A stretch of 64,000 nt of DNA from Anaerophilus nitritigenes (GTDB taxonomy: Bacteria > Bacillota > Clostridia > Peptostreptococcales > Thermotaleaceae): positions 1 to 64,000 of the forward strand of contig NZ_RYYS01000009.1 in NCBI RefSeq assembly GCF_004138215.1, read 5' to 3'. Positions 1 through 64,000 of this stretch are shown one piece after another. The position numbers and the translations under genes are program-made. How positions within the stretch are numbered: the first letter of the stretch is position 1; every line of letters starts with the position of its first letter. The notes beneath the pieces are model-generated. The model was given only the letters and a program-made list of their open reading frames with translations. It did no database searches and was not told the DNA's origin.

Positions 1-81
1 TCTTCTCTCGAAAATAGCAAAATATATTCTGCTATAAAAGAATCAGCTAATTACTATTTAAAAGGAAACAAGATTGCTTAG
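1..81 (+). CDS. C-terminal end of an unidentified gene (partial)
   Basis: An open frame enters at base 1 and runs 26 codons to a TAG at 79-81, ending in YYLKGNKIA. The visible stretch is polar and helix-prone. It is too short to place in a family and could be a chance frame, but it stops a normal distance before the next gene. Confidence 0.4.
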   Translation, partial: SSLENSKIYSAIKESANYYLKGNKIA

Positions 82-142
82 TCAAACTTGTAAACTGGTG
101 ATCATTATAATATAAACAACTATAGTATGGAAGGAGCATGGT

Positions 143-925
143 ATGAAATTACAAGAAAAGCTTAGTGATGGACGTAAATATATAAACAAAACTCTATGGA
201 TTATTTTGATACCTATTATAATGGATATTTTTACGTTATTAACCTATCAGTATATTTATCAAGTGGAATATGTTCCTATAAGACAGCTTTTTACCTTTAA
301 ATTTGGTATCATATCTACCCCACCTAGTGTGCGGTTTATACTAGAAGATTTTCCTGCACTAATACTTCAATATAACAATAGTGGCTTTAGAGGTATCATC
401 AATGAATTGAGTTTATTTAATGTTATATTAGCAGTTACAGTATTATTGCTGATAAGCTTTATAAAAAGTGGGTACTTGAATATACTTAGCAGTATCAGTC
501 ATAATACTGTAAAGATAAAAGATTTTTTCATATTAGGTAATCAATTCTGGTTCAAATTTTTTCTACTTGAAATCCTGCTGATATATCCACTCTTTCTTAT
601 GCTTATCAAAAGAAACTTTATCTACCTAGCTATTATCAATATTATTTTTTTCTATGTGAAATACTCCATTATTTTTGACGAGGGAAGTATCCTAGATAAT
701 TTTAGAAAAGGTGTAGCTTTCTTCTGGGCTAACATAGGCTTAAGTATAAAGATGGCTTTTTATTTTGGATGTATCTTTTCTTTATTAAGTATCGTAGTTT
801 ACTTGATGGCAGGTGTTGGTTTGTTTGGTATTTCAATTGCGATAATCCTTACTGCTTATTTTGGAGCTATTGTGAATAAATCTGTGTTGGAGGTCTATCG
901 AGAAGTTAAAGATAAAACTGTATAA
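143..925 (+). CDS. Multi-spanning membrane protein of unknown function
   Basis: 260 residues with about six hydrophobic segments, near residues 17-37, 90-108, 137-155, 158-176, 205-224 and 227-246, so it is an integral membrane protein. The start is the second of two close ATGs; it lies 6 nt after AAGGAG (131-136), whereas the first ATG (138) is too close. I recognise no catalytic motif or family. It is followed 36 nt later by a broken WYL-type regulator, which may once have controlled it. The function is unknown. Confidence 0.7.
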   Translation: MKLQEKLSDGRKYINKTLWIILIPIIMDIFTLLTYQYIYQVEYVPIRQLFTFKFGIISTPPSVRFILEDFPALILQYNNSGFRGIINELSLFNVILAVTVLLLISFIKSGYLNILSSISHNTVKIKDFFILGNQFWFKFFLLEILLIYPLFLMLIKRNFIYLAIINIIFFYVKYSIIFDEGSILDNFRKGVAFFWANIGLSIKMAFYFGCIFSLLSIVVYLMAGVGLFGISIAIILTAYFGAIVNKSVLEVYREVKDKTV

Positions 926-961
926 AATAATGAACTTTATTTATTAAGGAAGGTGTATTGT

Positions 962-1601
962 ATGAAAATAGACAGACTTCTTGGAATAATAACAATACTT
1001 TTAAATAATAAGGGAATAAAAGCAAAGGATTTATCCGAAAAATTCGAGGTATCTATTCGTACCATTCACCGAGACATTGAAAATATTTGTCTAGCTGGTA
1101 TACCAATAGTCACCTATCAAGGGGGCGGTGGAGGAATTAGTATTGCTGAAGGTTATATAAATTAGATAAAAATATATTAACTAATGATGAACTTGATAAT
1201 ATTATAATGGTCTAAAAAGTATTGAAAGCATATCAAACAATGCTAACATCAAACTCCTTTTAGAAAAGCTATCCCCAAAACAAGAGGATATTATATCCAT
1301 TACCAATAATATTTTTATTGATTTAGCTTCCTTTTACAAAACTAGTCTGTCTCAAAAAATAGGTCTATTAAGAGAAGCAATTAACAATAAGCTAGAGATA
1401 TTTTTTGATTATTTTTCCAGAAAAGGATCATCACAAAGGCACATTGAGCCCTACTTTATTGCTTTTAAATGGTCTGGGTGGTATGTTTTTGGATACTGTA
1501 AATTAAGGAATGATTTTCGTCTTTTTAAGCTTAATAGAACCAGTAGTCTTAAAATAACTGATATAAAATTTAAACTCTGGATGTTTCTGAAGAAAGACTG
1601 A
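962..1601 (+). pseudogene. Decayed HTH/WYL-domain transcriptional regulator
   Basis: The first 67 codons (ATG 962, 8 nt after AAGGAAGG) encode a DeoR/YobV-type winged helix: KAKDLSEKFEVSIRTIHRDI followed by GIPIVTYQGGGGG. The frame then stops at TAG near 1165. Homology continues in other frames: LTNDELDNIIM, then after a one-base deletion at about 1209 SIESISNNANIKLLLEKL, and a WYL-type core HIEPYFIAFKWSGWYVFGYC, ending at TGA 1599-1601. At least two frameshifts make it nonfunctional. Intact members are about 300 residues and bind DNA, often sensing ligands or nucleic acid through the WYL domain. Confidence 0.8.
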
Positions 1602-1671
1602 ATATTGATAACTACTTTAATAACGAAAAAAAGGAAGGAATAAAATTGAAGATGGCAAAACTTTAAAAAGT

Positions 1672-1827
1672 ATGCTAAATTTTGCTCAATCCAGTATATC
1701 AGAACAAATACGATTATTGAAAAAAGAATTAGGCTGTAAATTATTTGAACGTTTAAGTAGGCATATTTGCCTAACTAAGGAAGGAGAAAAATTCTTACTT
1801 TATGCTGATCTTGAGTCTGTGCGATGA
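1672..1827 (+). pseudogene. LysR-family regulator remnant (HTH part only)
   Basis: The frame starting MLNFAQSSISEQIRLLKKEL and continuing GCKLFERLSRHICLTKEGEKF is the second half of a LysR helix-turn-helix and the start of its linker helix. It ends at TGA after about 51 codons. The first helix and the whole substrate-binding domain (about 230 residues) are missing. Matching sequence appears to start slightly upstream (EDGKTLKS), fused to the tail of the WYL remnant, so this is a deletion junction. Confidence 0.75.
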
Positions 1828-1852
1828 AGCTAAACAAAGTGTAGCTATAGCG

Positions 1853-1873
1853 TTATGGTGAACCGTACCATAA
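1853..1873. repeat. 7-bp inverted repeat with 7-nt spacer
   Basis: TTATGGT (1853-1859) and ACCATAA (1867-1873) are perfect inverted arms around GAACCGT. It sits between two gene remnants and may be an orphan operator. No T-run follows, so it is not a typical terminator. Confidence 0.4.
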
Positions 1874-1901
1874 GTAACAGCAGTTTTTACTTAATTCTAG
1901 T

Positions 1902-2228
1902 TTAATTAATAGCCACAGGTATATTTCTTGTATGGCAATGAATGCCACCGCCATATAAGTTAAGTGCTAAAGGATTAATTTGTACAATATGATGCTTTGG
2001 AAAAGCAGATTTTAGAACCTTTAGTGCTTCTTCGTCCTTTTCTTTAATCAATTTTGACATACCTTCTTTATAATACTTTTGAGCGACAACTACATTATTT
2101 GCAATTAAGAAATTGCAGTAACTCATTGCTGGTAATACGTTTATTGTATTAGGTGGGAATGGTGTGCCATCTACAACAAGGTCCTCTTCTAATAATGGAA
2201 TTTCCGCTAACGCATCTATAGTTATTCT
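1902..2228 (-). pseudogene. Agmatine deiminase remnant (C-terminal third)
   Basis: Read on the minus strand, about 109 codons match the end of the Porphyromonas-type peptidyl-arginine/agmatine deiminase family: SYCNFLIANNVVVAQKYY, then HIVQINPLALNLYGGGIHC, which includes the conserved GGGIHC with the family's catalytic cysteine. Intact enzymes are about 350-370 residues and convert agmatine to N-carbamoylputrescine. The N-terminal two thirds are missing; the open frame continues only into the neighbouring tetR promoter. It should be inactive. Confidence 0.75.
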
Positions 2229-2247
2229 CTCTAAACAGATAATAGCA

Positions 2248-2294
2248 TTGACAATAAATGAATCACATGATAACATACATATTGAATGTATGTT
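2248..2294 (+). promoter_or_regulatory. tetR promoter with overlapping palindromic operator
   Basis: TTGACA (2248-2253), 17 nt, then TAACAT (2271-2276) form a sigma-A promoter. A perfect 9-bp inverted repeat, AACATACAT (2272-2280) and ATGTATGTT (2286-2294) with spacer ATTGA, covers the -10 and ends just before the ribosome binding site. The same core recurs at 3018-3036, so this is probably the autoregulatory operator of the TetR protein. Confidence 0.75.
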
Positions 2295-2308
2295 AAGGAG
2301 GGACCTAT

Positions 2309-2953
2309 TTGGCAAGAAATAAATTTCCAGAGGAAACTATGAACTTAATTTTAGACGTTTCTACAAAGCTGTTTTTAGAAAAAGGATATGAAAACACCAC
2401 CATGGGGGACATTGTTGCAGACTTGGGAGGATTGACTAGAGGTGCTATTTACCATCATTTTAAGAATAAAGAAGAAATTTTAGAGGCTGTAATGACAAGA
2501 ATGTTTAGCGAAAACAACTTATTAGCTAAAATAGAGCAAGAAAAGAATGTAACTGGACTACAAAAAATAAAAAAATTGATAATGTATTCTTTAACCAGTA
2601 CAGAACAGCAACAATTATATACTTTTAGTCTGTCTCTAATGAAAAATACGAGGCTTTTGGCCCGTCAGTTGGAAGAAGCTGTTACAGAATTAGCACCCTT
2701 AATTGAAAAGTGGATTATAGAAGGTTATGAAGATGGTTCTATTCAAGCAGAGAACAGTAAAGAAACTGCTGAAACTATAGCAATTCTATTAAATATTTGG
2801 GCTAACCCATCTGTTTTCTTAGTAACAAAGAAACAATTAATCTCAAAGTTTCAGTATATGAGAAGATTGTTTGATAGTTTAGGGATACCAATCATAGACA
2901 ATGAGGTTATGAAGGCTTGTCTAAAATATACAAATAACATTCTATTAGAGTAG
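2309..2953 (+). CDS. TetR/AcrR-family transcriptional regulator
   Basis: 214 residues with the TetR layout. An N-terminal HTH (residues about 10-55) contains LFLEKGYENTTMGDIVADLG and RGAIYHHFKNKEEIL; the helical ligand-binding domain follows. The start is TTG at 2309, preceded by AAGGAGG (2295-2301). No in-frame ATG gives as complete an HTH. Its own promoter and that of the ABC genes 190 bp downstream carry the same CATACAT-N5-ATGTATG palindrome. It probably represses itself and the exporter until a ligand, perhaps a toxic compound, binds. Confidence 0.9.
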   Translation: MARNKFPEETMNLILDVSTKLFLEKGYENTTMGDIVADLGGLTRGAIYHHFKNKEEILEAVMTRMFSENNLLAKIEQEKNVTGLQKIKKLIMYSLTSTEQQQLYTFSLSLMKNTRLLARQLEEAVTELAPLIEKWIIEGYEDGSIQAENSKETAETIAILLNIWANPSVFLVTKKQLISKFQYMRRLFDSLGIPIIDNEVMKACLKYTNNILLE

Positions 2954-2981
2954 AGTATAATAGAATGTATAAATGGATCAC

Positions 2982-3008
2982 CTGCCTTTCTTAGGGCAGA
3001 TTATTTTT
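2982..3008 (+). terminator. Weak Rho-independent terminator after tetR
   Basis: CTGCC (2982-2986) pairs with GGCAG (2995-2999) and is followed by TTATTTTT. The stem is short but GC-rich for this genome. It separates tetR from the ABC genes. Confidence 0.45.
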
Positions 3009-3017
3009 AGACAAATA

Positions 3018-3036
3018 CATACATTCTAAATGTATG
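3018..3036 (+). promoter_or_regulatory. Second TetR operator, upstream of the ABC exporter
   Basis: CATACAT (3018-3024), spacer TCTAA, ATGTATG (3030-3036). The perfect 7-bp arms are identical to the core of the palindrome at 2272-2294 and have the same 5-nt spacer. A -35-like TAGACA begins at 3008, so the site would overlap a promoter for the ABC genes. Confidence 0.7.
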
Positions 3037-3143
3037 AAAAAACATTTTGATAACTCTAATGATTGCATCCATGGCAGAATTCTAATTGAATACTGATGGA
3101 GGGAAATGGATTTATACTATATTAAATTAAGAGGAGGATATTG

Positions 3144-3875
3144 ATGAAGGAAGTAGCAGTGCAAACACATAATTTAATAAAAACTTTTTCAGGAGTAGAT
3201 GTCATTAAAAATTATAATATGACAGTACTTAGAGGAAGTATCTACGGGCTTTTAGGAGCAAATGGAGCTGGAAAAACAACTGCTTTTAAAATTCTTTCAG
3301 GTTTACTTGTTCCAATAGGGGGAAAAGCCGAGGTTTTAGGAAAAGATATAGTTTCCCAGCGAGATGAAGTATTAAAAAATATAGGCACCATTATTGAGAC
3401 TCCTATTTTTTATGAGCATTTGCCGGCAAAGGAAAATTTAGAAATTCATTTATCCTATATGGGGATTGAAAATGTTGATATTGCATCTGTTTTAGAAGCT
3501 GTTGATCTTCAGTCTACAAATAGGCATCCAGTTTCAAAATATTCTCTTGGTATGCGTCAACGATTAGGTATAGCTAGGGCTTTGTCCCATAAACCACAAT
3601 TATTGATATTAGATGAACCAACTAATGGTCTTGATCCAATGGGAATTCGTAAAATGAGAGAATTATTTTTAAAATTAGTAAAAGAAGAAAATATGACAAT
3701 ACTGATCTCTAGTCATATTTTGAGTGAGATTCAGTATATTGCTGATATGATTGGAGTTATGGTAAACGGAACTATTATTGAGGAGGTTCCTTTGGAAACT
3801 ATTAAAAAACAATATCCCGATGGCTTAGAGGATTACTTTTTTAATATTATGGATGGAGGACAGAGTAATGCTTAA
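3144..3875 (+). CDS. ABC transporter ATP-binding protein (BcrA-type)
   Basis: 243 residues and a complete nucleotide-binding domain: Walker A GANGAGKTT (about 38-46), signature SLGMRQ (134-139), Walker B LLILDEP (153-159), D-loop NGLDP, and switch histidine in SSHIL. The short C-terminal extension resembles the BcrA/drug and lantibiotic-immunity subgroup. ATG 3144 follows GAGGAGG (3131-3137) by 6 nt; the TTG at 3141 is too close. It overlaps the permease gene by 8 bp. It should power export by that permease, probably of a peptide antibiotic or similar compound; the substrate is inferred only from the family. Confidence 0.9.
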   Translation: MKEVAVQTHNLIKTFSGVDVIKNYNMTVLRGSIYGLLGANGAGKTTAFKILSGLLVPIGGKAEVLGKDIVSQRDEVLKNIGTIIETPIFYEHLPAKENLEIHLSYMGIENVDIASVLEAVDLQSTNRHPVSKYSLGMRQRLGIARALSHKPQLLILDEPTNGLDPMGIRKMRELFLKLVKEENMTILISSHILSEIQYIADMIGVMVNGTIIEEVPLETIKKQYPDGLEDYFFNIMDGGQSNA

Positions 3876-4587
3876 ATGGATGAGGCTTGAATTTAAAAAA
3901 CATAAAATAAATACATATGTTCATGCAAGTGTAATTATTGCTATTGTACTATTTATACTAGTATTTCTTTTTGCATACATTCCTACTATTGACAATGATT
4001 CAGAAATGCAGATCTTTAGAGACTACCACAACCTTTTAATGGTTTGCGGAGTTTTGAGTTTAGTATCCTTTAGTATCCTGTCATCTGTTATGTATTGTAA
4101 ATTTATAATACAAGAATATGGTAGTAACCGAATCTATATGCTCTTTTCCTATCCAGTACATAGAGGAAAAATATTATTTTCTAAGGTATTAAGTGTTTTT
4201 CTATTTATAATAGTTGCAGTATTTATGTGTAATACTACAGTGTTTACAGTTTTTGCTTTTACAGAATCATTCTTTTCTTTGATGGAAGATGCATTTACTG
4301 TTGAATTGATACTTAAGACTATACAAGTATCAATTGTTATGGCTGTCATAGCTGCTACGATAGGTGTTATTGCTATGGGATTAGGATATATAAAAAAATC
4401 TGTGCCCACTACTATTGTATCTGCTATGCTTCTATCTTCTTTATTCAGCAATATAGCATCCATAAACATAAGCAATGCTGCCAGTATGAATATGTTTCTC
4501 ATAATATTCATGGGAGTAACAATTGCAGCAGGAAGTATTACTACAATTATGCTTATAAAAAAAGTAGATCGTATGGAGGCTCAGTAA
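3868..4587 (+). CDS. ABC transporter permease (ABC-2 type)
   Basis: 239 residues with about six membrane helices. The first is around AIVLFILVFLFAYI; others lie in FSILSSVMYC, VLSVFLFIIVAVFM, IVMAVIAATIGVIAMG and near the C-terminus. The start ATG at 3868 lies 7 nt after GGAGGA and overlaps the end of the ATPase gene, so the two are translationally coupled and probably form a homodimeric-permease exporter. The earlier in-frame ATG at 3853 lies before that site. The family resembles BcrB-like permeases. Confidence 0.85.
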   Translation: MLKWMRLEFKKHKINTYVHASVIIAIVLFILVFLFAYIPTIDNDSEMQIFRDYHNLLMVCGVLSLVSFSILSSVMYCKFIIQEYGSNRIYMLFSYPVHRGKILFSKVLSVFLFIIVAVFMCNTTVFTVFAFTESFFSLMEDAFTVELILKTIQVSIVMAVIAATIGVIAMGLGYIKKSVPTTIVSAMLLSSLFSNIASINISNAASMNMFLIIFMGVTIAAGSITTIMLIKKVDRMEAQ

Positions 4588-4633
4588 AGATAGAACAAAA
4601 CTTTGAAGATTTTATTGATAATAGGATGCAATT

Positions 4634-4822
4634 TTAGTAGGGCGACGACTGGGACATGAAGCATTGGCATTGGTAAATATTTTATATCCAATCCTAGCAA
4701 TGTTATCTGGATTAGCTATTATGATTGGAGTAGGTGGAAATGCAAAAATTGCAGTTTTTTAGGAAAGGGAGAAACCAATAAGGCCAGTAATATTCGATAT
4801 TCTTTTACTATAGGTTTCTAAT
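4634..4822 (+). pseudogene. MATE efflux pump remnant
   Basis: GHEALALVNILYPILAMLSG followed by LAIMIGVGGNAKIA is recognisable as the second helix region of a MATE transporter; compare IMIGVGGSTLA in the intact MATE gene at 7184. After a stop, the next frame gives GKGETNKASNIRYSFTIGF, so a frameshift is present. Nothing of the remaining 400 residues is seen. The rest of 4823-4976 shows no coding signal. Confidence 0.7.
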
Positions 4823-4976
4823 GTAATAGCTACAAAGCTATTGTTAAGATTATCTATGAAGAAGAAAAATATATATAATATGTCACAATATTGGTATATA
4901 TAAAATATTATATATGGAGCCAAAAAATATAAAATAAGTTTAATGGTTCAGCTAATATGAGGAGGAGAGGTAAAAA

Positions 4977-5192
4977 ATGGATCAATATAGTATCTACAAT
5001 CAAGATTATGGTTACGATTATGATTATGGTGGCTATCCTGCCAATTCTCAACAGTTTGGAGGCGGTTTTGGATTTCCTGGTTTTGGGTTCCCAGGTTTTG
5101 GATTTGGAAGATTTCCATTTTTTGGATTACCATTCTTTGGATATCCATTTTTTGGATTTAGAAGATTTAGAAGATACCCTTTCTTTTGGTAA
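4977..5192 (+). CDS. Small Gly/Phe/Tyr-rich repeat protein
   Basis: 71 residues, preceded by a strong GAGGAGGAGAGG site. The N-terminus is Tyr/Asp-rich (MDQYSIYNQDYGYDYDYGGY). The rest is a run of near-repeats (FGFPGFGFPGFGFGRFPFFG, then LPFFGYPFFGF) ending in RRFRRYPFFW. There is no signal peptide or Cys. The composition resembles small aromatic/glycine-rich spore-coat or exosporium proteins, or phase-separating proteins, but I recognise no family. It is a single gene with a strong terminator about 100 bp downstream. Two other frames are also open here because of the repeats; this one has the ribosome binding site. Confidence 0.65.
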   Translation: MDQYSIYNQDYGYDYDYGGYPANSQQFGGGFGFPGFGFPGFGFGRFPFFGLPFFGYPFFGFRRFRRYPFFW

Positions 5193-5287
5193 GTATTTAA
5201 CATATAAAATTTAAAAATACAAGTTAAATGCATTAAAAAACTAGAATTTACTGAATGACAGGGATATATTTATATGATCTAAGGTAC

Positions 5288-5327
5288 AAATAGCCCCAGA
5301 GAATATTCTCAGGGGCTATTTGTTTTA
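5288..5327 (+). terminator. Rho-independent terminator
   Basis: AAATAGCCCC (5288-5297) pairs with GGGGCTATTT (5312-5321). The intervening GAGAATATTCTC is itself self-complementary, giving a long nearly perfect hairpin followed by GTTTTATAA. It ends the Gly/Phe-rich gene. Confidence 0.8.
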
Positions 5328-5344
5328 TAAGAAAGAGCATTTTA

Positions 5345-5521
5345 ATGAAGTTAAATTATTTTAAAAAACCAAATAGGAAGATACAACCGAATAAAAGAAT
5401 TAGTAGCAAGAAGAGGGATAGTAAACCGATAAATTCAAATCATCTAAATTCTCCAAAGAAACTACTCAAATCAGGATTATTTTTAGTTATATATTCAAAA
5501 CCACAGATTCACATCTTTTGA
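5345..5521 (+). CDS. Doubtful small basic ORF
   Basis: A 58-codon frame starting MKLNYFKKPNRKIQPNKR, very Lys/Arg/Asn-rich, with a hydrophobic patch SGLFLVIYS near the end. The upstream AAGAGC is a poor ribosome binding site. It could be the start of a decayed gene or a chance frame. Apart from this and the terminator at 5288, the stretch 5193-5669 shows nothing else. Confidence 0.25.
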   Translation: MKLNYFKKPNRKIQPNKRISSKKRDSKPINSNHLNSPKKLLKSGLFLVIYSKPQIHIF

Positions 5522-5669
5522 ATGAAATTACAAAGAATATCAATATGAAGTATGGAGAAATAAAATGTTTTAACTGTACGGAATGTCAATTATAAGAACC
5601 ATTCCTATTTTATATGAATATAATATATGGAGTTGACTTATGAACATTAAATTATAGGAGGATTATTAG

Positions 5670-6005
5670 ATGGATTTAGAAAGAATTGCACGACAATTGG
5701 TACAGGAAATTGCAAGTACAGGTGAGTTTATGGAACTAAAGGAAGCACAAAGTAATATAGAAAGATATCCACATCTACAGCAGGAAATTAAGACATTTCA
5801 AAGAAAACAGAAGGATATTATGTCTAGAGCGGCTTCTCCACAGGACGCAGAACAAATGTTAAGCCAATTAAACAATAAGTTTCAAAGCCTTTCTCAGATT
5901 CCGGAGGTAAGAAGTATGATCCAAGCTGGAGAAAGGTTTAATGAAATGATGTTTGCTATCTATAAAGAAATCAATGAGACTTTAGAATCTTATTTAAAAT
6001 ATTAA
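5670..6005 (+). CDS. ylbF: YlbF/YmcA family protein
   Basis: 111 residues, all helical, matching the Com_YlbF family: ERIARQLVQEIASTGEFMEL, IERYPHLQQEI, and LNNKFQSLSQIPEVRSMIQA. In Bacillus, YlbF with YmcA and YaaT forms a complex that affects RNase Y-dependent mRNA maturation and so competence, biofilm and sporulation. The same role here is inferred. The ATG follows ATAGGAGG. No ymcA or yaaT neighbour is visible, so it is a single gene. The family is clear; which paralogue it is remains uncertain. Confidence 0.8.
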   Translation: MDLERIARQLVQEIASTGEFMELKEAQSNIERYPHLQQEIKTFQRKQKDIMSRAASPQDAEQMLSQLNNKFQSLSQIPEVRSMIQAGERFNEMMFAIYKEINETLESYLKY

Positions 6006-6175
6006 ATCAGGACACACTAATAGCGTTGTTACGGTTATAACTTATAGAAAAAAATAGAGATCAAAAATCCACTAAGAGCTTTTGTGTTTTTTAAAATATG
6101 ATAAAATAAAGTTAAAAAAGGGTGATTTAAGTTTATTCTTTTAAGTAAAACTGCTTTTTCAAAGGGAGTATGAGA

Positions 6176-7036
6176 ATGGACCAAAATGAATACATACTAG
6201 CAATCAATCAAGCCATTAATTATATACATAATAATATTGGTAAGAATTTTACTGTAGAAGATATAGCAAATCACTGCTGTTTTTCTAAATTTTATTTTAA
6301 TAGAATATTTAAATCTATTGTAAATGAGAGCATTTATTCTTTTACAAAAAGACTAAAGCTGGAGCATGCTGCCTTTAGACTAAGGACAACCAAAGATAGG
6401 CCAATAACAGAAATTGCACTTGAAGTAGGATATAGTCCATCCAATTTTGCTACAGCTTTTAAAGACTACTTTGGAATAAGTGCATCAGATTATAGAAAGG
6501 ATAGTTTGAGACCCTTTAAAAATTCATATAGATCTATTGTGGAGCATATTTCTAGTATGAAGATGCAGGAAGATTTTTTTCAACAAGTTAATTCAAAGAT
6601 TACAATAAAACGATTACCTAAAATGAATTTAGAGTATGAACGATTTATTGGAAACTATTGTGATTTAAAAATTGCTTGGGAAAGATTCTGTAAGCAACTT
6701 GAGGAAAGACAAATGATAGATAAAAATAGTATATTCATTGGAATATCCTATGATGATCCACTAATAGTTGATGAAAATAGATGCATATATGATATGTGTG
6801 TAAAAGTTGACAAAATCATGGGGATGAATGTTCTTAGAATCGAAGAAGGGCTGTATGCATGTTATAAATTTTATGATAAAATAGAAAACTTAGCAAAAGC
6901 ATATAATGAGGTTTTTTCTTTATGGATGCCTTTTACTAAATATACTATTGGCGATAGGGCGCCTTTTGAAATATATAAATCTCCATTAGATGAAGACGGG
7001 AGAATGAGAGTAGATATATGTATAGCTATAAAGTGA
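6176..7036 (+). CDS. AraC-family regulator with GyrI-like effector domain
   Basis: 286 residues. The N-terminal AraC domain (about 5-110) has two HTH motifs: FTVEDIANHCCFSKFYFNRI and PITEIALEVGYSPSNFATAF, ending FGISASDYRK. The C-terminal half (about 130-285) is a GyrI/BmrR-type effector domain, with GISYDDPLIV, EGLYACYKF and DICIAIK, as in Rob and other multidrug-sensing regulators. ATG 6176 is 7 nt from AAAGGGAG; the ATG at 6170 is too close. It lies about 150 bp before a MATE exporter and may control it, although a terminator stands between them. Confidence 0.9.
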   Translation: MDQNEYILAINQAINYIHNNIGKNFTVEDIANHCCFSKFYFNRIFKSIVNESIYSFTKRLKLEHAAFRLRTTKDRPITEIALEVGYSPSNFATAFKDYFGISASDYRKDSLRPFKNSYRSIVEHISSMKMQEDFFQQVNSKITIKRLPKMNLEYERFIGNYCDLKIAWERFCKQLEERQMIDKNSIFIGISYDDPLIVDENRCIYDMCVKVDKIMGMNVLRIEEGLYACYKFYDKIENLAKAYNEVFSLWMPFTKYTIGDRAPFEIYKSPLDEDGRMRVDICIAIK

Positions 7037-7049
7037 AATATGAATTTAG

Positions 7050-7078
7050 CACTGGAAAATAGATTCCAGTGTTTTTTT
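7050..7078 (+). terminator. Rho-independent terminator after araC-type gene
   Basis: CACTGGAA (7050-7057) and TTCCAGTG (7064-7071) flank a 6-nt loop and are followed by TTTTTTT. Confidence 0.85.
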
Positions 7079-7183
7079 ATATAAGGAATAAAAAATCATG
7101 TATTTTTAAAGCACGAATTCAGAAGTTTTATAAAATGAATTGATATAGAATTGGGATGATTACAAAGGAGAGGAGAATTCAAT

Positions 7184-8509
7184 ATGAAAGGAAATACAAA
7201 AAGTAATAGTGTTATGAAAACTTTCTTGCAATATGCCATCCCATGCATCATTGGTATGTTCTTTACTTCTTTTATAACATTAGTGGATGGAATGTTTATT
7301 GGATGGAAGATAGGGGAGAAAGGTCTTGCTGCGATCAATCTTACCTTGCCAGTATTATATATACTACTTGGTATAACCATCATGATTGGAGTAGGTGGTT
7401 CGACTCTTGCTATGCAAAGTTTAGGTAAGAAGAATGAATTAAAAGCAAATCAGCAATTTACTCTTACAATAGTATTGAATATAATAGTGAACGTGGTGAT
7501 CATAGTTTTTATGGTAGTATTCATGGATCAAATCCTATATTTTCTCAATGCAAAAGGAGAGCTATATTTTTATGTTAAGAATTATTTTGGTATCATGATT
7601 TTCTTTTATATGTTTATGATGATGAATATAACTGCAGCTATGTTTATAAGAGGGGAAGGAAAGCCACAATTATCTTTATTATTTATCATGATAGCTAATG
7701 GGATTAACATAATATTAGATTACTTGTTTATTATAAAGCTGGATTATGGCATGAGGGGAGCTGCATGGGCATCAGGATTATCTATGATTTTTGCTTTTAT
7801 ACTAAGTAGTGCATATTTTTTGAAAGGAAAATCAGTTTTTAAGTTTAGTAAAATCAAAATTGACTTAAAAGAAATCAAAAGTATAGTTTTTAATGGTTCA
7901 TCAGAGTTCATAGGACAGATTGCAATATCAGTGACCATGTATCTTTTTAATTTTATAATTATAAGGAGAATTGGAATTAATGGAGTAGCAGCTTTTACAA
8001 TTGTGGGATATATATCATTGATACAGTATATGATTTTAACAGGGATAGCACAAGGGATACATCCCCTTATAAGCTACAGCTTTGGAGCTAAAGATAAGGA
8101 AACAATATTTAAAGTGCTAGTGATTGGTGTAAAGGCAGTACTTTTAGTAGGGGGTATGGCATTTATTATGACCTTTGTAGCAACAGAGGGTATTATAAAA
8201 ATATTTGCTCGTGATAATAGTGAACTTATGAGTATAGCAAAATATGGGCTAAGAATCTATTCAATAACATTTATATTTAATGGGTTTAATCTGGTTGCCT
8301 CTACTTATTTTACTTCTATTGGTGATGCCAAAACATCTGCAATTATATCCATGCTTAGAAGTCTCATTTTGATAAGTCTATTTATTTTTACACTACCATA
8401 CATTTTAGGAGATTTAGGAATATGGCTTACGACTCCCTTGTCAGAGATTATAACTTTTGTTATTTCTTATAATTTCATAAGAAAATCTAGAAAGGTTTTT
8501 AATTTTTAG
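7184..8509 (+). CDS. MATE family efflux transporter
   Basis: 441 residues and about 12 membrane helices in two related halves. Family signals include TLVDGMFIGWKIGEKGLAAI, IMIGVGGSTLAMQSLGKKNE, MFIRGEGKPQLSLL and a second-half FNLVASTYFTSIGDAKTSA. MATE proteins export cationic drugs or metabolites in exchange for Na+ or H+. ATG 7184 follows AAAGGAGAGG. It follows a drug-sensing AraC/GyrI-type regulator. It is monocistronic; the downstream HxlR gene is on the other strand. The fragment at 4634 is a remnant of a relative. Confidence 0.9.
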   Translation: MKGNTKSNSVMKTFLQYAIPCIIGMFFTSFITLVDGMFIGWKIGEKGLAAINLTLPVLYILLGITIMIGVGGSTLAMQSLGKKNELKANQQFTLTIVLNIIVNVVIIVFMVVFMDQILYFLNAKGELYFYVKNYFGIMIFFYMFMMMNITAAMFIRGEGKPQLSLLFIMIANGINIILDYLFIIKLDYGMRGAAWASGLSMIFAFILSSAYFLKGKSVFKFSKIKIDLKEIKSIVFNGSSEFIGQIAISVTMYLFNFIIIRRIGINGVAAFTIVGYISLIQYMILTGIAQGIHPLISYSFGAKDKETIFKVLVIGVKAVLLVGGMAFIMTFVATEGIIKIFARDNSELMSIAKYGLRIYSITFIFNGFNLVASTYFTSIGDAKTSAIISMLRSLILISLFIFTLPYILGDLGIWLTTPLSEIITFVISYNFIRKSRKVFNF

Positions 8510-8654
8510 AGTATTGATTTAGATAAAATAAACAAAATTTGAAATAATATATGTAAAATAACAATATCTTATACAACGAAATGCTGAATCATACTTATAA
8601 ATAGAAAAAAGATATACTTTCTATCATAACTTTAGTATAATATGTATCTTTATT

Positions 8655-9017
8655 TTATTCTGATTTTGATGGTTTATAGTCTGAGGATGTTTCTTCCAGG
8701 CATTTTCTATAATGAGTACCCCAAACTTCCATAGCTTGTAGAATTGGTATAAAGGCTTTTCCCATATCAGTTAAAGAGTATTCTACCTTTGGAGGAACTT
8801 GCTTATAAACTTCTCTATGAATAAGTCCATCTCTTTCGAGTTCTTTGAGTTGTTGAGTTAAGTATCCTTGACGAATATCAGGTAATGCTTTATGAAGTTG
8901 TCCAAATCTAAGGATTTCAGATGATAGAACGTAAAGAATTACTAATTTCCATTTCCCTTGGATTATTTGATGTGCTAGCCCTACGTTACATTTTATATTT
9001 AAAAATTCTTTATTCAT
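8655..9017 (-). CDS. HxlR-family transcriptional regulator
   Basis: 120 residues with the HxlR winged helix: HQIIQGKWKLVILYVLSSEI, LRFGQLHKALPDIRQGYLTQ, then GLIHREVYKQVPPKVEYSLT. A cysteine close to the N-terminus (NIKCNVG) sits where YodB/HypR-type members keep their redox-sensing Cys, so thiol or quinone sensing is possible. I took the ATG at 9015-9017; a TTG 12 nt upstream abuts AAGGAG directly. It is divergent from a flavin-reductase-like gene with a palindrome between them, so it probably represses that gene. Confidence 0.9.
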   Translation of the reverse strand: MNKEFLNIKCNVGLAHQIIQGKWKLVILYVLSSEILRFGQLHKALPDIRQGYLTQQLKELERDGLIHREVYKQVPPKVEYSLTDMGKAFIPILQAMEVWGTHYRKCLEETSSDYKPSKSE

Positions 9018-9080
9018 AATATTTATCAACTCCTTGTATAATCATATTACTCTGTTTTTTTATAGTATAACTGATTTATT

Positions 9081-9116
9081 ATAGTACTTGTGATAAAAGT
9101 ACTATAATAATATAAT
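9081..9116 (+). promoter_or_regulatory. Promoter and HxlR-type operator
   Basis: Perfect 9-bp arms ATAGTACTT (9081-9089) and AAGTACTAT (9097-9105) surround a 7-nt spacer. They overlap TTGTGA (9088-9093), which is 17 nt from TATAAT (9111-9116), giving a promoter for the gene at 9169. The GTACT arms resemble known YodB/HxlR-type boxes. The position suits repression of the divergent gene by the HxlR protein. Confidence 0.65.
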
Positions 9117-9168
9117 ACTACTGTAATCCATGGAATACGTCAAACAATTTTATATAGGAGGCAGTATA

Positions 9169-9570
9169 ATGAGTAAATTACTTGATTATTTAAATGAAAA
9201 TAGAATAGGCAAGCTTGCTACGATAAAGGATGGTAAACCAGTGATAAGACCTTTTCAATTTCAATTTGTGAGAGAAGGAAAGTTTTATTTTGTAACTGCA
9301 AATACTAAAGAAGTTTATAAGGAATTAAAAGAGTCTGGTGTTGCAGGGTTTGCAGTAATCGGTAAAGATATGAAATGGGTACGTATGAATGGACAAATTC
9401 AATTTGTTGATAGCTTGGAATTAAAAGAAGAGGTTCTTAATAAGGAACCCTTAATACGTGATATTTTTAAAACCCCAGAAAATCCAATTTATGAAATGTT
9501 CTACATTTATAATGGTAGTGCAAGTTTTCATGAATTTGAAGGAGAATTAATAGAGCAAATGGAGATTTAG
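9169..9570 (+). CDS. Pyridoxamine 5'-phosphate oxidase-fold (FMN-binding) protein
   Basis: 133 residues matching the small PPOX split-barrel family: LDYLNENRIGKLATIKDGKP, VIRPFQFQFVREGKFYFVTA, and KWVRMNGQIQF. These small proteins bind FMN or similar cofactors; the substrate is unknown, with quinone or nitro-compound reduction plausible given the HxlR partner. ATG 9169 follows TAGGAGG (9155-9161) by 7 nt; the in-frame codon at 9130 has no ribosome site. A palindromic operator lies in its promoter. Confidence 0.85.
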   Translation: MSKLLDYLNENRIGKLATIKDGKPVIRPFQFQFVREGKFYFVTANTKEVYKELKESGVAGFAVIGKDMKWVRMNGQIQFVDSLELKEEVLNKEPLIRDIFKTPENPIYEMFYIYNGSASFHEFEGELIEQMEI

Positions 9571-9667
9571 AGTATATTTAATAAATCATAAAATACTAGT
9601 ACTTCGATAATATACTTGAGATTATAGTTTTCATTTAATTTACATAGCAGAATAATTTGTAGAGCTT

Positions 9668-9699
9668 AAAAAATATCCTGCCTAACTATTAGGCAGGAT
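9668..9699 (-). terminator. Terminator overlapping the stop codon of the XRE gene
   Basis: ATCCTGCCTAA (9675-9685) and TTAGGCAGGAT (9689-9699) form an 11-bp stem with a 3-nt loop. Read on the minus strand it is followed by ATTTTTT. The stop codon of the XRE/cupin gene (9689-9691) lies inside the stem. Confidence 0.8.
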
Positions 9700-10240
9700 A
9701 AAAATTTGTTATTGTAGCTTTTAAAGTACCCTTTCCGCTATTAATATATATATGTTGATTAGAGGCTGGAAAGCTTATTGAATCGTTAGGATTTAGCGTA
9801 TATATTTTATTGTTTACTTTTAATGTCAACTCTCCTTCTAATACCATAATATATTCTTCTGATTTTTTAGAATGACCTACAGATTTATATGAGTATCCTT
9901 CATCAAGTTCAATTTGAAAAAATTCAAAATTACGGTAGGGTGTATTAGTGTAATAGCAATATACGCGATAATGGCCTTCTTTAGCAACCTGAGGGTTAAG
10001 ATCAATTTTTCTTATCATGCAAGTATTATGTTCTTTTTGTTCAAGTAATGAGGTATAAGGAATTTTTAATCCATTAGCTATTTTCCATAAAGTGTTTATC
10101 GTTGGATTTGTATCTCCTTTTTCAATTTGGGATAGCATGACTTTACTGACATTAGATAATTCAGCAAGTTGACCTAAACTCAAATTTCGTTCAGTGCGAA
10201 GTGTTTTAAGATTTTCTGCAATGATAGAATTTATATTCAT
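9689..10240 (-). CDS. XRE-type HTH regulator with cupin domain
   Basis: 183 residues. An N-terminal XRE HTH (about 8-65) contains LSLGQLAELSNVSKVMLSQI and KGDTNPTINTLWKIANGL. The C-terminal cupin barrel (about 105-180) contains KKSEEYIMVLEGELTL and NPNDSISFPASNQHIYINSG. Such regulators bind a small metabolite in the cupin and control nearby transport or metabolic genes. Minus-strand AGGAGG precedes the ATG. It is divergent from the HD-hydrolase gene at 10461, a possible target. Confidence 0.9.
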   Translation of the reverse strand: MNINSIIAENLKTLRTERNLSLGQLAELSNVSKVMLSQIEKGDTNPTINTLWKIANGLKIPYTSLLEQKEHNTCMIRKIDLNPQVAKEGHYRVYCYYTNTPYRNFEFFQIELDEGYSYKSVGHSKKSEEYIMVLEGELTLKVNNKIYTLNPNDSISFPASNQHIYINSGKGTLKATITNFYPA

Positions 10241-10460
10241 TAAGTATAACCTCCTATAATTATATTGACAAATATAATTAACAAAAGTAAAATATAATTA
10301 ATTATTTGTAAATTATTATATCGTAACCATTTCAAGTATACAAGAAGAACAAAAAATATTGAATAGTGATTTAAAGGAATTAAGAGTAAATGTTAGTGGC
10401 ATTTGAATATAAATTTATTCTAATATTATATTTTATAATTTTTATAAGGAGGATATGATT

Positions 10461-11042
10461 ATGATAACAAGAGAAGAAGCATGGAATTTGCTTACTAAGT
10501 ACAATAAAGAGGCATTTCATATTCAGCATGCTTTAACAGTGGAAGCGACTATGAAGTATTTTGCACAAAAATTAGGATATGCAGATGAAGCAGATTTTTG
10601 GGCTATTGTTGGGTTGCTTCATGATTTAGACTTTGAGATGTATCCAGAACAACATTGTAGTAAAACTCAAGAGATTATGAGAGAGCAAGGGTTGGATGAA
10701 AGGTTAATAAGAGCAGTAGCTAGTCATGGATACGGACTTTGTGTACAAGAACAACCTAAACCAGAGCATGATATGGAAAAAATATTATTTGCAGTGGATG
10801 AACTTACAGGATTAATTGGTGCAGCTGCAAGAATGCGTCCGTCTAAGAGTGTTATGGATATGGAGCTTTCAAGTCTTAAGAAAAAATTTAAGGATAAGAA
10901 ATTTGCAGCAGGATGCTCACGTGATGTAATTAAGCAAGGAGCAGATATGCTTGGGTGGGAATTAGATAAATTGTTTGAAGAAACCATTTTAGCTATGCGT
11001 TTTTGTGAAGCATATATTAATAATCAAATGATATATATTTAA
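10461..11042 (+). CDS. HD-domain (HDIG) hydrolase
   Basis: 193 residues. HIQHALTVEATMKYFAQKLG supplies the first metal histidine and GLLHDLDFEMYPEQH the central HD pair; VASHG and the aspartate in AVDELTGLI complete the HDIG-type metal site. Small stand-alone HDIG proteins of this kind are phosphohydrolases acting on unidentified nucleotides. ATG 10461 is 8 nt after AAGGAGG; the ATG at 10455 is only 2 nt away. It is followed 41 bp later by a MerR gene with its own ribosome site. Confidence 0.85.
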   Translation: MITREEAWNLLTKYNKEAFHIQHALTVEATMKYFAQKLGYADEADFWAIVGLLHDLDFEMYPEQHCSKTQEIMREQGLDERLIRAVASHGYGLCVQEQPKPEHDMEKILFAVDELTGLIGAAARMRPSKSVMDMELSSLKKKFKDKKFAAGCSRDVIKQGADMLGWELDKLFEETILAMRFCEAYINNQMIYI

Positions 11043-11083
11043 AAAATATTTATAATTTGTGAATTTATTTTGGAGGTATATAA

Positions 11084-11902
11084 GTGTTTAAAATTGGACA
11101 GTTTTCAAAGTTAACTCAAGTGTCTATTAGAATGTTAAGATATTATGATGAGGTTGGATTATTAAAACCTGCAAAGATTGATTTATTTACAGGATATAGA
11201 ATGTATTCTGCAGAACAGATACCAATACTCCAAAAAATTGTTTTATTAAGAGATGCTAAATTCACTACATTAGAAATAAAAGATATAATACAAAGATGTA
11301 ATGAGGCAGACATATTAGATGAATTGAAAGAAAAGAAAATACAGATTAATAATGAAATAGCCAAAGAAAATCAACGAATAGATAAGATAGATAGTGCAAT
11401 AAAAGAAATTGAAGAGAAAAAATTTAAAATACATTGTAATATAAATTTTAAGAAGGTAGATAAGATGTTAATTTTATCTACAAGAGATAGGATACCAACA
11501 TATTTTCATGAAGGAGTTTTATGGGAAAAATTATGTGATTTTATTAAGAGAGAAAATATTTCTGTAAAACAGGATATGTATAATAATATTGCTATTTATC
11601 ATGATATAGAACATAAGAATAAAAATGTAGATGTTGAGGTGGGAATAGTTGTAAATAAAATTGGAGAAAACAAGGGCGGATTTATATATAGAGAAGTTGA
11701 GCCTGTTGAAAAAATGGTGTATGCAATGGTATATGGACCCTATATTAATTTAGCAAAAGCATATGAAAAGCTAGCATATTGGCTTGAAAGTCATGATGAA
11801 TATATGGAAGATAAACCTTCTAGGCAAATATGTCATATATCTGGTGAGGATGTAGATAATCCGGAAAAATATCTTACTGAAATACAAGTTCCATTAAAAT
11901 AA
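11084..11902 (+). CDS. MerR-family regulator with GyrI-like effector domain
   Basis: 272 residues. The N-terminal MerR HTH is FKIGQFSKLTQVSIRMLRYY, then DEVGLLKPAKIDLFTGYRMY. A coiled-coil linker (about 75-110) is followed by a C-terminal GyrI/BmrR effector domain ending EYLTEIQ-type VPLK. The GTG start at 11084 follows GGAGGT. Such proteins sense bulky drugs or peptides and activate promoters with long spacers. I see no such promoter beside it, so the target is unknown. A second regulator of the same design lies at 42694. Confidence 0.9.
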   Translation: MFKIGQFSKLTQVSIRMLRYYDEVGLLKPAKIDLFTGYRMYSAEQIPILQKIVLLRDAKFTTLEIKDIIQRCNEADILDELKEKKIQINNEIAKENQRIDKIDSAIKEIEEKKFKIHCNINFKKVDKMLILSTRDRIPTYFHEGVLWEKLCDFIKRENISVKQDMYNNIAIYHDIEHKNKNVDVEVGIVVNKIGENKGGFIYREVEPVEKMVYAMVYGPYINLAKAYEKLAYWLESHDEYMEDKPSRQICHISGEDVDNPEKYLTEIQVPLK

Positions 11903-11911
11903 TTATATTGA

Positions 11912-11935
11912 CTCTCACATTGTGTGAGGGTTTAT
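11912..11935 (+). terminator. Weak terminator after the first MerR gene
   Basis: CTCTCACA (11912-11919) pairs with TGTGAGGG (11923-11930) including one wobble, followed by TTTATT. Confidence 0.5.
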
Positions 11936-11969
11936 TATCTATTTATAAGATAAATAGGAGGTATTTATT

Positions 11970-12437
11970 ATGGAATTAAAGGAAATTGGTAAGATTAAAA
12001 TTGAAGGGGAAAGTATGTGTATTCAAATTAATAAGGAGTATGTAAAAGGATTGCAAGGATTAGAAGGTTTTAGTCACATTAATGTATTATGGTGGTTTGA
12101 TAAATGTGATAATATCCATAGTAGACGCGTTTTAGAAGTGAATAAACCTTATAAAAAGGCACCTGAAAAGTTAGGAGTTTTTTCAACTAGGTCACCTGAA
12201 AGACCTAATTTAATAGCCCTGTCTGTTACTCAAGTAACACATATAGATTACAAAAAAGGGATAATTTATATTACTTATATTGATGCAATGAATGATAGTA
12301 GTATTTTAGATTTGAAACCTTATACTCCGAGTTTGGACAAGGTAGAAAAGCCGAGTGTTCCAAAATGGTGTAGTCATTGGCCATCATGTTATGAAAAGTC
12401 TGGAGATTTCGATTGGGAAAATGAGTTTTTATTTTAA
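11970..12437 (+). CDS. trmO: TrmO/TsaA family tRNA methyltransferase-like protein
   Basis: 155 residues of the UPF0066/TrmO fold, which makes the N6-methyl of m6t6A37 in threonine tRNAs with SAM in E. coli. Visible family motifs are LEGFSHINVLWWFDKCD and FSTRSPERPNLIALSV, with DLKPYTP nearby. It lacks the C-terminal domain of the 235-residue E. coli enzyme; short versions are common in Clostridia and archaea. It ends WCSHWPSCYE, with two cysteines. ATG 11970 follows TAGGAGGT. It is monocistronic between two terminators. Confidence 0.8.
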   Translation: MELKEIGKIKIEGESMCIQINKEYVKGLQGLEGFSHINVLWWFDKCDNIHSRRVLEVNKPYKKAPEKLGVFSTRSPERPNLIALSVTQVTHIDYKKGIIYITYIDAMNDSSILDLKPYTPSLDKVEKPSVPKWCSHWPSCYEKSGDFDWENEFLF

Positions 12438-12522
12438 AAAGCGCATAAATTAAAATAAGTCTTATATTAAATAAATGGGTTATTTTGAGTGCCCTAAAAT
12501 AAAATAATATACAATAAAAAGG

Positions 12523-12551
12523 TCTTTTATCTAATGATAAAAGATTTTTTT
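12523..12551 (+). terminator. Terminator after trmO
   Basis: TCTTTTATC (12523-12531), loop TAAT, GATAAAAGA (12536-12544), then TTTTTTT. A very similar hairpin lies at about 16138-16166, also just before a GTCCC repeat end. Confidence 0.8.
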
Positions 12552-12573
12552 ATTTGAATATAAATAAAAAGGA

Positions 12574-12584
12574 TTAACTGTCTC
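12574..12584 (-). repeat. Degenerate right end of the GGGACGGTTAC repeat family
   Basis: TTAACTGTCTC resembles TTAACCGTCCC with two changes. Its last base is the first plus-strand base of the stop codon (12584-12586) of the minus-strand stalk-domain gene. The 60 bp before it resemble those before the copy at 16186. Confidence 0.5.
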
Positions 12585-13144
12585 TAATTACTACTAACTC
12601 CTATGTAATCAGATGCTTTCTTATGTTCAGAGGAGTCAATATGCTTTGAGTTATATATTTCAACAACTTTTTTTATAGCATCAGTAGACATGAGAGGAAG
12701 ATATGGTTCAATATATGGCCAATTTCCTGTTTTTTGTATGATATCTAAAGCTTGTATATCTGCTTCATTCTGGGGAATAGTAGATGGAATTGTTGTATTA
12801 TTGTGATTATCATAATCGTTACATGTATTCATAGTTAAATTAATAGAGCTATCTTCTCTGTTCCATTCCACATTAAATTGCATATACTCTAACAGTTCTT
12901 TCATAGGCATATATAATTGTGTTTCAGAACGGCCATCTTTCCTAATTGCAATTAATGGATTTTCTAAAGATATCTCTTTTCCATAAAAATAGACTTTAGA
13001 GTTGCTAAAAGTTGCTGACTCTATTTTTTCCAATGAAGAAATAGTTGAAGTTTTTGGAAATCCTAAAACTATTGAAGTTCCTATTATTCCAAGTAATAAT
13101 CCTAAAATTAAACTTTTAATCTGAAATTTTTTCACTTCTTTCAA
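12584..13144 (-). CDS. Membrane-anchored stalk-domain (copper amine oxidase N-type) protein
   Basis: 186 residues. An N-terminal signal/anchor (about 9-30, KSLILGLLLGIIGTSIVLGF) follows a short basic start. A stalk-type beta domain (about 45-105) contains VYFYGKEISLENPLIAIRKD, YMPMKELLEYMQFNVEW and DSSINLTM, as in PF07833 proteins that attach to the cell surface. The C-terminal 60 residues are helical and unassigned. It should sit outside the membrane; its function is unknown. It is a single minus-strand gene, with its stop codon touching a repeat end. Confidence 0.75.
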   Translation of the reverse strand: MKEVKKFQIKSLILGLLLGIIGTSIVLGFPKTSTISSLEKIESATFSNSKVYFYGKEISLENPLIAIRKDGRSETQLYMPMKELLEYMQFNVEWNREDSSINLTMNTCNDYDNHNNTTIPSTIPQNEADIQALDIIQKTGNWPYIEPYLPLMSTDAIKKVVEIYNSKHIDSSEHKKASDYIGVSSN

Positions 13145-13231
13145 CTCCCATATTTTTCTAATTTAATTATAGTAAACGATTCTGAGCATGTCAAATTCTT
13201 ATTGATATTTTATAATAATATATTAAATACC

Positions 13232-13241
13232 GAACCGTCCC
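13232..13241 (-). repeat. Solo right end of the GGGACGGTTAC repeat family
   Basis: GAACCGTCCC, followed by TAA. It lies in the 190-bp gap between the stalk-domain gene and pabA. No left end is visible beside it. Confidence 0.55.
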
Positions 13242-13335
13242 TAATTTTTAAATTTCTCTTAACACTGAATATTAATAATATTTTAAATAAATGTTATAAT
13301 ATATATGAATTTGATGAAATGATGGGAGTGAGACT

Positions 13336-13914
13336 ATGTTTTTAATGATTGATAACTATGACTCTTTTGTTTATAACTTAGTAAGGTATTTAGAGGAATT
13401 ACAAGAAGATGTAAAAATATATAGAAATGATAAATTAACTATAGATGACATAGAAAAAATGGAACCAGAAGGTATTATAATATCTCCAGGACCTAAATCT
13501 CCTGAAGATGCAGGAATTTGTGTACAGGTAATAAAAAAATTTGCAGGGAAAATTCCTATTTTAGGCATATGTTTAGGACATCAAAGTATAGGGTATGCTT
13601 TTGATGCCCACATAATTAAAGGAAAAGAGCCTGTACATGGGAAAGTAGTTGAGGTTCATCATAATGGCCAAGGAGTATTTCAAGGAATAAAAAATCCAGT
13701 AAAAGTTACCAGGTATCATTCTCTTATAATAGAAAAAGAAAGCTTGCCAGAATGTTTAGAAATAACATCAGAGACTTCAGATGGAGTCATAATGGGCATA
13801 AGACACAAAAATTTTTTAGTTGAAGGGGTACAATTTCATCCTGAAGCAGTACTTACAGAGAGTGGCCATGAAATGTTAAAAAACTTTTTGCAAAGTGCAA
13901 AAGAACATAAATAA
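13336..13914 (+). CDS. pabA: Aminodeoxychorismate synthase, glutamine amidotransferase subunit
   Basis: 192 residues, a class I amidotransferase that hydrolyses glutamine and passes ammonia to PabB. Visible motifs are LMIDNYDSFVYNL, IISPGPKSPEDAG, nucleophile elbow GICLGHQSIGYAF (Cys about 79), and FHPEAVLTESG carrying the catalytic His/Glu. PabA and TrpG are nearly alike; assignment to p-aminobenzoate rests on the adjacent pabB and pabC. ATG 13336 follows a GGGAG site. It is the first gene of a tight operon, 16 bp before pabB. Confidence 0.93.
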   Translation: MFLMIDNYDSFVYNLVRYLEELQEDVKIYRNDKLTIDDIEKMEPEGIIISPGPKSPEDAGICVQVIKKFAGKIPILGICLGHQSIGYAFDAHIIKGKEPVHGKVVEVHHNGQGVFQGIKNPVKVTRYHSLIIEKESLPECLEITSETSDGVIMGIRHKNFLVEGVQFHPEAVLTESGHEMLKNFLQSAKEHK

Positions 13915-13930
13915 TTGGGAGGTAATATTT

Positions 13931-15283
13931 ATGGAGGCTTTAATTGAAGAAATAAAAACAGATTTAGACGTCTTTGATATATATTCCTTATTTAAAGAAG
14001 ATAAAACCGTCACTTTACTAGACAGTGGTATGGATGCAGAAAAATTAGGAAGATATTCTTTTATAGGCTTAAACGTGTTCTCTACATTTAAGTATAAAAA
14101 TAGTATATGTACTATAAATGGAGAGAATTTTGAATGTGAAAATCCGTTTAAACAACTAAAACATCTTATGAATAAATATAAAATAGAAAATAATACGAGT
14201 CTTCCTTATACAGCAGGTGCCATGGGTTATTTTTCTTATGATTTAGGAACGGTTACAGAATATATTCAAATGCTCGCAGTAGAGGAGGTGAAAATACCCG
14301 ATTGTTACTTTTATTTTTATGATAATGCAATAATAGTAGATAATCTACAAAAAAAAGTCTTTATCACAGCTTTAGGGATATTAAGTCCATCAGCACATAG
14401 TATTGAAAATATAAAGAATATAATATATGCAGGGACTAAAGTTCAATATCCTAAATTAACAACAAGTAACGTTAAATTCATATCCAATTTTAAAAAAGAT
14501 GAATATATAGATACTGTGGAAACAGTTAGACAATATATTAGAACTGGTGATATATATATTACTAATTTAACTCAAAGATTTTCTTGTGAAACAAATAAAG
14601 AACCCTATGAAGTTTATAGGGATTTACGGAATATAAATCCTGCACCATTTGCAGCATTTATGAATATAGAGGACTTTAGTATAGTATGTTCTTCTCCAGA
14701 AAGATTTTTAGAAATAAGAAATAACATTGTAGAAACAAGACCAATAAAAGGGACTAGACCTAGGGGCAAAAATAAAGAAGAAGATTTTAAAAATAAACAA
14801 CAACTTATAGATAGTGAAAAGGATCATTCTGAACTTCTCATGATTGTAGATTTAGAAAGGAATGATTTAAGTAAAGTATGCAAACCTAATTCTGTAAAGG
14901 TTACGGAATTATTTGAAATAGAAGAGTATAGCACAGTATTTCATTTAGTATCTACAGTAGTTGGGGAACTGAAAAATGAATACACTGCAATAGATTGCAT
15001 TGAAGCTTGTTTTCCTGGAGGATCTATAACTGGTGCACCAAAGCTCAGATCTATGGAAATTATAGATGAACTAGAACCCACTAGAAGAAATATCTATACT
15101 GGCTCAATAGGATACCTAGGATTTGATGGTAATGCAGATTTAAATATAGTAATTAGAACTATACTTATGAAAAGTGGAAAAGCTTATCTAGGTGTAGGGG
15201 GAGGAATCACTTGGGAATCAGATAAACAATCAGAGTATGATGAAACCTTGGATAAAGCAGTGGCACTTATGAAAGTGCTATAG
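13931..15283 (+). CDS. pabB: Aminodeoxychorismate synthase component I
   Basis: 450 residues with an N-terminal TrpE/PabB-type domain (about 1-130) and a chorismate-binding domain (about 175-450). The motif ETRPIKGTRPRG carries Lys in PIKGT, the residue that marks aminodeoxychorismate synthases; anthranilate synthases have PIAGT. Also seen are LIDSEKDHSELLMIVDLERN, FPGGSITGAPKLRSMEIIDE and GVGGGITWESD. It adds ammonia at C4 of chorismate. ATG 13931 follows TTGGGAGG; the longer frame from 13895 overlaps pabA and lacks a site. Confidence 0.93.
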   Translation: MEALIEEIKTDLDVFDIYSLFKEDKTVTLLDSGMDAEKLGRYSFIGLNVFSTFKYKNSICTINGENFECENPFKQLKHLMNKYKIENNTSLPYTAGAMGYFSYDLGTVTEYIQMLAVEEVKIPDCYFYFYDNAIIVDNLQKKVFITALGILSPSAHSIENIKNIIYAGTKVQYPKLTTSNVKFISNFKKDEYIDTVETVRQYIRTGDIYITNLTQRFSCETNKEPYEVYRDLRNINPAPFAAFMNIEDFSIVCSSPERFLEIRNNIVETRPIKGTRPRGKNKEEDFKNKQQLIDSEKDHSELLMIVDLERNDLSKVCKPNSVKVTELFEIEEYSTVFHLVSTVVGELKNEYTAIDCIEACFPGGSITGAPKLRSMEIIDELEPTRRNIYTGSIGYLGFDGNADLNIVIRTILMKSGKAYLGVGGGITWESDKQSEYDETLDKAVALMKVL

Positions 15284-15316
15284 AAATTTACCATTGTAAA
15301 AAGGTGTGAAATAATT

Positions 15317-16072
15317 ATGATACTTTTAAATGATAAGTTGATAGAAGAAGATAAAGTTATTCTAGATAGTGGTTTTTATTTTGGGAAAGGTCTTTTTGAA
15401 ACGATACTAGTAAAAAATAATCCTTTATTTTTAGAGGAACACTTAAATAGACTAAATACGGGACTTATAACTATAGGGATAAATAAATTTATAACTACTG
15501 AAGATGTAACTAATGCAGTTTTTAAATTAAATTGCAAAAATAATGTATTAAAATTAATAGTAACCGAAAAAAATACTATTTTTACTTGTAGAAAAAATAA
15601 TTATACAGATGAGCATTATAAAAAGGGTTTTAAAGTAACAATAAGTGATGTAAAACGAAACGAATCTTCAATACTTACCTATTTAAAATCTTTGAATTAT
15701 CTTGAAAATATATTAGAACATGAAAAATGCATAGAGCAAGGTTTTGATGAAGTTTTATTTTTTAATACCAAAGACAGTCTAGCAGAAGGAAGCATATCCA
15801 ATGTATTTTTTATAAAAAACGGAAATATATATACACCAAAAGTACAATGCGGTTTACTAAATGGGACCATTAGAAAATATATTATTAACAATCATGATGT
15901 TATAGAAGGAAATTTTACACGAGAAGACTTATTAAATGCAGATGGAATTTTTTTAACCAATAGTATTGTGGGGGTTATGAATGTATCTGAAATTTGTGGA
16001 AAAAAATTAGAAAAGAATGATATTGTTGAAAAAATAAGAGAAAAATACGAATTCCAATTAAGGATGGGTTAA
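15317..16072 (+). CDS. pabC: Aminodeoxychorismate lyase
   Basis: 251 residues of class IV PLP enzymes: FYFGKGLFETILV, FLEEHLNRLN, LKSLNYLENI with the likely PLP lysine in KSLNYL, and DSLAEGSISNVFFIKNG. It releases pyruvate from aminodeoxychorismate to give p-aminobenzoate for folate. D-amino acid and branched-chain transaminases share the fold; position after pabA-pabB decides the call. It lies 33 bp after pabB and has a weak AAGGTG site. Confidence 0.9.
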   Translation: MILLNDKLIEEDKVILDSGFYFGKGLFETILVKNNPLFLEEHLNRLNTGLITIGINKFITTEDVTNAVFKLNCKNNVLKLIVTEKNTIFTCRKNNYTDEHYKKGFKVTISDVKRNESSILTYLKSLNYLENILEHEKCIEQGFDEVLFFNTKDSLAEGSISNVFFIKNGNIYTPKVQCGLLNGTIRKYIINNHDVIEGNFTREDLLNADGIFLTNSIVGVMNVSEICGKKLEKNDIVEKIREKYEFQLRMG

Positions 16073-16102
16073 GTTTTAAAAAATAATAAATTTAAAAATA
16101 CA

Positions 16103-16142
16103 AAAACTACTCTTATATAAAAAAGAAAAGGAGTAGTTTTTT
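16103..16142 (+). terminator. Terminator of the pab operon
   Basis: AAAACTACTC (16103-16112) and GAGTAGTTTT (16131-16140), then TT. A second small hairpin, TTTATC-TTAT-GATAAA, follows at once. Confidence 0.8.
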
Positions 16143-16185
16143 ATCTTATGATAAAGGATTTTTATTGTGTTATAGATGAAAATAA

Positions 16186-16196
16186 TTAACCGTCCC
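16186..16196 (-). repeat. Right end of the GGGACGGTTAC repeat family
   Basis: TTAACCGTCCC. The preceding 60 bp, including a TTTTATCTTATGATAAA hairpin, resemble 12525-12584, so the two are copies of one longer sequence. It lies between the pab terminator and the RNase H gene. Confidence 0.65.
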
Positions 16197-16249
16197 TAGT
16201 GTAGTGTATACCTAGTGTATAATAATGATAGTAAAAGGAGGGGATATTT

Positions 16250-17143
16250 TTGGCACAAAAGAAATATTATGCTGTGAAAAGTGGAAGAAATAAAGGAATA
16301 TTTGATAATTGGCAGGAGTGTAAAAATCAAATACAGTGTTATAGTGGAGCTATTTATAAAAGTTTTAGTAGTTATGAGGATGCATATAAATTTTTAAATG
16401 GAGAAGTTAAAGACACAGTTATAAATGAAAAAAATATAAAAAAAGTAGAAGCTTATGTTGATGGAAGCTATTATCAAGAATATAATAGATACTCTTATGG
16501 TTGTGTAATCTTATATGAAAATAAAATAATCAAATTTGGTGGTGTAGGTAATGATAAGGAATATGTAACCATGAGAAATGTAGCAGGAGAATTGCTTGGA
16601 GCTATGAAGTCCATTGAATGGGCATATGAAAATAAATATGGTTTAATTACAATTTATCATGATTATGAAGGAATTGAAAGATGGGCTAATGGAATTTGGA
16701 AAGCTAATAAAAAAGGTACTAAAGAATATGTTGAATTTATAAAAAAATATAGAGAGCATTTAGAGATAAGATTTAAAAAAGTAAAAGCTCATTCAGGGAA
16801 TTTTTATAATGAAGAAGCGGATAAATTAGCAAAACAAGCTTTGTTTTGTGAGATTAAAGAATTTAAGGATGCAAAAAAGGATTTAGATAGAAGAATTGAA
16901 ATTTTTAATAATATAATGAATACAGAAGATACAACTAAGAATTCTATTCATTTTTTGTTTAAAAATTATATCATTTCTGAAAGTAAGTTAAAGAAGTTTG
17001 TTAAGGAAGTTTGGGGACTAGAAGGTAACGATAAAAATAAAATTGACATTATAAACTTAAATGTTGATGTGAAAAACTCTAAAATAGAATGGAATATTAA
17101 GGATCTACAAGGCAAAACATATTTTTTTGAGATAAATATTTAA
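16250..17143 (+). CDS. rnhA: Ribonuclease HI with viroplasmin-like N-terminal domain
   Basis: 297 residues. Residues 3-51 are a caulimovirus viroplasmin-type RNA:DNA hybrid-binding domain (YYAVKSGRNKGIFDNWQECK). Residues about 66-197 are RNase H1, with the DEDD residues at D71 (YVDGS), E114 (AGELLG), D138 (YHDYEG) and D191 (EEADKLA), and His181. It degrades RNA in RNA:DNA hybrids. An extra C-terminal stretch of about 95 residues (AKKDLDRRIEIFNNI onward) is not part of RNase H and is unassigned. The start is TTG at 16250, after GGAGGGG. Confidence 0.92.
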   Translation: MAQKKYYAVKSGRNKGIFDNWQECKNQIQCYSGAIYKSFSSYEDAYKFLNGEVKDTVINEKNIKKVEAYVDGSYYQEYNRYSYGCVILYENKIIKFGGVGNDKEYVTMRNVAGELLGAMKSIEWAYENKYGLITIYHDYEGIERWANGIWKANKKGTKEYVEFIKKYREHLEIRFKKVKAHSGNFYNEEADKLAKQALFCEIKEFKDAKKDLDRRIEIFNNIMNTEDTTKNSIHFLFKNYIISESKLKKFVKEVWGLEGNDKNKIDIINLNVDVKNSKIEWNIKDLQGKTYFFEINI

Positions 17144-17333
17144 TTAAAAGAAATAGAGGAGAATGAATTGTTTTTAAAAGAAGTGTTCCTAAAAAAAGGA
17201 AATAAAGCGATAGATGTTTTGTAATTCTACTTAATTATCAATTTCAAGAAAAATATGTATATTTATGTCATATATTGCGATAAATATAGTTGAATGGTAT
17301 AATTATGGAAAAATATTCATATGAGGTGATGGA

Positions 17334-17687
17334 ATGATAATTTGGGGTTGGGGAAAAGTAACAAAAAAAATTATTGGAGCAGTTTTTGAGCGTACATGTA
17401 GTCATTGTAATAGTAGTGAAATTTGGAACTTATGTATTGTAAGAACATGGTTTACATTATTTTTTATTCCTATAATACCATATAGAAAAAAATATTGTAT
17501 TGCTTGTCCAAGGTGTGGGAGCTATATGGAGCTTACAGAGGAAGAATTTGAACAAATTAAAATTGATATAACTTCTGGGGATGATAATATTAACAAAGAT
17601 CATGCGAGTGATAGGATGAAATATGGTGGGAAAACAGAAACACAAATTAATTATTTAAAGCAGATGGAGGAGTATAAAAATAAGTAA
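17334..17687 (+). CDS. Zinc-ribbon protein of unknown function
   Basis: 117 residues. CSHC (about 23-26) and CPRC (about 59-62) form a zinc ribbon split by a hydrophobic, tryptophan-containing stretch (IWNLCIVRTWFTLFFIPIIP), which may dip into or touch the membrane; another Cys precedes the second knuckle (YCIACPRC). The C-terminus is charged. The layout matches zinc_ribbon_15-type proteins. The partner and function are unknown. GAGGTGATGG precedes the ATG. Confidence 0.7.
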   Translation: MIIWGWGKVTKKIIGAVFERTCSHCNSSEIWNLCIVRTWFTLFFIPIIPYRKKYCIACPRCGSYMELTEEEFEQIKIDITSGDDNINKDHASDRMKYGGKTETQINYLKQMEEYKNK

Positions 17688-17745
17688 ATTATGAATATAG
17701 GTTGATATTATTGGACTTAATATTATGTGAAAAAGTTTATTTAAA

Positions 17746-17787
17746 AATCCTCACTTTGATCACTAGGGAGTGGGTAAAGTGAGGATT
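17746..17787 (-). terminator. Terminator of the CofE-like gene
   Basis: AATCCTCACTTT (17746-17757) and AAAGTGAGGATT (17776-17787), a perfect 12-bp stem. On the minus strand it is followed by TTTTAA. It ends the minus-strand gene at 17810. Confidence 0.8.
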
Positions 17788-17809
17788 GAAGTAACACATA
17801 TAATTTTTA

Positions 17810-19000
17810 CTATTTTGTATAATTATCAAAATAACCTTGAATGTATATAATAGGGGTACCTTTATCTCCGCTACCTGAAGTTAAATCAGATAGTGATCCT
17901 ATAAGATCCGTAAGTTGTCTTGGAGTAGTTCCTTGTGATTCCATAGCACCTACAAGGTCTGACTCTTTATTAATAATATATTCTGAAATAGCTTTTTTAA
18001 GTTCCTCGCCTTTTAAATGAGAAAAATTGTTATCAGCAAGATATTTTAATTTAACTTCGTTAGGTGTGCCGTTCAGTCCTTCTGTATAAGCTGGTGATAC
18101 AACAGGGTCAGCAAGTTCCCAAATTTTACCTACTGGATCTTTGAAAGCTCCATCTCCATAAATCATAACTTCTACTGTTTTACCTGTTTTTTCTTTAATC
18201 ATAGCTTGAATACCATCTACTACAGGTTGACAATTACGTGGGAAGAGTTTAACACTTTCTTCAGTTGCTTTGTTTGAACCTAAAAGACCATAAGATTCAT
18301 TATAACCACTTCCATCTATAGATGTTGTTAAAATATCATCAAGGCTATAGATTTTGTTGCCACCATTTGTTTGTAGTATTTTTTTAGTTCTAAATCTAGT
18401 ATGAATATCACAAGTAAGAACATTTTTTGTATAATTTAAAATAGTTTTTGCATTATTTGAAAAGATTACTTCACATTGAGTTCCAAATTCTTCAATTAAA
18501 GATTTATAATAATCAATATAATCAATACCAGTAAAAACATGTTTTTCATATCCGAAATGCTTACGAAATTCTGCTTCAGTTAAAACGTCTGTCCAAGGGT
18601 TGATACCTTTTTCGTCAAGTATATCCATATCTACTAAATGATTACCTACCTCATCAGAAGGATAGCTAAGCATTAAAACAATTTTTTTAGCTCCTTTTGC
18701 AATACCACGAAGGCAAATAGCAAAGCGGTTACGGCTTAAAATAGGAAAGATTACTCCTATAGTTTCATCTCCAAACTTGGAATTTACATCCTTTGCAATA
18801 TGATCAATAGTTGCATAATTTCCTTGAGCACGAGCTACTACAGATTCTGTTACAGTAACAATATCCTTATCAGAAATAGAATAACCTTCGATTTCTGAAG
18901 CATTTAATACAGTATTTACAACTATTTCTTTAATATCATCACCATTATTAATAATTGGGGCACGTAAACCTCTTACTACAGTTCCAACAACTCTTTCCAT
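17810..19000 (-). CDS. Coenzyme F420-0:L-glutamate ligase (CofE)-like protein
   Basis: 396 residues related to the F420_ligase domain (PF01996): GTVVRGLRAPIINNGDDIKE, DIVTVTESVVARAQGNYATI, and FPILSRNRFAICLRGIAKGA. CofE adds gamma-linked glutamate to F420-0 using GTP, but typical CofE is about 250 residues and this version has a long C-terminal region (GDGAFKDPVGKIWELADPVV). Fermentative clostridia generally lack F420 and no other cof gene is here, so the real substrate is probably different. It is divergent from a LysR gene, its likely regulator. Confidence 0.8.
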   Translation of the reverse strand: MERVVGTVVRGLRAPIINNGDDIKEIVVNTVLNASEIEGYSISDKDIVTVTESVVARAQGNYATIDHIAKDVNSKFGDETIGVIFPILSRNRFAICLRGIAKGAKKIVLMLSYPSDEVGNHLVDMDILDEKGINPWTDVLTEAEFRKHFGYEKHVFTGIDYIDYYKSLIEEFGTQCEVIFSNNAKTILNYTKNVLTCDIHTRFRTKKILQTNGGNKIYSLDDILTTSIDGSGYNESYGLLGSNKATEESVKLFPRNCQPVVDGIQAMIKEKTGKTVEVMIYGDGAFKDPVGKIWELADPVVSPAYTEGLNGTPNEVKLKYLADNNFSHLKGEELKKAISEYIINKESDLVGAMESQGTTPRQLTDLIGSLSDLTSGSGDKGTPIIYIQGYFDNYTK

Positions 19001-19126
19001 TTTATATATCTCCTTAATCTTTCAATTTAGATAATTTTATATTTAACGCTTATACTTGTACTATACAATATATTTATGATATAAGTAAAATAAATATATA
19101 TAATATAAGGTATAAGGAGAACTTAT

Positions 19127-20008
19127 ATGATAAGCAAACTAGATTTATATAAAGTGTTTTGTGAAGTAGCTAAATGTGAAAGTTTTTCTAAAGGAGCCAA
19201 GGCATTATATATGACACAACCAGCTGTAAGTCAAGCAATCATGCAACTAGAAGAAGAGATTGGAGTACGCCTTTTTACAAGAACATCTAGGGGTGTAATT
19301 CTCACTAATGAAGGAAAGCTTTTATTTGAGTATGCGAATTCGGCTATAAATTTAATTAATGCAGGAGAAGAAAAACTATTAAAGTTTAAAAATATCATGT
19401 TAGGAGATTTAAAAATAGGGGTAGGAGATGCTATTTCAAGATATTATTTACTACCCTATTTAGATAGATTTCATAATGAACATCCTAATATTAAATTAAA
19501 GATTGTAAACAGGACAACTTTAGAACTTTGTAATATGTTAAAGTCAGGGGCAATTGATATTGCAATCTGTAATTTTCCCATTGAAGACTCTTCTTTAGAA
19601 ATAAGAAAGTGTATGGATGTACAAGATATTTTTGTTTGTGGTGAAAAGTATAAAAAGACTCTTTCTATGCCTTTAAGTTTTGAAGAATTATCAAAATTAC
19701 CACTGATTCTACTTGATACGAAGTCAAATTCAAGACAGTATGTGGAAAAACATATTTTATCAAAAGGTATTGAAATTTCTTCAGAAATTGAGCTGGGATC
19801 TCATGATCTATTATTAGAATTTGCAAAAATTAATTTAGGGATTGCTTGTGTTATTAAAGAGTTTTCACAGGAATATTTAAATAATGAAATTGTATACCAA
19901 GTAAAAACAGTGGAAGAAATACCCAAAAGAAGCATTGGACTTTGTTTTTTAAAAAGTGTATCTATTTCACCAGCTTCGCAAAAGTTTTTAGAAATATTGG
20001 ATTGTTAA
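19127..20008 (+). CDS. LysR-family transcriptional regulator
   Basis: 293 residues. An N-terminal HTH (FCEVAKCESFSKGAKALYMT, then QPAVSQAIMQLEEEIGVRLF) is followed by a linker helix and a substrate-binding domain from about residue 90 (GDLKIGVGDAISRYYLLPYL). This is the CysB/CbbR-like layout. ATG 19127 follows AAGGAGA. It is divergent from the CofE-like gene with a 126-bp AT-rich gap; LysR proteins commonly activate the divergent gene and repress themselves. The inducer is unknown. Confidence 0.9.
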   Translation: MISKLDLYKVFCEVAKCESFSKGAKALYMTQPAVSQAIMQLEEEIGVRLFTRTSRGVILTNEGKLLFEYANSAINLINAGEEKLLKFKNIMLGDLKIGVGDAISRYYLLPYLDRFHNEHPNIKLKIVNRTTLELCNMLKSGAIDIAICNFPIEDSSLEIRKCMDVQDIFVCGEKYKKTLSMPLSFEELSKLPLILLDTKSNSRQYVEKHILSKGIEISSEIELGSHDLLLEFAKINLGIACVIKEFSQEYLNNEIVYQVKTVEEIPKRSIGLCFLKSVSISPASQKFLEILDC

Positions 20009-20324
20009 GTATATTTTCTTCTATAAGTAGAAAAGGAAATATTAAATACATACCAATGAAGTGGTTAAATTTTTTGAGTATGAATGATATTCTTTGTTTT
20101 ACTCATCTTTTCATAAAATAACATTCTATCTTTTTTGAATATCTAAAGTAAAAAGTATAAAAATAATATGATATTGATTAAAATAGTTATTAACTTTACA
20201 ATAAGAATATAATTAATAAATTTATTTTTATTAATATCAATTCTTTAAATAAAGAAGCAAAAAATTTGCTCAGAATTTACCAATAAATTTATTATCACTT
20301 TTTATAGAATGATTGGAGGATTTT
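20009..20324. other. AT-rich intergenic stretch without recognisable features
   Basis: No coding frame with a ribosome site, no strong hairpin and no repeat end was found. It probably holds the 3' end of the LysR transcript and the promoter of the next gene. Confidence 0.5.
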
Positions 20325-20654
20325 ATGGAAAATATTGTACTAATTTTAGTCTGTTTAATATGTGGATGTACTTTCCTTGGAATCGGATTATATGCAAAAA
20401 AATCAAATAGACCTGTTAGTTTTTGGTCTGGAACTGTAGTAAAAAGTGAAGATATAACAGATGTTAAGGCCTATAACAAAGAATGTGCGAATATGTGGAT
20501 ATACTATTCTCTTATTTATTTTTTAGGATCTTTACTGAGTATCTATGGTAAATCTAATATAGCTGGATGGTTAGTGGGAATTGGAGGGAGTTTTGGAATA
20601 GGTATTCTAATAAAATGCTATATAAATATAGAAAAGAAATATAAAATAAGATAA
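20325..20654 (+). CDS. Small membrane protein (DUF3784-like)
   Basis: 109 residues with three hydrophobic segments: VLILVCLICGCTFLGIGLYA at the N-terminus, MWIYYSLIYFLGSLLSIYG in the middle and IAGWLVGIGGSFGIGILI near the end. The conserved-looking loop KSEDITDVKAYNKECANMW matches the small DUF3784 family of Firmicutes. Function unknown. ATG 20325 lies 4 nt after TGGAGGA; a TTG at 20313 lies inside that site. Confidence 0.7.
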   Translation: MENIVLILVCLICGCTFLGIGLYAKKSNRPVSFWSGTVVKSEDITDVKAYNKECANMWIYYSLIYFLGSLLSIYGKSNIAGWLVGIGGSFGIGILIKCYINIEKKYKIR

Positions 20655-20787
20655 GCATCTAGACAGATGCACTAATATATTTTAGGAGAATTACCCAAAA
20701 TACAATCTACAGCTAAAAATTATAGTATTTAAATAACTAGATGTAAGCATAATTCTAAAATTGCTTATGAAATGGAGGAGGGGTAGA

Positions 20788-21444
20788 ATGAGTAGTACCC
20801 AAGATGAATTTAAATTAATAAGACCAAAATTTATAAATGGAATTGAGAATATGAGCACCAAAATTAATGAGATAGAAGATGAGGATAAATTTGAACATAT
20901 TTATATATCTGATTGTATTATAGAAAATCAAATTGCTTATCAAGTAAGCTTTGAAGGTGCAGTCTTTAAAAATGTAAGTTTTTATGATGTAGCATTGGAA
21001 TCATTAGAGCTTACAAACGTAAGATTTGAAAATTGTGATCTATCAAATGTAGATTTTAAGGGAGCTATTATCCATCGAACAGAGTTTATTAATTGTAAGC
21101 TCATGGGGATAAATCTTAGTAATGCTACATTCCAAAATGTTTATGTGAAACAATGTAAGGGAGAGTTTGCGTTTATGCGGTTTATTCAAATGAAAAAAGT
21201 TATATTTAAAGATAGTTTATTGGAAAATAGTGATTTTCAAAATAGTACATTATCTAAAACAAAATTTTATAATTGTAATTTACAGTCAAGTCAGATGTCA
21301 GGAACTAGCCTATCGGGGATAGATTTAAGCACTTCTATTGTAGAAGGATTAGGAGTACGCCAGCAAGATATTAAAGGTGCAATAGTGTCCCCCATGCAAG
21401 CTGTAGATTTTTCAAAATTATTAGGACTTGTAATAAAGTCATAA
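20788..21444 (+). CDS. Pentapeptide-repeat protein
   Basis: 218 residues. From about residue 45 on it is a series of A(D/N)LXX-type units, for example LELTNVRFENCDLSNVDFKG, EFINCKLMGINLSNATFQNV and FQNSTLSKTKFYNCNLQSSQ, which should fold into a right-handed quadrilateral beta helix. It has no signal peptide, so it is cytoplasmic. Some such proteins (Qnr/MfpA) mimic DNA and protect gyrase, but most have no known role, and nothing here shows which. ATG 20788 follows GGAGGAGGGG; earlier in-frame starts lack a site. Confidence 0.85.
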   Translation: MSSTQDEFKLIRPKFINGIENMSTKINEIEDEDKFEHIYISDCIIENQIAYQVSFEGAVFKNVSFYDVALESLELTNVRFENCDLSNVDFKGAIIHRTEFINCKLMGINLSNATFQNVYVKQCKGEFAFMRFIQMKKVIFKDSLLENSDFQNSTLSKTKFYNCNLQSSQMSGTSLSGIDLSTSIVEGLGVRQQDIKGAIVSPMQAVDFSKLLGLVIKS

Positions 21445-21505
21445 GTTAGAGATCAGCATCAATACTAAAGATGGATAAGGCTTTATATATAATCATTTTT
21501 TTTAT

Positions 21506-21540
21506 CATGAAATTACTGGAGTGTATCCACTAATTTCATG
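21506..21540. repeat. 10-bp inverted repeat in the gap before the NfeD gene
   Basis: CATGAAATTA (21506-21515) and TAATTTCATG (21531-21540) are perfect arms. No T-run follows on the plus strand. It may be a weak terminator for the pentapeptide gene or a protein-binding site. The rest of 21445-21755 shows nothing else. Confidence 0.4.
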
Positions 21541-21755
21541 GAGACTTACTCTCCCATATATTTCATTTTCATGTTGTTTCTTTAAATGTATAGGAAATTA
21601 TTTATATAAATGTTAAAATATAAAAGTAAAGGTAAAGGTACACTTATTTAAATAGGAACAATATACAAATGAAAACATTAAAAGGACCTCTAAGAAGAAA
21701 TAAAAGCTATAACATGTACTTTGTTTTAAATCATAGCCAAAAAGGAGGGGATGAC

Positions 21756-22355
21756 TTGATAGATCGGCTTACAGAATTATTAGTATTTGATAAAATCTAT
21801 TGGTACTTAGCTATACCTTTTACAGTGTTGTTAGTAATACAGCTCATAGGTACATTTGCAGGATTTGGTAGTGAAGGGGATTTTGATGGTGGAGAAGATG
21901 GAATAGATATAGGAGAAGATGGTGATTTTGAATCTAGTTTTCAAGTATTTACGGTAAAAAATTTCATCACTTTTTTTGCAGTATTTGGATGGGCAGGATT
22001 AACATTTTCTTATGCAGGACTAGGACAATTTGCTACTATTTTGTTATCTACTATATTAGGTGTTGTAGTATTGTTAATTGTATCAGCACTTTTTTATTTT
22101 ATAACAAAGCTATCTGACAATGGTACCATGAATATTCAAAGAGCAAAGGGAGTGACTGGAGAAGTATATCTTCCTATTCCACCCAAAAGAAATGGAGTAG
22201 GAAAAGTAAGTATTACATTTCAGGGATCTTTTAAAGAACTTGATGCTATGACAGATGAAGAGGATGTGATAAAAACAGGAACGATGATTGTTGTAAAAGA
22301 CATAATTGGTAATAGTATTTTATTAGTTGAAAAAATCAATAAGGGGGATATGTAA
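21756..22355 (+). CDS. NfeD-like membrane protein (YuaF type)
   Basis: 199 residues. There is one hydrophobic segment near the N-terminus (IYWYLAIPFTVLLVIQLIGT), an acidic glycine-rich loop (EGDFDGGEDGIDIGEDGDFE), two more segments (VKNFITFFAVFGWAGLTFSY and FATILLSTILGVVVLLIVSA), then a C-terminal OB-fold (about 120-199: RAKGVTGEVYLPIPPKRNGV). NfeD proteins partner with flotillins; the next gene is a flotillin, overlapping by 1 base, as in Bacillus yuaF-yuaG. The start is TTG 21756, 5 nt after AAAGGAGGGG; the longer frame from 21669 lacks a site. Confidence 0.85.
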   Translation: MIDRLTELLVFDKIYWYLAIPFTVLLVIQLIGTFAGFGSEGDFDGGEDGIDIGEDGDFESSFQVFTVKNFITFFAVFGWAGLTFSYAGLGQFATILLSTILGVVVLLIVSALFYFITKLSDNGTMNIQRAKGVTGEVYLPIPPKRNGVGKVSITFQGSFKELDAMTDEEDVIKTGTMIVVKDIIGNSILLVEKINKGDM

Positions 22356-23785
22356 TGGGTTCAGCATATGGAGTAATTTTAATAACGGTGATTGTAGTTA
22401 TTATATTTGGAACAATTTCTGCACTTTTTACAAGATATAAAAAGTGTCCATCAGACAAAGTTTTAGTCATCTATGGTAAAGTTGGAAAAGATGGAGATGA
22501 AAATAGATCTTCTAAATGTATTCATGGGGGAGCGGCTTTCATATGGCCAGTTATACAGAGTTATGAATTTTTAGATCTTACTCCCTTGTCTATAGAAGTA
22601 AATCTTCAAAATGCTTTGAGTAAGCAAAATATTAGGGTAGATGTTCCTTCTAGATTTACAGTAGGAATATCTACAGAGCCTGGAATTATGCAAAATGCAG
22701 CTGAAAGACTATTAGGATTAGGACTTCCTGAAATACAAGAGTTAGCAAAAGATATTATCTTTGGACAATTAAGATTAGTCATTGCAACGATGGAGATTGA
22801 GGAAATTAATACAGACAGAGATAAATTTCTTGAAGCTGTATCAAGCAATGTGGAAACAGAGCTTAAAAAGATAGGATTAAGATTAATAAATGTCAATGTT
22901 ACAGACATCAATGATGAGTCAGGATATATAGAGGCATTGGGAAAAGAAGCAGCAGCAAAGGCTGTGAATGATGCAAAAAAGAGTGTTGCTGAAAAAGATA
23001 GGGATGGTGCTATTGGTCAAGCACAAGCAAGAAGAGATCAAAGAGTCAAAGTTGCTGAAGCGGATGCTATAGCTGTAGAGGGTGAAAATAGATCCAAGAT
23101 TACTATAGCTAATTCAGAAGCTGAAAAAAGAGAAAAATCTGCTGAGGCAGAAAGAAGAGCTAGTGCTGCTGAAAAGGTTCAAGCAGCAAAAGCATTAGAA
23201 GAAGCTTATTTAGCTGAAGAAGATGCAGAAAAATCTAGAGCAAAAAGAGAAAAAGCTACAAAAGAAGCAGATGTACTTGTTCATGCAGAAGTTGAAAAAC
23301 AAAAAATAGAAATCGAAGCAGAGGCACAAGCTGAGGAATTTAGAAGAATAGCTAGAGGGGAAGCAGATGCTATATTTTCTAAGATGGATGCACAAGCAAG
23401 AGGTACGAAAGAAATGCTTGAAAAACAAGCAGAAGGTTTCAAAAAACTTGTGGAGGCGGCAGGAGGTATTCCAGAAAAAGCTGTTATGATGATGATTGCA
23501 GATAGACTTCCAGAGATCATAAAAATACAAGTAGAAGCAATTAAAGGTATTCAAATTGACAAAGTAACTGTATGGGATAATATGGGTGGAGGTAAAAATG
23601 GTGACAAACCTGCTACAGCTAATTTTTTATCAGGAATGATGCAATCCCTACCACCGCTACAAGATGTATTTAATAGTGCGGGCTTAGATTTACCAAGCTA
23701 TCTTTTAAAAAATAAAGAAATACCTACAATTACAAATGAAATAAGCAAAGAAGAAAATATAGAAAGTAATGAAAATAAAGAATGA
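22355..23785 (+). CDS. floT: Flotillin-family protein (SPFH/band 7)
   Basis: 476 residues. An N-terminal membrane segment (VILITVIVVIIFGTISALFT) is followed by the SPFH domain (about 30-200, CPSDKVLVIYGKVGKDGDEN and IQELAKDIIFGQLRLVIATM), then a long EA-rich coiled coil (about 205-370) and a C-terminal part with MIADRLPEIIKIQVEAIKGI. This is the FloT/YuaG layout. Flotillins organise membrane microdomains and affect fluidity and secretion. It is translationally coupled to the NfeD gene (TAATG overlap). Confidence 0.92.
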   Translation: MGSAYGVILITVIVVIIFGTISALFTRYKKCPSDKVLVIYGKVGKDGDENRSSKCIHGGAAFIWPVIQSYEFLDLTPLSIEVNLQNALSKQNIRVDVPSRFTVGISTEPGIMQNAAERLLGLGLPEIQELAKDIIFGQLRLVIATMEIEEINTDRDKFLEAVSSNVETELKKIGLRLINVNVTDINDESGYIEALGKEAAAKAVNDAKKSVAEKDRDGAIGQAQARRDQRVKVAEADAIAVEGENRSKITIANSEAEKREKSAEAERRASAAEKVQAAKALEEAYLAEEDAEKSRAKREKATKEADVLVHAEVEKQKIEIEAEAQAEEFRRIARGEADAIFSKMDAQARGTKEMLEKQAEGFKKLVEAAGGIPEKAVMMMIADRLPEIIKIQVEAIKGIQIDKVTVWDNMGGGKNGDKPATANFLSGMMQSLPPLQDVFNSAGLDLPSYLLKNKEIPTITNEISKEENIESNENKE

Positions 23786-23790
23786 TATAA

Positions 23791-23823
23791 ATGAAGAATC
23801 CTCTATTTGAGAGGATTCTTCAT
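23791..23823. terminator. Bidirectional terminator
   Basis: ATGAAGAATCCTC (23791-23803) and GAGGATTCTTCAT (23811-23823) form a 13-bp stem with loop TATTTGA. It separates the convergent flotillin and anti-sigma genes. Confidence 0.8.
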
Positions 23824-24855
23824 TTATTTAGATAAATTTATTGTAAACGTATCCCCTACTTTTTTAAAATCATTACTTAATCTACCACTTTTCTCAGGAA
23901 ATTTTACTGCATAAGGGGTAAGAGTTAATATTTTTGCATTTTCGTTAAGATTTTCATCTATATTTGTAAGTTTAAATATTCCATGTCCATCACTTTCACT
24001 AGATAGATAAAAGCTAACTTCATTTCCTAAATCGTCATGTCCTTTTACAATCATATCATAATCAGCATCGTTGGAATTTTTCTTATCCTTCTTATAATAA
24101 ATTTTTTGTCCTAAATGATTACTTGTATATTTTTCTAAACAAACCTTTTGATGATTTGGAAGAGTAAAGGTATGATTCAATAAAATTTCTTGAGTATCTA
24201 ATGCTAATTCATCTCCATTTGTCTTAAATTCAAAAACCCAATCTCCTGATTTTGTATCTCCATTTACAGTTACACCTGAAAATACAATTTTTATATTTAA
24301 GTCACCCTTTATATCATCATCGGTTAATGTATAAGCCATTACTTCTTGGATGGTATGATCGTCTATTTTTTCTGCTGCTCCTCCTGCTCCGTAGCTTGCA
24401 ATTCTTCCATTTATATAAACAGTACCATCAGCATTGGTAAAGTTATCATTTAATTTTTCATCTGTAGAGATAGTATTGGAAACCACTAGCTCATTATGAT
24501 CTAAAATGACTTCGTTTAATTTGATGGTTACACCTTTTTTTGTAATAGATTGATTTAAAACAGTTTTATATTCATCTAAGTTTTTTTCTATTCGCAAAAA
24601 ACCTGCTATATCGTAGGCAATCCTATGCATATGTGCCCATACAGTGCCTTCTACATTGTTTCCCAAAAAACCTATAGCTAGTAAACCGATTAAAGCAGTA
24701 GCTATATATTTTTTATATGAATAGTTTTTCTTTCGGATAGATTTTTTAAAAGTTTTTTTCAAATTTTTTCTTTCTATATCTGTAAGTGCTTTTTCATCAT
24801 ATTCATTAAAATCAATATTTATATCATTGAAAAGATTATATATGTTTTTTTCCAT
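23824..24855 (-). CDS. DUF4179 anti-sigma factor (ECF module 1)
   Basis: 343 residues. A cytoplasmic N-terminus (1-48) is followed by one membrane segment (KKYIATALIGLLAIGFLGNN, about 48-66) and an extracellular DUF4179 domain (AHMHRIAYDIAGFLRIEKNL, GVTIKLNEVILDHNELVVSN). This is the usual anti-sigma layout: the inner part would hold the sigma factor and the outer part would sense a signal. It starts 2 bp after the sigma gene's stop codon, so the two are co-transcribed and probably coupled. The signal is unknown. Confidence 0.85.
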   Translation of the reverse strand: MEKNIYNLFNDINIDFNEYDEKALTDIERKNLKKTFKKSIRKKNYSYKKYIATALIGLLAIGFLGNNVEGTVWAHMHRIAYDIAGFLRIEKNLDEYKTVLNQSITKKGVTIKLNEVILDHNELVVSNTISTDEKLNDNFTNADGTVYINGRIASYGAGGAAEKIDDHTIQEVMAYTLTDDDIKGDLNIKIVFSGVTVNGDTKSGDWVFEFKTNGDELALDTQEILLNHTFTLPNHQKVCLEKYTSNHLGQKIYYKKDKKNSNDADYDMIVKGHDDLGNEVSFYLSSESDGHGIFKLTNIDENLNENAKILTLTPYAVKFPEKSGRLSNDFKKVGDTFTINLSK

Positions 24856-24857
24856 TT

Positions 24858-25412
24858 CTATCCCCTACTTTCTATAATATGAAACATTTTCTTTAATTTT
24901 TTTTTCCCTCTAGAGATTCTATTATAGATTACATCTCTTTTTAATCCTGTTTCTTTACTGATTTCATCTACTTCTTGTTCTTTTACATACAATTTAAGAA
25001 ATAATTTTTTATCTTCATCTTTCAAACAGTTTAATAATTCGTCTAAATCCTTATTTAATTCTTCTTGTGTCATTTCTTTTAGGGTAGAATCTTCTATAGA
25101 TATTTCTACATAATCTATGTTTTGATTTTTTAAATCTCTTAAATATTTTCTTCGAAAATCAATAGTTTTATATTTGGATATGGCTCCTATCCAATTTTTA
25201 AAAGTACTTTTATTTTCATTAAAACTATAAATGTTATTCCAAATTCCTAGTAATATATCATTGATACATTCTTCCTGATGGCTTTTTAGATTGTATAGAT
25301 GTTTTTTTACAATAGCTTGAATCAATCCTCCATAATGATCTATTACATATTCTAAAGCCTTTTCATTTCGATTTTTTAATTGAAGAATAAAATTTTCTTC
25401 TGTAATCTTCAT
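24858..25412 (-). CDS. ECF-type RNA polymerase sigma factor (module 1)
   Basis: 184 residues. Region 2: EKALEYVIDHYGGLIQAIVK and HQEECINDILLGIWNNIYSF, ending WIGAISKYKTIDFRRKYLRD. Region 4 HTH: KLYVKEQEVDEISKETGLKR then YNRISRGKKKLKK. It should direct polymerase to a small regulon, usually including itself. I chose the ATG at 25412 because GGAAGGA lies close to the GTG 9 nt further up. It is paired with the DUF4179 anti-sigma gene and divergent from a second module 188 bp away. Confidence 0.9.
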   Translation of the reverse strand: MKITEENFILQLKNRNEKALEYVIDHYGGLIQAIVKKHLYNLKSHQEECINDILLGIWNNIYSFNENKSTFKNWIGAISKYKTIDFRRKYLRDLKNQNIDYVEISIEDSTLKEMTQEELNKDLDELLNCLKDEDKKLFLKLYVKEQEVDEISKETGLKRDVIYNRISRGKKKLKKMFHIIESRG

Positions 25413-25467
25413 GTAATGCACTTCCTTCCAATAAGCTTATTGTTTCATTTTATTTCTCTGTACACTT

Positions 25468-25511
25468 AATACTTCGTATTAGATTGTATATAATCTATCC
25501 ATAGATGGATA
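25468..25511. promoter_or_regulatory. Dyads between the divergent ECF modules
   Basis: AATAC-TTC-GTATT (25468-25480) and TATCCA-TAGA-TGGATA (25496-25511). On the minus strand the first reads TAATACGAAGTA; TAATACGTAGTA also occurs before the plus-strand sigma gene at about 25566-25577. This similarity suggests a shared promoter or regulatory element, but the evidence is weak. Confidence 0.35.
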
Positions 25512-25600
25512 AAAATTTTATTTTTTTTAAAATTATATAGAAATTTTTGAGAGAAGAATCATATTTAATACGTAGTAATATATGAAAGGAGTTGAAGAGC

Positions 25601-26161
25601 GTGGAATATTCACAAAGTGCACTTGTGAAAGGAATCAAAGAAAAAGACGTACCAGCTTATGAACATATGATCAGCAAATATACAAAAGTAATTTATTGCC
25701 TAGCTTATAATATCTTATCTCCATCACTTAATAAAGAAGATATTGAAGAATGTGTGTCGGATGTATTTCTAGATGCATGGATAAAAATTAATGAATTTGA
25801 TGAGGAAAAAGGAAATTTTAGAACATGGCTTTTGATTTTAACAAAATATAAAGCATTAACATATAAAAGAAAAAAAATACAAACTAATGTTGTAGACATT
25901 GAGGAATTTGAAGTCAAAGATACTTATAACTTAGAGAAACAATTTTTTTTAAGACAAGATCAAGAAAAGATTATGAAAATTATTGATTCCTTTAATAAAG
26001 TAGATAAAGAAATATTTTTTAGAAGATACTTCTTTGGAGAAAAAATAAATGATTTGGCAGAAGTTTTTCATTTATCTAGATCTGCTATAGATAACAGGCT
26101 TTTAAGGGGGAGAACGATTATAAAGGAGGCATTTCAGTATGAACGAAGATCAATTGATTGA
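25601..26161 (+). CDS. ECF-type RNA polymerase sigma factor (module 2)
   Basis: 186 residues. Region 2 contains VPAYEHMISKYTKVIYCLAY, DIEECVSDVFLDAWIKINEF and FRTWLLILTKYKALTYKRKK; region 4 contains EIFFRRYFFGEKINDLAEVF and HLSRSAIDNRLLRGRTIIKE. I chose GTG 25601, 9 nt after AAAGGAG; the TTG at 25592 abuts that site. Its 3' end overlaps the anti-sigma gene by 23 bp, so their translation is coupled. It is divergent from module 1. Confidence 0.9.
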   Translation: MEYSQSALVKGIKEKDVPAYEHMISKYTKVIYCLAYNILSPSLNKEDIEECVSDVFLDAWIKINEFDEEKGNFRTWLLILTKYKALTYKRKKIQTNVVDIEEFEVKDTYNLEKQFFLRQDQEKIMKIIDSFNKVDKEIFFRRYFFGEKINDLAEVFHLSRSAIDNRLLRGRTIIKEAFQYERRSID

Positions 26162-27476
26162 TGTATTAAAAAATCTAGATGATGATTTGGTGGATAAAGA
26201 AATAAATAAATTATTAGAAGGGGTTGAAATAGATATGGATTCTATTAATAAAAAAGCTAATGAAAAATTAAGAAATAATAATAAAAAGGTAAAAAGCAGA
26301 AAAAGATTACCATATGTGGCAGCTGCTTGTGTATGCTTATTTAGTATTACTGCTGTATATGCGGATGACATTTCCCAGGCAATTCAATCATTTTTTAACA
26401 AAACACCTGTGTATTCTACTATAGTAGATGGAGAGGCTTACTACTTAAAAGGCAGAAAATCTTTAGATAAGAATATTAAACTAGAAAGTGTAATGGTTTC
26501 ACAAGGAAATCTAGAAGTGGAACTTTCTTCAGATTTGAGTGAAGAAGAATTAGAAAATATTAGCATTATACCTAAAAATGATCCTGATACAGTTTATGAG
26601 GTAGGAGGTTATTCTAAAGAAGAAGATAAATATTTCTTTAGCTTTGCAAATAAAAAAGAAAAAAATTATAATATTAAACCTTTTCAAGATTTTACATTGA
26701 TGATAGCAGGAAAGTCTTATGAGGTTTCATTAGAAAAAGCGAAAAGCTTAGATGCAAATAGTAAAATATGTACAAATGATTCCCCAAATAATATAAAGGG
26801 TGTCAATATGGGGGCTAAATTAATAGATCAAAATGAAAAATTAAATATCCAATTGATTGCATCCTTTGATGATAAAGACTTAAAATTATCTGCTCTTGGA
26901 ACACCAATAGATAAAAAAACAGTATCAGTAACAGAAAATAGAAAAGATGGTATTTTTGGATCTGGCACAAGCAGTAGAACAGAAGATCTTTATGTATGGG
27001 ATAAAATGAATAATAAATACAAGCTTGAAATTCCAAAGGATGCAAAAGGTCGTCCTATAACAATATTTGAAACAGACGCACCAAAGGGAGAAAATTTAAC
27101 TGTAAAAGTACCTGCTGTCATTACACGCTATGAAAAAACAATTGATTCTTTCAAACTGGATATTCCTGAAAGTGGAGAAGTAAATCTAAATAAAGAAATT
27201 GATTTTAAAATTCAAAAGGCGACTATGAAAAATATCAAAAGAGTATCACCAACATCTGCTCAAATAGAATTTGAATTAAATACAGCTGGAGACAAAAATA
27301 TTAAAATAAGATCATTTGACTTGTATAGCAAAGACGTTAAAAAAATATCTACTGAAATAAATGGAAACAAAGGAATTGTAAATTTAGAATTTGATAAAGA
27401 TATGGAGAACACAGATATTGAAATTTCTTATCCTGAGTTTGTAATGAATGGAGATTGGACAATTGATATGAAATAA
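26139..27476 (+). CDS. DUF4179-type anti-sigma factor (ECF module 2)
   Basis: 445 residues. A charged cytoplasmic part (1-58) is followed by a membrane segment (PYVAAACVCLFSITAVYADD, about 59-77) and a long extracellular region of beta-rich domains (VDGEAYYLKGRKSLDKNIKL; IDQNEKLNIQLIASFDDKD; and others). It is similar in plan to module 1 but about 100 residues longer outside. ATG 26139 follows AAAGGAGG inside the sigma gene. Its role, holding the sigma factor until an envelope signal arrives, is inferred from the family and overlap. Confidence 0.85.
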   Translation: MNEDQLIDVLKNLDDDLVDKEINKLLEGVEIDMDSINKKANEKLRNNNKKVKSRKRLPYVAAACVCLFSITAVYADDISQAIQSFFNKTPVYSTIVDGEAYYLKGRKSLDKNIKLESVMVSQGNLEVELSSDLSEEELENISIIPKNDPDTVYEVGGYSKEEDKYFFSFANKKEKNYNIKPFQDFTLMIAGKSYEVSLEKAKSLDANSKICTNDSPNNIKGVNMGAKLIDQNEKLNIQLIASFDDKDLKLSALGTPIDKKTVSVTENRKDGIFGSGTSSRTEDLYVWDKMNNKYKLEIPKDAKGRPITIFETDAPKGENLTVKVPAVITRYEKTIDSFKLDIPESGEVNLNKEIDFKIQKATMKNIKRVSPTSAQIEFELNTAGDKNIKIRSFDLYSKDVKKISTEINGNKGIVNLEFDKDMENTDIEISYPEFVMNGDWTIDMK

Positions 27477-27589
27477 AGAAAATTAAAGAAAGAACGGATA
27501 CAAAGAAGTGAGGTTCATTTATTGGGAGGTTTATTCTAGGGTGGGTATTTTACTGTTTTATTTTTTAAATAGTTATTGAAGAAGAGGAA

Positions 27590-27802
27590 ATGCCAGATAT
27601 TTATTTTAAGATATCTTTGGGACTTTCATTGATTACTATGATTATTTATACTATCGGTAGCGAGTTTAATTACTTAAAGAAATTAGAATTTACAATATAC
27701 AATGTTGCTATTGTAAGTTTTTTAGCTATTATGTTTTCTGGGATATGGAAGATTAAGCCTTTAAGGTTGTATCTAGATGAAGATTTTAATAATGAAATTT
27801 AG
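27590..27802 (+). CDS. Small two-helix membrane protein
   Basis: 70 residues with two hydrophobic segments, FKISLGLSLITMIIYTIG and FTIYNVAIVSFLAIMFSGIW, and an acidic tail. GAAGAAGAGG precedes the ATG closely and is only a fair ribosome site. No family is recognised. It sits alone between two ECF modules, and a repeat end lies 17 bp after its stop. Confidence 0.5.
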   Translation: MPDIYFKISLGLSLITMIIYTIGSEFNYLKKLEFTIYNVAIVSFLAIMFSGIWKIKPLRLYLDEDFNNEI

Positions 27803-27818
27803 AATTTAGTAGAATTAA

Positions 27819-27866
27819 GAAACAGTTACAAAGCTATATAAACAATGAAAAAAGCAAATAAAAAAA
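27819..27866 (+). repeat. Left end of the GGGACGGTTAC repeat family (decayed)
   Basis: Starts GAAACAGTTAC and continues ...AAAAAAGCAAATAAAAA. By eye about 42 of the first 46 bases match the left part of the element at 29978. No right end is found nearby. Confidence 0.6.
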
Positions 27867-27910
27867 CTAAGACATCTAGAAATTGCATTTAGATTAGAAT
27901 AAAATAAAGG

Positions 27911-27953
27911 AGCACTGATGTTATTTTTTTTCAAAGCATCAGTGCTATTTTTT
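27911..27953 (+). terminator. Terminator upstream of ECF module 3
   Basis: AGCACTGATG (27911-27920) and CATCAGTGCT (27937-27946), then ATTTTTT. The stem is nearly the same as that of the terminator at 29648-29687 on the other side of the module. The rest of 27954-28137 is AT-rich with no gene. Confidence 0.75.
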
Positions 27954-28137
27954 ATGAATGATTTCACATTTCTTTAAAAAAGATTTAAAAAATTTTTTAA
28001 AAATGTGTAGTAGATTTATATTTTTTTCGTCTTAACTATTGTAATTACACTACAAAATAAGCTGTACAGTTTAATCAAGGATATAATATTTTTAGAAGGA
28101 AATGACTACAAAATAAATTCATGAAAGGTAGATGGTA

Positions 28138-28710
28138 ATGGAGACCGCGAATTTTGAAATATATGAAAATGAAACTAAAAAAAACTCCACAGATAATATG
28201 GTTTATGAGTTTACAGAAATATACAAGTTATATTATAAACGTGTATTTAAATATATTTGTTACAGAATTGATGACCAAAATATGACGGAGGAATTATGTA
28301 GCCAAGTCTTTGAAAGGATTATTGCAAAATATAGCAGTTTTTCTGGAAATGGCATGACTTTTGAGGGTTGGATTTTTGCCATAGCAAGAAATACTATAAC
28401 AGACTATTATAGAAAGAAGAATCGAAGATTTCATTTTTCACTGGATTATATAATTGACAGAGTATCTTCAAAACCATCTCCTGATGAATTAATTTTAATT
28501 GAAGAGAATAACTCATCTTTATTTAGAGCCTTAGCACATCTTAATGAAAGGGATCGTTCTGTAGTTTCATTGAAATATGGAGCTGAACTCAAAAATACGG
28601 AAATTGCAAAGTTAATGGGATTAAGTGAATCAAATGTCAGTGTTATTCTTTGTCGTAGTCTAAAGAAATTACAAAAAATTCTAATCTGTGGAGGTTATAA
28701 ATATGAGTAG
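28138..28710 (+). CDS. ECF-type RNA polymerase sigma factor (module 3)
   Basis: 190 residues. Region 2: FTEIYKLYYKRVFKYICYRI, MTEELCSQVFERIIAKYSSF and FEGWIFAIARNTITDYYRKK. Region 4: LNERDRSVVSLKYGAELKNT and EIAKLMGLSESNVSVILCRS. I placed the start at ATG 28138, 9 nt after AAAGG; ATG 28132 is possible. It overlaps the next gene by 8 bp. The pair differs from modules 1 and 2 in having a DUF4367-type partner. Confidence 0.9.
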   Translation: METANFEIYENETKKNSTDNMVYEFTEIYKLYYKRVFKYICYRIDDQNMTEELCSQVFERIIAKYSSFSGNGMTFEGWIFAIARNTITDYYRKKNRRFHFSLDYIIDRVSSKPSPDELILIEENNSSLFRALAHLNERDRSVVSLKYGAELKNTEIAKLMGLSESNVSVILCRSLKKLQKILICGGYKYE

Positions 28711-29641
28711 GAAATCAGATATGAATGAATTTAAGCAGATTGAAGATTTACTTATAAATGCAGATGTTGATAGTAGTAAATATGAAGAGATAATTTTAAA
28801 TCGCTTAAAATATAAAATAGAAACAGGAACAATAAAATCAAACGATATAGAAAAGGATGATATATATATGAAAAAGAAATTTTTTAAACCTTCTAGAGTT
28901 GTAAGTTTAACATTAGCAATAGTGATTTTTGGAGTATCTGCTGCTTATGCTACGGGAATTTTATCATCAATTATTGCACGTTTTCAAGTAGGTAATACTG
29001 AAATAATACAATATAATGAAGATAAAGATGTTAATAAAGATGTTAATAAAGATGTTAATGATGAAAAAATGATGAAATTCATGCAAGAAGGATTTAAAGG
29101 CAAATTGTTTGATAAGAACGGAAAAGAGGCAATATATGGAGAACATACAACTTACTATACTGTAGATGGAAAAGAGATTACGGGAATGGGAGTAAAAGAT
29201 TTACCCAATGGAGGATATGAATTTTTTATTTCAACAGAAGAAAATACATTAGAAAAAACTCTTACTTTAGAAGAAGTTAAGAAAGTTGCTAATAGCAATA
29301 TTAAGCTTCCTAGTTACTTACCACAAGGGTACATTTTTAAAGAGGCAACAACCTCTTTTGAAGGAGCGGGCGTTAATGCAATCTATGAGAATAAATCTGG
29401 AGACACAATCGTCATATTAGCTTCTACTACAAAAGAATCAACCTGTGGGGTAGCAACCACTGAAAATGTTACTGCAACATCTATTGATGGAAAAAAAGTA
29501 ACTGTATCAACTAATGCTGCGTTTTGGGAATCAAAAGATGTAACCTACCAATTATATTGGAATTTCGAAAGTAGTAATGATGATAAAATACCTTCTATGG
29601 ATATGAAAGAGGTTTCAAAAATAATAGAGTCTATGAAATAA
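28703..29641 (+). CDS. DUF4367 membrane anti-sigma-type protein (ECF module 3)
   Basis: 312 residues. Cytoplasmic part 1-58, membrane segment RVVSLTLAIVIFGVSAAYAT, then an extracellular region. The C-terminal 110 residues are a DUF4367 domain (KLPSYLPQGYIFKEATTSFE, then GDTIVILASTTKEST). After the membrane segment comes a DNA-level tandem repeat of 12 bp (about 29024-29059) that encodes DVNKDVNKDVN. ATG 28703 follows GGAGG. The gene overlaps its sigma factor and should keep it inactive at the membrane. Confidence 0.85.
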   Translation: MSRKSDMNEFKQIEDLLINADVDSSKYEEIILNRLKYKIETGTIKSNDIEKDDIYMKKKFFKPSRVVSLTLAIVIFGVSAAYATGILSSIIARFQVGNTEIIQYNEDKDVNKDVNKDVNDEKMMKFMQEGFKGKLFDKNGKEAIYGEHTTYYTVDGKEITGMGVKDLPNGGYEFFISTEENTLEKTLTLEEVKKVANSNIKLPSYLPQGYIFKEATTSFEGAGVNAIYENKSGDTIVILASTTKESTCGVATTENVTATSIDGKKVTVSTNAAFWESKDVTYQLYWNFESSNDDKIPSMDMKEVSKIIESMK

Positions 29642-29647
29642 GCTAAA

Positions 29648-29690
29648 AGAGCACTGATTGTGTTGGTTTTCAACGTATCAGTGCTCTCTT
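29648..29690 (+). terminator. Terminator after ECF module 3
   Basis: AGAGCACTGAT (29648-29658) and ATCAGTGCTCT (29677-29687), a perfect 11-bp stem with a short T-rich tail. Confidence 0.75.
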
Positions 29691-29714
29691 CTATTTATTT
29701 CTTATTATTTTTGT

Positions 29715-29977
29715 TTTTGTTTCTTTAGATAGTTTCTTTAATCATGGTAACAAAGTGTCCAAAATCTCTAGATTTTCTATATTTACATTTGGAAGCTGTG
29801 CAAATAAATATTTTAGATATTCAAACTGATTTAGATTGTTTTTCTTTGCGGTTTCTATGATTAAATAGAAAATTTTAGAAGAACATGTAGTCATTACCTT
29901 TTTTAGGAGGATCAACTATTTGAAGCACACGAATAACAGCTTCTACAAGTAAATATTGATGTAAACGGTCATAGCTA
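29715..29977 (-). pseudogene. IS66-family transposase remnant
   Basis: On the minus strand two pieces of an IS66 transposase are joined. SYDRLHQYLLVEAVIRVLQI comes from the middle of the catalytic domain. ETAKKNNLNQFEYLKYLFAQ, followed by LPNVNIENLEILDTLLP, is the C-terminal end. The DDE core between them is deleted, and a stop replaces the usual Trp after LLP. Intact IS66 transposases are about 500 residues. The remnant borders a small repeat element at 29978. Confidence 0.75.
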
Positions 29978-30056
29978 GGAACAGTTATAAAGATATATAA
30001 ACAACGAAAAAAGCAAATAAAAATAATTAAAGTATGAAATAAATGATAACCGTCCC
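29978..30056. mobile_element. 79-bp inverted-repeat element (MITE/REP-like) of the GGGACGGTTAC family
   Basis: The left end GGAACAGTTAT (29978-29988) and right end ATAACCGTCCC (30046-30056) are imperfect inverted repeats. They match the ends GGGACGGTTAC and GTAACCGTCCC that bracket the RAYT transposase at 43508-44635. About 22 of the first 30 left-end bases match that element. It has no coding capacity, so it looks like a non-autonomous derivative. Confidence 0.65.
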
Positions 30057-30060
30057 CAAA

Positions 30061-30121
30061 GTTTACAAAGTTTACAAAGTTTAAGGTTTATTTAAGGTTA
30101 AGATGATAATAGGTTAAGATG
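30061..30121 (+). promoter_or_regulatory. Direct-repeat array upstream of traX
   Basis: GTTTACAAA at 30061-30069 and 30070-30078 is followed by GTTTAAGG at 30079-30086. GGTTAAGATG occurs at 30096-30105 and 30112-30121. Phased direct repeats like these are typical binding sites for OmpR-type regulators, one of which is encoded at 33817. The link is inferred. Confidence 0.4.
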
Positions 30122-30165
30122 TGTGCTTTATAATGAGTAATATATTAACCAAGAGGAGGAGAGTT

Positions 30166-30972
30166 ATGAAAAGTAAAGGACTTACAGGATTTCAATTAAA
30201 GATGATAGGACTCATTCTTATGATATTTGATCATATACATGAATTTTTTAATTTTGGAGGGGATATACCTGTGGCGTTTAATTGGGTTGGAAGAATCGTT
30301 GCACCTCTTTTTATGTTTATGACAGTAGAAGGATTTATTCATACAAAAAATAGAAAAAAATATATGTTAAGACTTTATATAGGATCATTGATTATGAGTT
30401 TTGGAAATTTCTTTTTATCTAGATATTTTCCTAGAACAGATTCTTTTGGCTTAATGAATAATATTTTTTCAACTTTACTAATGATTACTATTTATTTATC
30501 TATAGTAGAGTATTTTACAAAAGCTATTAAAGAAAAAAATATAGTCAATATGATTAAAGGGGTAGTGCTATTTATATTACCTGTAGCTTTAGGAATGATT
30601 ATGTTTATGAATATAACTGTACCAGGAATGATGTATCTTCTATTTACAATTCCAACGCCTATGATGGTAGAAGGTGGACCCGTATTTGTTTTATTAGGTA
30701 TTGTTATGTATTTACTTAAAGAAGATAGAAAAAAACTTGTGATTGCTTATTCTATTTTATCTATATTGATTATGTTTACAGGAGATATGAGTATAAAAGG
30801 ATTACTTTTTAGAAACTATCAATGGATGATGATTTTTTCAGCGCCACTTTTTTATTTGTATAATGGTCAAAAAGGAAGAGGTATGAAATATTTATTTTAT
30901 GTGTTTTATCCAGCTCATATTTATGTATTTTATTGTATGTCTGTATATATGATGAACGTGTTAGGAGCGTAG
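30166..30972 (+). CDS. TraX-family membrane protein
   Basis: 268 residues and about eight membrane helices. TraX signals are KGLTGFQLKMIGLILMIFDH, FNWVGRIVAPLFMFMTVEGF and KYLFYVFYPAHIYVFYCMSV. TraX acetylates pilin in the F plasmid; chromosomal relatives are acyltransferase-like proteins of unknown substrate. ATG 30166 follows AAGAGGAGGAGAG; the earlier in-frame ATG at 30121 has no site. It lies 11 bp before the ABC genes and probably shares their operon. Confidence 0.85.
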   Translation: MKSKGLTGFQLKMIGLILMIFDHIHEFFNFGGDIPVAFNWVGRIVAPLFMFMTVEGFIHTKNRKKYMLRLYIGSLIMSFGNFFLSRYFPRTDSFGLMNNIFSTLLMITIYLSIVEYFTKAIKEKNIVNMIKGVVLFILPVALGMIMFMNITVPGMMYLLFTIPTPMMVEGGPVFVLLGIVMYLLKEDRKKLVIAYSILSILIMFTGDMSIKGLLFRNYQWMMIFSAPLFYLYNGQKGRGMKYLFYVFYPAHIYVFYCMSVYMMNVLGA

Positions 30973-30983
30973 GAGGTTAAGAT

Positions 30984-32003
30984 ATGATTTTGTGGGAAGT
31001 AAAAAAGCTTTTTAAATCTAAAATAGGATGGATTTGTTTAGGATTATTTATATTTATTTGTGGAGTCATGTTTTTTTTAAAGCCTATATTAGAAACAGAA
31101 AATATATATAGAAATGAAAAGTATGAACTTATAAAAGATGATAGATCAAAAGAGATTATTGCACAAGAAAAACTGGATCAAAAGATTCATCAAATAAAGG
31201 AAATGGCAAGTTATAGTGGAAATGATGACTTTTCTAAAACTCTAAAGACTATATCACAAAAAAAATTAAAAGCTATTGAGAACACAAAATATGAGGATGT
31301 GAGTTTTTTTAAGGTACTCAATCATAGAATCTCTCATCCTTTTATAAATAGTGTGATGATTATTATTTTGGTTTTAATATTTTCAAATATTTATACAGAT
31401 GAAAGAATTTCGGGAATGAACGATATTATTCTTTCATCTAAAAACAAATTTAAGGTTTTGTATTCAAAATTAGGAATGGCAATATTTTTACCAATTATTT
31501 TGTATATGATTTATGTAAGTATTGCTTTTATAATCACTATTTTTCAGTATGGACCACCTATTCATGGACAATTGGAAGCCCTTAGAATTATTGATTTTGC
31601 AGGATTACTTAAAGAACCCTATACCATCTATGAATATTTAGTGTTAAAAATAAGTGTGATGATGGTACTTTTAATTACTGTTTCAGTATTTTCAAGCTTG
31701 TTCTCATTTGTAACTAAAACTTCGTTGGCAGCAATTAGCGCAAGTGCATTATTTATAGGATTTGGAAAAGTAATTACTTTAATGAGATTTTTACCACATT
31801 CATTTTTAACAATTATGAGTACAAGTAATTATATAGATATTATGTTTCATATGGAACAATTTATAGGAATGTATTTAGGACATGTTCATATTTTAGGAAT
31901 AAATGTAGATAGGATTCAGATGTGTAATATATTTTTATTATGTATGCTAGGAATAGGAATAGCAGGGTGTATATTTACATTCAAAAAATTTTTAACAAAA
32001 TAA
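30984..32003 (+). CDS. ABC transporter permease subunit (first)
   Basis: 339 residues. One N-terminal membrane segment (WICLGLFIFICGVMFFLKPI) is followed by an external coiled region (about 40-115), then about five more helices, with conserved-looking YTDERISGMNDIILSSKNKF at the first cytoplasmic turn. This is the ABC-2-type plan with a large external loop. GGAGGT precedes the ATG. It belongs to a traX-permease-ATPase-permease operon. The substrate is unknown; similar systems with their own two-component regulators often deal with peptide antibiotics or envelope stress. Confidence 0.8.
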   Translation: MILWEVKKLFKSKIGWICLGLFIFICGVMFFLKPILETENIYRNEKYELIKDDRSKEIIAQEKLDQKIHQIKEMASYSGNDDFSKTLKTISQKKLKAIENTKYEDVSFFKVLNHRISHPFINSVMIIILVLIFSNIYTDERISGMNDIILSSKNKFKVLYSKLGMAIFLPIILYMIYVSIAFIITIFQYGPPIHGQLEALRIIDFAGLLKEPYTIYEYLVLKISVMMVLLITVSVFSSLFSFVTKTSLAAISASALFIGFGKVITLMRFLPHSFLTIMSTSNYIDIMFHMEQFIGMYLGHVHILGINVDRIQMCNIFLLCMLGIGIAGCIFTFKKFLTK

Positions 32004-32020
32004 TAGGAGGGAAGATGATT

Positions 32021-32908
32021 ATGAATATACTTGAAATAAAAAATTTAACAAAAACATATGGCAATAAAAATGCAAATGATAATATCACTGTAACTCTTGA
32101 GAATGGTTTGTATGGACTTTTAGGACCTAATGGAGCAGGAAAAACTACTTTTATGAAACAAATTACAACTTTAATAGAGCCATCAAAGGGAGAAATTATA
32201 TATAATGGGAAAAATATAAAAGAATTAAATGAAGAATATAGAGCTGTTTTGGGATATTTACCTCAAGAGTTTGGGGTTTATAAAAATTTTTCAGCTCAAC
32301 AGTTTTTGCAATATGTAGCAGCTTTAAAGGGAATGAATAAAAAGCAGGCTAAAAATAAAATCAAAGAGCTTTTAGAGCTTGTAGGATTATATGAAGTAAG
32401 AAATAAAGCAGTAGATAAATTTTCAGGAGGTATGAAAAGAAGGGTAGGGATTGCACAAGCTTTATTGAATGACCCTAAAATATTAGTTTTAGATGAACCA
32501 ACAGCAGGATTAGATCCTCAAGAAAGAGCAAGATTTAGAAATCTTCTTTCTCAAATTTCAAAAGATAAGATTATTATATTATCTACTCATATTATTTCGG
32601 ATATAGAATCTATTGCAAAAGAAACCATTATGATTAAAGACGGAGCAATGCTTATGAAAGGAAATCATAAAGAAATTCTTTCAGGAATGGAAGGAAAGGT
32701 TTATTGTATAAAAACTTCTAATGAAAATGAAGTGATGGAGATACAAAATAGTTATAAAGTAGTAAATATACAACGTAGTATAGATCATGTAGAATTAAGA
32801 GTAGTAAGTGATAAAATGCCTAGATATGAAAATGTAGAGATAATAGAGCCAAAATTTGAAGATGTTTATATGTTTTATTTTGACCTAGAAAATACTAGGG
32901 AGGTGTAA
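32021..32908 (+). CDS. ABC transporter ATP-binding protein
   Basis: 295 residues. Walker A GPNGAGKTTF (about 35-44), signature FSGGMKRRVGIAQALLNDPK, Walker B ILVLDEPTAGLDP, switch His in STHII. The C-terminal extension (KVYCIKTSNENEVMEIQNSY) is typical of ABC-2-type exporters. ATG 32021 is 9 nt after TAGGAGGG; the ATG at 32015 is closer than usual. The gene overlaps the next permease by 1 base. It should energise the two flanking permeases. Confidence 0.9.
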   Translation: MNILEIKNLTKTYGNKNANDNITVTLENGLYGLLGPNGAGKTTFMKQITTLIEPSKGEIIYNGKNIKELNEEYRAVLGYLPQEFGVYKNFSAQQFLQYVAALKGMNKKQAKNKIKELLELVGLYEVRNKAVDKFSGGMKRRVGIAQALLNDPKILVLDEPTAGLDPQERARFRNLLSQISKDKIIILSTHIISDIESIAKETIMIKDGAMLMKGNHKEILSGMEGKVYCIKTSNENEVMEIQNSYKVVNIQRSIDHVELRVVSDKMPRYENVEIIEPKFEDVYMFYFDLENTREV

Positions 32909-33681
32909 TGATGGGATCACTCATAAAATTAGAGCTTAAAAAAATGCTTTTTAAAAAAAGAATTTTAATCATATGGATGGGTATATTATTTCTAAGTTTT
33001 ATTTCCATAAGAGCATTTTCTATGGAGGAGACTTATGCAGATTTATTTAGTAAATCATATGGATTGGTACCATTTATGGGAATACTGATGTTTATGATTT
33101 TTTCAGGAGCATATACCTTAGAATATAATTCTAATATGTCAGGAATTATAAAAACAACAAAAAATGGAAGAAAATCAATAGTAATAGCCAAATCAATAGC
33201 ATCTGTAATAGGAGCGTCTATTTTAAATCTTTCAATCTTTTTTACATTATGTTTATCAGCTTTTACAAAATTTAAATTTGCAGGATTAGATATACCTTTA
33301 AAAAATCTTTGGTATTTTGGAAATAGTGAATCAGATATAACTGTAATACAAATGATTTTAATCATGACTTTTACGATTGTTTTAGGTTCTTTTTTCTTTG
33401 CACAAATAGGATTATTTTTATCATCTATCAGTAATTCAGCAGCTATACCTTTTGTGTTTGGAGGACTTATTATGGGACTACCTTATATACTAGAGGGATT
33501 TGTAAAAAATATGGGACTAGGAAAATATTTAGGAGCTACACCACTATGGACAATGATGAGTTGTCAGCTTATAAGATACAAAATACCTATGTCAATGATT
33601 GGAATTTTTATTGTGATTTTCATAGGTGCAATGACGATTCTTCCTAAATTAACATATGATTCTTTCATGAAGAACAACTAG
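32908..33681 (+). CDS. ABC transporter permease subunit (second)
   Basis: 257 residues with about six helices, beginning RILIIWMGILFLSFISIRAF. EYNSNMSGIIKTTKNGRKSI is the cytoplasmic turn that matches the equivalent region of the first permease. GGAGGTGTAATGATG gives a coupled start. With the preceding genes it makes a heterodimeric ABC-2 exporter. A strong inverted repeat then separates it from the two-component genes. Confidence 0.8.
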   Translation: MMGSLIKLELKKMLFKKRILIIWMGILFLSFISIRAFSMEETYADLFSKSYGLVPFMGILMFMIFSGAYTLEYNSNMSGIIKTTKNGRKSIVIAKSIASVIGASILNLSIFFTLCLSAFTKFKFAGLDIPLKNLWYFGNSESDITVIQMILIMTFTIVLGSFFFAQIGLFLSSISNSAAIPFVFGGLIMGLPYILEGFVKNMGLGKYLGATPLWTMMSCQLIRYKIPMSMIGIFIVIFIGAMTILPKLTYDSFMKNN

Positions 33682-33746
33682 ATAGTGAATAAAAATAACA
33701 ATAAGTATGATACAATAAAGAAAATAGGAATAAATAAAATAAGCTT

Positions 33747-33788
33747 ATGAAAATGTCCTTTGGTCTATGATCAAAAGGACATTTTCAT
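33747..33788. terminator. Inverted repeat / probable terminator between ABC and two-component genes
   Basis: ATGAAAATGTCCTTT (33747-33761) and AAAGGACATTTTCAT (33774-33788) are perfect 15-bp arms. Few T residues follow, so read-through into the response regulator is possible. Confidence 0.65.
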
Positions 33789-33816
33789 ATTGAAAAAATT
33801 AGAAAAGAGGTACTCT

Positions 33817-34521
33817 ATGGAAGGAATATTAAATAAAAAGATTTTAGTTATAGATGATGAACAAGAAATTTTGAGATTAATTCATACGGTTTTACAAAAA
33901 GAAGGATTTAAATATGTGTATACAGAGAAGACAGGAATAGATGGAATAAAGCTTTTTGAAAGTATCCAGCCAGATCTTGTAATCCTAGATATTATGCTTC
34001 CAGACATAGAAGGATATGAACTTTGCAAAAAAATTAGAAATACTTCCAGAGTACCTATATTGTTTATATCAGCAAAATCTGAAGAATTAGATAAGATCTT
34101 AGGATTTGCTATTGGAGGGGACGACTATATTACAAAACCATTTAGTCCAAAGGAGTTGGCTTATAGAGTCAAAGCACATCTAAGAAGAAGTACTTATCAA
34201 GTAGAAAATCATGATCCTATCTTACAATTTGGTCCCTTTAGAATGGACCCTAAAAGAGTAGAGCTTTTTAAAGGAGAAGAAAAAATAGAGTTAAAGCCTA
34301 AAGAATTTAAGCTTCTTCAATATCTAGCAACTTATCCAAATCAAATTATGAGTAAAGAAAAATTATGTAATGAAGTTTGGGGAGAAGATTATATAGGTTA
34401 TGACAATACAATTATGGTACATATGAGAAAGATTAGAGAAAAAATTGAGAAAGATCCCTCTAAACCTGAGTATTTAGTGACTGTAAAAGGGTTAGGATAC
34501 AAACTTTTGATAAAGGATTGA
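33817..34521 (+). CDS. OmpR-family response regulator
   Basis: 234 residues. The receiver domain (6-118) has Asp13/Asp14, phosphorylation site Asp58 (LVILDIMLP), and Lys107 (ITKPF). The winged-helix DNA-binding domain (about 135-232) has IELKPKEFKLLQYLATYPNQ and a C-terminal YLVTVKGLGYKL. The start is ATG 33817 after AGAGGTA; an earlier in-frame start would lie inside the upstream hairpin. Its stop overlaps the start region of the histidine kinase gene. It probably controls the adjacent traX-ABC operon. Confidence 0.92.
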   Translation: MEGILNKKILVIDDEQEILRLIHTVLQKEGFKYVYTEKTGIDGIKLFESIQPDLVILDIMLPDIEGYELCKKIRNTSRVPILFISAKSEELDKILGFAIGGDDYITKPFSPKELAYRVKAHLRRSTYQVENHDPILQFGPFRMDPKRVELFKGEEKIELKPKEFKLLQYLATYPNQIMSKEKLCNEVWGEDYIGYDNTIMVHMRKIREKIEKDPSKPEYLVTVKGLGYKLLIKD

Positions 34522-34526
34522 TGATT

Positions 34527-35933
34527 ATGAAATGGAAGCTTACCTTTAGTTTTGTCATTAGCATTGTACTCATTGTTGTACTTGTTTTGATTATGAATAT
34601 AGCCGCTATAATTTTTTTAATAGCTCATAAAAATACAGATAATTTTTCTAATACAATAAAAGATAGAGTGTATTTTAAGCCAGAAGAATATGTTAGGAAC
34701 TTTCAAGAAAATATTTACAAAGATCAAGAAAAAATTTATATTACAGAGGATGCTAAAAAGTCTCTCATGAAAAATCATGCGTGGATACAAATATTAGATG
34801 AAAATGGAAAAGAAATTTATCAGTATCAAAAGGAAAAAACAGTACCTATAAAATATACTCCTGTGGATTTGATTCAGTATTATAAATATGCAAAGCCATC
34901 TACTATTTTGGTAGGAGAAAAGTCTATAGATGGATATAGATATAGTTATTTAATTGGCTTTCCTTATTCAGTTATAGATAAGCAAGTTTTAATATACAAT
35001 AAAGATTATGCGGGATTTATTTTTCGAAATGGACTAATGTTAATCATAGGAATAGATATTATGTTAGCTTTAATATTTGGACTATATTTTAGTGGAAAAC
35101 TAACAGAGCCTGTCAAAAAAATTATTGAAGGTATTGAGAATTTAGGTAGTGGAAATTATAGAATTCATTATGAAGAAAGGGGTCTATACAAAGAAGTTTA
35201 TTCTAATATGAATCACTTAGGTTATTTATTAGAAGAAAGTGAACAAGAGAGAAAAGAATTAGATCTTATGAGGGAAGAATGGTTATCAAATATTTCTCAT
35301 GATATTAAAACGCCTCTTTCATCTATTAGAGGATATGCAGAGCTTCTTTATAGTGGATATGATTTTACAAATGAAGAAGTCAAAGAATATACACAAATTA
35401 TAGAGAAAAAAGCTATTTATATTAAAGAATTGGTAGATGATTTGAATTTAAGTACTAGATTAAAAAACCAAAAAATATCTCCTAAGCTTGAGGAGTGTAA
35501 TTTAGTATCTTTTTTAAGAGAAATAGTGATTGATTTTTTAAATACACGAGAAAATAGTGATACCAATATAGAGTTTGTCAGTGATTTAGAAGAAATTTCA
35601 AAAAAGATAGATCCTATTTTATTTAAAAGGGTAGTTCATAATATTATATCTAACTCTATTGTTCATAATGATAGAAATGTAAATATTGAAGTGAAAATAA
35701 AAAGAGAAAAAGATGGAGTAATGATTTTCATTCAAGATGATGGAAAGGGAATAAAACAAGGAGATATCAAACATATATTTACTAGATACTATAGGGGAAC
35801 CAATACAAGCAAAGAGCATGAAGGCTCAGGACTTGGAATGGCCATAGCAAAGGATATTGTAAAAATCCATGGAGGAGATATATCTGTACAAAGTAAAATA
35901 GGATGTGGAACTACTTTTCAAATTAAAATGTAA
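34527..35933 (+). CDS. Membrane sensor histidine kinase
   Basis: 468 residues. There are two membrane helices (about 5-34 and 167-190) around a sensor domain of about 130 residues. HAMP-like linker, then the dimerisation H-box WLSNISHDIKTPLSSIRGYA (phosphorylated His about 258), and an ATP-binding domain with N-box HNIISNSIVHN, DDGKGI and GSGLGMAIAKDIVKIHGGDI. The start ATG 34527 lies 9 nt after AAAGGA. It is coupled to the response regulator and ends in a strong terminator. Confidence 0.92.
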   Translation: MKWKLTFSFVISIVLIVVLVLIMNIAAIIFLIAHKNTDNFSNTIKDRVYFKPEEYVRNFQENIYKDQEKIYITEDAKKSLMKNHAWIQILDENGKEIYQYQKEKTVPIKYTPVDLIQYYKYAKPSTILVGEKSIDGYRYSYLIGFPYSVIDKQVLIYNKDYAGFIFRNGLMLIIGIDIMLALIFGLYFSGKLTEPVKKIIEGIENLGSGNYRIHYEERGLYKEVYSNMNHLGYLLEESEQERKELDLMREEWLSNISHDIKTPLSSIRGYAELLYSGYDFTNEEVKEYTQIIEKKAIYIKELVDDLNLSTRLKNQKISPKLEECNLVSFLREIVIDFLNTRENSDTNIEFVSDLEEISKKIDPILFKRVVHNIISNSIVHNDRNVNIEVKIKREKDGVMIFIQDDGKGIKQGDIKHIFTRYYRGTNTSKEHEGSGLGMAIAKDIVKIHGGDISVQSKIGCGTTFQIKM

Positions 35934-35966
35934 AAAGATGATTCTTGTAAAGAGTCATCTTTTTTG
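35932..35966 (+). terminator. Terminator of the two-component operon
   Basis: AAAAAGATGA (35932-35941) and TCATCTTTTT (35955-35964), then T. It begins inside the stop codon of the kinase gene. Confidence 0.8.
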
Positions 35967-36055
35967 AATGTATAGGAGCTTAGAAGGATGATATGAGTGG
36001 TTTTGATAAGAATAAAAGAATTTTTATGAAGAAAAATGCAGAAAAACCCAAAATA

Positions 36056-36084
36056 TTGACTGAAATATCTCAATATTGTATAAT
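36056..36084 (+). promoter_or_regulatory. Sigma-A-type promoter of the chemosensory operon
   Basis: TTGACT (36056-36061), 17 nt, TATAAT (36079-36084). It gives a transcript with a leader of about 170 nt before the MCP start at 36261. Confidence 0.7.
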
Positions 36085-36151
36085 ATCGTATAATAATGTT
36101 TGAAAATACATTTATAGAAATTTAAAAGAATGGAGGATTATTTTACTAAAG

Positions 36152-36218
36152 AACCAATCATGACATGAAGATTATAAAATTTATGTAGTCAAGATAAGTA
36201 CTCAAAGTGCAATTGGTT
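36152..36218 (+). ncRNA. Possible structured leader of the chemosensory operon
   Basis: AACCAAT (36152-36158) pairs with ATTGGTT (36212-36218), enclosing a bulged hairpin TGACAT (36161-36166) with ATG...TCA (36183-36191). It lies within a long leader. It does not match c-di-GMP-I or other riboswitch cores that I know, and it may be a simple structured 5' end. Confidence 0.3.
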
Positions 36219-36260
36219 GCGCAGCAATAAAAATCTAAAATTTATAAGGAGAGGGTAAAA

Positions 36261-38549
36261 GTGAAATGGAAAAAAGAGTTTAACATTATGTCTAAACTAA
36301 TGATATTTGCACTCATGCTTATTGTTTTACCTCTTTCAACTCTAGGATATTATTCGTATAATAATTCAAAAAATGCAATCAATGAAGAGACAAAAAGTAC
36401 ACTAGATGCTCGACTTCGTGCAACAAAGGAAAAAATTAATTTTCAAACAGATCAAGTTGAAAAGATTGGATTTATTTTAAGAGGAATACCTTCTATTGTA
36501 CAATATGCAAATGAATTAGAACAAGGAGTTGTAAGTGAGCATACGGCTAGAGGAGCAGAAAATTTAATCAAAGATTTTGGGAAAACCATAGAAGATGTAT
36601 CTGATGGAATTTTTATCATGGATAAAAACGGAAATATATGGGTAGATAGTAGTAAAGATGCAGAAATTGGACTTAATGTATCAGATAGAGAATATTTTAA
36701 GGAAGCCATATCAGGAAATTTTTTTTGGAGTGAGGTTATTTTATCTAAAACTTCTAATCAAGAAATTATAAGTTATAGCATGCCTTTAAAGAGTAGTAGT
36801 GGAAATATTGTTGGAGCGATAGGGATGACTATCCCATTTTCTAAAATAACAGATGTGATTAAAGAGGTACAAGTAGGACAAACAGGTTATGCTTATTTGA
36901 TAGACAAAGAAGGAGTTGTTTTGCATCATCCCCAAAAAGAGAAGATACTTAAGGAAAATTTCCTACATTCAGAAAGTCGATCCTTAAAAGAGAATGCACA
37001 AAAGATGGTGAATGGAGAGTCTGGCTTTGATATTTATGAATATGAAGGAATAGAAAAATTAAATATATATGAACCTGTAGGAAAGTGGTCTTTGGCAATT
37101 AATATACCTATAGATGAGTATATGAAACCTGTAATAGATATAAGAAATGGTACATTAAAGTTAATGGGTATGGCTATTTTGGTAGGTATTTTATTTGCTT
37201 TTTTCATTTCTAAACAGATGAGTAATAGCATAAAGAAACTAATGCAATTAATGGAGAAGGCAGCCAATGGAGATCTTACAGTGTATGCAAATGTTCAATC
37301 TAAAGATGAAATTGGAGTATTGGCAAAGAGCTTCAATCAAATGATAGAAGAACAGAAAAATTCTATAATAAAAATTTTAGATGTAACAAGTAAGTTAACT
37401 CATGCTTCGGAAGAAACAAGCAGTGCATCTGAGGAAATCGCTTCTTCAACACAAGATCAATCCAACTGTGTTGAAGAATTGACAACATCTATGAATGAGA
37501 TGAGTCGATCTATAGGAGATGTAGCATCTAATGTCAGTGATATGTCTGAAAATATTCATGGGGTGAATTGTTCTATAGAAGAGTTGGGAAAAGCTGCAAG
37601 CGAGGTAGCAAAGAATATAGAAGAGACAGCAGAAGAAATTGTAGAAGTAACGGGAGCATTAGGGCAGATGAATGCGTCTATTGCACTCATTGCAAATAAC
37701 TCACAAAATGCAAATAAAGTAGCAGAAAAAACAGTACAAGCAGGTACACAAGGGAAAGTTGACATAGACAATACCATAAAAGAAATGGATAATATTAACC
37801 AAGTAATGGAAAATATTACTCATGTTATTACAGGTTTAGGAAAAGCTGCAATTGAGATTGGGGATATTGTAGAGGTTATTGATGATATTGCAGAACAAAC
37901 TAATCTATTATCATTAAATGCATCTATTGAAGCAGCAAGAGCAGGAGAGCATGGAAAAGGATTTGCAGTAGTAGCAGGGGCAATAGGAAGTTTAGCGGAA
38001 AAAAGTGGAGAAGCTACAAAGGATATTACACAACTAGTTAAAAAGATTCAAGAAGAAGTTCAAAATGCTATTCACAAAACAAATGATGGTGCAAAGCAAG
38101 TAGAAAATGGAGTAGTTTTAGTGAAAAATACTGGAAATTCATTAGATCAAATATTTGAATCCATCAACAATACTACAAGTCTAATTAATGAAATTGCACT
38201 TTCAACTCAGGAGCAAAGTCAAGCTAGTCAATCGATTATGAAAGCTATACAAAATGTTAATGATCTTTCTGTTCAAGTATCAGCAGCAGTCGAAGAACAA
38301 GTAACGGCTATTGATGAAGTAATTTTATCCATAGAAAAATTAAGCGAGTTATCTCAAGGAGTAGCAAGTGCAGCAGAGGAACAATCAGCAGCAAGTGAAG
38401 AGCTTTTGGCTACAGCAGAAAGCATCAATCAAATGACAAATGAGGTATCAGCAGGTAGTGAAGAGATGGCTGCAACGGCTCAAACTCTTGAGGGACAAGC
38501 AAGAACACTATCAAGCGTTACATCAAAATTTAAAATATCCCAAATATAG
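36261..38549 (+). CDS. Methyl-accepting chemotaxis protein with dCache sensor
   Basis: 762 residues. Membrane helix about 10-30, extracellular double-Cache domain (about 40-295) with [20 protein letters not shown] and [20 protein letters not shown], second helix (about 298-316), HAMP (about 320-370), then a long signalling coiled coil with tip [20 protein letters not shown]. dCache domains often bind amino acids. In the tip, the usual GE(V/I)R reads GAIG. The GTG start at 36261 follows AAGGAGAGGG. It is the first gene of an operon with cheW, cheA and cheY. Confidence 0.93.
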
Positions 38550-38567
38550 ATATGGGAGGATTTTAAT

Positions 38568-39005
38568 ATGGATCAAAATCAATTTGTAATCTTTGTATTA
38601 GAAGATGAAGAATATGCAATAGATATATCAAAAGTAAAGGAAATCAATCGATTAAAGGATATGGCTATTTATAAAATTCCTAAGGCTCCATATTACATAG
38701 AGGGAATGATCAATTTAAGGGGAACATTAGTACCTATTGTAAATGCAAGGAAAAAATTAGGGATGGATGTTTATGAAATTACTAAAAGATCAAGAATTAT
38801 TGTAGTAAATAGTTATGGTCAAGAGGTGGGGTTATTGGTAGATGGAGTATCTTGTGTAGAAGAATTTGATCTATCTTGTATAGATTTTTCTTTAGATGAA
38901 ATAAAAACGAAGAGTGATTATATTGCCGGGGTAATACATGAAGAAAAGAGAATGCTTTTTTATATAGATATTGAAAAAATATTTTATGTAGAGCAAGATT
39001 TATGA
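38568..39005 (+). CDS. cheW: Chemotaxis coupling protein CheW
   Basis: 145 residues and a single CheW beta-barrel domain: FVIFVLEDEEYAIDISKVKE, APYYIEGMINLRGTLVPIVN, and VGLLVDGVSCVEEFD. It links receptors to the kinase CheA in the membrane array. GGGAGG precedes ATG 38568, 18 bp after the MCP gene, in the same operon. Confidence 0.93.
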   Translation: MDQNQFVIFVLEDEEYAIDISKVKEINRLKDMAIYKIPKAPYYIEGMINLRGTLVPIVNARKKLGMDVYEITKRSRIIVVNSYGQEVGLLVDGVSCVEEFDLSCIDFSLDEIKTKSDYIAGVIHEEKRMLFYIDIEKIFYVEQDL

Positions 39006-39051
39006 TAAAAATACGTTGATATAAAGCTTGAAGATATAAAGGAGAATAATC

Positions 39052-41022
39052 ATGAATACAGATGGATTGGATGTTGAGGATCTTTGTTTATTTTTAGAAG
39101 AAACGAAAGAACAAATAGAAAAAATGGAAGAAGAATTACTAAAGCTTGAAAATGGACAAGAAGATGAAGAGTCTATTCATTGTATTTTTAGAATGGTTCA
39201 TTCTATAAAAGGATCATCTGCAATTATGGGATTTGAAAAAATGACTTCGTTATCACATGCCCTTGAAAATTTACTTGCTAAAATAAGAGAAAAAGAAATG
39301 CATATTGATCTTTCGGTGATGAATATCTCATTTTATGCAGTAGATTTGTTAAGAGAAATGTATACAAATATCTGTGAGGGAACAGAGTGTAATACTTATA
39401 TAGACGACATCTTAGAACAAATCAATCATACTTTAAGACAAGATAAAAGCCATAAGAATGCTAAAGAAGAGCATCCGTCAGCAAAAGAAGTATCTAGTAC
39501 TCATAAAATAGAGATTGTATTTGATGAAGATGTTGAAATGAAATGTATCAAAGCTTTTCAAATCAATGAGATATTGTCTCAAATAGGAACAATCAGTAAG
39601 ACGACTCCTGCTGATTTTATTCAAGTATCAGATGAAAATTTTGGTGATACTCTGGTAATGTTATTTTATACAGAGGAAGAAGATGAAAAGATTTATAAAC
39701 AAATTCATTCTATTTCTCAATTAAAAAGTGTTTCCATAAAAAAATTACAACGAGATACATTGGATAAAATGAACGAAGGAGAAAAAATTCAAGAAAATTA
39801 TATAAGCAAAGAAAAATCTACCATACGAGTAGATATTAACAAGATAGATAAAATATTAAATTTAGTAGGAGAATTTATTACAGATAAAGAAAATTTAAAT
39901 CAAATATCACTTCATTTAAAAAAAGTCTATAAAAATGATGTACAGATTCATAAATTACTCAATACTTTATCTCATATCAATTTAATTGGTACACAACTAC
40001 AAGATATAGTGATGAGTACAAGAATGCTTCCTCTTGAAAATATTTTCAAACGTTTTCCAAGAATGGTCAGAGATTTATCTTTAAAATGCAATAAAGAGAT
40101 TGATCTTATAATTGAGGGTAGTGAGACAGAAATTGATAGAGGGATTATAGAAGAACTAGTAGATCCTATCACCCATCTTCTAAGAAATGCTATTGATCAT
40201 GGAATTGAAGAAAAACACGAAAGAATTCAAAAAGGAAAAAAACCTATAGGTAACCTAAAATTAAGTGCTAAAAGTGAAGAACGACATGTGGTAATCACTT
40301 TATCTGATGATGGATGTGGATTAGATGTAAATAAAATAAAAAGAAAAGTTTTGGAAAAAGGAATTGCTACAGAGGACAAGTTAAATAATTTATCTGATAA
40401 GGATATATTGTATTACATATTTGAACCAGGGTTTTCTACTGCAACAAAGGTAAGCGATATATCTGGAAGAGGAGTAGGATTAGATGTAGTAAAATCAAAC
40501 ATTAGACAGCTGCATGGAATGATTGATATTCAAACAGATAAAGGAAAAGGAACTAGTTTTATTATCAAACTTCCATTAACCTTAGCCATTAGTCAGGCAT
40601 TAATTATAAAAGAGCAAGAATATACTTTTGCTCTACCAGTTTATAATATCATAGAGATTTTAAGAATAAAAAATAGCTATACAGATAAAAGAATTCATAA
40701 AGTAGGTGAAATAGAAATTTTTCATTGGAGAGAAGAAGCCATTCCTCTTATACGTGTAGAACAATATTTTAAAATAGATAATCTACTTCCTACAAATAAG
40801 GCATCTATAATTATTGTAGCTGTAGCAGAAAGAAAGTTTGGGTTTGTAGTCAATAAAATTGTAAAAGAACAACAAATTGTAATCAAGTCTATAGGAGATT
40901 TTGTAGGACAAAATAAATTATTAGGTAATCTTGAAGATATTTCTGGTGTAAGCATCTTAGGAGATGGGACTTTAGCATATATTATGGATATATCTTCTGT
41001 AAGTAGAAATTTTAATCAATAG
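39052..41022 (+). CDS. cheA: Chemotaxis histidine kinase CheA
   Basis: 656 residues. HPt domain (about 5-105) with phosphorylated His50 in RMVHSIKGSSAIMG; a P2-like middle domain (about 155-245); dimerisation helices (about 258-320); ATP-binding domain (about 330-505) with LLRNAIDHGIEEKH, SDDGCGLD and GRGVGLDVVKSNIRQLHG; C-terminal CheW-like domain (about 515-650). It passes phosphate to CheY. AAGGAGA precedes the ATG. No cheB, cheR, cheC or cheD is present in this cluster, so adaptation must be encoded elsewhere or be absent. Confidence 0.93.
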   Translation: MNTDGLDVEDLCLFLEETKEQIEKMEEELLKLENGQEDEESIHCIFRMVHSIKGSSAIMGFEKMTSLSHALENLLAKIREKEMHIDLSVMNISFYAVDLLREMYTNICEGTECNTYIDDILEQINHTLRQDKSHKNAKEEHPSAKEVSSTHKIEIVFDEDVEMKCIKAFQINEILSQIGTISKTTPADFIQVSDENFGDTLVMLFYTEEEDEKIYKQIHSISQLKSVSIKKLQRDTLDKMNEGEKIQENYISKEKSTIRVDINKIDKILNLVGEFITDKENLNQISLHLKKVYKNDVQIHKLLNTLSHINLIGTQLQDIVMSTRMLPLENIFKRFPRMVRDLSLKCNKEIDLIIEGSETEIDRGIIEELVDPITHLLRNAIDHGIEEKHERIQKGKKPIGNLKLSAKSEERHVVITLSDDGCGLDVNKIKRKVLEKGIATEDKLNNLSDKDILYYIFEPGFSTATKVSDISGRGVGLDVVKSNIRQLHGMIDIQTDKGKGTSFIIKLPLTLAISQALIIKEQEYTFALPVYNIIEILRIKNSYTDKRIHKVGEIEIFHWREEAIPLIRVEQYFKIDNLLPTNKASIIIVAVAERKFGFVVNKIVKEQQIVIKSIGDFVGQNKLLGNLEDISGVSILGDGTLAYIMDISSVSRNFNQ

Positions 41023-41034
41023 AGGAGGAATAAT

Positions 41035-41397
41035 ATGGGAATATTAATTGTAGATGATGCGGTATTTGTAAGAGCAGATATATCAAGAAAATTAAAGCAA
41101 AATGATTTTACAGTACTAGGAGAAGCTGGTGATGGATTAGAGGCTATAGAGAAATATCAAGAATTAAAACCTAGTGTAGTACTTATGGATATTACTATGC
41201 CAAAGATGGACGGAGTAACTGCCATTAAAGAAATCAAGAAGATTGATCCTAATGCTAAGATTATAGTATGTTCTGCTATGGGACAAGAGAGCTTTGTTAT
41301 GAAAGCCATACAAGCAGGGGCTAAAAGCTACATTATAAAACCTTATAAAACAGAAAGACTAATAGAAGAAATTATTAAAGTCCAATTACATCAATAA
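41035..41397 (+). CDS. cheY: CheY-type response regulator
   Basis: 120 residues and a lone receiver domain: acidic pair Asp7/Asp8, phosphorylation site Asp52 (VVLMDITMPKMDG), Ser80 (VCSAMGQ) at the switch Ser/Thr position, and Lys102 (IIKPYKTE). With no output domain it acts by protein binding, most likely on the flagellar switch. GAGGAGG precedes the ATG, 12 bp after cheA. It ends the operon. Confidence 0.93.
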   Translation: MGILIVDDAVFVRADISRKLKQNDFTVLGEAGDGLEAIEKYQELKPSVVLMDITMPKMDGVTAIKEIKKIDPNAKIIVCSAMGQESFVMKAIQAGAKSYIIKPYKTERLIEEIIKVQLHQ

Positions 41398-41417
41398 AAA
41401 TAAAGAAATAAAGTAAA

Positions 41418-41428
41418 GGGACAGTTAC
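41418..41428 (+). repeat. Left end of the GGGACGGTTAC repeat family
   Basis: GGGACAGTTAC, followed by AAAG, lies 20 bp after the cheY stop and before the cheY terminator. No matching right end is nearby. Confidence 0.6.
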
Positions 41429-41452
41429 AAAGAAAAATCATTATATAGATAC

Positions 41453-41490
41453 AAAAACCTTCTAGTTTAAATAACATTAGAAGGTTTTTG
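41453..41490 (+). terminator. Terminator of the chemosensory operon
   Basis: AAAAACCTTCTA (41453-41464) and TAGAAGGTTTTT (41478-41489), a perfect 12-bp stem ending in TTTTT. Confidence 0.85.
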
Positions 41491-41563
41491 TATAATGAAA
41501 AAAATAATTAATGACTTTCATAATAAATTGAAAATAAAGAAAATAGAAAATAATCAAAAATTA

Positions 41564-41594
41564 TTGACATTAGAGTTACTCTAACCTTTACAAT
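41564..41594 (+). promoter_or_regulatory. MerR-type promoter (19-bp spacer) for the arginase gene
   Basis: TTGACA (41564-41569) and TACAAT (41589-41594) are separated by 19 bp, too long for normal polymerase binding. The spacer holds the dyad TTAGAGT-TACTCTAA. This is the layout of promoters activated by MerR-family proteins, which twist the spacer. A MerR-family gene lies just downstream of arginase at 42694. Confidence 0.8.
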
Positions 41595-41689
41595 AAACTT
41601 AGATAGATATGAAATAGAATAAAAAACATACAATTGATTAGTATAGATTAATAGATTTATAACAATATTAGAACAAGGAGGAATCTTTA

Positions 41690-42586
41690 ATGAATATTAA
41701 CTTGATCGGTGTTCCAATTTTTTATGGTGCAGATAAAAAAGGACCTGAATACGCACCTCAGAAATTAAGAGAAAAAAATATCATTCAAATGATTCGTAAG
41801 CATAAGCATACAGTTTATGACATGGGAAATATGATTGTACCAAAGGTGAAAGAATATAACAAATTTTACTCTCATCCTAAAATGAAATATTTAGATTCTA
41901 TTATTCAAATCAATACGAACCTTGCTCATATGGTATATTGCTCTATTAAAGGAGGAAGTTTTCCACTGATTATTGGAGGAGATCATTCTATAGGATTGGG
42001 TAGTATAGCAGGTGTAAGTCGTGCATATGAAAATTTTGCAGTGATCTGGATTGATGCGCATGGAGATATTAATACCATTGAGACTACTGGAAGTGGAAAT
42101 GTACATGGAATGCCACTTTCCCATGCTATGGGTATGGGGCATTCAGATTTAGTAAATCTATATTTTGAAGGTAAAAAAGTATCCAAAGAAAATGTTTTTA
42201 TCATAGGTCCTAGAGATTTGGATGATGGAGAGAAAGCTATAATACAACAACAAAATTTAAATGTGTATTCATCTGAAATCATTCATAAAAGAGGCATAGA
42301 AAATGTAACGGATGAAATTATAAAACAAATTACACAAAAAAATATTGATGCAATTCATGTAAGCTTTGATTTGGATTTTATAGATTCTAAATTTGTTCCA
42401 GGAACAGGGACTCCTGTACCTAATGGTGTAAATATTGAGGATACAAAGACGATTTTAAGAATGCTTGCTGAGACTAAGCTTATAAAATCTATGGATTTTG
42501 TAGAACTAAATACCTTATTAGATAGAAATGATGTGACTGCTGATTTGGCAATAGACTTAATAGACTGGACATTTAAATATATGTAA
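41690..42586 (+). CDS. rocF: Arginase
   Basis: 298 residues of the ureohydrolase family. Manganese ligands are in IIGGDHSIG (His99), WIDAHGDINT (Asp122, His124, Asp126) and SFDLDFID (Asp227, Asp229). Arginase-specific features are GSGNVHGMPLS and PGTGTPVPNG. It converts arginine to ornithine and urea. ATG 41690 follows CAAGGAGG. It is preceded by a MerR-type promoter and followed by a strong terminator and a MerR regulator, suggesting substrate-induced expression. Agmatinase or formiminoglutamase are less likely given the motifs. Confidence 0.9.
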   Translation: MNINLIGVPIFYGADKKGPEYAPQKLREKNIIQMIRKHKHTVYDMGNMIVPKVKEYNKFYSHPKMKYLDSIIQINTNLAHMVYCSIKGGSFPLIIGGDHSIGLGSIAGVSRAYENFAVIWIDAHGDINTIETTGSGNVHGMPLSHAMGMGHSDLVNLYFEGKKVSKENVFIIGPRDLDDGEKAIIQQQNLNVYSSEIIHKRGIENVTDEIIKQITQKNIDAIHVSFDLDFIDSKFVPGTGTPVPNGVNIEDTKTILRMLAETKLIKSMDFVELNTLLDRNDVTADLAIDLIDWTFKYM

Positions 42587-42590
42587 AAAT

Positions 42591-42631
42591 AAACAACAAA
42601 AGGACATCTATTAGATGTCCTTTTGTTGTTT
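42591..42631 (+). terminator. Terminator after arginase
   Basis: A 20-bp stem: AAACAACAAAAGGACATCTA (42591-42610) against the complementary run ending TTTTGTTGTTT (to about 42631), with a loop of 1 nt by sequence. The GC core plus T-rich end makes it effective in the plus direction. Confidence 0.8.
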
Positions 42632-42693
42632 ATGGTTCGTAAATTGATTATAATCATGGTAAATAGAATTTTCCTATAGGAAAGGTGGTAATT

Positions 42694-43530
42694 ATGAAAG
42701 ACAAGTTTTTAATAGGTGAATTATCAACCCTTTTTAATATTAGTACAGATACATTAAGGTACTATGATAAAATAGGTCTTTTAAAACCAGATTATGATCA
42801 AAAAAATGGATATAGATATTATAGTATTAGAAACTTTTTTAAGCTGAGTAGAATACTTTTTTTGAAACAACTAGACATTTCTTTGGATGATATTAAAAAG
42901 TATATGAATCATAAAAATACAACTAACTTATTAAAATTATTAAAAAAGAAGGAAGAACAAATTGACAAAAAAATAAATCATTTAACAAATTTAAAAAAGA
43001 AAATTAATAGCAAAATAGAACTTTTTAATAGTATTGGAGAGGACATTAACCAGATAAGAGTAGAGAAAATACCTGAAAGAAAAGGAGTTTTTTTAGATAC
43101 ATATAATGGGGAAAATAATTCTAAGATCAAACAATCATTAAAAATAAATGGAAGATATATGAAAAATAGTTCTTGGCTCATTGAAGGGCAGGTATATACT
43201 TCTGTATTCAAGTCAAATATATTAAAAGGAAATGTAAATCAATTTAGATATTTTGTGGAAGTTTTATCTGTAGAAGATCCTTTTTATGGACAATTAGAAT
43301 GTATTCCACAAAATGAGTATGCATGTATTGTATTTTTAGGACCGTATATTAAAATAGATGAATATTATAAAGTTCTTATTCAATGGATACAAGAAAACGG
43401 ATATGAAATTATAGGAGACTCTATTGAAAAAAATATTGTAGATTATGATTTTTCAGACTATGAAGAAGAATACATCTCAGAAATACAAATTCCAATCCAA
43501 AAACCAAGGGACGGTTACATAGATACATAA
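42694..43530 (+). CDS. MerR-family regulator with GyrI-like effector domain, 3' end altered by a repeat element
   Basis: 278 residues. MerR HTH (FLIGELSTLFNISTDTLRYY, DKIGLLKPDYDQKNGYRYYS), coiled coil (about 75-112), and effector domain ending SEIQIPIQ. The last codons, encoding PRDGYIDT and the stop, lie within a mobile element whose end GGGACGGTTAC starts at 43508. The native tail has therefore been replaced, but the fold should be intact because the relative at 11084 ends at the same point (EIQVPLK). ATG 42694 follows AAAGGTGG. It is the likely activator of the 19-bp-spacer promoter of arginase. Confidence 0.88.
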   Translation: MKDKFLIGELSTLFNISTDTLRYYDKIGLLKPDYDQKNGYRYYSIRNFFKLSRILFLKQLDISLDDIKKYMNHKNTTNLLKLLKKKEEQIDKKINHLTNLKKKINSKIELFNSIGEDINQIRVEKIPERKGVFLDTYNGENNSKIKQSLKINGRYMKNSSWLIEGQVYTSVFKSNILKGNVNQFRYFVEVLSVEDPFYGQLECIPQNEYACIVFLGPYIKIDEYYKVLIQWIQENGYEIIGDSIEKNIVDYDFSDYEEEYISEIQIPIQKPRDGYIDT

Positions 43531-43585
43531 ATAATCAAGAAGATACATAAACTATTTCTAATAAAAAAAGAGAGGGAGTAGTTTT

Positions 43586-44492
43586 ATGCCAAGAGTAGCG
43601 AGGATAAAAAGTATAGATTCCATATATCATGTAATGATTCGAAGCATTAGTGAAATTGATTTATTTAAAAGAAAATAGTGATAAAATAAAATATCTTTCT
43701 CTTATAAAAAAATATGAATATAAATATCAGTTTAAAATATATGCTTATTGTTTACTAGATAATCATGGCCATCTTATGGTAGATGTAAATGGGGCTGATA
43801 TATCTAAAATAATGCATTGTATAAACTTTTGCTATGCCCAATATTATAATCGAAAATATAAAAGACATGGACATGTTTTTCAAGATAGATTTAAAAGTAA
43901 GATAGTAAAAAGTGATAAGTATTTAATAATGTTGTCTGCCTACATTCATAATAATCCAACAGATTTACCTTTATTTAAAGAAAATGTTGAAAAATATCCA
44001 TTTTCAAGTTTAAAAGAATATGTAAATCATACTAATGACTATGAAATATTGGATAAAAGTTTTTTAGTGAAGATATTGCAATTGAATCATAAAAAGAATA
44101 TGAAAGAGTATTTAAATTTAGTGGATCGATGTAATGGGGAACATGGTCTATTGGATATAGAGTTTACAATAAAAGATTATGAGTATAGAAGTGAAAGAGA
44201 GATAATAATTAGAGAGCATGCACCGAATGAAATTATTCATCATGTAGCTCAATTTTTGAAAATAGATTGGGAATATATATATCTAAAGAATAGCAACAAG
44301 AGTACTTTGTTAAGGGCATTAAGCATATTTTTAATGATGTGTTTTTGCAACATGACAGCAAAAGAAATTTGCAAAATTCTAGGCAATATTACTGCAGGAA
44401 GGGTATCGAACTTATCTTTAATAGGAGTAGATATGTATACAAAGAATGATGAAATAAGAAATTTTGTGCAAGAATTGATGAAGATAGCATAA
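43586..44492 (+). pseudogene. Y1/RAYT-type (IS200-like) transposase with a frameshift
   Basis: ATG 43586 (after AGAGGGAG) encodes MPRVARIKSIDSIYHVMIRS ending ISEIDLFKRK and a TAG. The remaining protein is in the +1 frame: LKENSDKIKYLSLIKKYEYK onward to 44492. Joining them needs removal of one base in the A-run near 43667-43670. The HUH pair is in DNHGHLMVDV, and the catalytic tyrosine region is CYAQYYNRKYKR followed by GHVFQDRFKS. The C-terminal 90 residues form a DnaA-C/HTH-like domain. RAYTs nick and move REP sequences. It is probably inactive in this copy unless the ribosome shifts +1. Confidence 0.85.
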
Positions 44493-44543
44493 AAATAAAT
44501 AAGTACAACTAAAGGGGTATTTGTAATGGAAAAATTTCGAAAT

Positions 44544-44587
44544 AACTTCTACTTTGAATAAAAATAGAGGTTGTTTTTTATTTTTTT
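44544..44587 (+). terminator. Terminator inside the RAYT element
   Basis: AACTTCTA (44544-44551) and TAGAGGTT (44565-44572) with one wobble, then GTTTTTTATTTTTTT. Confidence 0.75.
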
Positions 44588-44670
44588 GAGATAAAAAAAT
44601 AAAAAAGTAAGAGAAGAAAATATTGTAACCGTCCCTAAATTCGTGATAAAATTTTTTGGGGGTGAGAATA

Positions 44671-46041
44671 ATGATTATAACAGTAAAACCATTAAAATTT
44701 ACAATGCTAGAAACAAAAAACCCTTTTGAGGATATGAGATGTATATTTAAAGATAAAAGAAATGCTAACGGTGTTAGGACAACTCTTTTTTGTAGATATA
44801 TAGGGATGAATGAGATGGAGGATGTCTATATAAAAGAATTAAAAGAATTAGATCATTATCTACAGTCTCATGCACTTCATTACATTAAATTTATCCATGG
44901 ATTAGAGAAAATTATAGATATCAATGGAATAGAAAAAATGAAAAAAGTTATGGAAGATTATATGAATTTAGAAAACAAATATTTAAGTTCTTCAGAATTA
45001 TTTTATTTTCATATGGGATATGAAATAGAAAATGAATCGTTAGAGTGGACGAAAAAAATAGCTTTTCAAGAAACGCTTAAACTATATGATCATCATAATC
45101 CTTATGGGAATCCTACTATGAGAAAAAATTTTGGCGTAAAATTATTATTATGGATGAATCGATATATAAGAAAATTATTTAAAAATAAAATAGATAGGCA
45201 ATTGATTCCTAAGGTGATATTTTATGGAGATATTACAAGGCATGAATTTTATTTTTTGATATTTTTGTGGAAACTAGGGTGTGATGTACTTTATTTGAAT
45301 CCTAAGGAAGATATTACACATGAAGCAGATAAGTATTCTAAATTGTTTACATGTAGGAATATGAGAAACTGTAGTGTTCCCTTTGAAGAAAATATGATAA
45401 AACAAAAAAATAATTCTTTGATGAATACAAAGAAGCAAGTGAATATAGAACATCAATCAAATATAATAGAAGCGAAAGAGTATGCTGAAAAGAGTTATGA
45501 AGAGCTTGCTCGATTAGCAGAATCTGTTGTGATGGTTCATGTGTATGATAAAAATGAAAAAATTATTAGCAGAGGATCAGGGGTTGTAATAAATTGTGAA
45601 GGATGGATTGTTACTAATTTTCATGTAGTGAGTAAAGGACTATTTTTTGGTGTAGTTTTTGAAAATGATCCTAATGAATATCGAGCATATAATATTGTAA
45701 AATATCATACAGACTATGATTTAGCTTTAATAAAAGTAGATAAAAAAACGAAACCTATTCCACTTTATGAAAAAGAATTAGTAAGAGGACAAAAAATTAT
45801 AACTATTGGAAGTCCACTAGGATTATTTAATACTATTTCAAATGGAATTGTATCAGGATTTAGAGAATTAGATCAAATTAAGATGCTTCAAATTACTGCA
45901 CCTATTTCTCCAGGAAGTTCAGGAGGCGCACTAATTGATATGTATGGAAATTTAGTGGGGATTACATCAGCAGGTTTTGAAGGGCAAAATCTAAATTTAG
46001 CAGTGCCTAGCGTTTATGTAAAAAAATTTATTGGAAAATAA
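44671..46041 (+). CDS. Trypsin-like (S1C/HtrA-type) serine protease fused to a YceG-like N-terminal domain
   Basis: 456 residues. The C-terminal 175 are a chymotrypsin-fold protease: SRGSGVVINCEGWIVTNFHV (His about 318), YHTDYDLALIKV (Asp about 350), ISPGSSGGALIDMYGNLVGI (Ser about 417). No PDZ domain, signal peptide or membrane helix is seen, so it acts inside the cell. The N-terminal 260 residues resemble YceG_bac of tellurite-resistance-linked gene clusters, mainly at PKVIFYGDITRHEFYFLIFL and GCDVLYLNPKED; I am moderately sure of this match. Start ATG 44671 follows GGGGGTGAG. It stands just past the RAYT element and forms no operon. Confidence 0.8.
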   Translation: MIITVKPLKFTMLETKNPFEDMRCIFKDKRNANGVRTTLFCRYIGMNEMEDVYIKELKELDHYLQSHALHYIKFIHGLEKIIDINGIEKMKKVMEDYMNLENKYLSSSELFYFHMGYEIENESLEWTKKIAFQETLKLYDHHNPYGNPTMRKNFGVKLLLWMNRYIRKLFKNKIDRQLIPKVIFYGDITRHEFYFLIFLWKLGCDVLYLNPKEDITHEADKYSKLFTCRNMRNCSVPFEENMIKQKNNSLMNTKKQVNIEHQSNIIEAKEYAEKSYEELARLAESVVMVHVYDKNEKIISRGSGVVINCEGWIVTNFHVVSKGLFFGVVFENDPNEYRAYNIVKYHTDYDLALIKVDKKTKPIPLYEKELVRGQKIITIGSPLGLFNTISNGIVSGFRELDQIKMLQITAPISPGSSGGALIDMYGNLVGITSAGFEGQNLNLAVPSVYVKKFIGK

Positions 46042-46201
46042 ATTGAAAGAGAAAGGTAGTTCTTTTTTTCGGTTATAAAAGATCTAAAAGGAAATAATAT
46101 TTATAGAGTGATGAAAAGATAATAATAGAACAAAAATAAAGATGATATAATAAAAAAATATATTTTAGAATAATAAACAAAAGAGGAAGGATAGAATATT
46201 T

Positions 46202-47503
46202 ATGACACAGCAAAATTTGAAAAAAACACTTACTTTTACACAGGCAATTTCTTTAGTAGTAGGAATGATTATTGGATCTGGAATCTTTTTAAAACCTGGT
46301 ATTGTATTTAAAAATGCAGGATCTCCAGGACTGGGAATACTTGCTTGGGTAGCAGGTGGAATCATTACCTTAGCATCAGCTTTGACGATTGCTGAAATAG
46401 CATCAGCTATTCCTAAAACAGGAGGACTTTATATTTATTTAGAGGAACTGTATGGAGAGATATGGGGCTTTTTATTAGGATGGGTACAAACAGTGATTGC
46501 ATATCCTGCAGCCATAGGAGCTCTTGCTATTGCCTTTGCTACCTTTTCATCATATTTTGTTCCATTAGATAACTTTGGACAAAAAATATTAGCTACTTGT
46601 TCATTAGGATTTCTTTTGGTTATGAATATCATTTCTACTAGATATGGAGGGATTATTCAAATAATCTCTACAATAGGAAAGTTATTACCTATTGTGGTAA
46701 TCATTGTAGTAGGACTGATAAAAGGAGAAGCCCATGATATCCATTTTATACAAACTTCTATAGAGGGAGCTGGATTTGGAACTGCTATATTAGGAACACT
46801 TTGGGCATATGATGGTTGGATTGGAGTGACAAATGTAGCAGGAGAATTGAAAAATCCATCTAAAGAACTGCCAAGAGCTATTGTATTAGGAGTAGGAACT
46901 GTTATTGTAGTATATGTATTGGTTAATTTTTCTATTTTGAATGTGATGCCGATTGCAGAAATTATTACTGCACAAAGACCTGCATCAGCTGTAGCCAATA
47001 TACTTTTAGGAAGTGGAGGAGGAGCTTTTATTACAATAGGAATTATGGTTTCTGTATTTGGGGCTATGAATGGATATGTAATGACAGGATCTAGAGTTCC
47101 TTTGGCCATGGGAGAAAGAAACCATTTACCTTTTTCAAATTATTTGAAAAAGATTCATCCATCTTTTGGAACACCTGTAAATGCTTTGATGATTCAGTTT
47201 TTGTTAGCTGTAGCATATATTTTTTCAGGAACTTTTAACACTTTAACAGATTTATTGATTTTTGTATTATGGATATTTTTTGTAATGGGTGTAGGAGGTA
47301 TATTTATTTTAAGAAAAAAAGTATCAAAAGAAGAGAGAAAATATGAAGTGCCCATGTATCCTATAGTGCCTCTTATAGGAATATTAGGAGGTATTTATAT
47401 TCTCTATAGTACAATTATAAGTTCTCCTATGAATTCGTTGATTGGAATTATCATTACTTTGACTGGGATACCTATATTTTATTATCTTAAAAAAGATAAA
47501 TAA
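46202..47503 (+). CDS. APC-family amino acid permease
   Basis: 433 residues and 12 membrane helices. The APC signature in helix 1 is VVGMIIGSGIFLKPGIVFKN; also AEIASAIPKTGGLYIYLEEL, LWAYDGWIGVTNVAGELKNP, and SVFGAMNGYVMTGSRVPLAM. It belongs to the SteT/LAT-like group of amino acid antiporters or symporters. AGAGGAAGG precedes the ATG. It is convergent with the ABC-F gene, sharing a bidirectional terminator. The exact substrate is unknown. Confidence 0.88.
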   Translation: MTQQNLKKTLTFTQAISLVVGMIIGSGIFLKPGIVFKNAGSPGLGILAWVAGGIITLASALTIAEIASAIPKTGGLYIYLEELYGEIWGFLLGWVQTVIAYPAAIGALAIAFATFSSYFVPLDNFGQKILATCSLGFLLVMNIISTRYGGIIQIISTIGKLLPIVVIIVVGLIKGEAHDIHFIQTSIEGAGFGTAILGTLWAYDGWIGVTNVAGELKNPSKELPRAIVLGVGTVIVVYVLVNFSILNVMPIAEIITAQRPASAVANILLGSGGGAFITIGIMVSVFGAMNGYVMTGSRVPLAMGERNHLPFSNYLKKIHPSFGTPVNALMIQFLLAVAYIFSGTFNTLTDLLIFVLWIFFVMGVGGIFILRKKVSKEERKYEVPMYPIVPLIGILGGIYILYSTIISSPMNSLIGIIITLTGIPIFYYLKKDK

Positions 47504-47513
47504 ATGATTTAAA

Positions 47514-47549
47514 AATAAGACAAAGGATGGAAACATCCTTTGTCTTATT
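47514..47549. terminator. Bidirectional terminator with GAAA tetraloop
   Basis: AATAAGACAAAGGATG (47514-47529), loop GAAA, CATCCTTTGTCTTATT (47534-47549): a perfect 16-bp stem between convergent genes, overlapping the ABC-F stop codon. Confidence 0.88.
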
Positions 47550-49101
47550 TAAGTTTGGTTGTCCAATTTTCACAATTCCAAACTTCCGTTACAATGTCTT
47601 GATAAAATTCAGGTTCATGGCAAATAATTAAAATACTACCATTATATTCTTTAAGTGCTCTTTTTAGTTCTTCTTTTGCATCTACATCTAAGTGATTGGT
47701 AGGTTCATCTAGTACTAATAAATTTGTTTCTTTATTGATTAATTTACAAAGACGTACTTTTGCTTGTTCTCCTCCGCTTAATACTACAATTTTGCTTTCT
47801 ATATGTTTTGTAGTCAAACCACATTTTGCTAAAGCTGCTCGAATTTCATATTGAGTAAGGGAAGGAAAGTCCTTCCATACCTCTTCGATACATGTTTGAT
47901 AGTTGGCTTCTTTGATTTCTTGTTCAAAATATCCTATGTGTAGATAATCACCAAGCTCAACAGATCCAGATATAGGGGTTATTTGTCCCAAAATACTTTT
48001 TAATAAAGTAGTTTTTCCAATACCATTTGCTCCTACAAGAGCAATTTTTTGTTTACGCTCCATACGAAGATTGAGTGGTTTAGAAAGAGGTTCATCATAT
48101 CCTATGATCAAATCTTTTGTTTCAAATATAAGTTTTCCAGAGGTTCTAGATTCTTTAAAATGAAATTCTGGTTTTGGTTTTTCTCGTGCTAGTTCAATAA
48201 CATCCATTTTATCAAGCTTTTTTTGTCTAGACATAGCCATATTTCTAGTAGCAACTCTTGCTTTATTTCTTGCTACAAAATCTTTTAATTCAGCAATTTC
48301 TTGTTGTTGCTTTTTGTAAGCTGCTTCTAATTGCTGTTTTTTTGCTTCATAAACATGCATAAAACTGTCATAGTCCCCTACATAACGATTGAGCTCTTGA
48401 TTTTCCATATGATAAATTAAATTGATTACACTATTTAAAAAAGGTATATCATGAGAAATCAATATAAAAGCATTTTCATATTCTTGTAGATATCTTTTTA
48501 GCCATTCAATGTGCTGTTCATCTAAATAGTTTGTAGGCTCGTCTAAAAGGAGAATATCAGGTTTTTCTAAAAGAAGCTTAGCAAGAAGTACTTTTGTTCT
48601 TTGCCCTCCACTTAAATCATGAACATCTTTTTCTAATCCTACATCATCAAGACCAAGACCTTTAGCTATTTCTTCAACCTTTGAATCAATCATATAAAAG
48701 TCATTATTTGTTAAAAGATCTTGAATTGTTCCTAAATCTATAAGAAGTTTTTCTAATTCTTCAGGGGAAGCTGCTCCCATTTTATCGCATATTTCATTCA
48801 TTTCTTTTTCAAGATCAAATAAATATTCAAATGCATTTTTTAATACATCACGAATACTAAGACCTTTTTCAAGAACTGTATGTTGATCAAGATAACCTAC
48901 TCTAACTCTTTTGGACCATTCAATTTGTCCTTCATCAGGTTCTAACTTTCCAGTGATGATATTCATAAAAGTAGATTTTCCTTCTCCATTAGCACCGATA
49001 AGTCCAATATGTTCTCCTTTTAGAAGTCTAAAGGATACATTATTAAATATTGCTCGATCTCCAAATCCATGACTTAAATTTTTTACTGTTAGTATACTCA
49101 T
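47545..49101 (-). CDS. ABC-F family ATPase
   Basis: 518 residues with two ABC domains and no membrane part. First: Walker A GANGEGKSTF, signature LSGGQRTKVLLAKLLL, Walker B ILLLDEPTNYLDE. Linker with coiled coil (AAYKKQQQEIAELKDFVARN), about 240-310. Second: GANGIGKTTL, LSGGEQAKVRLCKL, LLVLDEPTNHLDV. ABC-F proteins bind ribosomes and rescue or protect translation; the length and arrangement resemble YkpA/YbiT-type housekeeping members rather than a clear antibiotic-resistance type. The ATG at 49101 follows AAAGGAG; an in-frame ATG 15 nt upstream precedes the site. Confidence 0.9.
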   Translation of the reverse strand: MSILTVKNLSHGFGDRAIFNNVSFRLLKGEHIGLIGANGEGKSTFMNIITGKLEPDEGQIEWSKRVRVGYLDQHTVLEKGLSIRDVLKNAFEYLFDLEKEMNEICDKMGAASPEELEKLLIDLGTIQDLLTNNDFYMIDSKVEEIAKGLGLDDVGLEKDVHDLSGGQRTKVLLAKLLLEKPDILLLDEPTNYLDEQHIEWLKRYLQEYENAFILISHDIPFLNSVINLIYHMENQELNRYVGDYDSFMHVYEAKKQQLEAAYKKQQQEIAELKDFVARNKARVATRNMAMSRQKKLDKMDVIELAREKPKPEFHFKESRTSGKLIFETKDLIIGYDEPLSKPLNLRMERKQKIALVGANGIGKTTLLKSILGQITPISGSVELGDYLHIGYFEQEIKEANYQTCIEEVWKDFPSLTQYEIRAALAKCGLTTKHIESKIVVLSGGEQAKVRLCKLINKETNLLVLDEPTNHLDVDAKEELKRALKEYNGSILIICHEPEFYQDIVTEVWNCENWTTKLK

Positions 49102-49241
49102 ATATACTCCTTTCATAAAATATATTTATAATAAATTGATACAATATAGTGTTCATGTAAATACACATAATAGATTATATATGAGGAAGGAATAGTTTCA
49201 AAGTAAAATATTAAAATTTTTAAAAAAATTTAATATTTCTA

Positions 49242-49270
49242 TTGCACAACAAATCAATCCATAGTATAAT
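49242..49270 (+). promoter_or_regulatory. Sigma-A-type promoter of the T-box/symporter transcript
   Basis: TTGCAC (49242-49247), 17 nt, TATAAT (49265-49270), placed about 30 nt before the T-box Stem I. Confidence 0.7.
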
Positions 49271-49301
49271 AATATTCAACCAGTTGAACAAACTAAATAT
49301 T

Positions 49302-49608
49302 CGAAAAGTTATGACGGAGAGAAAAATACTCAACTTTTAACTACAGAGAGCCGAAGGTGCTGAGATTCGGTGTTGAAGAAGTATATAATGATCACTCCAG
49401 AGCTGCTAAGTTGAAACGTAAGGAGTAAACAAAGCCGGGTTCTACAAAATGTAGAAGTGCCACCGTTACATGGCTAGGGTTCAAGGATGATCCTTCGACC
49501 TGAAGAGTCAATATGCGTGAGCAAATTGTAAATTAGAGTGGTACCACGAGCAAGTCTCTCGTCTCTAGAACATAAAATTTATGTTTTAGAGACGGGAGAT
49601 TTTTTTTC
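49302..49608 (+). promoter_or_regulatory. T-box riboswitch (probably isoleucine, AUC)
   Basis: The T-box bulge motif AGAGTGGTACCACG lies at 49535-49548. Stem I features are GACGGAGAG, ACAGAGAGCCG and GCTGAGATTCGG. ATC (49391-49393) just before ACTCCAGAGCTG is the best candidate specifier codon, indicating tRNA-Ile. The T in TGGT fits an A discriminator base. The terminator stem is 49555-49567 with 49587-49599, followed by eight T. Uncharged tRNA should allow read-through into the symporter gene. The RNA class is clear; the amino acid is an inference. Confidence 0.9.
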
Positions 49609-49726
49609 CCGCAAAAGAAAAAATTAGAGGAAGTCTGGCCAGACATATCTCAAAATTACCACAAGATAAGAAAGTAGCATAAAAATTAGAGAATAAAAGT
49701 GATAATTTTGAAAGGAGCTGTAATGT

Positions 49727-51235
49727 ATGTCTCAAAAAAGAGAACAATGGGGTTCAAAGATGGGATTTATCCTTGCTGCTATAGGTTCAGCAGTAGGACT
49801 TGGAAATATATGGAGATATCCTTATTTGGTATATTCTAATGGAGGAGGAGCTTTTTTAGTACCTTATTTTATTGCAATATTTACTGCAGGAATTCCTCTT
49901 ATCATATTAGAATATGGATTTGGACATAAATATAGGGGATCAGCACCTCTTGCTTTTGCAAAATCAAGTAAGAAGTGGGAATGGCTTGGATGGTGGCCTA
50001 GTATTACTTCCTTTGTAATATTGACCTATTATACAATCATTTTAAGTTGGGCTATGAATTATTTGTATTTTTCTTTTTCTCAAGGGTGGGGAAGCGATAC
50101 AAATGGATTTTTCTTCAATGAATTTTTAAGAGTGTCAAGTGGGCCCTTTGATTTAGGGGGAATGAGATGGCCAATATTTATTTGTATTACTATACTTTGG
50201 TTGATCAACTGGTTTATATGCTATAGAGGTGTTTCTGGAGGAATAGAAAAAGCAAACAAAATATTATTACCTACTCTTTTTGTTATCATGGTTATCATTG
50301 TAGTAAGAGGAGTTACATTACCAGGAGCTACTGTTGGACTTAATAAATTATTTACTCCTGATTGGTCAAAAGTATTAGATCCAAAGGTTTGGATTAATGC
50401 CTATGGGCAAGTATTTTATTCACTAAGTTTAGCAATGGGGATTTTAATTACCTATTCTAGTTATCTACCTAGTAAAACAGATATTAACAATAGTGCATTT
50501 ATAACAGCTTTTGCAAATTGTGGATTTGAGTTATTATCTGCTATAGGTGTATTCGCAATTTTAGGGTTTATGGCTACAAGTCAAGGCGTACCAGTAGATG
50601 AAGTAGCAAGTCAAAGTATTGGATTGGCATTTGTGGTATTTCCAAAAGTATTTTCTATGATGGGTTCTTTAGGAAAAATGTTTGGTATATTATTTTTTAC
50701 ATGTTTAGTATTTGCAGGTATTACTTCTTGTGTATCTTTAATAGAAGCATTCTCAGCAGCAGTCATAGATAAAACAGGAGCATCAAGGAAAAAAATTGTT
50801 AGTTTTGCAGCACTTGGGGGATATTTAATTAGTGTTATGTATGCTACAGGAGCAGGACTTTATTTTCTTGATATTGTAGATGCATTTATTAATTCTTATT
50901 CTGTAGTAGTAGTAGGATTGGGAGAAGCTATTGTTTTAGGATGGTTCTTAGGAGCTCATACTATAAGAGAGCATACCAATGAAGTATCTATTTATAGAGT
51001 TGGTAAGTGGTGGGATGTTATGATTAAGTTTGTAACACCTACAATATTGACTTATATGTTAATACAAAATATTGTTACAGAAATTAAAAGTCCTTATGGA
51101 GGATATCCAATGAGCGCTCTTTTATCTTTTGGATGGGGAGTAGTAGCACTTATTGTTGTTATAGCTATTATTGCAAGTAAACGACCTTGGAAGAATAATG
51201 AATTACAAGTAAATACTTTTAAGGAGGTGGAATAG
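49727..51235 (+). CDS. Sodium-dependent (SNF/NSS family) amino acid symporter
   Basis: 502 residues and about 12 helices. The NSS helix-1 signature WGSKMGFILAAIGSAVGLGN, then IWRYPYLVYSNGGGAFLVPY, carries the sodium and substrate site. Also GVSGGIEKANKILLPTLFVI, GQVFYSLSLAMGILITYSSY and ITSCVSLIEAFSAAVID. Bacterial relatives import hydrophobic or other neutral amino acids. The T-box leader suggests control by a specific tRNA, probably Ile. AAAGGAGC precedes the ATG. A MetS-type small subunit gene follows directly. Confidence 0.93.
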   Translation: MSQKREQWGSKMGFILAAIGSAVGLGNIWRYPYLVYSNGGGAFLVPYFIAIFTAGIPLIILEYGFGHKYRGSAPLAFAKSSKKWEWLGWWPSITSFVILTYYTIILSWAMNYLYFSFSQGWGSDTNGFFFNEFLRVSSGPFDLGGMRWPIFICITILWLINWFICYRGVSGGIEKANKILLPTLFVIMVIIVVRGVTLPGATVGLNKLFTPDWSKVLDPKVWINAYGQVFYSLSLAMGILITYSSYLPSKTDINNSAFITAFANCGFELLSAIGVFAILGFMATSQGVPVDEVASQSIGLAFVVFPKVFSMMGSLGKMFGILFFTCLVFAGITSCVSLIEAFSAAVIDKTGASRKKIVSFAALGGYLISVMYATGAGLYFLDIVDAFINSYSVVVVGLGEAIVLGWFLGAHTIREHTNEVSIYRVGKWWDVMIKFVTPTILTYMLIQNIVTEIKSPYGGYPMSALLSFGWGVVALIVVIAIIASKRPWKNNELQVNTFKEVE

Positions 51236-51334
51236 ATGACTTCTACAGCAATGTTATTTTTTACAATTGGAGCCGTAGTATTATGGGGAGGTTTGGCAAC
51301 AACTTTAACGATTGGACTAAAGAATAAAGATTAA
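51236..51334 (+). CDS. MetS-type small subunit of the NSS transporter
   Basis: A 32-residue protein of one membrane helix, MTSTAMLFFTIGAVVLWGGL followed by ATTLTIGLKNKD. The ATG immediately follows the symporter's stop codon and is preceded by AAGGAGGTGG (51221-51230), a very strong site. The pattern SxxAxxxMxxxxxxxWGGL...I matches the MetS/methionine-alanine importer small-subunit family, which in Corynebacterium is needed for function of the partner MetP transporter. It should sit in the membrane with the symporter. Confidence 0.85.
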   Translation: MTSTAMLFFTIGAVVLWGGLATTLTIGLKNKD

Positions 51335-51353
51335 TATTGAAATAGATTTATTT

Positions 51354-51402
51354 AAAATAAGCCTTAGTGAAAAAATTAGATTTTTTTACTAAGGCTTATT
51401 TT
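51354..51402 (+). terminator. Terminator of the symporter operon
   Basis: AAAATAAGCCTTAGT (51354-51368) and ACTAAGGCTTATTTT (51388-51402), a perfect 15-bp stem, then GTTTTTG. Confidence 0.85.
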
Positions 51403-51528
51403 GTTTTTGATATATATTTAAAATGAGAGTAAAACTGATGCTTTTAACACATAATAAATTTAGATTTAGGTTATTAAATACTCAATGGTGCAATAGGAAG
51501 ATCATAAACTAAAATGGAGGGATCTATT

Positions 51529-52479
51529 ATGAAAGTTTTTTATAAAAAAAGAATTTTATTTGGAATGGTATTTTTATTAATATTTTCTATGGTTGTAGGC
51601 TGTACTCAAGAAGAGCAACATGAAAATTTAGAAGAAAATTTAAAAACTCCTACTCCATATCCTATGGAAATTACAGATGGAGATGGAAAAAATTTAGTTA
51701 TTGAGCAAGAACCTCAAAAAATAGTATCTCTTTCTCCTAGTCATACAGAGATCTTATATGGACTAGGTCTTGGAGAGAAAATAGTAGGAGTTACAAACTA
51801 TTGTGATTATCCTAAAGAAGCAACAACTAAGACTAAAATAGGAGATGCCTTTACTGTAAATATTGAAAAGATTATAGAATTACAACCAAATGTGGTACTA
51901 AATTATTGGCCTATGGGTGATGAAATAAAGAAAAAGCTAGAAGAAGCTGGAATTGTTATAGTTACATATGCCCCTGAATCTATCAACCAAATAGAAAATG
52001 CGATTAAGGGAATAGGAAAGATTACTAATCAAGAAGAGTCAGCAGATCAGATGGTTCTTGACATAGACAATAAGAAAAAAGAGATTCAAGATAAAGTAAA
52101 AAATGCAGATAGACCTAAAGTATTTTATGAAATAGAATATTCTCAAGCCTTATGGACTGCTGGAGAAGGATCTTTTATTGATGAGTTGATTACTATCGGT
52201 GGAGGAGAAAATGTAGCGAAGGATATAAAAGATCCTTATGCTCAATATAGTATAGAAAGTTTGGTGGAAAAAAATCCTCAAATTTATATTACCAATACTT
52301 CTAATATGAAAGAGAAAAAAACTAGTGATATAAAAGAAAGACCAGGCTTTGAAAATATTGATGCCATTAAAAATAATAAAATAGAAATTGTAGATGAGAA
52401 TTTATTATCTAGACCGAGCCAAAGAGTAAAAGATGCGCTAGAGGTAATGGCAAAAGCTATTCATCCAGAATTATTTTAG
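51529..52479 (+). CDS. ABC transporter substrate-binding lipoprotein (cobalamin or ferric-siderophore type)
   Basis: 316 residues. A lipoprotein signal peptide ends in VVGC (Cys about 25), so it is anchored outside the membrane. The BtuF/FhuD-type fold shows IVSLSPSHTEILYGLGLGEK, VVGVTNYCDYPKE, and GEGSFIDELITIGGGENVAK. ATG 51529 follows GGAGGG; earlier in-frame codons lack a site. It leads a three-gene importer operon. The motifs fit BtuF best, but no cobalamin riboswitch fits in the 125-bp gap, so iron-siderophore uptake remains possible. Confidence 0.88.
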   Translation: MKVFYKKRILFGMVFLLIFSMVVGCTQEEQHENLEENLKTPTPYPMEITDGDGKNLVIEQEPQKIVSLSPSHTEILYGLGLGEKIVGVTNYCDYPKEATTKTKIGDAFTVNIEKIIELQPNVVLNYWPMGDEIKKKLEEAGIVIVTYAPESINQIENAIKGIGKITNQEESADQMVLDIDNKKKEIQDKVKNADRPKVFYEIEYSQALWTAGEGSFIDELITIGGGENVAKDIKDPYAQYSIESLVEKNPQIYITNTSNMKEKKTSDIKERPGFENIDAIKNNKIEIVDENLLSRPSQRVKDALEVMAKAIHPELF

Positions 52480-52509
52480 TAAGATGATGTTTTGAGCAGG
52501 GGGAAATTT

Positions 52510-53565
52510 ATGAATATTCATATTGAAAAAAAAATAAAATGGAGAATCATATGGATATCCATGGGGATTATTTTATTTTTTTTATGTGTGATAGCAACTA
52601 CTATAGGAATAGCCAATATAAAAATAACAGATGCTTTAAGAATTGTGCTTCATCAACTACCAGTAATGAAAAATATAATAAAAATAGAAGATATCTCTAA
52701 GAGTCATCAAATTATTATAAAAAGCATTCGTCTTCCTAGAATTTTATTATCTGTTTTAGTAGGAATGAGTTTATCTATCTCAGGAGCAACATTTCAAGGA
52801 ATATTTAAAAATCCAATGGCAGATCCTTTTGTAATAGGCATATCATCAGGGGCTGCATTAGGAGCTACATTAGCTATTATATTTAATATAGATATAAAAA
52901 TTCTACAGATCAATACCATATCCTTATTTGCTTTGCTTGGTGCATTAGGAACAACCTATATGGTATATAACTTAGCAAGAATCAACTCTCAAATACCTGT
53001 GACCACTCTTTTATTATCAGGAATAGCAGTAGGACAATTTTTAACAGCCATTATGTCATTTTTAATGGTTTTATACAGCAATGATTTAAATAAAATCATA
53101 TTTTGGACATTAGGAGGTTTTTCTACAAAAGGATGGCAACAGGTAAAAATCATAGCACTTCCAGTTTTGATAGGATGGAGTCTTTTATATTTTGTTTCAA
53201 AAGATTTAAATGTTATGTTACTAGGAGAGGAATCGGCTAAAAATTTAGGAATTGAAGTAGAAAAAACAAAAAGAATGATTCTACTGATCAATTCATTTAT
53301 GGTAGCAGTTGCAGTATCTGTAAGTGGAATTATTGGATTTGTAGGATTGATTATTCCTCATATTGTTAGAATATTAGTAGGACCAGATCATAGAATATTA
53401 ATTCCTATAGCAGGATTAGGAGGAGGTTTATTTATGTTGTTAGCAGATACTGTTGCAAGAACTATTATAGCTCCTATAGAAATCCCTGTAGGAATTATCA
53501 CGGCCATATTTGGAGGACCATTTTTTATATATCTTTTAAAAAAGAAAAAAAGTAGGTTGTCTTAG
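52510..53565 (+). CDS. ABC transporter permease, FecCD/BtuC family
   Basis: 351 residues and about ten helices. Family signals: KSIRLPRILLSVLVGMSLSI, SGATFQGIFKNPMADPFVIG, and VSGIIGFVGLIIPHIVRILV, with GPDHRILIP and PVGIITAIFGGPFFIYLL near the end. It forms the membrane channel as a homodimer. ATG 52510 follows GGGGGA; the first in-frame codon at 52492 lies before that. It is 30 bp from the binding-protein gene and 14 bp from the ATPase gene. Confidence 0.92.
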   Translation: MNIHIEKKIKWRIIWISMGIILFFLCVIATTIGIANIKITDALRIVLHQLPVMKNIIKIEDISKSHQIIIKSIRLPRILLSVLVGMSLSISGATFQGIFKNPMADPFVIGISSGAALGATLAIIFNIDIKILQINTISLFALLGALGTTYMVYNLARINSQIPVTTLLLSGIAVGQFLTAIMSFLMVLYSNDLNKIIFWTLGGFSTKGWQQVKIIALPVLIGWSLLYFVSKDLNVMLLGEESAKNLGIEVEKTKRMILLINSFMVAVAVSVSGIIGFVGLIIPHIVRILVGPDHRILIPIAGLGGGLFMLLADTVARTIIAPIEIPVGIITAIFGGPFFIYLLKKKKSRLS

Positions 53566-53579
53566 CGAGGAGAATCAAT

Positions 53580-54356
53580 ATGTCTATAGATGTGAAGATT
53601 TGTGAAATATCGTTTGGATACAAAGATATAAAAATATTAGATCATATTTCTTTTTACATTCCAGCTAGAGCTTTTGTGAGCATTATAGGACCTAATGGAT
53701 CTGGGAAATCAACTTTATTGAAAAATATTTCTTCTTTGTTAAAACCTGAAAGTGGAAATATCAAAATAGGAGAGATAGATATTCATAAAATATCATCTAA
53801 AGAAATTGCAAAAATTATTGCTGTAGTTCCTCAAGAAACAAACATAGAGTTTAGATTTACTACAGAAGATATTGTTTCTATGGGAAGAAGTCCTCATATA
53901 AGTAGATTCCAAAGTGAGAGTATAAAGGACTATAAAATAGTAAGAGAGGCTATGGAATTAACACATACGTATCATCTTAAAGATCGGGTGATCAATGAAC
54001 TAAGTGGAGGAGAAAGACAAAGAGTGATTATTGCTAGAGCACTCGCTCAAGAACCTAAAATTATCTTATTAGATGAACCTACTTCGTATTTAGATATAAG
54101 ACATCAAATAGAAATTTTGCAGCTTCTTAAAAAATTAAATCAACAAGATGGAATGACAGTAGTAGCTGTGTTACATGATATTAATTTAGCAGCAAGATTT
54201 AGTACGCATATGGTTCTTTTAAAGGATGGAAAGATTATAGAATCAGGAAGCCCAGACCAGGTCATTACTATAAAAAATCTAAAGGATGCATATGAGATGG
54301 ATATGGTTGTGCAAAAAAGTCCATATACCAATACCCCATATGTCATTCCATTATAA
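53580..54356 (+). CDS. ABC transporter ATP-binding protein, FepC/BtuD family
   Basis: 258 residues. Walker A GPNGSGKSTL (about 38-47), LSGGERQRVIIARALAQEPK, Walker B IILLDEPTSYLDI, switch His in AVLHDINLAARF. FepC/BtuD-type features include SIISIGP-like SGKST context and AVVPQETNIEFRFTTEDIVS with MGRSPH. It powers uptake of B12 or a ferric siderophore with the two preceding proteins. CGAGGAGA precedes the ATG. Confidence 0.92.
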   Translation: MSIDVKICEISFGYKDIKILDHISFYIPARAFVSIIGPNGSGKSTLLKNISSLLKPESGNIKIGEIDIHKISSKEIAKIIAVVPQETNIEFRFTTEDIVSMGRSPHISRFQSESIKDYKIVREAMELTHTYHLKDRVINELSGGERQRVIIARALAQEPKIILLDEPTSYLDIRHQIEILQLLKKLNQQDGMTVVAVLHDINLAARFSTHMVLLKDGKIIESGSPDQVITIKNLKDAYEMDMVVQKSPYTNTPYVIPL

Positions 54357-54380
54357 TAAGAAGAATTTTTCATCTTATTA
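54354..54380. terminator. AT-rich hairpin between convergent genes (weak)
   Basis: TAATAAGA (54354-54361) and TCTTATTA (54373-54380). There is little GC and no clear T-run, so it may terminate poorly. Confidence 0.35.
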
Positions 54381-54394
54381 TTAAATCATATTAT

Positions 54395-55036
54395 TTAAAG
54401 AAGGATATTTAATTTTTTATGGTGAAGTGATTTTTCTTCTTCTTTCTCCTTAGATGAAATTTTATTTTCATCTTCTTTATCATATGATTTTTCAATAGAC
54501 TCTTGGGTCTTTTTTATTTTTTCATCTATTTTATTTTCAATTTCATACACTTTTTGATCTAGAGCAGAGGCTTTTTTAAGTTTATCACTCCCATCTCCTC
54601 CCATTCTACCTCCATCAAGCTTTGCTTCAATTTTTAAGATATTGGATTGTCCTTTTAAATCTTTCTTTATCCCATTCAAAACCTTTGATTGAGAATAAGT
54701 GGTAGATGCCTCTAATAGATTGTTCATAGGAGAATAAACAACTCCTTCTTGTTGAGGCGGATTTTTTTCTTGCTGTGCTTCTATTTCTTTAGTCTTGTTA
54801 ATTTTCTCCATTTGTTTTTGATGGATTTGCATATCTATTTGTTGAATTTGTTCTTGAAGAGGTTTTATTAATTCTTGTTTTACCTTTTGGGGGGCATCTC
54901 CTTGTTTAATTTTATTAATTTTTTCTTGTGTTCTTATCTTCTGGTCTTGTAATAATTTGATTTCATGATCAGAGTTAAAATTAGATTTTAAAGAAGTATT
55001 ACAAATAGGATTATTTTGTGTAGATGATACATTCAT
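54395..55036 (-). CDS. Coiled-coil protein of unknown function (FlxA-like)
   Basis: 213 residues. A coiled coil (about 25-95) is rich in Gln/Lys/Glu (QDQKIRTQEKINKIKQGDAP; LQEQIQQIDMQIHQKQMEKI). A middle section with VVYSPMNNLLEASTTYSQSK follows, then a second charged helix (about 150-205). Cysteine is rare, and there is no signal peptide or membrane helix. The QxxQIQQI pattern with the NNLLEAS segment resembles FlxA-like clostridial proteins; its role is unknown. Minus-strand AGGAGAG precedes the ATG. Confidence 0.7.
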   Translation of the reverse strand: MNVSSTQNNPICNTSLKSNFNSDHEIKLLQDQKIRTQEKINKIKQGDAPQKVKQELIKPLQEQIQQIDMQIHQKQMEKINKTKEIEAQQEKNPPQQEGVVYSPMNNLLEASTTYSQSKVLNGIKKDLKGQSNILKIEAKLDGGRMGGDGSDKLKKASALDQKVYEIENKIDEKIKKTQESIEKSYDKEDENKISSKEKEEEKSLHHKKLNILL

Positions 55037-55205
55037 TATACTCTCTCCTTTTTTATAGATATAAATTATATATCGGCAAAATTATGGGAAATATTAGAAT
55101 TATAATCTAGAGATTTTATAAAAACACGATTGCAATTTATATAAGAAATGTATACAATGTAGATGTTTGACTATTTAAAAAAATTTAAGGAAAGAAGGAT
55201 TTTCG

Positions 55206-56714
55206 TTGAAAAGTAATAATAAATTTTTAAGCTATGATATTAAAAATTTAAAAGGAGATATAATGGGAGGGTTTACAACATCTGTTGTAGCATTACCATT
55301 AGCATTAGCTTTAGGGGTAGCCTCTGGAGCAGGTGCAAAAGCAGGTCTTTATTCTGCTATTATCACAGGAATTTTATCTACTTTATTTGGAGGTACTCCA
55401 GCTCAAGTAAATGGACCAACAGGAGCTATGACCGTTGTACTCATTGAATTATATGAAAAGTATGGAAGCGAAGCATTATTTGCTGCCATGGTATTAGCAG
55501 GAGTGTTTCAAATTTTAATAGGAGTATTAAAGTTAGGAAAGTATATTCACTTGATTCCTAGACCTGTTATTGTAGGATTTACCAATGGAATAGGATGTTT
55601 AATTTTTTTAAAGATGATTGGATATTTTAAAGAAAGTCCAATTTTAGCTTTGGTGACAATAGCTGTGATGTTGATTTTTCCGTTCATTACCAAAAAGGTT
55701 CCAGCTTCTTTAGTAGCACTGATTGCAGGAACGATAGTAGGTCTTTATTTTATACCATCAGGTGCTTTAGTAGGTATTATTCCTAGTGGACTTCCTAAAT
55801 TCAGTATACCTGTATTTAAATCTAGCGAAATTACAGATATTATTCAATCAGGTTTTATATTAGCTTTATTAGGATGCATAGAATCTTTATTGGCATCTTT
55901 AGTAGTAGATGAGATGACAAAAACAAAGCATCATTCCAATAGAGAACTTATTGGACAAGGTATAGGAAATACAGTAGCAGCTCTATTCGGGTCACTCATT
56001 GGAACAGGGGCTATTGTAAGATCTGTAGTAAATGTCAATGCAGGAGGAAGAACTAGATTATCAGGAACTTTGCATGGACTTATATTACTTGTGATTACTT
56101 TGAAATTTAGTCCTTTAGCTTCAAAAATTCCTCTTGCTGTATTAGGAGGAATCTTAATGGGTACAGCTATTCAAATGATTCAATACAATGCTACTCGTAA
56201 AATTACTTTTGCTTCTAAAAAAGCAGGAACGGTTATTGTTATTACTACTCTTTTAACTATTTTTGCAGATTTAACGATTGCAGTAGCTTTTGGAACATTG
56301 CTTTCTATGTTTTATTTTGTAATGAGTATGGGAGATGTATATCTTAAAAAATATGAAGTAGATGATAGAAATTATGATAAAAATATTGTATCTTATACCA
56401 TAGAAGGGCCATTATTTTTTGGAGTTTCTCATGCAATAACAAGTAAATTAGAAATGGAAGTAGAAGATGCAGATATTATTGTACTCAATCTTATGAATAT
56501 GCCTGTAATTGATATATCAGGAGCAGTATCTCTTAAAAACATTAAGCAAGGGTTAGAAAGAGAAGGAAAGAAGGTAATTTTAGCAGGAGTAAAAGAAAAT
56601 ATGTTAGATATGCTTTATGCAATAGAGGTTCTTTCAGAAGATGAAAAAGATGTATCCATAAACCGAATAGGAAATGCATTGGAATATGCAAAAAATTTAG
56701 CAGAAACAGTATAA
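55206..56714 (+). CDS. SulP-family anion transporter with STAS domain
   Basis: 502 residues. The membrane domain (about 15-375) begins DIMGGFTTSVVALPLALALG, contains GPTGAMTVVLIELYEKYG and SVVNVNAGGRTRLSGTLHGL, and has 12-14 helices. A C-terminal STAS domain (about 395-500) has IVLNLMNMPVIDISGAVSLK. SulP proteins carry sulfate, bicarbonate or organic anions with sodium or protons; which one applies here is unclear. The start is TTG 55206, 7 nt after AAGAAGG. It is monocistronic. Confidence 0.88.
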   Translation: MKSNNKFLSYDIKNLKGDIMGGFTTSVVALPLALALGVASGAGAKAGLYSAIITGILSTLFGGTPAQVNGPTGAMTVVLIELYEKYGSEALFAAMVLAGVFQILIGVLKLGKYIHLIPRPVIVGFTNGIGCLIFLKMIGYFKESPILALVTIAVMLIFPFITKKVPASLVALIAGTIVGLYFIPSGALVGIIPSGLPKFSIPVFKSSEITDIIQSGFILALLGCIESLLASLVVDEMTKTKHHSNRELIGQGIGNTVAALFGSLIGTGAIVRSVVNVNAGGRTRLSGTLHGLILLVITLKFSPLASKIPLAVLGGILMGTAIQMIQYNATRKITFASKKAGTVIVITTLLTIFADLTIAVAFGTLLSMFYFVMSMGDVYLKKYEVDDRNYDKNIVSYTIEGPLFFGVSHAITSKLEMEVEDADIIVLNLMNMPVIDISGAVSLKNIKQGLEREGKKVILAGVKENMLDMLYAIEVLSEDEKDVSINRIGNALEYAKNLAETV

Positions 56715-56746
56715 AAAAGCAGTCTCATAAGAGGCTGTTTTTTTTA
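56714..56746 (+). terminator. Terminator after the SulP gene
   Basis: AAAAAGCAGTCTC (56714-56726), loop ATAA, GAGGCTGTTTTTT (56731-56743), with two wobble pairs, then TTT. Confidence 0.8.
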
Positions 56747-56855
56747 TATAAAGAAGATTGAAAAAATTTAAAAAATAGGATAAGATTTTATTGTCATGAG
56801 AATCATTTAAAAATGAAGAAGATAAATATTTACCTGTATAAAGGAGATGATCCAT

Positions 56856-58277
56856 TTGAAGTATGATGTAATCATAGTAGGAGCAGGCCCATCAGGAATA
56901 TTTACTGCATTAGAATTAGTAAGAAAAAAATCTAGTAAGAGCATTTTAATGATTGAAAAAGGAAGGAAAATAGAACAAAGATATTGTCCTAAAGAAAAAA
57001 CTAAAGAATGTGTTCTTTGTAAACCTTATTGTCATATTACAACAGGGTTTTCAGGAGCAGGAGCATTTTCAGATGGAAAACTATCTTTAAGCTACGAAGT
57101 AGGAGGAGATTTGCCAAATCTTATTGGAAGTTATAAAGCACAAGAATACATAGAATATACAGATAAGATCTATCTTGAATTTGGGGCAGATCCTAAAGTA
57201 GAAGGATTAGAAAATAATGAAGCCATTAAAGATATTAGAAGAAAATCAATAGAAGCAGGTTTAAAATTAGTAGATTGTCCTATTAGACATTTAGGAACAG
57301 AAAAGGCTCAAGAAATTTATTGTAAAATACAAAATTATTTATTAGATCATAAAATTGATATTCAGTTTGAAACTGTGGTAGAAGATTTAGTGATACAAGA
57401 TCAAAAGATAAAAGCAATAAAAGTAGCTGATTCTAAAACAAAGAAAAATAAAGAGATGATCTATGCAGATACGATTGTGATTGCTACAGGAAGAAAAGGG
57501 GCAGATTGGTTAAAGGATATGTGTTTAAAGCATGGTATTGGTCATAGTGCAGGAACAGTAGATATTGGAGTGAGAGTAGAAGTAAGAAATGAGATTATGG
57601 AAAAAGTAAATAATGTATTGTATGAATCTAAATTAATAGGTTATCCAGCTCCATTTAAAAATAAAGTGAGAACTTTTTGTCAAAATCCAGGAGGTTTTGT
57701 AAGCCAGGAAAATTATGACCATGATTTAGCCATTGTTAATGGACATTCTTATAAAGACAAAAAATCAGAAAATACAAATCTAGCTATTTTAAGTTCTCAT
57801 AACTTTTCTGAGCCATTTAACCAACCTATAGAATATGGAAAAAAAGTAGCAGAGCTTGTAAATATGTTAGGAAACGGAAAAATATTAGTACAAAGGTATG
57901 GAGATATATTAGATGGAAAAAGAACTTGGCAACATGAACTGAATCAATCCAATGTAGTCCCTACTTTATTGGATGCAGTAGCAGGAGATATTACCTCTGC
58001 TATTCCCTATAGACCTATGATGAATATACTCAAGTTTATTCAAGCTATGAATACAGTTGTGCCAGGCTTTGCAAGTACAGAAACATTACTCTATGGGCCT
58101 GAGATTAAGTTTTATAGCAATAGAATTGATTTAGATCAAGACTTTCATACAAATATAGAGGGACTATATACTCTAGGAGACTCTAGTGGATGGACAAGAG
58201 GTCTTATGATGGCATCTGTTATGGGTGTGCTTATGGGACAGAACATTCATAAAGAAAGCTCTGAATTTAATATGTAA
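56856..58277 (+). CDS. FAD-dependent oxidoreductase (COG2509-type)
   Basis: 473 residues. An N-terminal FAD-binding Rossmann fold (KYDVIIVGAGPSGIFTALEL) is followed by a cysteine cluster C-x8-CVLCKPYC and GFSGAGAFSDGKLSL, typical of the uncharacterised COG2509 dehydrogenases. A second dinucleotide motif is DTIVIATGRKGADWL and the C-terminal FAD contact is GLYTLGDSSGWTRGLMMASV. The reaction is unknown. TTG 56856 lies 9 nt from AAGGAG, while ATG 56847 abuts it, so I favour the TTG start, which also begins just before the Rossmann strand. Confidence 0.85.
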   Translation: MKYDVIIVGAGPSGIFTALELVRKKSSKSILMIEKGRKIEQRYCPKEKTKECVLCKPYCHITTGFSGAGAFSDGKLSLSYEVGGDLPNLIGSYKAQEYIEYTDKIYLEFGADPKVEGLENNEAIKDIRRKSIEAGLKLVDCPIRHLGTEKAQEIYCKIQNYLLDHKIDIQFETVVEDLVIQDQKIKAIKVADSKTKKNKEMIYADTIVIATGRKGADWLKDMCLKHGIGHSAGTVDIGVRVEVRNEIMEKVNNVLYESKLIGYPAPFKNKVRTFCQNPGGFVSQENYDHDLAIVNGHSYKDKKSENTNLAILSSHNFSEPFNQPIEYGKKVAELVNMLGNGKILVQRYGDILDGKRTWQHELNQSNVVPTLLDAVAGDITSAIPYRPMMNILKFIQAMNTVVPGFASTETLLYGPEIKFYSNRIDLDQDFHTNIEGLYTLGDSSGWTRGLMMASVMGVLMGQNIHKESSEFNM

Positions 58278-58371
58278 CCTTTTGTAAAGAAATTTGTAAC
58301 TCTTATGTAACTAATTTTCCTACTTCTTTTGTTATGATGAATACATAAGATTTCATTGAGGGGGAGTTATT

Positions 58372-59700
58372 ATGAATAAGAAGAAAGTAATACCATTAGG
58401 AATTGTAGGATGTTTAGTTATAGGAGGAATTTCTTTTGCTATGTCTGATTCTATAGAAAAAAATATTATCAAAAAGCCAGGTTCTACACAATCTATACAA
58501 GAGCAACAAAATCAAAATATACAAGTAAAAGCAAAGGAAATAAAAGTTAACAATCAACTTGGAAACGTTCAGATGAGAATTCCTGTTATAGAAGGAATGA
58601 AAGATACACATTATCAAGATCAATTGAATGATATTATTTTAAGCCATGCTATGAAAGATCAAGAAGAAGTAGAAAAGCAAGTAAAAGAAAATGAAGAAAT
58701 GGCTAAAGAAGGGTTTGAAATGCAACCATATGAATTGTTTGTAGATTATAGTGTGAAAGAAAAAGACAGAGTATTTTCTCTAGTTGTTCAAACTTATATG
58801 TATACTGGAGGAGCACATGGAACTCCTAGAACAGATTGTTATAATGTAGATTTAAAAGAATATAATGCGATTCAAATAAATGATTTATTTAAAGAAAATG
58901 CAGACTATAAAAAAGTAATTAATGAAGAAATTAAAAAGCAAATCAAAGAACAACAAAGTACAGAAGAGAGAATTTATTTTGATGGAGAAGAAGGATTCAA
59001 ATCTATTTCAGACACACAATCTTTTTACATAGAGGATGGAAATATAGTTGTATGTTTTTCAAAATATGAAATTGCTCCAGGAGCTAGTGGAGAACCAGAG
59101 TTTAAAATTCCTTTAAAATCTTTAGAAAATATACTAAAGGATACAAATATAATTCCAGTTTTAAATTATGATATAGAAAAGAAAGTAGTAGAAGATAAAG
59201 CACATAATATAAAAATTGTTTATCCTCAAATTAAAAATTGTAAAGGGGAACTCAAAGAAGATTATATAAATCAAAGTTTACAAAAAGTAGTAGAAATATA
59301 TAAAAAAGATGGATATAAAGATATAAATATTAACTATGAAATTACAAAGATGAATAACGAGATTTTGAGTGTAATTTTTGAAGGAACAGGAAAGGTAATA
59401 GGAAAAGATATAAATATTCAATATAGTGTAAACTTAGATATGAAAAAATCTGGAAGTGAAATTGATTTTGAAAATTTTATTAAAAAAGGGGAGCAATCTA
59501 AAAAGGAAGTAATGAAAATATTAAATGGTCAAGCAAAAGTGTATGGATTAGAAGAATTAGAAGCAGAAGGAATAAGAATTTATTTCAAAGCAGATCAAGT
59601 TTTCTTCTATTACATGCCACTAGATGATAGTGCCACTTCTTTCATAGAATTTGGTGTTTCAAAGGATCAATTAATGCCATATATGAATACAGATTTTTAG
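58372..59700 (+). CDS. Extracytoplasmic protein with two DUF4163/DUF3298 (RsiV-like) units
   Basis: 442 residues. A signal anchor (about 5-24, VIPLGIVGCLVIGGISFAMS) is followed by DUF4163 and DUF3298 regions (about 55-260: RIPVIEGMKDTHYQDQLNDI, QTYMYTGGAHGTPRTDCYNV, LPDLFKE-like INDLFKENADY). The second half (about 265-435) repeats part of the plan. The outer domain of RsiV has this design and binds lysozyme, but this protein lacks the cytoplasmic anti-sigma part and no sigma gene is adjacent. GGGGGAG precedes the ATG. Confidence 0.8.
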   Translation: MNKKKVIPLGIVGCLVIGGISFAMSDSIEKNIIKKPGSTQSIQEQQNQNIQVKAKEIKVNNQLGNVQMRIPVIEGMKDTHYQDQLNDIILSHAMKDQEEVEKQVKENEEMAKEGFEMQPYELFVDYSVKEKDRVFSLVVQTYMYTGGAHGTPRTDCYNVDLKEYNAIQINDLFKENADYKKVINEEIKKQIKEQQSTEERIYFDGEEGFKSISDTQSFYIEDGNIVVCFSKYEIAPGASGEPEFKIPLKSLENILKDTNIIPVLNYDIEKKVVEDKAHNIKIVYPQIKNCKGELKEDYINQSLQKVVEIYKKDGYKDININYEITKMNNEILSVIFEGTGKVIGKDINIQYSVNLDMKKSGSEIDFENFIKKGEQSKKEVMKILNGQAKVYGLEELEAEGIRIYFKADQVFFYYMPLDDSATSFIEFGVSKDQLMPYMNTDF

Positions 59701-59725
59701 GAATTTACAACAATCTAACTAAAAT

Positions 59726-59757
59726 AAAAATTGCAGCTGTATATAGCTGCAATTTTT
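59726..59757. terminator. Bidirectional terminator
   Basis: AAAAATTGCAGCT (59726-59738) and AGCTGCAATTTTT (59745-59757), a perfect 13-bp stem between convergent genes. Confidence 0.88.
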
Positions 59758-59761
59758 GAAT

Positions 59762-60403
59762 CTAATAACCCAATTCTTTATCTACAATAAATACCTTAAT
59801 TCTTCCCTGGATTCTTTGGCGCTTGATCAAAGTATATTCATTACAGATTCTTTCAGGACTAGTACAATCTATACAGACACCAGTAGAAGCACAAGGAGTT
59901 TTTTTCTTGAGTCTTTTTGCATTGATAGGAGCTGCAATTTGCTTGTTTCTTTCTATGGCTTCATTTAAATTCTTTACAATTTTATTAAATCCTACCACTA
60001 CGATAACTTGATCAGGACCATAAATCATGGCAGCCACTCTATTTCCTGTACCATCTACATTATAAAGCTCTCCATTTTCTGTGATTGCATTAGTACCTGT
60101 CAAATAAGTATTTGCAAAAAAACTTTTTCTATAAATTTCTTTGATATTTTCTTCTGTCAAACCTTTTTCATATCGATCTAAAAAGTTATATTGTCCACTA
60201 CGTAAAAGATCAATAATGCCTGTTTCAAAAAGTGTGACAGAACCTCCCACAGATATTGTCTCTCCTTTTTGAAGTAAACTTGATAGTTTGTCTAAAAGTT
60301 CTTTTTCATCTTTTACGAAATATCCTTCCATGTTGTTTTTTTTCAAAGCTTCAATTGTTCTTTCGATTTTTTTTTCAATAACCCATTTTACACTTTGATC
60401 CAT
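59762..60403 (-). CDS. Lactate-utilisation (LUD)-type protein
   Basis: 213 residues of the LUD (DUF162) family: EKKIERTIEALKKNNMEGYF, GETISVGGSVTLFETGIIDL, LTGTNAITENGELYNVDGTG and GPDQVIVVVGFNKIVKN. Near the C-terminus Cys-x4-GVCIDCTSPERIC suggests a metal or Fe-S site. Related LutB/LutC proteins take part in lactate oxidation, but stand-alone members like this have unknown function. Minus-strand AGGAGGG precedes the ATG at 60403; a longer upstream frame lacks a site. Confidence 0.82.
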   Translation of the reverse strand: MDQSVKWVIEKKIERTIEALKKNNMEGYFVKDEKELLDKLSSLLQKGETISVGGSVTLFETGIIDLLRSGQYNFLDRYEKGLTEENIKEIYRKSFFANTYLTGTNAITENGELYNVDGTGNRVAAMIYGPDQVIVVVGFNKIVKNLNEAIERNKQIAAPINAKRLKKKTPCASTGVCIDCTSPERICNEYTLIKRQRIQGRIKVFIVDKELGY

Positions 60404-60556
60404 ACAAGTACCCTCCTTGTAAAATGAAATTTTTTTTAAAGATACATTCATAGTATCATGAACCATATGGTAAATCAATTTCATAAAACAAATCATTTCA
60501 TGGTAAAAACAAATACTTTATTCTATAATAAATATATATATTAGAGGAGGGATTGT

Positions 60557-61426
60557 ATGAAAGTAGAGGTTTATACGATAAATGCTTTTGGAAAAACAGA
60601 GGATGGAGGAAATCCTGCTGGAGTAGTTTTGCATGCAGATCATCTATCAGAAGATTTGATGCAAGAAATTTCTAAGAAAGTTGGATTTTCTGAAACTGCT
60701 TTTGTTCAAAAATCTTATAAAGCAGACTTTAAGGTTAGATTTTTTACTCCTAGTGAGGAAGTAGATTTATGTGGTCATGCTACCATTGCAACTTTCTTTG
60801 TATTATTAAAAGAAGGTATCATAAAATCAGGGAAATATACGCAAGAAACAAAGGCGGGTGTATTAAATATTGAAGTAAATGAAAACAATAGTATTTTAAT
60901 GAATCAACCTCTGCCACAGTTTTTAGAAGTTATGGATAAAAAAGAAATCGCAAATTCTTTAAATATAAAGGAAGAAGATATTTTAGACGATCTGCCTATA
61001 CAAATTGTATCTACAGGTCTTAAAGATATTTTAGTACCAGTGAAAAATTTAAATATCCTACTTCATATAAAACCTGATTTTGATAAAATTACACAAATTA
61101 GTAAAAAATACAACGTAGTAGGTTATCATGTATTTACATTAGAAACAAAATTAGATAGCACTGCTCATTGTAGAAACTTTGCTCCTTTATATGATATTTT
61201 AGAGGAATCTGCTACAGGCACGTCGAATGGAGCTTTAAGTACTTATCTTTTTAAGTATAAGAAAGTTGATGAAAATCAAGCAAAAGAGATGATATTTGAG
61301 CAAGGGTATTCTATGAATCAACCCTCAGAAATAAGAGCAAGACTTATAATAAAGGATCAAGAGATCAAAGGGGTTAAAGTAGGAGGAAGTGCAGCAGGAG
61401 TTCAAAAGAAAATATATGAGATATAA
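60557..61426 (+). CDS. PhzF-family isomerase/epimerase
   Basis: 289 residues. The diagnostic start is YTINAFGKTEDGGNPAGVVL, the catalytic glutamate is in GFSETAFVQKS (about 46), and RFFTPSEEVDLCGHATIATF marks the family. The C-terminal half repeats the fold with ESATGTSNGALSTYLFKY and VGGSAAGV. PhzF in Pseudomonas isomerises DHHA for phenazines; most homologues are enzymes of unknown substrate, and no phenazine genes are here. GAGGAGGGA precedes the ATG. A terminator follows directly. Confidence 0.88.
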   Translation: MKVEVYTINAFGKTEDGGNPAGVVLHADHLSEDLMQEISKKVGFSETAFVQKSYKADFKVRFFTPSEEVDLCGHATIATFFVLLKEGIIKSGKYTQETKAGVLNIEVNENNSILMNQPLPQFLEVMDKKEIANSLNIKEEDILDDLPIQIVSTGLKDILVPVKNLNILLHIKPDFDKITQISKKYNVVGYHVFTLETKLDSTAHCRNFAPLYDILEESATGTSNGALSTYLFKYKKVDENQAKEMIFEQGYSMNQPSEIRARLIIKDQEIKGVKVGGSAAGVQKKIYEI

Positions 61427-61450
61427 AGAGCAGCCCAGTGTTGCTCTTTT
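61425..61450 (+). terminator. Terminator after the PhzF-like gene
   Basis: AAAGAGCA (61425-61432) and TGCTCTTT (61442-61449), then T. It overlaps the stop codon. Confidence 0.75.
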
Positions 61451-61504
61451 ATTGTTTAATATGAAACTCCTGTGATACAATAAAGCAAAAAGGGTGAATA
61501 TCAT

Positions 61505-61963
61505 TTGAAAAAATATATGAAATACTATGATTCTCCTATTGGAATCATAGAAATTATAGGAACAAAAGAATGTATTATGGCTGTTCATTTTGTAGAGGAG
61601 AAGAGAGAACTTGAAGAGAGTGTTTCAATTTTAGAAAACGCATATATGCAATTAGATGAATATTTTAATGGGATAAGGAAAAAATTTAATATAAATTTTT
61701 ATATAGAAGGTACGGACTTTCAAAAAAAAGTATGGAATGCATTATTAGAAATACCCTATGGAAAGACTACATCGTATCAAGAATTGGCAAAACATATAGG
61801 AAATGAGAACGCTGTCAGAGCTGTAGGAGGAGCAAATCACAAAAATAATATAAGCATTATGATTCCTTGTCATCGGGTGATTGGAAAGAATGGAAAACTT
61901 ACTGGATATGCAGGAGGACTTTGGAGAAAAAAATGGTTAATTGAACACGAAAAAAGATTTTAG
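61505..61963 (+). CDS. ogt: Methylated-DNA-protein-cysteine methyltransferase
   Basis: 152 residues, a suicide DNA repair protein that removes the methyl of O6-methylguanine. The DNA-binding part has DFQKKVWNALLEIPYGKTTS and ELAKHIGNENAVRAVGGANH; the active Cys is in IMIPCHRVIGKNGKLTGYAG. The start is TTG 61505 after AGGGTG. It lies 11 bp before the 3-methyladenine glycosylase gene, so the two form an alkylation-repair operon. Confidence 0.93.
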   Translation: MKKYMKYYDSPIGIIEIIGTKECIMAVHFVEEKRELEESVSILENAYMQLDEYFNGIRKKFNINFYIEGTDFQKKVWNALLEIPYGKTTSYQELAKHIGNENAVRAVGGANHKNNISIMIPCHRVIGKNGKLTGYAGGLWRKKWLIEHEKRF

Positions 61964-61974
61964 GAGGTAGTATT

Positions 61975-62565
61975 TTGAAGTTAGATGAAAGTTTTTATAG
62001 AAAAGATGCATTGAATTTAGCCAAAGATCTATTAGGAAAGATATTAGTACGAAAGATAGGAGACCGTTTGATTCAATGCAAAATCGTAGAAACAGAAAGC
62101 TATATAGGGCCGCAAGATAAAGGATGCCATGCATACAACAATAAAAGAACAAAAAGAACAGAAGTCATGTTTTGGGATGGAGGATATGCCTATATTTATA
62201 TGATTTATGGCATGTATTATTGTTTAAATATTGTAGCTGCTAAGAAAGAGGAGCCTCAGGCAGTACTTATAAGAGCTGTAGAGCCTTTGAATGAATTTGA
62301 AATATTAAAAGAAAATAGAAAAATAAAGTCTAAAAAATTAAAGGATTTAACAAATGGACCAGGAAAGCTTTGTAAGGCTCTACATATTACAAAAGAATTG
62401 AATGGATATGATATGATTAGTGGAGATGAGCTTTATATAAAAGACAATGATGAAAAAATAGAAATTGTTTCTACAAAGAGAGTTAATATAGATTATGCAG
62501 AGGAATATAAAGATAAACTTTGGAGATTTTATATAAAGGATCATTCATTTGTATCTAAAAATTAA
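61975..62565 (+). CDS. 3-methyladenine DNA glycosylase (AAG/Mpg family)
   Basis: 196 residues and a complete AAG-type enzyme that excises alkylated purines. Key motifs are LAKDLLGKILVRKIGDRLIQ, KIVETESYIGPQDKGCHAYN (general base Glu), RTEVMFWDGGYAYIYMIYGM and LTNGPGKLCKALHITKELNG. TTG 61975 follows AGGAGGT by 8 nt. It shares an operon with ogt; both handle methylation damage. Confidence 0.92.
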   Translation: MKLDESFYRKDALNLAKDLLGKILVRKIGDRLIQCKIVETESYIGPQDKGCHAYNNKRTKRTEVMFWDGGYAYIYMIYGMYYCLNIVAAKKEEPQAVLIRAVEPLNEFEILKENRKIKSKKLKDLTNGPGKLCKALHITKELNGYDMISGDELYIKDNDEKIEIVSTKRVNIDYAEEYKDKLWRFYIKDHSFVSKN

Positions 62566-62701
62566 TGAATCCTTTTTATAAATGATTGTAGAAGTCAAAA
62601 TGAATATATATTATAATGATGTTAAGAAAAAATGGAATTATAAGAAATCAGAAGAAAACGTTTTGAAAAAAGCAAGATGATATAAAGGAGGATGTATAAA
62701 T

Positions 62702-63805
62702 ATGCAATCTGTGGTAGAAACTGAAAGATATCCTATGCTTGAAGTACATACAAAAAAGATTTATGATAATGTAAAATACATGGTAGACCTTTGCAATGAA
62801 AAAGGGATAGAAATAGCAGGAGTGGTAAAAGGATTTAATGGACTTCCTAAAGTAGTAGATCAATTTGTAGAAGCAGGATGTAAGTATATAGCAGATTCTC
62901 GTATGGATCAAATTATAAGGTTAAAGGAATATGGGATCAAAAGTCCAATGATGCTTATAAGAATTCCTATGTTTAGTGAGATAGAAGAATTGGTAAAATA
63001 TGTTGATATTAGTTTGAATTCAGAAAAAGAAACTTTAGATCGAATAGAAAAAGAATGTAAAAAGCAAAATAAGCATCATAAAGTTATTTTAATGTTTGAT
63101 TTAGGAGATTTAAGAGAAGGAGTTTTTGAAGAAGACGAATTAATAGAATTAGCAATATATGTAGAGGAAAAACTTCAATATGTAGAATTAGGAGGAATAG
63201 GAACAAATTTAGGCTGTTATGGATCTATTAAGCCTACAAAAGATAATCTAGGGAAACTTTGTGATCTTGCTGAAAGTATTGAAGAAAAAATCAATAGATC
63301 ATTAGAGATTATATCTGGAGGAGCAACAAGCTCTATTCCTCTTTTATTAGATGGAGATATGCCTAATAAAATAAACAATCTCAGAATAGGAGAAGGGGTA
63401 TTACTTGCTAAAGATTTAGATGAATTTTGGGGATATGATATGAGTTCAATGCATCAAGATACATTTGTACTAAAGGCACAAGTAGTAGAAGTGAAAAATA
63501 AACCTACTCATCCTATTGGAGAAATTTTTATTGATGCATTTGGAAATTCTCCTACCTATGAGGATAAAGGAATAAGAAAAAGAGCATTGCTTGCGATAGG
63601 AAAACAAGACTTTGCTCTTGATGATAAGTTAATTCCTAAAATGGAAGGAGTACAGATTGTTGGAAGTAGTAGTGACCATTTAATTATAGATATTCATGAT
63701 TGTAAGGAGAATATAAAGCTTGGAGATATAGTAGATTTTACTATGTATTATCCACCTATGTTGTATTTAAGTGGATCTAATTCTGTACATAAGGTATATA
63801 GATAA
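62702..63805 (+). CDS. orr: Alanine/ornithine racemase-family PLP enzyme (Orr-like)
   Basis: 367 residues of the fold-type III PLP family. PLP lysine in AGVVKGFNGLPKVVDQFVEA (about 43), then CKYIADSRMDQIIRLKEYGI, MFDLGDLREGVFEEDELIEL and SGGATSSIPLLLDGDMPNKI. It is closest in design to clostridial ornithine racemase, which turns L- into D-ornithine for ornithine fermentation. Arginase in the same window would supply ornithine. AAGGAGG precedes the ATG (with YAAT spacing). Substrate choice between ornithine and other amino acids is inferred. Confidence 0.82.
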   Translation: MQSVVETERYPMLEVHTKKIYDNVKYMVDLCNEKGIEIAGVVKGFNGLPKVVDQFVEAGCKYIADSRMDQIIRLKEYGIKSPMMLIRIPMFSEIEELVKYVDISLNSEKETLDRIEKECKKQNKHHKVILMFDLGDLREGVFEEDELIELAIYVEEKLQYVELGGIGTNLGCYGSIKPTKDNLGKLCDLAESIEEKINRSLEIISGGATSSIPLLLDGDMPNKINNLRIGEGVLLAKDLDEFWGYDMSSMHQDTFVLKAQVVEVKNKPTHPIGEIFIDAFGNSPTYEDKGIRKRALLAIGKQDFALDDKLIPKMEGVQIVGSSSDHLIIDIHDCKENIKLGDIVDFTMYYPPMLYLSGSNSVHKVYR

Positions 63806-63848
63806 AAAAATTAGCATGTTGCTACAGCAACATGCTAATTTTTTATCT
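63801..63848. terminator. Bidirectional terminator at the window end
   Basis: TTAGCATGTTGC (63811-63822), loop TACA, GCAACATGCTAA (63827-63838), flanked by A-rich and T-rich arms that also pair. It separates the racemase gene from the convergent gene. Confidence 0.85.
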
Positions 63849-63866
63849 ATTCTTCTATATATTTTT

Positions 63867-64000
63867 TTAGAAGATACTTAAATGAATTTTTTTTGAAAGC
63901 TCTTCTAAAACTTTCAAACCTCCTATACTATTTCCATTCTCATCAAGAGCAGGACCTACTACTGCAATCCCCATTCTCTTTGGAACAACAGACATGATAC
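63867..64000 (-). CDS. glsA: Glutaminase, C-terminal end (partial)
   Basis: On the minus strand the frame entering from base 64000 reads [20 protein letters not shown], then [22 protein letters not shown] and stop at 63867-63869. This matches the C-terminus of class A beta-lactamase-like glutaminases (VVPxxMGIxVxSPxLDxxGNSVxGxxxLExLS). The enzyme hydrolyses glutamine to glutamate and ammonia. Only about 44 residues of roughly 305 are visible, but the motif is specific. Confidence 0.8.

Follow-up and report, generated by a model that had tools for sequence, protein, structure and literature searches.

A gene of Anaerophilus nitritigenes encodes, in one polypeptide, a single YceG repeat followed by an HtrA-type trypsin domain, and we propose, with a probability of about 0.6, that its product would act as a cytosolic protease dedicated to the Ter (tellurite/chemical-stress) system, docked or gated by the YceG domain. 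Membership of the Ter system is proposed because the fusion co-occurs with StiP and TelA genes and is located repeatedly beside ter genes in other genomes. Ter systems are widespread, pathogens included, and the roles of YceG, TelA and the biosynthetic module are largely obscure. The fusion links a protease to YceG, which is among the most poorly understood Ter domains, and offers a direct experimental handle on the role of YceG: the catalytic serine can be mutated for substrate trapping, and the YceG domain can serve to fish out a partner or ligand.

The window, that is, the whole stretch of DNA analysed, comprises the first 64 kb of contig C102. The fusion gene (44671..46041, plus strand, as are all its parts given below) is an uninterrupted open reading frame of 456 codons for amino acids, supported by its Pfam domains and by orthologues, and starts with an ATG directly preceded by a ribosome-binding-like site, GGGGGTGAG. 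The original prediction that the N-terminal part resembles YceG_bac is borne out by hmmscan against Pfam, with PF14266 matching residues 37–234 (44779..45372) at an E-value of 3.6e-25 and 89.5 bits, against a curated cut-off of 25. A variable linker, recognizable by its fast evolution and by low model confidence (segment 230–269), spans residues 236–270 (45376..45480) and is followed by the HtrA-type protease domain, for which Trypsin_2 (PF13365) matches residues 302–431 (45574..45963; E 1e-25, 91.6 bits, cut-off 27.6) within a structural domain of approximately residues 272–456. The protease domain forms the C-terminal end of the protein, and Pfam, searched with E-values up to 1, detects no PDZ domain in the fusion protein, as had been predicted. 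Directly 5' of the gene, at 43650–44492 of the window, lies an open reading frame for a Y1_Tnp protein, an IS200-like or REP-associated tyrosine transposase, a homologue of which occupies the equivalent site in a congener (G001).

In terms of repeat organization, classic YceG proteins contain at least two repeats, those of type A coming first and one of type B last, whereas the fusion has only a single repeat, which according to genome-wide profile hits is also the sole YceG domain encoded by A. nitritigenes. Both the profile hits and the alignment assign this repeat to type A; the last repeat of classic proteins is absent among the hits, and the trypsin domain occupies the position where the B repeat would be. 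In the alignment, the residues common to the fusion and classic YceG are mostly kept (F40, G45, K152-N153, K181, G203 and D205), and the R-x-G-F motif that precedes conserved residues in the classic repeats is missing. The AlphaFold model of residues 1–235 has a pLDDT of 65.7 and a pTM of 0.69, and a Foldseek search with it returned no match at an E-value of 0.001 or better. With AAA+/P-loop NTPases such as TnsC, ORC and HslU, the best VIA-align Z-score was only 5.8, and since such a value may reflect nothing beyond a common alpha/beta arrangement, no fold is claimed for the YceG part.

The protease part is predicted with higher confidence, mostly at a pLDDT above 90, and superposes on DegS with a Z-score of 27.8 and 2.0 Å over 179 residues. 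The catalytic triad of an HtrA-type protease, which had been predicted to be intact, is conserved across relatives: His318 (codon 45622..45624), in a TNFHV motif, is kept in 12/12 fusions examined; Asp350 (45718..45720), in a DLA motif, is invariant among the aligned fusions; and Ser417 (45919..45921), in a GSSGG motif, is a serine in all but one of the 12. In the remaining case, the fusion of Ruminococcus sp. UBA7013 (L136:9965-11143), GSCGG replaces GSSGG, placing a cysteine at the position of the catalytic serine. Among solved structures, the one nearest in sequence is the Clostridium thermocellum RsgI9 S1C domain (7sjy; E 3.2e-29), which is also the top Foldseek match. The NCBIfam models for HtrA/DegP score below their cut-offs (TIGR02037, 106.5 bits vs 416.2; NF047968, 87.1 vs 470). 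Mean Kyte-Doolittle hydropathy does not exceed 1.41 in any 19-residue stretch of the fusion, nor 0.33 in the first 60 residues or so; because hydropathy is low over all such stretches, the protein is unlikely, as judged by hydropathy only, to have a signal peptide or membrane helix, and it probably acts inside the cell, in keeping with what had been expected of it. The same values disfavour a secreted HtrA identity.

Further fusions of this kind, which the original prediction had suggested looking for, recur in many Clostridia and related bacteria, and often lie within ter gene clusters. About 24 were found, a count that includes one broken and one split copy, as well as some distant fusions in which the profile match covers just part of the YceG domain. 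Full-length orthologues share 76% identity within the genus and approximately 60% in sister genera of the same family, with further, more distant orthologues in the order, class and phylum. A scan of assembly contigs with the single sequence yielded no further fusions, and an alignment query of such contigs added three, from uncultured Clostridia and Ruminococcus. No relatives of the fusion were found in viral contigs, and among plasmids no record had one place covering 80% of the query. The trypsin domains of 12 fusions, which are those included in the tree out of the approximately 24, form one clade with a support of 0.99, and this points to a single fusion event, i.e., to a single origin of the YceG-trypsin architecture. 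In the congeneric pair, dN/dS over the whole protein is 0.26; by segment, the YceG part has 0.33, the linker 0.46 and the protease 0.16, and the values for the two domains indicate that both are under constraint. Constraint is strongest in the protease domain (0.13–0.16), and the linker is the fastest-evolving segment in three of the four pairs compared. Given the existence of the 76% and approximately 60% identical orthologues and the whole-protein dN/dS of 0.26, the architecture is neither a chance product nor an assembly artefact. The fusion can nevertheless be lost, since one genome (G013) retains only a trypsin remnant, the copy in G325 is broken by an internal stop and a frameshift, and that in G760 is split over two open reading frames.

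With regard to the Ter system, none of the partner genes of YceG had been noticed near the fusion. This absence holds within the 64 kb window and fails for the genome, where TerD, TelA and StiP-module genes are all present, so that the earlier picture of a gene detached from the Ter system has to be abandoned. A Ter cluster is located on the same contig at approximately 92.5–99.6 kb and contains three TerD genes, AIM24, a C-C_Bond_Lyase (PF15617), a PRTase_2-TRSP-StiP-PELOTA protein and a HAD hydrolase, and TelA is encoded on another contig (C75), close to a TerD-like gene. The fusion gene itself stands alone, about 46 kb upstream of the cluster, and neither visual inspection nor a comparison of shared 10-mers revealed a promoter motif common to it and the ter genes. 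The distance between fusion and StiP on one contig ranges from 52 to 73 kb in A. nitritigenes, G012, G014 and G015. As for other members of these loci, the AIM24 family protein (L037:11139-11846, approximately 93 kb on the contig) lies between TerD genes and has homologues at the equivalent position in G001, G006, G012 and G015. Two proteins of 147 and 263 residues without a Pfam match (L038:7472-7915 and 9102-9893) flank TelA, and homologues of both, in conserved order, occur in G013 and G325.

Across genomes, StiP and TelA are both present in 9/9 of the G-numbered fusion genomes first examined. When a two-domain fusion is defined by a match of at least 360 bits running into both parts, which holds for 16 of the 394 genomes of the order, StiP is found in 15 of these 16 vs 59 of the 394 overall, a co-occurrence with a Fisher p of about 1e-12, in which independence is overstated because the genomes are related. 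The one exception, G465, is a genome of 79% completeness in which the fusion adjoins YceG, TelA and TerD at a contig end. At least eight genera have the fusion gene adjacent to ter genes: in G053 it is placed with the C-C lyase gene on one side and the HAD gene on the other, in G347 and G486 it is divergent from TerD, and it also adjoins ter genes in L134, L135, G1080, G760, G465, G635 and G751. In several genomes a classic YceG is present alongside the fusion, so that the latter is an addition there. G006 and G008 possess the StiP module without any YceG, showing that the module does not depend on the fusion. Among the neighbours of TerD genes are also proteins of approximately 890–980 residues (L123:10416-13187, L125:8916-11855, L239:11609-14302 and L240:15937-18594), which, to judge from their N-terminal sequence, are probably P-type cation ATPases. 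Upstream of the Ter cluster of G015 (L126:1085-3455), short open reading frames with a recurring IEEDNPLKQGLK motif suggest a repeat array, e.g., CRISPR.

In the mechanism that we favour on the grounds of domain content and gene context, the YceG domain would be a docking or gating element, either allowing the protease to join a TelA/YceG/TerD assembly or sensing a product of the module or a damaged state, and the protease might then cut a cytosolic substrate selectively under metal, oxidative or envelope stress. The reported sensitivity of Bacillus anthracis yceGH mutants to reactive oxygen (PMC6813211) is compatible with such a stress role. Several observations stand against a role in the Ter system, namely the solitary position of the A. 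nitritigenes gene, without a promoter motif shared with the ter genes, the StiP modules lacking any YceG, and the decayed or split copies. Together with the trypsin remnant and the broken copy, the location of the A. nitritigenes gene outside the Ter operon is also what would be expected if a stray HtrA domain had been joined by accident to a YceG fragment, with no part in Ter; the wide spread of the fusion with one protease clade, purifying selection, the kept triad and the repeated adjacency to ter genes nevertheless make such an accident highly improbable. A protease part without catalytic activity, serving just as a scaffold within a Ter complex, is improbable too, considering that the triad is retained across 12 fusions, with a cysteine nucleophile in the one lacking the serine, and that the protease is the most constrained domain.

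Quality control is a possibility to be regarded with some doubt: the YceG domain would recruit the protease to cytosolic proteins damaged by metals or reactive oxygen, making the fusion a cytosolic counterpart of DegP/HtrA on the Ter system, with no specific regulatory target. The HtrA-class fold and the reactive-oxygen phenotype of the B. anthracis mutants would fit such a function. HtrA chaperone-proteases, however, handle their substrates by means of PDZ domains, and it is precisely this element that the fusion lacks. Tentatively, and with similar reserve, the fusion could be pictured as a signal-gated effector, in which the Ter biosynthetic module would make a nucleoside-like signal, and binding of this metabolite, or of a loaded TelA/YceG complex, by the YceG domain would switch on the cytosolic protease. 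A role in defence was considered as well and set aside, the PADLOC matches of the fusion itself being restricted to the trypsin part.

In the literature searched, outside of which lies the main Ter genomics paper (10.1039/c2mb25239b), neither the YceG-trypsin architecture nor its location in ter clusters was found to be described. The nearest precedent found is a TerD-trypsin protein of Pseudomonas syringae, YP_273108.1, listed in 2008 by Tripathi and Sowdhamini with its function uncharacterised (PMC2605481). Like the fusion, it carries a Ter-system domain N-terminal to trypsin; unlike the fusion, this domain is TerD and not YceG, and a single protein was listed. Classic YceG proteins (PF14266), such as that of Bacillus subtilis, share the homologous domain, and their genes likewise accompany those of TerD, TelA and the biosynthetic module, but they have two or three repeats ending in the B type and no protease, whereas in the fusion one A-type repeat is followed by trypsin. 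HtrA, DegP and DegS (S1C) have the same protease fold and His-Asp-Ser triad, from which the fusion differs in having neither a PDZ domain nor a visible signal peptide or membrane anchor, and in scoring below the NCBIfam HtrA cut-offs. The annotation of RsgI9 of C. thermocellum (7sjy) is that of an anti-sigma-I factor containing an NTF2 domain; unlike the fusion, RsgI9 has no link to YceG or Ter. The candidate phage defence protein RT-Protease_XI of PADLOC (E 3.9e-18) resembles the fusion in carrying trypsin C-terminal to another domain, which by its name is a reverse transcriptase, but the match covers only residues 260–454 and not the YceG part. The joining of a Ter domain to trypsin thus has a precedent in YP_273108.1, and the YceG-trypsin architecture would be new within a known kind of system.
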